DNA of 20,651 nucleotides from positions 1-20,651 of the IMG/VR virus record IMGVR_UViG_3300009149_000362; one strand, written 5' to 3'. Positions 1 through 20,651 of this stretch are shown piece by piece (the first letter of the stretch is position 1; every line of letters starts with the position of its first letter). The translations under genes and the position numbers were made by a program. The stretch is from a virus. The notes under the pieces are model-generated. The model did not search any database and had not been told where the DNA came from. It was given only the letters and a program-made list of their open reading frames with translations.

Positions 1-711
1 CATTATTTGCATCACGTATTTTTCTGTAACAAGTTTCTTAACTTTAATTCCACCTGCAGAACCACTCTTTCCTTCTGAAAGTTTTGATAATCTCTTTTCA
101 TCTTTACCATTAAGCAATCTGAATTTTATTGTCATCTTCATAATTGGAAGAACTACATCATATTCTCCTACGTCATCTGGCTCAACTTCAAGAGTTTTTG
201 CCTTAAGTAAGTCAAGATTAATTGTTGGCGTGTGATTTTCTCCACAAGAAGGACAAGATATTTCTCCTGGAATATAGTCACTTCCAAGACCTGTCTTTCT
301 CATTTCAATAAGAAGAAAATTTCTGTCTCCAGAAAGCATGTCCTCTGGTCTAAGGTCCCTATCCATTACTGCTTTATCAAGAAGTACATCTAACACTCTA
401 CCAGATTTAATAAGTTCTGGAGAATAAAGAATATCATCTTCTTCAGCTGTAAGATACTTAATCGTTACACTCTTCTTTTTGTTTGGGTAAAAGACTCCGC
501 CAGAAGGTAATTCTACCTCTTCGGTTGGAACTTGAAATTCCATGTCTAAATACTGTTCTGGGATATTGTGTTCCGCAGCAACTTCTTTTGCCGTTTTTTC
601 TGCCCCTTCGTTATCAGAAACATTAACTCCGCCTTGTACGGGGATATTTGGGTTTTGTTTATTCTGATTCTTTTCAGAATTTCCACCCAACACTATTTGC
701 TCATCAGCCAT
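1..711 (-). CDS. T4 gp26-type baseplate hub protein (3' end cut by window edge)
   Basis: Reading leftward from an ATG at 709-711, the frame is open for 237 codons to the window edge, so the C-terminus is missing. The protein resembles the T4 baseplate hub family (PF12322 type). A disordered Asn/Gln-rich N-terminus (about residues 1-40) is followed by ELPSGGVFYP near residue 80, then TAEEDDIL, an SGDRNFLLIEMRKTG stretch, and a CPSCG zinc-type knuckle near residues 154-158. The order LPSxGxxYP, then TAEEE-like, then GDRN, then CPxC is typical of that family, which helps nucleate the central baseplate hub in the cytoplasm before tail assembly. It lies downstream of the HNH gene at 763-1620, which appears to have inserted between it and its former upstream neighbour. 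No Shine-Dalgarno sequence is visible; the leader is A/T-rich. The family call is from recalled motifs, not a search. Confidence 0.72.
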   Translation of the reverse strand, partial: MADEQIVLGGNSEKNQNKQNPNIPVQGGVNVSDNEGAEKTAKEVAAEHNIPEQYLDMEFQVPTEEVELPSGGVFYPNKKKSVTIKYLTAEEDDILYSPELIKSGRVLDVLLDKAVMDRDLRPEDMLSGDRNFLLIEMRKTGLGSDYIPGEISCPSCGENHTPTINLDLLKAKTLEVEPDDVGEYDVVLPIMKMTIKFRLLNGKDEKRLSKLSEGKSGSAGGIKVKKLVTEKYVMQIM

Positions 712-733
712 AATTTATTAGTTTTTAATTTCT

Positions 734-742
734 CATAAATAA
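734..742 (-). promoter_or_regulatory. AT-rich TTATTTATG box upstream of the baseplate gene
   Basis: On the coding strand this reads TTATTTATG, 22 bases before the ATG at 711. It is a variant of a TATTTATTA box that recurs ahead of several probable late genes in this window. A late-promoter role is an inference; chance matches are easy in DNA this AT-rich. Confidence 0.25.
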
Positions 743-762
743 TAAGTAATAAAAATTCTAAA

Positions 763-1620
763 TTAAAGTATCTTATTGGATTTTTTTAAATTTTCAAAAG
801 AATCAAGTGGTCTAAAATTAGTATAATGACTTAACTTTAAAACTTCCTCCTCTGTTTTTGCTGAAGAAATAGGTATTATATGGTCTATTTGCCATGTTAC
901 TTTAACCTTACTATATATACCATTATTATCCCAAGTCATCCAAGGTTCAAATTGACTTTCTAAATATTCTTTAAAATATTCTAATGAACATCCAAGTATT
1001 TCTTCTGATTTTTTAGATTTTATATATCCTAATTTTTTAATAGAATTTTTAACTAAACACCTTATATTACTACTAAGCTTAAAAAGAGGGTCTTCAATCT
1101 TTCTCTCTTTTACTCTATCGTTGATTTTACTTCTATTTAATTTTGCATATTTTTTTTGATATTCTTTTAAGTCATCTAAATTGTCTTTTCTATAACATTT
1201 ATGATACTCTTTAAGTTTTTCTACATTATCATCACGATATTGCTTTATTTTATCACTATTTTCATCACGATATTGTTTTTGACGCTTACTTATCTTATCT
1301 GAATTATCCAGTGCATATTTAGCAGCGTATTCTTTAGCTTTTCCTTTATTTTTTTCACGATATTCACATATCTTATCCGAATTATCCAATGCATATTTAG
1401 CAGCATATTCTTTAGCTTTCTCTCTATTACTTTCCCTATACAATTTCATATTCTCTTTATTTTTTTCTTTGAGAATACCCTTGTTTTTATCTCTATAAGA
1501 TTTAGCATATAATTTATCGCAATCTAAGCAATTTCCTTTTCTATTTCCAGTTTTTTTTATTAAATAAAACTCTTCTTCTCCTTTTTCATACTTACATTTA
1601 TTGCATATTTTCTTATTCAT
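763..1620 (-). CDS. Free-standing HNH homing-type endonuclease
   Basis: This 285-residue protein has three parts. The N-terminus carries two CxxC pairs (C6/C9 and C31/C34) that probably bind zinc. The middle (about residues 36-170) is a charged, helical linker with repeated YREKN / KEYAAKYALDNSDKI units. The C-terminus is an HNH nuclease core with WQIDHIIP (D246, H247), then TNFRPLDSFEN and KKSNK. HNH enzymes of this kind nick or cut phage DNA and spread their own genes. It sits alone between a coiled-coil gene and the baseplate gene, with about 50-60 bases of AT-rich DNA on each side, as expected for an intergenic homing insertion. A decayed relative lies at 2040-2338. All expected core residues are present, so it looks functional. 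Confidence 0.85.
   Translation of the reverse strand: MNKKICNKCKYEKGEEEFYLIKKTGNRKGNCLDCDKLYAKSYRDKNKGILKEKNKENMKLYRESNREKAKEYAAKYALDNSDKICEYREKNKGKAKEYAAKYALDNSDKISKRQKQYRDENSDKIKQYRDDNVEKLKEYHKCYRKDNLDDLKEYQKKYAKLNRSKINDRVKERKIEDPLFKLSSNIRCLVKNSIKKLGYIKSKKSEEILGCSLEYFKEYLESQFEPWMTWDNNGIYSKVKVTWQIDHIIPISSAKTEEEVLKLSHYTNFRPLDSFENLKKSNKIL
1291..1420 (-). repeat. 78-bp period direct repeat inside the HNH linker
   Basis: About 50 bases at 1291-1340 recur at 1369-1418 with about three mismatches, an offset of 78 bases or 26 codons. The repeat encodes two copies of KAKEYAAKYALDNSDKI in the helical linker between the zinc region and the HNH core. Because the offset is a multiple of three, the duplication lengthens the linker without breaking the frame. 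Confidence 0.7.
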
Positions 1621-1623
1621 ACC

Positions 1624-1631
1624 AATAAATA
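1624..1631 (-). promoter_or_regulatory. TATTTATT box just upstream of the HNH gene
   Basis: The coding strand reads CATATTTATTGGT immediately before the ATG at 1620. The core matches the recurring TATTTATTA box, but only three bases separate it from the start codon, so a promoter role would imply an almost leaderless transcript starting within the gene. Low confidence. Confidence 0.15.
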
Positions 1632-1683
1632 TGTTAAAAAAATAAAAAAACTAAACTAAATAAAAAAATTTTTTTTGTTTTCC

Positions 1684-2040
1684 TTAGGTTTGAGGAGATA
1701 TTTGAGAAGAAGTTTGTTGTTGAATAGAACTGTCAGTTTGCATTTGAGAAAATTTAACTGCATTTATTTGAGATTGTTTAGAAAGTTCAAGGTCCATCTT
1801 TGCTTTTTCTAATCTATCTTTTGTAAGCTTTGCCTGAGCAACTCTTGCATCCTTCATATCTCTTGGAAGATTTGAAACTCTTGCGTCAGCATCTCTATAC
1901 TTAAGTTCGTCTTCAAGAGACTTAACCCTTTCTTCTCCTGACTTAATCATATTTTGAGCTAATACCATTGGGTCTTCTTCACCTATTTCTTGCATTACTC
2001 TCGTAATTTCTTCTCTGATTATTTTTCTAATAGCTTCCAT
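1684..2040 (-). CDS. Small coiled-coil protein of unknown function
   Basis: A 118-residue, highly charged and probably all-helical protein. The first 18 residues (MEAIRKIIREEITRVMQE) form an amphipathic helix of a kind I associate with phage head or internal proteins. Residues about 35-95 look like a coiled coil, and the tail is Gln/Ser/Thr-rich. There is no signal peptide or membrane segment. The start codon overlaps the stop of the HNH remnant in a TAATG junction at 2038-2042, which suggests the remnant was inserted tightly against this gene and that translation may be coupled. The position between a probable internal head protein and a baseplate gene suggests a virion component, but no family is recognised. 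Confidence 0.7.
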   Translation of the reverse strand: MEAIRKIIREEITRVMQEIGEEDPMVLAQNMIKSGEERVKSLEDELKYRDADARVSNLPRDMKDARVAQAKLTKDRLEKAKMDLELSKQSQINAVKFSQMQTDSSIQQQTSSQISPQT

Positions 2041-2338
2041 TATTTCAATGTATTATTTGATTTTCGTATATTTTCCAAAGAACATAGAGGTCTAAGATTT
2101 TTATAATTATTTAAAGAAACTACTTCTTCTTTTGTTTTAGCTGATGAACTTGGGATTATATAGTCTATATGCCAAGTTCTCTCTACTCCTCTATATATAC
2201 CATGATTTTCCCAAGTCATCCAAGACTCAAAGTTACATTCCAAATAAGATTTAAAATCTTCTATAGAACAACCTACCTAAAAACAAAACCATCTAATGTT
2301 TTTTCTTTTCCACACTTATTACATTCTTTTAACTCCAT
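2040..2338 (-). pseudogene. Decayed HNH endonuclease (internal deletion and frameshift)
   Basis: Two pieces of one HNH gene lie next to each other in different frames. The 5' piece (2338 down to 2273) starts at ATG and encodes a 21-residue zinc-type start with CNKCGKEK, ending at TAG. The 3' piece (down to 2040) encodes VGCSIEDFKSYLE, then WMTWENHGIY, WHIDYIIP and NYKNLRPLCSLEN. It aligns along its whole length with the C-terminus of the intact HNH protein at 763-1620, which has LGCSLEYFKEYLE and WQIDHIIP. The roughly 180 residues between zinc region and core are gone. The key HNH histidine of DHIIP is tyrosine here, so the core would be inactive even if translated. The first codons overlap the end of the Vsr-like gene by 10 bases. 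Confidence 0.82.
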
Positions 2339-2781
2339 AATTCTAAAAACTTCTTCTTTTGCTCTTCATAATTATTATTCAAATCATATTCCCATAAAAC
2401 ATAAAAGCAATACCCATTACCTTTAGCTAATGTTGTTTTAAATTTATCATTCTTAACATTCCTAACCTGTATCTTATTTAATTCTTTTCCCTCATAAATC
2501 AATGGATTTGCATGCCAGTAATCTCCGTGAATTTCAACTATTAAATTCTTAGACGGTATATAAAAATCAAATATCTTATTTCCAAGAACCTTTTGACATT
2601 CACACTCAATCCCAAGTTCCTTCATCATATCACTAAATAGCTTTTCTGGAGCTGTCATCTTATTTGACATCTTCTTTGCCTGGGCCTTTAGTTTTTTTGT
2701 CTTATTAATCTTTGCAGCAGCTGGGTTTGCTTTCCTTTTGGCTCTTGCAAGTAATTTTCTATAGCTCGGTTTCTTTGCCAT
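2329..2781 (-). CDS. Vsr-like (PD-(D/E)XK/EDxHD type) endonuclease
   Basis: A 150-residue protein with a very basic Lys/Ala-rich N-terminus (about residues 1-40), likely for DNA binding, then a Vsr/DUF559-like nuclease fold. Visible motifs are TAPEKLFSDMMKELG, FDFYIPSKNLIVEIHGDYWHANP (catalytic Asp, then GDYWH like the Vsr GCFWH element) and a C-terminal NDKFKTTLAKGNGYCFYVLWEYD that matches the Vsr 'RD...L..G..V...WE' pattern. Vsr nicks at mismatches in bacteria; phage relatives of the EDxHD class are free-standing homing endonucleases. The ATG overlaps the stop of the upstream gene (TAATG at 2779-2783), so it is probably translated by coupling. It may be a homing enzyme or a DNA-processing enzyme; the sequence cannot decide. 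Confidence 0.78.
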   Translation of the reverse strand: MAKKPSYRKLLARAKRKANPAAAKINKTKKLKAQAKKMSNKMTAPEKLFSDMMKELGIECECQKVLGNKIFDFYIPSKNLIVEIHGDYWHANPLIYEGKELNKIQVRNVKNDKFKTTLAKGNGYCFYVLWEYDLNNNYEEQKKKFLELWS

Positions 2782-3602
2782 TAAGCAAATCCTAATCTTG
2801 GAAGAATCTTTGGAATAGTTGATAATGCTATCTCTCCAAGCTCTGTTCCTTTAACTGCAGTTAAAACTCCAGGACTTGCCAATCCACCTGCAAATAAAAT
2901 AGCAACACCACCCATAAATATAGCATTAGATGCTTTATGAAGTTGGTCTGGCGTAGCATTAGGCATAAATGGCTTTAACGCTTTCTCTATAAGTCCAACA
3001 TATTTGTGATTAAGTTTCTCCCCAGCCTTAGCAGCCTTTCCTCCCCATTTCTGAAGCCAAGCTGAATTCATTTTCTTTCCAGCCCATTCAGCTGCCTTTC
3101 CTCCATATTTCATAATAGCTGGAGCAGATACAGCTAAACTAAGAAGTCCAGCTTCGTTTAGTTCTCCATCTTCCATCGTATTCATAAATACACCTTCATC
3201 AAACGTAATCTCATTCATCATCCCTTCTTGTATTGGTTGAGCTCCTTGAGTTTGTGTCGCAGCTTTAGCGTCTTGATTATTGTTATCATAAACACCAGGA
3301 GCATCTAATACCCCATCCTTGTCTCCACCTGTTTTTGAGAAGTTACCCAAAAGAGCTGGTAGACCCTGAACAAGTTTAGCCATAGCTTGGTCCATGGTTA
3401 CATCAATGTTCTTACTTATTTTTTGGTCTCTCGCTGCAGTATCTTGAACAGCAGGTTTTGCTGCTGGCGCTGCAGGAGCAACTTGAGAAGGCTGTGTTGC
3501 CGCAGGAATTGTTTGACCCACTGGAGCCTCGTTAATTCTTGATTCAACTAAGGATTTCATTTTATCAAATGATTCCTCTATTATTTTTTTGTTTTTGGCC
3601 AT
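2781..3602 (-). CDS. Probable processed internal head (core or pilot) protein
   Basis: A 273-residue protein of no recognised family. Residues 1-25 form a charged helix; 26-60 are rich in Pro, Ala and Gln; 60-130 are polar; 155-273 are helical with two related GGKAA(E/K) segments near 167 and 187 and a hydrophobic, membrane-like stretch at about 228-250. Three sites fit the T4 prohead protease rule (I/L)-x-E followed by G or A: INE before A26, IQE before G127 and LNE before A151. This suggests cleavage during head maturation, as for T4 core and internal proteins. With the hydrophobic C-terminus, a core, internal or ejected protein is plausible. The start follows a TATTTATTA box; there is no clear Shine-Dalgarno sequence. 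Confidence 0.6.
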   Translation of the reverse strand: MAKNKKIIEESFDKMKSLVESRINEAPVGQTIPAATQPSQVAPAAPAAKPAVQDTAARDQKISKNIDVTMDQAMAKLVQGLPALLGNFSKTGGDKDGVLDAPGVYDNNNQDAKAATQTQGAQPIQEGMMNEITFDEGVFMNTMEDGELNEAGLLSLAVSAPAIMKYGGKAAEWAGKKMNSAWLQKWGGKAAKAGEKLNHKYVGLIEKALKPFMPNATPDQLHKASNAIFMGGVAILFAGGLASPGVLTAVKGTELGEIALSTIPKILPRLGFA

Positions 3603-3722
3603 AATTATCCCTTTATAATAAATATGAAATAAAAACCCTTTTTTTTAGATAAAAATAAGTTTTTTGAAAAAACCATAATATTTAGAACAAAGGGGCAAGC
3701 CTACAAAAAACCAAGCTTTACA
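3603..3722. promoter_or_regulatory. Divergent intergenic region
   Basis: These 120 bases separate the leftward gene starting at 3602 from the rightward gene starting at 3723, so promoters for both directions should lie here. Leftward, TATTTATTA (3616-3624) ends 13 bases before the ATG. A perfect inverted repeat, GTTTTTT-G-AAAAAAC, lies at 3659-3673. No convincing promoter for the rightward genes was identified. Confidence 0.5.
3616..3624 (-). promoter_or_regulatory. TATTTATTA late-promoter-like box
   Basis: An exact TATTTATTA on the coding strand, inside CATATTTATTATAAAG, 13 bases before the ATG at 3602. The same 9-mer occurs at comparable spacing before 13082 and 13438, and farther upstream of the plus-strand gene at 18502. 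Confidence 0.4.
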
Positions 3723-3893
3723 ATGGAATTAGACTACAATAATTTTGATGACGTATCAAAAGAATTAATCAAGGAATTAGCTAAAGAAAACGATAAATTC
3801 AATAAATTAATCGTTAAACTACAAACTGCTAAAAATTCCATGGACTCAAAATCTAAACTTAAAGTAACTCTTAAAGAAGAACTTAAAAAATAA
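3723..3893 (+). CDS. Small charged helical protein, unknown function
   Basis: A 56-codon reading frame from ATG at 3723 to TAA at 3891-3893. The product (starting MELDYNNFDDVSKELI) is Lys/Glu/Leu-rich with heptad-like leucines and is probably a short amphipathic or coiled-coil helix. It lies seven bases upstream of the tail-anchored coiled-coil gene at 3901 on the same strand, so the two form a small operon pointing against the surrounding genes. Codon usage (AAA, GAA, AAT) is like its neighbours and there is no long competing frame. No family is recognised. Confidence 0.6.
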   Translation: MELDYNNFDDVSKELIKELAKENDKFNKLIVKLQTAKNSMDSKSKLKVTLKEELKK

Positions 3894-3900
3894 TTTTAAC

Positions 3901-4308
3901 ATGTCAGAAAATCAAGATTACACATTTATAGTTCAACAATTAGAAAGAATGTCTACAAAGATGGATGAGATTTCTAAAGAGGTTCAACTTACAAATATAG
4001 AAATAGCTAAGCTTAATGGAATGAAGCACACTCTTAATGACTTCAAAACCTGGAAAGAGAATGTTGAAAGCGCTGTAAACGCAGAAGACCTTAGACTTAT
4101 GAAATCTGCTTTAACTGAAGTTCAAAAACATGCTGAAGATATGGATAAGGTTGAAAAAGATATTGAAAAGCTTAAAACAGGGAAGGAACAAGATAAAAAA
4201 GAAATTGATAAGCTTAAAACTTTTAAAACTCAAGTTGTTACATACGGAACAATTGCTACCTCTCTTTTTGCGTTAGCTCTTACTGTTCTTGGTTGGTATC
4301 TTTCTTAG
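3901..4308 (+). CDS. Tail-anchored coiled-coil membrane protein (holin/XhlA-like layout)
   Basis: A 135-residue protein with a long coiled coil (about residues 5-110, rich in Lys and Glu with heptad spacing) and one hydrophobic C-terminal segment (about 113-134, TIATSLFALALTVLGWYLS). There is no N-terminal signal, so the coiled coil should face the cytoplasm with the C-terminus in the inner membrane. XhlA-type phage lysis proteins share this layout but are usually shorter, so a lysis role is only a possibility. The gene ends in TAG, and its last 29 bases overlap the 3' end of the convergent RNase H gene. Confidence 0.7.
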   Translation: MSENQDYTFIVQQLERMSTKMDEISKEVQLTNIEIAKLNGMKHTLNDFKTWKENVESAVNAEDLRLMKSALTEVQKHAEDMDKVEKDIEKLKTGKEQDKKEIDKLKTFKTQVVTYGTIATSLFALALTVLGWYLS

Positions 4309-4759
4309 AAGCTTGTTTAGCCATACTATCAACAATTCTTATATACTTCGTAGTATTCCTCTTTACGTGAATTGGATTTACATTTAATCTATTTACAAGA
4401 TTAATTAACTTCTCCCAAGAATCCCTATTTTCAACTGGATTATTTTTACTGTTTAACCAGCCATTTTTAATCCACTTATCAAACCACCTATCTTTTAGGC
4501 AATTTATTACATAAGCACTATCTGAGTAAAGATTTATTGACTCAGAAGTATTTGATGCTGCGCTAAGAGCTTCTGCAGCTGCATTAATTTCCATCTCTTG
4601 ATTTGTCGTTCCTATTTTCCTTCCAGTTCCTTGCTTTACAATCTCACTGTCTTTCCCTGGTTTCTTTTCTAAAATAACAAATGCCCATCCGCCTATTCCT
4701 TCTGCAACTCCATCTTGTCTGGAATTCTCCTTGCACGCTCCGTCTGTATATATATTCAT
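4280..4759 (-). CDS. rnhA: Ribonuclease HI
   Basis: A 159-residue RNase HI, which cuts the RNA strand of RNA-DNA hybrids and would remove replication primers. The four acidic catalytic positions are visible: D6 (YTDGAC), E57 (NQEMEINAAAEAL), D80 (LYSDSAYV) and D144 (VDSMAKQA). The helper histidine that normally follows the VKGH motif is replaced by asparagine (VKRN, N135), which may slow the enzyme. Length and order of elements match the bacterial family. The start ATG overlaps the polymerase stop in an ATGA junction at 4756-4759, so it is probably co-translated with the polymerase. The 3' end overlaps the convergent gene at 4308. Confidence 0.93.
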   Translation of the reverse strand: MNIYTDGACKENSRQDGVAEGIGGWAFVILEKKPGKDSEIVKQGTGRKIGTTNQEMEINAAAEALSAASNTSESINLYSDSAYVINCLKDRWFDKWIKNGWLNSKNNPVENRDSWEKLINLVNRLNVNPIHVKRNTTKYIRIVDSMAKQASKKDTNQEQ

Positions 4760-6588
4760 TGTTTTTCTTCTATCTCTTTTTTACTTGTGTCTTTATCAAC
4801 TCTTACTATTCTTGTTCCTCTCTTAAAGTTTATGTAGCCTTTATTGTTTTTAGCGAATTCTGCTACATAAATTCCATTAGCCTGAAGCATAGGATATAAA
4901 TCTTTTGCAGTAGGGTCAAATGCTCTAAGAGTAGAAAAACTTATTCCATCCCCAACCTTCATTGTTAAATATTCTTTTCCAGTTCTTCCTTGAATCATTT
5001 TAAATGACTCAACAACAAATATGTAAAAATCATCATCATCGAAGTTAACTATTGTTTCCACTAATTTATCTCTCTTAGCTCTATCATTTACATCTTTCTT
5101 TATCTCAAGTATGTATTTAATCTTTTCAAGGTCAAAATTACAAACCTCTATAAAGTCCACTCTTTTTTCATTATCTGTTGTTGGAGGAAACTTTTTAATA
5201 TCATGTTTCACTGGTATGTCAAAAGCAGGGTCATTCATATCAAATAAAATAGTCTGATTTGCTACCTCTTTCTTTTTCTTTTTCATCTTCACAGCAAGAA
5301 GTTGCTCTCTCGAATCTCCCCAATCATCAAAAACACCAGCCTTAAGACATGCTGTAAAAGCAGTTTTATTAAACTTACTGAATGGAAGTCTCATAAATAC
5401 GCTCATACTTATTGTTTCAAGAATCTTCTTATCTTCCCCCTCTTTTACTTGAACACCTGCTACAAGAGAGCGCATCTCTTCGTGAGCAATTTCACCAAAC
5501 CCATTAATTCCAGAGAATCCCATAGATATTTCGTGGTCTCCTGTCATTGTCCATTCCCAACCAGATTTTCTTGATGGTCTTTTTATAACAATACCCTTAG
5601 ACATTGCAGATGCAATTGCAGAGGCAATCCAAATTTGTTGCTTTTCTTTTGTTCCAGACTTTGGGTGATTCAATAAAGCGGTATAAAACTCAGTAGGATA
5701 ATAATGCTTCAAATAAAGAGTCTGCATTGCCAAATATGAATATGAAAGCGAGTGAGACTTGTTAAATGAATATCCCAAATATTGAATTACCCAATCTTTA
5801 ATTTTATCCACCTCTCCTTTATCATACCCCTGAGCAGCTGCTCCTTCAAGGAACATATTCCAATACTGCTGGAAACCTAACCAATTCGGATTATTTAATT
5901 CACTCTCTGTTAGAGTTTCTCCTGCAGAATGCCTGGCAATAATCTTACTTGCCTTATCCATATACCTACGCAAGTTATCTCCCTTACCAAGACCCATACC
6001 ACCAATTCTATCGGCAATAAACATTAACTGTTCTTGGAATACAAGTACTCCGTTTGTTTCTCTTAATATTGGCTCAAGAGCTGGGTGAACTAAATCAATC
6101 TTTTCTGGATTGAACTTATTCATTATAAACTCTTCGTGAGCTCCAATTCCCATTGGTCCTGGTCTATATAATGCATTACAAGCTACAAGCTCTTCAAATT
6201 TCTCAACCTGCATTCCTCTAATAAGATTATTCATCCCACTACTCTCAAATTGGAATATACCGTGATTCATTCCAAGCCTAAGTTCAATGAAAAATTTTTC
6301 ATCTTCAAGGTCAACGTAATCTACTAATTCAGTTATATCTTTTCCTTTTGTTGTCTTTACAATTTCAATAGTTTCCTTAATAACGTTCAACGTCATTAAC
6401 TTCAATCTATCCAGCTTTAGAATTCCAATGGCAGACAAATCTTTACCAGACTTATCAGCTTCCTGAAATGCTGATACAACACTTCCGTTAGATGCAATTA
6501 CATTCGTTGGAACATAATCCCAAGATGGACCTGGAGTAATAACAACTCCCGCAGCATGTTGACCAACTCCTCTAATATTTCCATGCAA
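4756..6588 (-). CDS. dnaE: Family C DNA polymerase, C-terminal part (downstream of in-frame TAG)
   Basis: This frame continues the polymerase of 6634-8856 after one TAG codon. The first complete element is GVGQHAAGVVITPGP, the conserved DnaE segment after the palm, then the third catalytic Asp in ILKLDRLKLM (D60 counted from the TTG at 6586-6588, position 816 of the joined frame). Finger motifs follow (YRPGPMGIGAHEEF, VFQEQLM, YLGYSFNKSHSLSYS), then a helix-hairpin-helix-like region (SGINGFGEIA) and a C-terminal OB-like domain (about 510-600). The only start able to keep these motifs is a TTG; the first in-frame ATG falls after the catalytic Asp. This argues that the part is not made as an independent protein from a normal start. 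It ends at TGA overlapping the RNase H start. Product: replicative chain elongation. Confidence 0.85.
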   Translation of the reverse strand: MHGNIRGVGQHAAGVVITPGPSWDYVPTNVIASNGSVVSAFQEADKSGKDLSAIGILKLDRLKLMTLNVIKETIEIVKTTKGKDITELVDYVDLEDEKFFIELRLGMNHGIFQFESSGMNNLIRGMQVEKFEELVACNALYRPGPMGIGAHEEFIMNKFNPEKIDLVHPALEPILRETNGVLVFQEQLMFIADRIGGMGLGKGDNLRRYMDKASKIIARHSAGETLTESELNNPNWLGFQQYWNMFLEGAAAQGYDKGEVDKIKDWVIQYLGYSFNKSHSLSYSYLAMQTLYLKHYYPTEFYTALLNHPKSGTKEKQQIWIASAIASAMSKGIVIKRPSRKSGWEWTMTGDHEISMGFSGINGFGEIAHEEMRSLVAGVQVKEGEDKKILETISMSVFMRLPFSKFNKTAFTACLKAGVFDDWGDSREQLLAVKMKKKKKEVANQTILFDMNDPAFDIPVKHDIKKFPPTTDNEKRVDFIEVCNFDLEKIKYILEIKKDVNDRAKRDKLVETIVNFDDDDFYIFVVESFKMIQGRTGKEYLTMKVGDGISFSTLRAFDPTAKDLYPMLQANGIYVAEFAKNNKGYINFKRGTRIVRVDKDTSKKEIEEKQ

Positions 6589-6633
6589 CTTTAATGCTAC
6601 ATCAATTATCTCTTTATTCTTTGGGTCTCTAAT

Positions 6634-6636
6634 CTA
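6634..6636 (-). other. In-frame TAG interrupting the DNA polymerase
   Basis: On the coding strand the codons run ...ACT GAA AGG GTT GGA AGA TAG ATT AGA GAC CCA AAG... Frame and family alignment continue across the TAG: the 15 codons between it and the TTG at 6588 encode IRDPKNKEIIDVALK, directly followed by LHGNIRGVGQHAAG as in intact DnaE proteins. There is no inserted element, intein or frame change. Possible explanations are readthrough or suppression, a recent nonsense mutation, or a sequence error. Confidence 0.95.
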
Positions 6637-8856
6637 TCTTCCAACCCTTTCAGTACACTCTGGTTTATCTGGCCATGTTTCAAACCAATGTCTAAGAGTG
6701 TCATTATAATTTAAGAAGTTAGGCATCTCATCTGTAATAGCAAATACATCAGAACCAAAACCTGTAGCTTCTTTTCCGTGGTATGCTCTAACAACATCTT
6801 TTATTGTATTTTTCTCAGAGAAAGTACTAAAAGTACCAACAGACATTACACGCTCCTTACCATATTTTTCATATAAAAAATTATCAGTAATATCATCTGT
6901 TCCGTTCATGAAATCAATATCAATATCTGGCGGACTATTTCTTTCTGGATTTAGGAAACGCTCAAAATAAAGGTCAAACCTTATTGGGTCAATCTTTGTA
7001 ATATCAAGACAGTAGGACAATAAACTTCCAGCTGCAGAACCCCTGGCTGGTCCAATATCATACCCTTGACCTCTATAGAAGTTTACTATTTCCCAGTTTA
7101 CAAGGAAATAATCAAGCATCTTCTTTGATTCGATTACTTGTAATTCATAATTAAGACGGTCAACATATTCCTTAACTTTCTCATCAGTCATTTCAACTAT
7201 ACCATTCTCCTTGTACTTAGCTATTTTTTGCTTTAACTTAGCAAATGCAAGCTTCACAATTATTTCCTCTGGCTTATCTGTCTTAAAGTAATTTAAAACA
7301 TCTTCTGTTGGCTCATATCTTGGATATTTCTCTACTCCTGTTTCAAATTCAAAATTACACTTATCAGCAATCTTCAAAGTATTTGCCATACAAAGCTCAA
7401 GAAAATTATCTGGATAATTGAAATTATGCTTAGTGTTCATTGTTCTAAAATCTTCACTACCAAAATACCAAAGCTCTCTATTTTCTTTAAGGAAGCAACG
7501 GTCTATAGGTCTATGCTGTTTTATAGATGTAACTATATCCTGAAGGATTGAATCGTCTTTTTCTGGATAATACGTGTCATTACTAACAACAGGCATTATA
7601 TTATATTTCCTCATCATCTTGATTAGGAAATTATTGTATTGTTTTTGAATTGGGAATCTACTGAACTTGAATTCTATTATCAAATCTTCTCCAAATTCAG
7701 TTCTAAGCATGTTTATATAATTCTCCGCTTCTTTTTCACGCCCTCTAAGAGCCATACTCGCTAATTTGCTATCTAATCCCGAAGTAGATACGATAAGCCC
7801 CTCCTTGTACTTTAAAAGCCACTCAGTAGTTATCCTACCTTCTTTCTTAAAGTACCCCTCTGTATTTGCAAGATATAGCAAGTGATTAAGATTACTGTAT
7901 CCTATTTTATCTTTAACAAAAATCTTTACTTTAAAATTATCTCCCTCTAACGATTTCTCTTCAAACAGCCCGATGTTATCATTCAAGAATATTTCAATAC
8001 CAAAAATTGGTTTTATCCCTTTTTTGTTACATTTTTGAAAGAATTCGAAAGTTCCAGATAAAGTTGCATTATCTGTTATTGCCATTGATGTGTGACCTAA
8101 AGATTGCGCCTTTTCTATATATGCATCAACCGAACCAGCTCCGTCAAGTATTGAGTGAAATGTGTGAAGACCAAGTGGGGTTATTTTTGCTCCACCTTGA
8201 ACCTTTGTTTGTGCTGGCTTAGCTTGTACAAAGTCAGAAAGAGATTCGGCAGTAACTATTTCCTCTTTTTCCTTAAATCCAAGAACATCTCTCTTCTGAA
8301 GTTCGAAGAAACATTTTGAAAGCGCTGTAACATCTGCGAGTGCATCGTGCGCATCCTCAAATCCTTTATCAAATAATTTAGTGTAAAGCTCTGGTTGACT
8401 TGGATATTTAAACCCACTTCTACCTCTTGCGTTTGGAATTGCTACAAACTCCGTAGTCAACTTCATTGTATCAATATGCTGAATATCTTGCACGTAATTG
8501 TGCATTTCCTCTCTTAACAGCTCACATCCAACAACATTTTCATCAAACGTAATATTGTGTGCAATTAAATATTTGTTATTTTTAACTGCTGTTGCAAATA
8601 AATCAAGAGCCTGCCTTAAAGGGACTCCTTCGGCCTTTGCTCTTTCATTAGAAATTCTATGAATCTTTATAACTTCATCTGGAATGATAAAGCCATTAGG
8701 TTTTATTATAAAATCTTGTGAATCTGTTTCTATGCCATTGGCATCAAATACTTTCCAAGCTATCTGAACCATTCTTGGCCAGTTATTGAAATCTGTTATC
8801 GGTGCGCTGAAACTAAGCGCCATACCAGTTGTTTCGGTGTCAAATACTATATACAT
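6634..8856 (-). CDS. dnaE: Family C DNA polymerase, N-terminal part: exonuclease + PHP + palm
   Basis: 740 residues up to the TAG. Residues 1-190 are a DEDDh proofreading exonuclease with D6/E8 (FDTETTG), D105 (AHNITFDENVV) and H170/D175 (DAHDALADVTA). Residues about 226-430 are a PHP domain (LHTFHSILDG, H231/H234), but its usual TDH metal motif is TDN (261-263), so metal binding may be weakened. The palm follows with GPARGSAAGSLLSYCLDI, ERFLNPER and PPDIDIDF, where D644 and D646 are catalytic. The third catalytic Asp lies after the TAG, so this part alone could proofread but not polymerise. Fusion of exonuclease and DnaE in one chain gives a stand-alone phage replicase. The ATG at 8856 follows GGAAGAG at a good distance, an unusually clear ribosome-binding site here, and that site sits in a hairpin. 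Confidence 0.92.
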   Translation of the reverse strand: MYIVFDTETTGMALSFSAPITDFNNWPRMVQIAWKVFDANGIETDSQDFIIKPNGFIIPDEVIKIHRISNERAKAEGVPLRQALDLFATAVKNNKYLIAHNITFDENVVGCELLREEMHNYVQDIQHIDTMKLTTEFVAIPNARGRSGFKYPSQPELYTKLFDKGFEDAHDALADVTALSKCFFELQKRDVLGFKEKEEIVTAESLSDFVQAKPAQTKVQGGAKITPLGLHTFHSILDGAGSVDAYIEKAQSLGHTSMAITDNATLSGTFEFFQKCNKKGIKPIFGIEIFLNDNIGLFEEKSLEGDNFKVKIFVKDKIGYSNLNHLLYLANTEGYFKKEGRITTEWLLKYKEGLIVSTSGLDSKLASMALRGREKEAENYINMLRTEFGEDLIIEFKFSRFPIQKQYNNFLIKMMRKYNIMPVVSNDTYYPEKDDSILQDIVTSIKQHRPIDRCFLKENRELWYFGSEDFRTMNTKHNFNYPDNFLELCMANTLKIADKCNFEFETGVEKYPRYEPTEDVLNYFKTDKPEEIIVKLAFAKLKQKIAKYKENGIVEMTDEKVKEYVDRLNYELQVIESKKMLDYFLVNWEIVNFYRGQGYDIGPARGSAAGSLLSYCLDITKIDPIRFDLYFERFLNPERNSPPDIDIDFMNGTDDITDNFLYEKYGKERVMSVGTFSTFSEKNTIKDVVRAYHGKEATGFGSDVFAITDEMPNFLNYNDTLRHWFETWPDKPECTERVGR

Positions 8857-8859
8857 TAC

Positions 8860-8887
8860 TCTTCCAGTTGTTTGTGTACTCGGAAGA
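8860..8887 (-). promoter_or_regulatory. Bulged hairpin covering the polymerase ribosome-binding site
   Basis: The RNA can pair UCUUCC (8887-8882) with GGAAGA (8865-8860). A bulged G (8881) follows, then AGU/ACU (8880-8878 with 8868-8866), closing a nine-base loop, ACACAAACA. The 3' arm GGAAGA is the Shine-Dalgarno-like element, three bases before AUG. A bulged hairpin over the start region is the form of the T4 gp43 translational operator, so autoregulation by the polymerase is a reasonable inference. Confidence 0.55.
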
Positions 8888-8908
8888 TGGATGGCTCCCG
8901 CTTTTAAA

Positions 8909-8969
8909 TTATCCCTTTGTTTGTATCTGTTTGGGAGGTTTGGATAACTCCCATTAATTTAGATACAAA
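8909..8969 (-). ncRNA. Structured leader upstream of the polymerase gene (possible pseudoknot)
   Basis: A 9-bp perfect stem joins 8961-8969 to 8920-8928 (UUUGUAUCU with AGAUACAAA). Inside it, GGGAG (8952-8948) can pair with CUCCC (8937-8933) around a ten-base loop, UUAUCCAAAC. The loop's UUAUCC (8947-8942) is complementary to GGAUAA (8914-8909) downstream, allowing a pseudoknot. A second GGGAG at 8899-8895 could compete for the same CUCCC, giving two exclusive folds. If transcription starts at the promoter noted at 8966-8996, the first few bases of the outer stem would not be in the RNA. No known riboswitch class is recognised. Confidence 0.4.
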
Positions 8970-8996
8970 ACTAATTTAAAATATAAAGCAATGCAA
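8966..8996 (-). promoter_or_regulatory. Bacteroidota-type promoter for the polymerase operon
   Basis: On the coding strand TTG (8996-8994) is followed by 20 bases and then TAGTTTTG (8973-8966), which fits the Bacteroidota housekeeping pattern TTG-N17-23-TAnnTTTG exactly. It lies about 110 bases before the polymerase ATG and just after the small gene ending at 9006. It suggests the polymerase and RNase H genes are read early by host RNA polymerase. Confidence 0.5.
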
Positions 8997-9005
8997 ATTT
9001 ATTTT

Positions 9006-9263
9006 CTAATACTCTTCATAATTACTAATATAATCTTCTTTGGTCATTTGAACTTTAGCTTGTATTTCTCTCAAAATACCAATCATAACCCTACAACTAC
9101 GCCTAACATCTACTGCGGCAATCTTAGTCTTTTGTGGTCCAAAAAACTTTTTCAGTCTCTCTTGGAAATCTCCTTCGAGTTCATCAAGAAGGCTTATTAC
9201 ATCCTTCCTGACTCCGTACTCGTCATTTTTATTCCAACCCCCATAGTAATCTCTATCAAGCAT
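9006..9263 (-). CDS. Small basic/acidic helical protein, unknown function
   Basis: An 85-residue protein with no recognised family. The middle (about residues 20-75: LLDELEGDFQERLKKFF, then AAVDVRRSCRVMIGILREIQAKV) is helical and charged. The second helix faintly resembles the short histone H1-like phage proteins with an ARRARKALxELKxLxxEIR pattern, but the lysine-rich parts are missing, so I do not assign it. The ATG at 9263 overlaps the portal stop by eight bases, implying coupled translation and perhaps a role in head assembly. It ends in TAG just before the polymerase promoter. Confidence 0.65.
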   Translation of the reverse strand: MLDRDYYGGWNKNDEYGVRKDVISLLDELEGDFQERLKKFFGPQKTKIAAVDVRRSCRVMIGILREIQAKVQMTKEDYISNYEEY

Positions 9264-11295
9264 TATCTCTTTTTCTGTTTCTTAAGTATTTTTCAACTTC
9301 ACCCATTAAGTTTTCACTATCTTGACCAAGTTTCTCTGAACCTTGAATTAATGAATCTTGCTTAACAACAACTTCTTGAATTACAGTTTTTCCTACTCCT
9401 TTTCTAATAACATCGCTTTTGTTCATTCTATCCATTAATTTTTGAGATTCAAACTTCATTTTGTTTCCTCTCTTAATTAATGCATTATCATTGATGTCAT
9501 TCTTTTTAGGGGCATCATCTGCTCCAAGGAGCTCATTAATTAAATTAGAAGTATATCTATCAGACATATTCATAGCTCTATTAAATTTACCTTCTGCAAG
9601 TGGGTCTTCAGCTGGAACATCTTCTGCCCCCTCTTCTCCGCCTTCAGCGCCAAGGTCTTCTCCACTCATATCAAGGTCTCCTCCCATATCCATTCCACCA
9701 CCGAAGCCGCCTCCGCCTCCTCCAAGGTCTCCGCCTTCATCTCCACCTTCTTCTCCGCTCTGTTGAGCTGCCATCATTTCTTCAGCACCCTCAATTTCAA
9801 ACTTCTCATCAAGTTCTTTGAAAAGTCCAATTTTCTTGTACACTTCCACAGCTGAATCAATTTCAGCAAATATTTTCTTCTCAACTTTTTTCTGCTTAAG
9901 AATAAGTTTAATTTCATTTTTAGAGAAACCAAGAATATTTTCCATTGCCCAAACATATGATACTGGAGATGTTGCCTCTGCAGAGAACATTTCCTTAAAT
10001 ACCTCTAATCTCGCTTTCATTGTCTCCAACTTCAACAATTCTTGTTGTGTAGATGGATTTGCAAGTGTAAGCGTAAAGTTATCTATCTCATCTTTAAATC
10101 CATTGAAGTAAAGGTGAATGTTTGCAATTCTTTTAAGTTCAGCAAGTACTGCTTGTTGAATTGTATTAATAGTCCTTGAGAATCTAAGGTCTTGTTGTGA
10201 TAATGTTGAACCTCCTGGAAGTGACTCACCGTAGTTCAAGTAGTTTTTAGGAACTTGAAGTGATGCAAATAACTTATTTTGGAAGTATTCAATATCTTGA
10301 ATATCCCCAAGGTTAGATGCACCTGGAAGTGTTTCAATTCTTGATGACCTATCAGCTCTCATTGGAATGAAATAATCCTCTGTTACGTTCATTGGATTAT
10401 ACTTCATATTAATGTTACCAGTTTTCTGGTCAACAATCGGTTGCTTCTTAAGTTGCATCTGGAATTGTTGGATGAATTGTCCAACATCAGCATGCTCTAA
10501 GTTACCAACGTCAATATAAAATACCCTTCTTTCTGGAGCTCTTGTAATACGATATACAAGCATAGAATCTTCAGCAAGTTGTAATTGTTTCCAAAGCTTT
10601 CTTGCTGGGTCTAATATAGAACGACCATAAGGAAGTTTTCTTGTATCTTCTAATAATCTAAAGTGAGCAACTTGCCAATCTTCAAAATAATCTCCAGTAG
10701 TTTCCCATCTAAATCTTACATCATCAGTTCTACCCTCATAACCCTCTTCTCTATGAATCTCCTCAGATGGAAGAGCCATAACGTCATAAATACCTTCGTC
10801 CTTATCAATGTGTAATTGAAGAAAGAAATCCCCATACTTAAGTAAATCTCTAATCCAAAGTTTTAATGCAAAATCTATATCAAGTCTATTGTAAAATAAA
10901 TCTTCAAGCAAAGATTTAACTCTTGAGTTTTCTGAAAAAATATCAAGTATCTTACCTTTTTCTCCTCTGGTAATACACTCATCTCTCATAATATTAAGAG
11001 CAGCAGCAATTTCAGGAGACATATCCATGGCTCTAAAATCCTGATAAGCATTTATCCTATCGGTATCATAGTAAATTGTTCTTGTGTAAAGGTCATGCGC
11101 AATTTTATTAACTTGCCAGTCAAGAAATTGCTGCTGGACATTTTCAATATTATTACCAGGACGAATAAGGTTATCACCTCCGCCTCTATGTTGTACAACC
11201 CCAGGGTCAGTTGTGATTGGGGTTCTTCTTTTGTTCTTATTTATTGCGTCTTTAACGCCACCAAATATACTTGGATTTACTTGTTCTTCTGCCAT
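9256..11295 (-). CDS. Portal protein (T4 gp20 type) with acidic Gly-rich C-terminal extension
   Basis: A 679-residue portal, the dodecameric ring through which DNA enters and leaves the head. Typical T4-type segments are visible: AMDMSPEIAAALNIMRDE, LKYGDFFLQLHIDKDEG, RKLWKQLQLAEDSMLVYRI with RAPERRVFYIDVGNL, then IETLPGASNLGDIQDIEYF and the LQVPKNYLNYGE motif. T4 gp20 is about 524 residues; the extra length is at the end. Residues 513-570 are almost only Gly, Glu and Asp, followed by a charged helical tail to 679. The tail carries LINE at about 585-588, close to a prohead protease site but followed by Leu. It is downstream of terminase and upstream of a coupled small gene. The extension might interact with scaffold or act as a built-in core segment; that is a guess. 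Confidence 0.94.
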   Translation of the reverse strand: MAEEQVNPSIFGGVKDAINKNKRRTPITTDPGVVQHRGGGDNLIRPGNNIENVQQQFLDWQVNKIAHDLYTRTIYYDTDRINAYQDFRAMDMSPEIAAALNIMRDECITRGEKGKILDIFSENSRVKSLLEDLFYNRLDIDFALKLWIRDLLKYGDFFLQLHIDKDEGIYDVMALPSEEIHREEGYEGRTDDVRFRWETTGDYFEDWQVAHFRLLEDTRKLPYGRSILDPARKLWKQLQLAEDSMLVYRITRAPERRVFYIDVGNLEHADVGQFIQQFQMQLKKQPIVDQKTGNINMKYNPMNVTEDYFIPMRADRSSRIETLPGASNLGDIQDIEYFQNKLFASLQVPKNYLNYGESLPGGSTLSQQDLRFSRTINTIQQAVLAELKRIANIHLYFNGFKDEIDNFTLTLANPSTQQELLKLETMKARLEVFKEMFSAEATSPVSYVWAMENILGFSKNEIKLILKQKKVEKKIFAEIDSAVEVYKKIGLFKELDEKFEIEGAEEMMAAQQSGEEGGDEGGDLGGGGGGFGGGMDMGGDLDMSGEDLGAEGGEEGAEDVPAEDPLAEGKFNRAMNMSDRYTSNLINELLGADDAPKKNDINDNALIKRGNKMKFESQKLMDRMNKSDVIRKGVGKTVIQEVVVKQDSLIQGSEKLGQDSENLMGEVEKYLRNRKRDNA

Positions 11296-11345
11296 TTATG
11301 CTCGATTTTATAAAATATAATTATTTAGTTTATTAAAATAAACAG

Positions 11346-13082
11346 TTATCCCATTAACCAACTTGTATCATCTTCATCTGGCATCTCACCATCGAACGTT
11401 TGATTACCTTCTCCATTGAATATATATAGTCCTCCGCCTCCTTTTGGAAGGTTTACTTTTTTTCCTGAAGCTGGTAAACCTCCCACACTTGAATTAGTAT
11501 TAAGCATCATTGCCTGAAGCATGCTTTTTTGCATTTCATTTGAAGCTGTTACATTTTCAAATTCTGTATCTCTAATATAAAGAGCAATACCAAGAGCTAA
11601 AATTAAATCATCATTAAATCCTGGCTCGTGCTCTGGCTTATCTCCATTCATTACAAAAGTTTGGAATTCGGACATAAGCCTCTTCGAGTGAAGAATAAGA
11701 GCATTTTCTCTCATATGCTCTATAATTGCCTTAACAAGAAGTACTCTATTTTTCCTTGATGTCTGGAATCCTGGTATTTCTGTACCTTCGCTTATTTTAT
11801 AATTATGATGTCTAACGTGAATATCTTTTATGTTCTTTGAATAGAATTGTCTATTTTTTGGCCAATTGAATTTATCTCTAATATCGAAACAAACACCAAG
11901 ACCAAATGAATTGGCCTCAATTACAATATAAGCCATGTTATACATTTTTGCTATGTGATTTATTACAAATGGAAAAAGGTCTGGAGAAATCTTTTCTCTA
12001 AACTCTGCCACTTGCTCAAGTGTATCTACATCAATAATTTGAAGTGTGGAGAAATCCTTTCCATCTCCCCTGGCGACATCGCCTCCAACTATATACTGTT
12101 TTCCTTCTTCAGGTTTTTTGTATATTGTCATATTTGTGACATCTCCTATAAACTCTGCGAATTTTTCAAAATTGTCTTTTTCAAGATAATTAAACCTAAT
12201 GTATCCCTCAGCTTTATGGTCATCTTGAACTCTTGAGTGATACTTAGATACAAGTTGAGGGTCAATCGCAAGTCTCTTGGAACCTTCAAATGAAAGGTCA
12301 AGCTCTTGAGCAATTTTAACTGAATCCCAATTTAATCTCTTACACTGAGATTCATACCATGGGCTCCACGGTAATTCTTCTCCAGATGGGTCTATCTTCA
12401 TTTCAAGGTCTACAGCACTATTCGGATTTTCTTTCCAGTGAACAGTTTCTCCATGGAAATCATTTTCGTGTGCTACAGCATCAACCCAAGTCTTATAATA
12501 AAGATTACCTGTACCATTAGGAGTAGAAATCATTATGCACTTCCCACCAGTAGCAGAAAGTGCCATACCAGCTCCCATCCAAATTGCCTCATCATCCTTG
12601 ATAAATGCTGTTTCATCAAGAACCAACATTGTAAGAGAATCCCCACGACCAGCATTCGGACTCGATGCCTTTGCTTCTGCGTATGAATTATTTGAGAAAG
12701 ATATTTTTTTTGTGTTATCAGATTCTATTGCATCTGGCTTAAGCCATATTGGAGTATGCTCTATAAACTGCTTAACAGTTTCAAGGAATCTCATAGCTCC
12801 AGCCCCATCATTGGCAATGATAAGAATCTTCTCATCATACCTAAACATAAGCCTCCAAGCAACGTATCCAGCTGTAATAACAGAAAGACCTGTTTGTCTT
12901 GATTTAAGAATGATGTTATTTTGATGTTCGTGAAAATTCCTTAGACAATCATTTTGATACTCAAAACATGTCATTTGTGCAACCATCCTCTTAGATGCAT
13001 CAAATACGAATCCGTAAGTATTCATATAATATACAGGGTCTTTAGCACACTTGGCGTACTCAAGCATTTTTTTATCTATCAT
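11346..13082 (-). CDS. terL: Terminase large subunit (T4 gp17 type)
   Basis: A 578-residue packaging motor with ATPase and nuclease parts. The ATPase has a Walker A-like KSRQTGLS (60-67), in which the usual GK(S/T) lysine is leucine and a lysine stands upstream instead, a known variant among terminases. Walker B is LTMLVLDETAF (D156, E157), and the coupling motif is STPNGTG (about 187-193). The nuclease part shows acidic residues in GGDVARGDGKDFST, YIVIEANSFGLG and FNDDLILALG, as in RNase H-fold terminases. The order terminase then portal is normal for T4-like heads. The last 40 residues are a Gly/Asp-rich tail. The start at 13082 follows TATTTATTA by 14 bases. Confidence 0.96.
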   Translation of the reverse strand: MIDKKMLEYAKCAKDPVYYMNTYGFVFDASKRMVAQMTCFEYQNDCLRNFHEHQNNIILKSRQTGLSVITAGYVAWRLMFRYDEKILIIANDGAGAMRFLETVKQFIEHTPIWLKPDAIESDNTKKISFSNNSYAEAKASSPNAGRGDSLTMLVLDETAFIKDDEAIWMGAGMALSATGGKCIMISTPNGTGNLYYKTWVDAVAHENDFHGETVHWKENPNSAVDLEMKIDPSGEELPWSPWYESQCKRLNWDSVKIAQELDLSFEGSKRLAIDPQLVSKYHSRVQDDHKAEGYIRFNYLEKDNFEKFAEFIGDVTNMTIYKKPEEGKQYIVGGDVARGDGKDFSTLQIIDVDTLEQVAEFREKISPDLFPFVINHIAKMYNMAYIVIEANSFGLGVCFDIRDKFNWPKNRQFYSKNIKDIHVRHHNYKISEGTEIPGFQTSRKNRVLLVKAIIEHMRENALILHSKRLMSEFQTFVMNGDKPEHEPGFNDDLILALGIALYIRDTEFENVTASNEMQKSMLQAMMLNTNSSVGGLPASGKKVNLPKGGGGLYIFNGEGNQTFDGEMPDEDDTSWLMG

Positions 13083-13096
13083 TCCTAATTTATTTC

Positions 13097-13105
13097 TAAT
13101 AAATA
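13097..13105 (-). promoter_or_regulatory. TATTTATTA late-promoter-like box before terminase
   Basis: An exact TATTTATTA on the coding strand (within CCCCTATTTATTAGAAATAAATTAGGA) 14 bases before the terminase ATG. It shares sequence and spacing with the boxes at 3616-3624 and 13451-13459. Confidence 0.4.
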
Positions 13106-13129
13106 GGGGTAAAAATGCATTTCCGACAA

Positions 13130-13438
13130 TTAAAGTCCTATATATACGTTTGTTCCGAGTTCGCTATCTGATTTTACAGATATGTTATCTGATACAAATA
13201 TTACAGAAGTAATATCGTTTTTTGCATAAAGCTGGTAATCTCCAATAGTAGAAGCAGACCACTCTGCTGTGTAAACACCTCTTGACGCATCTGATAAAGA
13301 AGTGCTAACAGTAATTCCAGTATAGTCAATACCATCTCGATACATTACAGTATCGAAAGTAACCCCAGTGATAGGGTTATTATCTTCATTTACAGAAATA
13401 ATTTGTTCGTATACAGTTTGTCCAGTTGCAATATTCAT
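13130..13438 (-). CDS. Small beta-rich (Ig-like) protein, probable virion component
   Basis: A 102-residue protein without a signal peptide or membrane segment. It alternates short hydrophobic strands and turns (VTFDTVMYRDGIDY, GVYTAEWSASTIGDYQLYAKND, VSDNISVKS) in the manner of a single Ig-like domain. The GVYTAEW...GDYQLY pattern resembles phage proteins that decorate heads, necks or baseplates, and its style recalls the proteins at 19070-19489 and 19501-19860. It lies between the patatin and terminase genes with its own TATTTATTA box. Virion location is inferred from context; the exact role is unknown. Confidence 0.6.
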   Translation of the reverse strand: MNIATGQTVYEQIISVNEDNNPITGVTFDTVMYRDGIDYTGITVSTSLSDASRGVYTAEWSASTIGDYQLYAKNDITSVIFVSDNISVKSDSELGTNVYIGL

Positions 13439-13450
13439 CTCTAAGCTTTT

Positions 13451-13459
13451 TAATAAATA
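13451..13459 (-). promoter_or_regulatory. TATTTATTA late-promoter-like box
   Basis: An exact TATTTATTA on the coding strand 12 bases before the ATG at 13438, between the patatin gene and the small Ig-like gene. Confidence 0.4.
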
Positions 13460-13473
13460 GCTTTAAAAGATTA

Positions 13474-14436
13474 TTATTCTACTTCTTTGAAAACATTTGA
13501 CCTTGTAATCTTATATTTTTTTACATTTCCAGACTTTGCGTTGATATAACCTTCTTCCCACCACTTTAACATTTGCTCTTTTTTGAATACAAGAGAGTTA
13601 TCTGTAAGGCTATATGGCGTATAATATATGTTTATAGAAACTTCTCTACCATGAGAATTCAACTTACTTAAATCTATATTATCTTCAGCAGTTTTTCTTT
13701 GCATTATATCCATAAGCCTGAAGAAATGTTGAAGTAGGTTTTCAATCCTTCCTCTCTTAACAACCCCAAACCCTTCTGGAGACAAAACAATAACGTCAAT
13801 CTCAGTAGCTCCATTTTCTATAGCCACCTGAACTGGTATGTGCTCATATATAGCTCCATCTGAATATTGGTTTCCATCTTTCTCAACAATACTCGTAACA
13901 ATAGGAGCGTTACAAGAGGCCCAAAGCCAATCAATGAAGTCTTCATATTTATTATCGTTTGATGATTTAAACTCTGGTCTTTTATCTGTTAAATTTGATA
14001 CTACTGCAATAACCTCTTTATCTGATTTATATAACTTATCAAAATGTTTTTCCTTAAAGTAATCTTTTATTAAATTTCTAAGATTATGTGTTTCTCCAAG
14101 AGTTTTTTTAAGAGTGACTACTCTCTTGAGTGCATTCCATTTTTTAATACTCCCCTCTTTATCGAATGGGTTTACAGAAAAAATATCTTCAGATGTAATA
14201 CTTGTATAACCCTCTTTTAGAAGGTTAAGTTCTCGAATAGAAGTAAGAGGAGCTAAAAGGCTTCCAGTAGATGTTCCGACATACAGGTCGTAATCTTTGT
14301 CTTGGTCTCCTACGAGATGCTGAATTACTCCTCCAGCCCAAGCTCCTTGAGAACCACCGCCACTAATAACAAGAGCTCTCTTGCCTTTAAATGGTTTTTT
14401 ATTCAGTTTGCTTGGTATGTTTTTATCTTCTGCCAT
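13474..14436 (-). CDS. Patatin-like phospholipase
   Basis: A 320-residue protein with all hallmarks of the patatin lipase family, which cuts acyl chains from phospholipids using a Ser-Asp pair. The oxyanion-hole motif is GGGSQGAW (26-33), the nucleophile elbow GTSTG holds Ser56, and the catalytic Asp193 is in the SDGA motif. After Asp193 come strands EIDVIVLSPEG and a helical C-terminus. There is no signal peptide, so it would act on the inner membrane from inside the cell, unless it is packaged. It lies among structural genes, 17 bases after a membrane protein gene, and the start codon abuts a hairpin (14438-14474). Roles could include lysis, membrane remodelling or interference with host defence. 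All core residues are intact. Confidence 0.9.
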   Translation of the reverse strand: MAEDKNIPSKLNKKPFKGKRALVISGGGSQGAWAGGVIQHLVGDQDKDYDLYVGTSTGSLLAPLTSIRELNLLKEGYTSITSEDIFSVNPFDKEGSIKKWNALKRVVTLKKTLGETHNLRNLIKDYFKEKHFDKLYKSDKEVIAVVSNLTDKRPEFKSSNDNKYEDFIDWLWASCNAPIVTSIVEKDGNQYSDGAIYEHIPVQVAIENGATEIDVIVLSPEGFGVVKRGRIENLLQHFFRLMDIMQRKTAEDNIDLSKLNSHGREVSINIYYTPYSLTDNSLVFKKEQMLKWWEEGYINAKSGNVKKYKITRSNVFKEVE

Positions 14437-14437
14437 A

Positions 14438-14474
14438 AAAAAAAGGGAATACCTTAAATATAACCCCTTTTTTT
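14438..14474 (-). terminator. A/T-rich hairpin between membrane protein and patatin genes
   Basis: Bases 14438-14447 (AAAAAAAGGG) pair perfectly with 14465-14474 (CCCTTTTTTT) around a 17-base loop that holds the stop codon of the upstream gene. Read leftward it is a G-C core followed by a run of Ts ending at the patatin ATG, so it looks like a weak terminator or attenuator that could lower patatin expression. With only three G-C pairs the strength is uncertain. Confidence 0.4.
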
Positions 14475-15035
14475 ATTAAAATCAATTAATGATTTTTTAT
14501 TTATGTTTCCATGTAAGTTTTTATCTTTCAACTCCTTTAAAGCTAATTTTATTTCCCAAGAACCAATGGCATGTCTTTTTTGCCTGAACGCAATATTCAA
14601 AGCTCTACTTAAATTATAGCCTCTCTTAAACATAAAAATTTTATAATACTCAAGATACCCAACAGATGCAGATATAGTTGTTTGTTTATCACCAAATGAT
14701 GTTTTTTCTTGCATTGTAAGTGTATCTTCAAGCCACTCTCCCCATACATTACCTAATTCATCATACCTTATAGAAAATCCTTCTTTCATAGCGTCTCCTA
14801 AACAAGCATAAGTCCCATCAATAATTCTCCACCAAATTTTAAAAAATAATTTCCAATCCTTCTCTTTGAATGGCATGTATATAGAGTAAGGGATATTATA
14901 TATAATTCCAACTACAATAACTGGAGTAAATACTATTGTTGAGCCTATCATAGTAATTAAACCATCTCTAAACTCTTTAGATATAATTAACCCAAGTACA
15001 ACAAAGGTTATTAATAATATTAATAATGTGTTCAT
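14454..15035 (-). CDS. Membrane protein with two N-terminal helices, unknown function
   Basis: A 193-residue protein. Residues 1-19 (LLILLITFVVLGLII) and about 30-53 (MIGSTIVFTPVIVVGIIYNIPY) are membrane helices. The remaining 140 residues are soluble and charged (KEKDWKLFFKIWWRIIDG, YLEYYKIFMFKRGYNLSRALN), probably on the cytoplasmic side. No family is recognised. It directly precedes the patatin gene on the same strand, so a membrane-anchored partner of that lipase, a lysis factor or a superinfection-exclusion protein are possible roles. The ATG follows a TATTTATAA box by eight bases. Confidence 0.68.
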   Translation of the reverse strand: MNTLLILLITFVVLGLIISKEFRDGLITMIGSTIVFTPVIVVGIIYNIPYSIYMPFKEKDWKLFFKIWWRIIDGTYACLGDAMKEGFSIRYDELGNVWGEWLEDTLTMQEKTSFGDKQTTISASVGYLEYYKIFMFKRGYNLSRALNIAFRQKRHAIGSWEIKLALKELKDKNLHGNINKKSLIDFNKKRGYI

Positions 15036-15043
15036 ATCTTTTT

Positions 15044-15052
15044 TTATAAATA
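15044..15052 (-). promoter_or_regulatory. TATTTATAA box before the membrane protein gene
   Basis: The coding strand reads CTATTTATAAAAAAAG, ending eight bases before the ATG at 15035. Read on the other strand it contains the T4 late consensus TATAAATA, but in the wrong direction for this gene. Confidence 0.3.
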
Positions 15053-15059
15053 GAATTAA

Positions 15060-16100
15060 TTATTGCGGATTTAATCCATTTAGAATATACATTCTTATTG
15101 TAACTGTATTGCTGGTTCCAGGCACATAATTATCTAATCTTGCGTATGGATGGACAGCTATCTCCTGAATTAATTGACAAGGATTTCCTTCTGTATCTAA
15201 TTTAGTACCAAACTCATAGTAAGCAGACAATGCTGAATTAATATCCTTCAACAAAGGAAGGGCATCAGCCTCTGCTTCAGAAACACTATTTAAGTCATTA
15301 GATGTCATAATGAATAATCCAACCGTATTTACCAATAGTTCATTAATCAAATTCTTTCTTCTTCTCCTTGATTCATCCCTAGCTATCATAGGTTTATATA
15401 CCTTAAACAATGTTTTGCTATCTTCAGATAGAGTTCCATCCATCTTATACCACCTTCTAACCTCAGTTCTTGTTGAAACATATCCGTTATCTGCAAAAGT
15501 ATACGTTGCAGAATAATCAATAATTGGATTATCGTAATTAAATACTGTAAATCCAAAATAATCATATGTTATTGATACGTTTTCATAATACGTGCAACCT
15601 GTTAAAAAACCGAATTTATCAAACTGAAGATTTGGGTGCAATCTAATATTCAAATCTTTTTTATAATCAATTGACTTAGGAGCTGCTTTCGGGTTGAAGT
15701 TTTCAGTAGACTCAAATATATCATCACTTAAGAAGTCGTAAATCTTGAAGTGGTTATTTTCTTCTTGTTCTTCGTAGGTTAAAACCTCATCCCTCTTTTC
15801 TTTATCAACAATAAAATATTTAGCAATAACTTTTTGTTCATTCAAAGTGTATGCACTCCAAGTTGCTCCAGTCTGATTTTCATAAATATCTTTAATCTCT
15901 CTCTTTATTTTACAATGCTTATAATCTACATATCCTCCAAATTTATCCCAATTTTCTATTGATGTGATATTAGAATAACCTTCAACAGATGTAGACGCTG
16001 AAGTTGTGAATGGTGAATTACCATCAAGGTCATTTTTGTTCCACGTACTAATGTTGAGGCCGATAATCCCGCTATTAAGGTTGTATGCAAATATATTCAT
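15060..16100 (-). CDS. Unknown protein, probable virion component
   Basis: A 346-residue protein without signal or membrane segments and of no family I recognise. The N-terminal 130 residues are mixed and contain KIKREIKDIYENQTGATW. The centre (about 155-230) is strand-rich and aromatic (GCTYYENVSITYDYFGFTVFNYDN, YSATYTFADNGYVSTRTEV). A basic RRRRKNLINELL segment lies near 245, and the C-terminus (TVTIRMYILNGLNPQ) is again strand-like. It lies directly downstream of the two fibre frames on the same strand, which suggests a tail or fibre-associated structural protein. Its frame happens to be the same as that of the next gene, but that gene has its own promoter-like box and membrane-protein start. 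Confidence 0.65.
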   Translation of the reverse strand: MNIFAYNLNSGIIGLNISTWNKNDLDGNSPFTTSASTSVEGYSNITSIENWDKFGGYVDYKHCKIKREIKDIYENQTGATWSAYTLNEQKVIAKYFIVDKEKRDEVLTYEEQEENNHFKIYDFLSDDIFESTENFNPKAAPKSIDYKKDLNIRLHPNLQFDKFGFLTGCTYYENVSITYDYFGFTVFNYDNPIIDYSATYTFADNGYVSTRTEVRRWYKMDGTLSEDSKTLFKVYKPMIARDESRRRRKNLINELLVNTVGLFIMTSNDLNSVSEAEADALPLLKDINSALSAYYEFGTKLDTEGNPCQLIQEIAVHPYARLDNYVPGTSNTVTIRMYILNGLNPQ

Positions 16101-16118
16101 TATTCTTGTTGTATTTTA

Positions 16119-16127
16119 TATAAATAA
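16119..16127 (-). promoter_or_regulatory. TTATTTATA box upstream of 15060-16100
   Basis: The coding strand reads AATTATTTATATAAAATAC, with the core ending 18 bases before the ATG at 16100. The other strand carries TATAAATAA. It belongs to the same loose group of TATTTAT-centred boxes. Confidence 0.25.
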
Positions 16128-16138
16128 TTTATTTATTA

Positions 16139-17080
16139 TTAATCTCTTATCTTTTTCAAAGTAATATAAGCAGAATAAATACTAGCCAAACCACTTCCTT
16201 GGTTTGACATTTTAAGCTCTAAATCCCTTTCTCCAGATGCAAGAACAACTCTCTTATGTATATTTCCATAATTAACGTTAGAACTACTTTGCTCAACATC
16301 CATTTTTTGAGAAAATAAATCAACCCCATCAATCTGAGGGGTTATTTGTATATCACCACTGTTTGACGAGTTTCCATAAATAAAAGATATATTAATTTCA
16401 TAAACCCCACCTTCAACGGTTACTGTGTTATCTACAGCGCCCCCTTCTGTATTTGTAAAATACTCTTCATCAGTAGCTGTTTCATTTGTATGTTGACCTT
16501 CTTTTTCAATATAAAATTCTTCTTCGTTTTTAATCAAAATTGTATTCCCAACTAAACCGACAGTTAAACCACTAGTTCCGCTTAGGCTATAAAATTCAAA
16601 ATCAACTCCATTTTTTTGCTTAAACACCCCAATGTCAGAACCTATATTAGATACTGTATTAACTTCTCCAAACAAAGTGGACAGCTCAGTTGAACCTGAG
16701 TAAAATGTGTCACCAGATAAATTTGTTGAAAATACTGAAGATAGTGAAATGTCGTTTTCTAAATTTATAATCGGAGAAACTGATGTTCCACCAGTAAACA
16801 TATTTGTTCCACCCTGAATGCTTATAGTATCCCCAGATTCTCCTTTATCTCCTCTTATTCCTCTAATTTCATTTTTTACAGAAACACCAACTCTAGCACC
16901 ATTCCATGTTCCTGAAACCGTATTTGTTCTAAACCCAACCATGTCGTTTTCAAATATAACTATAGGAGAAGGGAATGCGTAAACACTATTTTCATCAAAT
17001 GTAGCTGTTGCTACAGCAACGTTATTAACCATTAAATCTATAGTTGCAGTTGTGCCTTGAATTTCTGCGTGAAGAAACAT
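16139..17080 (-). CDS. Tail fibre protein, downstream part (in frame with 17093-18322)
   Basis: A 313-residue fibre-type protein. Residues 1-75 (HAEIQGTTATIDLMVNN, VIFENDMVGFRTNTVSG, ARVGVSV) look like the second half of a beta domain whose first half (AEENGTLSNNNRQWSFGNG) ends the upstream frame. A collagen-like GIRGDKGESGD follows, then a repeat module (TGGTSVSPIINL, SGDTFYSGSTEL), and a beta-rich C-terminal domain (about 195-313) resembling C1q/TNF-like heads. The upstream stop TAA is in the same frame 12 bases before this ATG, so both could once have been, or still be by readthrough, one 727-codon gene. An A-rich leader (GAAATAACAAAA) precedes the ATG and would suit reinitiation. Role: host attachment or a whisker. 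Confidence 0.75.
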   Translation of the reverse strand: MFLHAEIQGTTATIDLMVNNVAVATATFDENSVYAFPSPIVIFENDMVGFRTNTVSGTWNGARVGVSVKNEIRGIRGDKGESGDTISIQGGTNMFTGGTSVSPIINLENDISLSSVFSTNLSGDTFYSGSTELSTLFGEVNTVSNIGSDIGVFKQKNGVDFEFYSLSGTSGLTVGLVGNTILIKNEEEFYIEKEGQHTNETATDEEYFTNTEGGAVDNTVTVEGGVYEINISFIYGNSSNSGDIQITPQIDGVDLFSQKMDVEQSSSNVNYGNIHKRVVLASGERDLELKMSNQGSGLASIYSAYITLKKIRD

Positions 17081-17092
17081 TTTTGTTATTTC

Positions 17093-17095
17093 TTA
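17093..17095 (-). other. In-frame TAA between the two fibre reading frames
   Basis: Coding-strand codons are ...GTT TAC ATT ATG TAT GAT TAA GAA ATA ACA AAA ATG TTT CTT CAC... The TAA is the only interruption between frames that together make a continuous fibre domain. TAA ends about 17 other genes here, so it is a real stop in this genome. Confidence 0.85.
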
Positions 17096-18322
17096 ATCAT
17101 ACATAATGTAAACATTATTTTGACCACTTCCACCATTACCAAATGACCATTGTCTATTGTTATTAGATAAAGTTCCGTTCTCCTCTGCCCATATCATATA
17201 GTGTATGTCGCCTATTTCTAAACCAGTAAGATTTGAACCATCTCCATAAAACACAGCTTCTTGAGTGTTTCCAGAAAATACATTTGAGTATGTTGTTCCG
17301 CTTACATAAAAGTCATCAAAACTATTTAAACTCAAATCACCCGCAATGCCTTTATCACCTTTTTGTCCATTAAGAACTTTCATTATTGATAATGAGGAAC
17401 CTCCAGGTTGAAGTGTTACTTGGTCAAAGCCATAATTTCTCCTAAATGTAACTCTAAGCTTATCGCCAACCTCAAGGTCAAGAACTGCTTGAAAGCTTCC
17501 AGAAGCTCCATGGTTCAAAAATCTAAGATACATTTCTGTTGTTGTTCCTTCAACTGGTGAAAAACCTGACCCAGTATCTATTTCAAGCCTACTTTGAGCT
17601 TGACTTCTCGTAACTGAAGAATTTAATGAAACTATTGTAGATGTTCTACCAATAACAAGGTATTTAGATTTTGACACAATAGTTACCTCATCATTATTAA
17701 CAATTGTACTATGCGTAAAATCATTACCAAGTTGTCTTTGAGAATTTAAAGGAACTTTTGCAGACCATGCATTTGTTGTGGTTGTGGTACCTCCAGAGCT
17801 ATCATATGCATCGAAGTAAGAGCTTGTAAGAGCTGACAAAGCTGTGTCTATTTGATTTTCTAAAACTTGAGAAATCTCTGTTGAACCTGAATAAAAAGTA
17901 TCAGCAGAAAGGGAAACTATATTAATATTATCATTTAAATTAATAATTGGCAAACTACTTGTGCCTCCAGTGTTTATATTTAAACCTGGCTGAACTCCTA
18001 TTGTGCTTACATAGTTACTAGATATTAAATTCCTTATAATTATCTCAATATCAGTAGAACCTGAAAAAAAAGTTGAAGCACTGATATTTCCAACAACTCC
18101 CACATCACCAGTAATAGTACCTCCTGTGAGTCCAAAAAATGATTTTGAACCATATTCAAATACATTTGTACCATCATAGCCCCACAAATTGTGGTCAGCT
18201 AAATTAGATGCAAGTTCTCCAGATTTGATTAAATTCACTTCATCTCCAGTTGTTCCCGTAGGAATCTTGCCAGGTACAGAAGTTCTTTTCGTTATTAAAC
18301 GTGCGTTTCTGCTTTGTGCCAT
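17093..18322 (-). CDS. Tail fibre protein, upstream part
   Basis: A 409-residue fibre protein. The N-terminus (MAQSRNARLITKRTSVPGKIPTG, about 1-60) has the look of a virion attachment segment common in fibre and collar proteins. Then come repeat modules with SASTFFSGSTDI and SADTFYSGSTEI plus TGGTSSLPIINL (about 75-160). A beta domain (about 180-315) follows, then a collagen-like GQKGDKGIAGD, then EAVFYGDGSNLTGL and the first half of a terminal domain (WAEENGTLSNNNRQWSFGNG), which is cut by TAA. It lies divergent to the tail tube gene. It probably binds host surface or anchors another fibre. The truncated final domain suggests dependence on the in-frame partner at 16139-17080. Confidence 0.8.
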   Translation of the reverse strand: MAQSRNARLITKRTSVPGKIPTGTTGDEVNLIKSGELASNLADHNLWGYDGTNVFEYGSKSFFGLTGGTITGDVGVVGNISASTFFSGSTDIEIIIRNLISSNYVSTIGVQPGLNINTGGTSSLPIINLNDNINIVSLSADTFYSGSTEISQVLENQIDTALSALTSSYFDAYDSSGGTTTTTNAWSAKVPLNSQRQLGNDFTHSTIVNNDEVTIVSKSKYLVIGRTSTIVSLNSSVTRSQAQSRLEIDTGSGFSPVEGTTTEMYLRFLNHGASGSFQAVLDLEVGDKLRVTFRRNYGFDQVTLQPGGSSLSIMKVLNGQKGDKGIAGDLSLNSFDDFYVSGTTYSNVFSGNTQEAVFYGDGSNLTGLEIGDIHYMIWAEENGTLSNNNRQWSFGNGGSGQNNVYIMYD

Positions 18323-18501
18323 GTCGAATTATATAATTCTTTAATAAAAAAATACCTAAAAAAAAGGCTCTTGTTTTAGGGTTATTTAACCCTCTTTCAA
18401 TAAATGGTTTAATAATTCTTTTAACAAAAATAAATAAAAGATTTAAAAAAAATTTTTCTACTTATTTATTAATAAAGAAAACAACTAATAAAACAAAAAT
18501 T
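18323..18501. promoter_or_regulatory. Divergent region between fibre and tail tube genes
   Basis: 179 AT-rich bases with no gene. It holds a perfect 14-base palindrome, GAATTATATAATTC (18326-18339), four bases before the fibre ATG, a 7-bp hairpin AGGGTTA-TT-TAACCCT (18378-18393), long A/T runs and a TATTTATTA box for the tail tube gene. Promoters for both directions must lie here. The palindromes could be operator sites; no protein is implied by the sequence. Confidence 0.5.
18463..18471 (+). promoter_or_regulatory. TATTTATTA late-promoter-like box before tail tube
   Basis: An exact TATTTATTA, followed by ATAAAG, 30 bases before the ATG at 18502. This is the only plus-strand copy with the same orientation relative to its gene as the minus-strand boxes, which supports a strand-specific role. 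Confidence 0.4.
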
Positions 18502-18990
18502 ATGGCTGATATGTTTAGACCTGTTCCAATTGAACAGGAACCAAAGAGAAAGAATAGATTTGTTCTTGAGTTTCCAACGGAACTTGGTATCGAATCATTC
18601 TTGGTACAAACGTCTGGAAAACCTTCACTTGAAATCGGTTCTACAGAAATCCAGTATATGAATACTTCAACTTGGGTTGCAGGTCGTTCTATCTGGTCAA
18701 CAATTGATATTACGTTTATTGACGTGATAGGACCATCTACTACACAGAAGGTTATGGAATGGGTAAGACTTCATTTTGAATCTGCAACTGGTAGAATGGG
18801 ATACGCAATTGGATACAAGAAAAACCTTGTGCTTAAAGCGCTTGACCCAACTGGTGTTGAAGTTGAAAAATGGACACTTATCGGTTGTCAAATCACAAAT
18901 GCTTCATTTGATGATTATGATTACAGTGCTGATGACGTTGCAATGGTTAACATTACTATCCAACCAGATAGATGTTTACTTGCTGCATAA
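18502..18990 (+). CDS. Tail tube protein (T4 gp19 type)
   Basis: A 162-residue protein that stacks in rings to form the inner tail tube. The family pattern is clear: MADMFRPVPIEQEPKRKNRF at the start, then FVLEFPTELGIESFLVQTSGKPS, WSTIDITFIDVIGPSTTQKVMEWV and a final NASFDDYDYSADDVAMVNITIQPDR, all typical of gp19/Hcp-fold tube proteins. The length matches T4 gp19 (163 residues). There is no Shine-Dalgarno sequence; the leader is A-rich (ATAAAACAAAAATT). A strong terminator 30 bases downstream suggests a single-gene transcript, as expected for an abundant virion protein. Confidence 0.93.
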   Translation: MADMFRPVPIEQEPKRKNRFVLEFPTELGIESFLVQTSGKPSLEIGSTEIQYMNTSTWVAGRSIWSTIDITFIDVIGPSTTQKVMEWVRLHFESATGRMGYAIGYKKNLVLKALDPTGVEVEKWTLIGCQITNASFDDYDYSADDVAMVNITIQPDRCLLAA

Positions 18991-19005
18991 GTAACTATTA
19001 TTTTA

Positions 19006-19013
19006 TATAAATA
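19006..19013 (+). promoter_or_regulatory. Perfect T4-type late promoter box TATAAATA
   Basis: TATAAATA in the right direction for the genes at 19070 and 19501. It lies just before the hairpin at 19021-19052, so a transcript starting here would begin with that hairpin, an odd arrangement. It may be chance. Confidence 0.3.
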
Positions 19014-19020
19014 TTAACGC

Positions 19021-19061
19021 AAACCTTGGGTGCTATTGAGCGTTCAAGGTTTGTTTTTTTT
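19021..19061 (+). terminator. Intrinsic terminator after the tail tube gene
   Basis: AAACCTTG (19021-19028) pairs with CAAGGTTT (19045-19052) around a 16-base loop, then G and eight Ts. The loop's last five bases GCGTT (19040-19044) also match AACGC (19016-19020) just before the stem, an order that could form a pseudoknot. Standard intrinsic terminator form 30 bases after the stop codon. Confidence 0.8.
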
Positions 19062-19069
19062 AAATAACC

Positions 19070-19489
19070 ATGGGACTATTAAGATTGTATAGAAAATTCT
19101 ACTGTGTATCAACTTCTGGTACAGAAGACTCTTATACGCCTATTACTCCAACTTCGGTTACTGCATCTTCTTTTATAGCAGGAACTGGTGGAACAGAGTC
19201 GGCAACGATGATTGAAACTGGAATTCCTTTAACGGAAGAAGAAACTGGTATTTTTTACGCAGACCTAACTCCTGAACTGTACTCATCTGATGTTACATAT
19301 GATTTAGTTTTTTACGTTCAATATACTCCATTAGCTCCAGCAGATAAAAAGCTAAGTACAAGGTTTAGAATAATGCCTTTCAATATAGCTAATCAACTTG
19401 ATTTCGAGATAAGCGATGTAAACTCAATTGATTTTGAGATAAGCAATATAACGCCTATCGAATATGAAATAATAGGAACTTATAATTAA
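19070..19489 (+). CDS. Small beta-rich protein with C-terminal tandem repeat
   Basis: A 139-residue protein with an Ig-like style (SVTASSFIAGTGG, TGIFYADLTPELYSSDVTYDLVFYVQY) and no signal peptide. The ADLTPEL...VTYDLVFYVQY pattern resembles the small protein at 13130-13438 and other phage virion accessory domains. Its last 29 residues are three tandem copies of a ten-residue unit (DFEISDVNSI, DFEISNITPI, EYEIIGTYN). It precedes the BppU_N-like gene by 11 bases on the same strand, so both probably serve the baseplate or tail. No close family is recognised. Confidence 0.65.
   Translation: MGLLRLYRKFYCVSTSGTEDSYTPITPTSVTASSFIAGTGGTESATMIETGIPLTEEETGIFYADLTPELYSSDVTYDLVFYVQYTPLAPADKKLSTRFRIMPFNIANQLDFEISDVNSIDFEISNITPIEYEIIGTYN
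19400..19489 (+). repeat. Three 30-bp tandem repeats at the gene end
   Basis: Units at 19400-19429, 19430-19459 and 19460-19489, each beginning GATTTCGAG, GATTTTGAG or GAATATGAA. The first two are most alike; the third has diverged and contains the stop codon. Each unit encodes ten residues in frame. Confidence 0.75.
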
Positions 19490-19500
19490 TAAAAAAAAAC

Positions 19501-19860
19501 ATGTCATTAAATAAAAAAGAATTCATAATAAAAAGAAACGATACATTACCTGCTCTACAGCTGTGCTTAATTGACAGAGGTTGTCTTGGTAGTAAAGAAC
19601 CTTTTAGTCTTGATGGAGTGACAGGAGTAACTTTTACTATGGCTAACGATTGTGGAGATTATAAAATCTTTGCTAAGTCAGCTCAAACAGTTTCCTTCTC
19701 TGCAGGAACAATACAATACAATTGGGACGCAGAAGATACTAATGAAGCTGGAAGGTTTAAAGGAGAATTCCAATTGTTATATTCAGATGGAAATAAATTA
19801 TCTATCCCTCAAAACGGACAAATTCAAATAGACATCCCAGGAGATGTTAATCCTTACTAA
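19501..19860 (+). CDS. BppU_N-like baseplate/fibre-anchoring domain protein
   Basis: A 119-residue single-domain protein that matches the pattern of phage baseplate upper-protein N-terminal (BppU_N-like) domains. It starts FIIKRNDTLPALQLCLIDRG, has GVTGVTFTMANDCGDYKIF in the centre, then GTIQYNWDAEDTNEAGRFKGEFQLLYSDGNKLSIP and a final GQIQIDIPGD. Such domains attach receptor-binding proteins to the baseplate. There is no long C-terminal part, so it may be a stand-alone adaptor. It follows 19070-19489 closely and ends before a two-way terminator. The leader is a pure A-rich stretch without Shine-Dalgarno. Confidence 0.72.
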   Translation: MSLNKKEFIIKRNDTLPALQLCLIDRGCLGSKEPFSLDGVTGVTFTMANDCGDYKIFAKSAQTVSFSAGTIQYNWDAEDTNEAGRFKGEFQLLYSDGNKLSIPQNGQIQIDIPGDVNPY

Positions 19861-19899
19861 GTTTGTAGATTATTCTGCGAATTATAATTTATATTACAA

Positions 19900-19931
19900 A
19901 AAAAAGCCACTCAATTAAGAGTGGCTTTTTT
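19900..19931. terminator. Bidirectional intrinsic terminator
   Basis: A 13-bp perfect stem, AAAAAAGCCACTC (19900-19912) with GAGTGGCTTTTTT (19919-19931), around the loop AATTAA. Runs of A and T on both sides make it work from either direction. It ends the plus-strand pair at 19070-19860 and the minus-strand gene stopping at 19936. Confidence 0.92.
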
Positions 19932-19935
19932 GTTT

Positions 19936-20651
19936 CTATGATTCTGTATTTTCTTCTTTATACTTCCAAATGTAGCCTCCAGAAGATTTTAAATCACCTC
20001 TTGCAGCAGAAGCCACATTTCCTATATGAAAACCATCATCTTTTACTTGAGATAAAAATTCATATTCTTTAATAAAATTATCTTCTTTATCAAATTGTAA
20101 CAAAATTTTTCTTTGACTTGATGCTTTCCCAAAATTAGGGTTTTTATTCCCTAACTGTCTATCTCCTTTTCCATAAGCTGGATTCTTCTCTCCAACGTTT
20201 GCTTTTCTTATCTTTTCTTTTGTCTCATCTGAATGAGAAAATCCTTTATTTTTTCTTTTTTTTGAAGATTCAGATATTTTATTTTTATGCTCTTTTGATA
20301 GTTTTCGTCCAGATAGTTTGTTTGATATTTTATTTTTATGCTCTTTTGATAATTGTTTTCCGAACATAGGATTTTTATCCCCCAATTGCCTATCACCTTT
20401 TCCATAAGCTGGATTCTTCTCTCCAACGTTTGCTTTTCTTATCTTTTCTTTTGTCTCATCTGAATGTTCTCTTCCTTTTTGTGATTCTGAAGCATTCTCT
20501 CTCATTTCTTTTGCCTTATCTTTCCCATACAATTCTTCCCATGATTTTCCTTTCCTGGACTTAGACATATTTTCTTTTTGTTCATCTGTCCATTTATTTC
20601 CATAATTAGGATTGTTTTCTCCAGAATTAGCCTTACTTATTTTACTCCTTA
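19936..20651 (-). CDS. NUMOD-repeat homing endonuclease, C-terminal part (5' end beyond window)
   Basis: The frame is open from the right edge of the window to TAG at 19936-19938; the ATG at 20568 is internal, because RSKISKANSGENNPNYGNKW lies in frame before it. The visible part is a string of NUMOD3-type DNA-binding units (HSDETKEKIRKANVGEKNP, YGKGDRQLGDKNPMFGK, LSKEHKNKIS) followed by a NUMOD1-like domain near the end (LQFDKEDNFIKEYEFLSQV then SSGGYIWKYKEE). Such units target homing endonucleases to specific sites; the nuclease domain, usually GIY-YIG or HNH, would be beyond the window. Several units are nearly identical at DNA level, a sign of recent duplication. It is placed right behind a two-way terminator, a typical safe insertion point. 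Confidence 0.82.
   Translation of the reverse strand, partial: RSKISKANSGENNPNYGNKWTDEQKENMSKSRKGKSWEELYGKDKAKEMRENASESQKGREHSDETKEKIRKANVGEKNPAYGKGDRQLGDKNPMFGKQLSKEHKNKISNKLSGRKLSKEHKNKISESSKKRKNKGFSHSDETKEKIRKANVGEKNPAYGKGDRQLGNKNPNFGKASSQRKILLQFDKEDNFIKEYEFLSQVKDDGFHIGNVASAARGDLKSSGGYIWKYKEENTES
20165..20466 (-). repeat. 71-bp identical direct repeat in the NUMOD gene
   Basis: Bases 20165-20235 and 20396-20466 are identical over 71 bases, offset 231 bases (77 codons). They encode the same HSDETKEKIRKANVGEKNPAYGKG block. Identity at silent sites points to recent duplication or gene conversion. Confidence 0.85.
20274..20352 (-). repeat. 51-bp period repeat of LSKEHKNKIS units
   Basis: GATATTTTATTTTTATGCTC and the following TTTTGATA occur twice, about 51 bases (17 codons) apart, between the two 71-bp repeats. 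They encode two LSKEHKNKIS units. Confidence 0.7.

What the first reader, a model, noticed from the sequence alone, without database searches (positions are those of the whole stretch)
4756..8856. Replicative DNA polymerase interrupted by one in-frame TAG between catalytic aspartates
The sequence shows one frame of 1367 codons with a single TAG at codon 741. Both sides match family C polymerase motifs without gap, frameshift, intein or inserted gene. D644 and D646 lie before the stop; the third Asp (about position 816) and all finger motifs lie after it. The C-terminal part has no in-frame ATG until after the catalytic Asp, so normal reinitiation cannot give a working second half; only a TTG or ATT start could. 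An essential gene is unlikely to be dead, so amber readthrough or suppression (a phage suppressor tRNA or host TAG recoding used at this gene), a true split enzyme with a non-ATG start, a sequence error, or a redundant polymerase elsewhere are the options.
Basis: partly seen in the sequence, partly recalled or inferred. Interest (0 to 1): 0.78.

Follow-up and report, generated by a model that had tools for sequence, protein, structure and literature searches.

The report
One stop codon in phage polymerase gene
A phage DNA polymerase gene that is otherwise intact carries one stop codon where every known relative has tryptophan; this is most likely a single-base sequence error or a recent disabling mutation, although some related phages carry tRNA genes that could read through such a stop.

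Summary
On the minus strand, 4756-8856 is one 1366-codon frame encoding an exonuclease-PHP-PolIII-alpha (DnaE) polymerase of a T4-like phage fragment, with a single TAG at codon 741 (6634-6636). All 34 relative contigs covering the site (down to about 49% identity) have Trp there, and every codon read was TGG. The window therefore differs by a unique one-base change inside a conserved helix. Both halves show equal strong purifying selection (dN/dS about 0.07), no other gene in the window is interrupted, TAG ends normal genes, and coding density is normal under table 11. This excludes genome-wide TAG recoding, an old pseudogene and a family-wide split at this point. The best reading is a recent Trp-to-amber change: a consensus error, a defective allele, or a tolerated amber. 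Tolerance is not idle. Two relative lineages encode CUA-anticodon tRNAs, and one has a small gene interrupted by the same in-frame TAG in two assemblies. But isolated TAA interruptions also occur, and the window's own tRNAs are unknown because it is only a 20.6-kb fragment. All seven longer relatives also encode a family A polymerase. In passing: relatives' polymerases are fractured by split inteins, one of them into four polypeptides.

The parts
4756..8856 (-). Phage DNA polymerase gene: RNase_T-type exonuclease + PHP + PolIII alpha (DnaE), 1366 codons with one internal TAG
   Evidence: PF00929, PF02811, PF07733, PF17657 hits on the two halves; collinear with intact relatives
6634..6636 (-). 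TAG codon 741; relatives have TGG (Trp)
6637..8856 (-). N-terminal part (740 aa): exonuclease, PHP, palm with D644/D646 at 6925-6927 and 6919-6921
4756..6633 (-). C-terminal part (625 aa): rest of palm with D816 at 6409-6411, fingers, HHH
6394..6396 (-). first in-frame ATG after the TAG (codon 821), already past the third catalytic Asp
4280..4759 (-). RNase H gene directly downstream (overlaps the polymerase stop)
   Evidence: PF00075

Best explanation
The contig carries a recent single-base nonsense change (TGG Trp741 -> TAG) in an otherwise intact, standard-code phage DnaE-type polymerase. It is either a consensus or assembly error or a genuine but young allele that makes a 740-residue, catalytically incomplete product in most hosts. 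Shown: the single-base nature, its uniqueness, conservation of both halves, no other interrupted gene. Inferred: that it is young or artefactual and has no programmed role.
For: All relatives covering the site have Trp: 36 loci from 34 contigs, with codon TGG in every one read. One G-to-A transition separates TGG from TAG. dN/dS against the closest relative is 0.067 upstream and 0.071 downstream of the stop. The window departs from only 5 of 715 invariant columns, within the 4-19 typical of relatives, so no decay has followed. No other conserved gene in the window is interrupted. Isolated stops of other kinds (TAA) also interrupt occasional genes in these metagenomic phages, so a lone stop is a background event.
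Against: Reads are not available, so neither the error nor the young-allele reading is shown. CUA-anticodon tRNAs in relatives give a way for such an allele to persist. The codons just before the stop also differ from relatives (E-x-x-G-R for P-x-x-R-N), so the site is not a lone difference from otherwise consensus sequence.
Confidence: 0.62

Rival explanations
1. The TAG is real and is decoded during infection by a phage-encoded (or host) amber suppressor tRNA with a CUA anticodon, so full-length polymerase is made at some efficiency.
For: G003 (195 kb; DnaE halves 75-81% identical to the window's) and G012 carry a CUA-anticodon tRNA in a syntenic tRNA array; the more distant G018 carries two different ones (64 bits to the tRNA model). 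G003 and G005 share a small gene interrupted in frame by TAG, two assemblies agreeing, with PHROG profile matches that run across the stop. G018 has a repeat protein with TAG where a sister repeat has Trp. Purifying selection is equal on both sides of the stop.
Against: The window is a fragment without any tRNA, so its own suppressor is unknown. In CUA-tRNA phages TAG still ends about 11-17% of ORFs without longer hidden extensions than TAA, and their polymerases have TGG or Trp at the site. The Trp is invariant in the family, so a non-Trp insertion could be harmful; the amino acid carried by these tRNAs is undetermined. TAA-interrupted ORFs occur too.
Confidence: 0.25
2. Two-polypeptide polymerase: the halves are made separately, the second from a non-ATG start (ATT 742 or TTG 757), and associate.
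For: Split yet active T4-type gp43 polymerases exist (43A/43B of Aeromonas phage 25, PMC2988022). Relatives of this very gene are made in 2-4 pieces.
Against: No insert, no new start or intergenic region, no ATG before D816. The break lies inside a well-predicted helix (residues 178-185 of the model, W at 183). Split relatives use inteins at other sites, and none has this break.
Confidence: 0.04
3. DnaE is dispensable because a second polymerase replaces it, and the TAG starts its loss.
For: All 7 longer relative records encode a family A polymerase of about 550-560 aa; none encodes family B.
Against: Every relative keeps an intact (or intein-split) DnaE, and dN/dS is about 0.07; no further damage in the window copy. 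Whether the window's genome has the family A gene is unknown.
Confidence: 0.07

Closest known systems
Phage DnaE-type (family C, PolIII alpha) DNA polymerases
   Same: exonuclease, PHP, palm and finger domains; catalytic Asp motifs conserved
   Different: one TAG inside the frame at a conserved Trp; residues 696-741 are poorly covered by the bacterial family model
Amber-recoded phages (table 15 crAss-like, Lak) with Sup-CTA tRNA (PMC11210395)
   Same: relatives carry CUA-anticodon tRNAs
   Different: one TAG only, normal coding density, TAG used as a stop
Fractured genes with split inteins and a free-standing endonuclease (Dassa et al. 2009, from memory; the paper was not held)
   Same: relatives' DnaE genes have this arrangement at PERN|S, GPARG|S and YSFNK|S
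   Different: the window gene has none of these inteins; its interruption is a point change elsewhere
Split gp43 polymerase (43A/43B) of Aeromonas phage 25
   Same: T4-related phage polymerase potentially in two pieces
   Different: family B there; separated by inserted sequence with a proper second cistron (PMC2988022)

Membership tests
Family C DNA polymerase (DnaE) | PolIII alpha palm and finger domains with three catalytic Asp | tested here: met
   PF07733 9.8e-51 and 3.5e-10, PF17657 7.5e-43; D644, D646, D816 present
TAG-recoded (table 15) phage | TAG in frame in many genes, low coding density under table 11 | tested here: not met
   one in-frame TAG in about 20 ORFs, density 0.87 with or without TAG open
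Amber suppression | CUA-anticodon tRNA in the same genome or host | not testable with these tools
   window is a 20.6-kb fragment; relatives G003, G012, G018 have one
Amber suppression | TAG conserved at this site among relatives | tested here: not met
   Trp in all 34 contigs covering the site
Split-intein fractured gene | intein N and C halves flanking the break | tested here: not met
   window frame is collinear with intein-less relatives
Split two-cistron polymerase | usable start for the second half upstream of D816 | tested here: inconclusive
   no ATG; ATT 742 and TTG 757 are the nearest candidates
Decayed pseudogene | relaxed selection, further disruptions | tested here: not met
   dN/dS 0.07 both sides, 5 of 715 invariant columns altered

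The most novel reading that the evidence does not exclude
A standard-code phage lineage that carries CUA tRNAs tolerates isolated amber codons at Trp positions even in its replicative polymerase, making polymerase output dependent on its own suppressor tRNA (an infection-stage switch) without genome-wide recoding.
Probability: 0.12. Interest if true: 0.75.

Novelty: new member of a known kind. Interest (0 to 1): 0.33.

Why it matters
If it is an error or a dead allele, it matters little beyond caution in calling recoded genes from one metagenomic contig. If it is decoded, it would show that phages with amber suppressor tRNAs can place single ambers in essential replication genes while keeping the standard code, a state between no recoding and table 15. 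The surrounding family, with polymerases split by up to three inteins, a second family A polymerase and large tRNA arrays with CUA tRNAs, is itself a good system for asking how phages keep broken-up essential genes working.

Tried and rejected
Genome-wide TAG recoding: rejected. Intron or intein at the TAG: no insert; Rfam finds no intron in window, L001, L004 or L012. Downstream readthrough-stimulating RNA structure: nothing notable (z -0.8 to -1.8 against mononucleotide shuffles). Excess of TAG over TAA/TGA interruptions in the family as proof of suppression: not shown, since TAA cases also occur. G003 237-1151 looked like TAG readthrough but continues into a separate patatin gene that is a distinct ORF in the window. 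L028, a bacterial-genome hit to the site pattern, is a chance match without polymerase homology. L079 (508 kb) shares a similar CUA tRNA but lacks this polymerase and shows no recoding. Identity of the CUA tRNAs could not be fixed: their anticodon arms resemble Trp and Gln types, discriminator bases fit neither cleanly (inference).

Full report
Observation. The window is a whole virus record of 20,651 bases, a T4-like phage fragment: portal gp20, large terminase and a gp19-like tail tube (the gp19 score is just below Pfam's cut-off). The reported gene is on the minus strand, 8856->4756. It has 1366 codons and a terminal TGA, with one internal stop, TAG, at codon 741 (6634-6636). The upstream part matches RNase_T exonuclease, PHP and the first part of DNA_pol3_alpha; the downstream part matches the rest of DNA_pol3_alpha, the finger domain and, weakly, HHH.

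Comparison. Twelve IMG/VR relatives were found. In all of them the alignment passes codon 741 in frame and the codon is TGG. A pattern scan that accepts TAG or TGG found 14 contigs, all TGG. A wider profile search extended this to 36 loci from 34 contigs down to about 49% identity, all Trp. None of these polymerases has an in-frame stop. The TAG is therefore unique in the collection, one transition from the conserved codon.

State of the gene. Against the closest relative (L001, about 90-92% identity) dN/dS is 0.067 before and 0.071 after the stop. The window departs from 5 of 715 invariant columns, counting the TAG; relatives depart from 4 to 19, leaving out L012, whose intein boundaries confuse the count. 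No other conserved gene in the window is interrupted. The product was under full constraint until very recently, or still is. In an AlphaFold2 model of the core (mean pLDDT 88.6) the Trp falls inside a confident helix, between the second and third catalytic Asp. A truncation at 741 lacks D816 and the fingers.

Is TAG decoded? Table-15 style recoding is excluded: coding density is 0.87 under table 11 and unchanged if TAG is opened, and TAG is a normal terminator in the window and in relatives (about 11-17% of ORFs in the CUA-tRNA phages G003, G018 and G012). However, relative G003 (195 kb) has some 40 or more tRNA genes, one with a CUA anticodon. The same tRNA lies in G012, and the more distant G018 has two different CUA tRNAs. 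Their amino acid is not determined. G003 and G005 share a short gene with an in-frame TAG at codon 72, whose PHROG matches cross the stop, at E about 1e-3 only. G018 has a repeat protein with TAG in place of a Trp codon seen in a sister repeat. These keep suppression alive. Against it, ORFs interrupted by TAA are also seen (for example a J-domain-like ORF at G003:93971), so lone stops are a general background in these assemblies.

Redundancy. All seven longer relatives encode a family A polymerase as well as DnaE and none a family B enzyme. This weakens the premise that a dead DnaE must be lethal, but DnaE is kept intact everywhere else.

Verdict. Most likely this is a recent Trp-to-amber point change, artefactual or real (0.62); amber suppression is the main rival (0.25). 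The deciding data, reads and the rest of the genome, are not in reach here.

Side finding. Relatives' DnaE genes are broken by split inteins. In L001 and L004 the first cistron ends in an intein-N-like stretch after PERN, a separate 359-373 aa ORF follows, and the third cistron starts with an intein-C-like stretch ending HN|SPPDIDIDF. In L012 three such sites (GPARG|S, PERN|S, YSFNK|S) divide the polymerase into four cistrons. Pfam support is weak per half (below Pfam cut-offs except one) but consistent: Hint and Intein_splicing profiles, N halves to the profile start and middle, C halves to its end.

Noticed in passing
L012:3825-10709 (IMGVR_UViG_3300017917_005124): DnaE polymerase divided into four cistrons by three apparent split inteins (GPARG|S, PERN|S at the catalytic DIDID motif, YSFNK|S, which from memory is the cyanobacterial DnaE intein site).
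   Followed up: partly
L001:6148-7697, L004:6130-7700: Split intein at PERN|SPPDIDIDF with a separate 359-373 aa ORF between the halves (endonuclease-like by arrangement; only a weak DUF7487 match).
   Followed up: partly
L188:266-339 and 2292-2365 (G018); L059:2285-2357 (G003): CUA-anticodon (amber suppressor-like) tRNA genes in large tRNA arrays of related phages that still use TAG as a stop.
   Followed up: partly
G003:C1:103616-104002 and G005:C1:13222-13428: Same small gene interrupted by an in-frame TAG in two assemblies.
   Followed up: partly
G018:C1:11671-11946 (minus): HREDGPA-repeat protein with TAG where a parallel repeat has a Trp codon.
   Followed up: no
window 13474-14436 (minus): Patatin-like phospholipase gene among phage structural genes; a related patatin ORF also follows a structural gene in G003 (1152-2192).
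   Followed up: no
window 763-1620, 2329-2781, 19936-20568: Endonuclease-like ORFs: one HNH-like by eye without a Pfam match, one DUF559/Vsr-like, one with NUMOD3 motifs.
   Followed up: no
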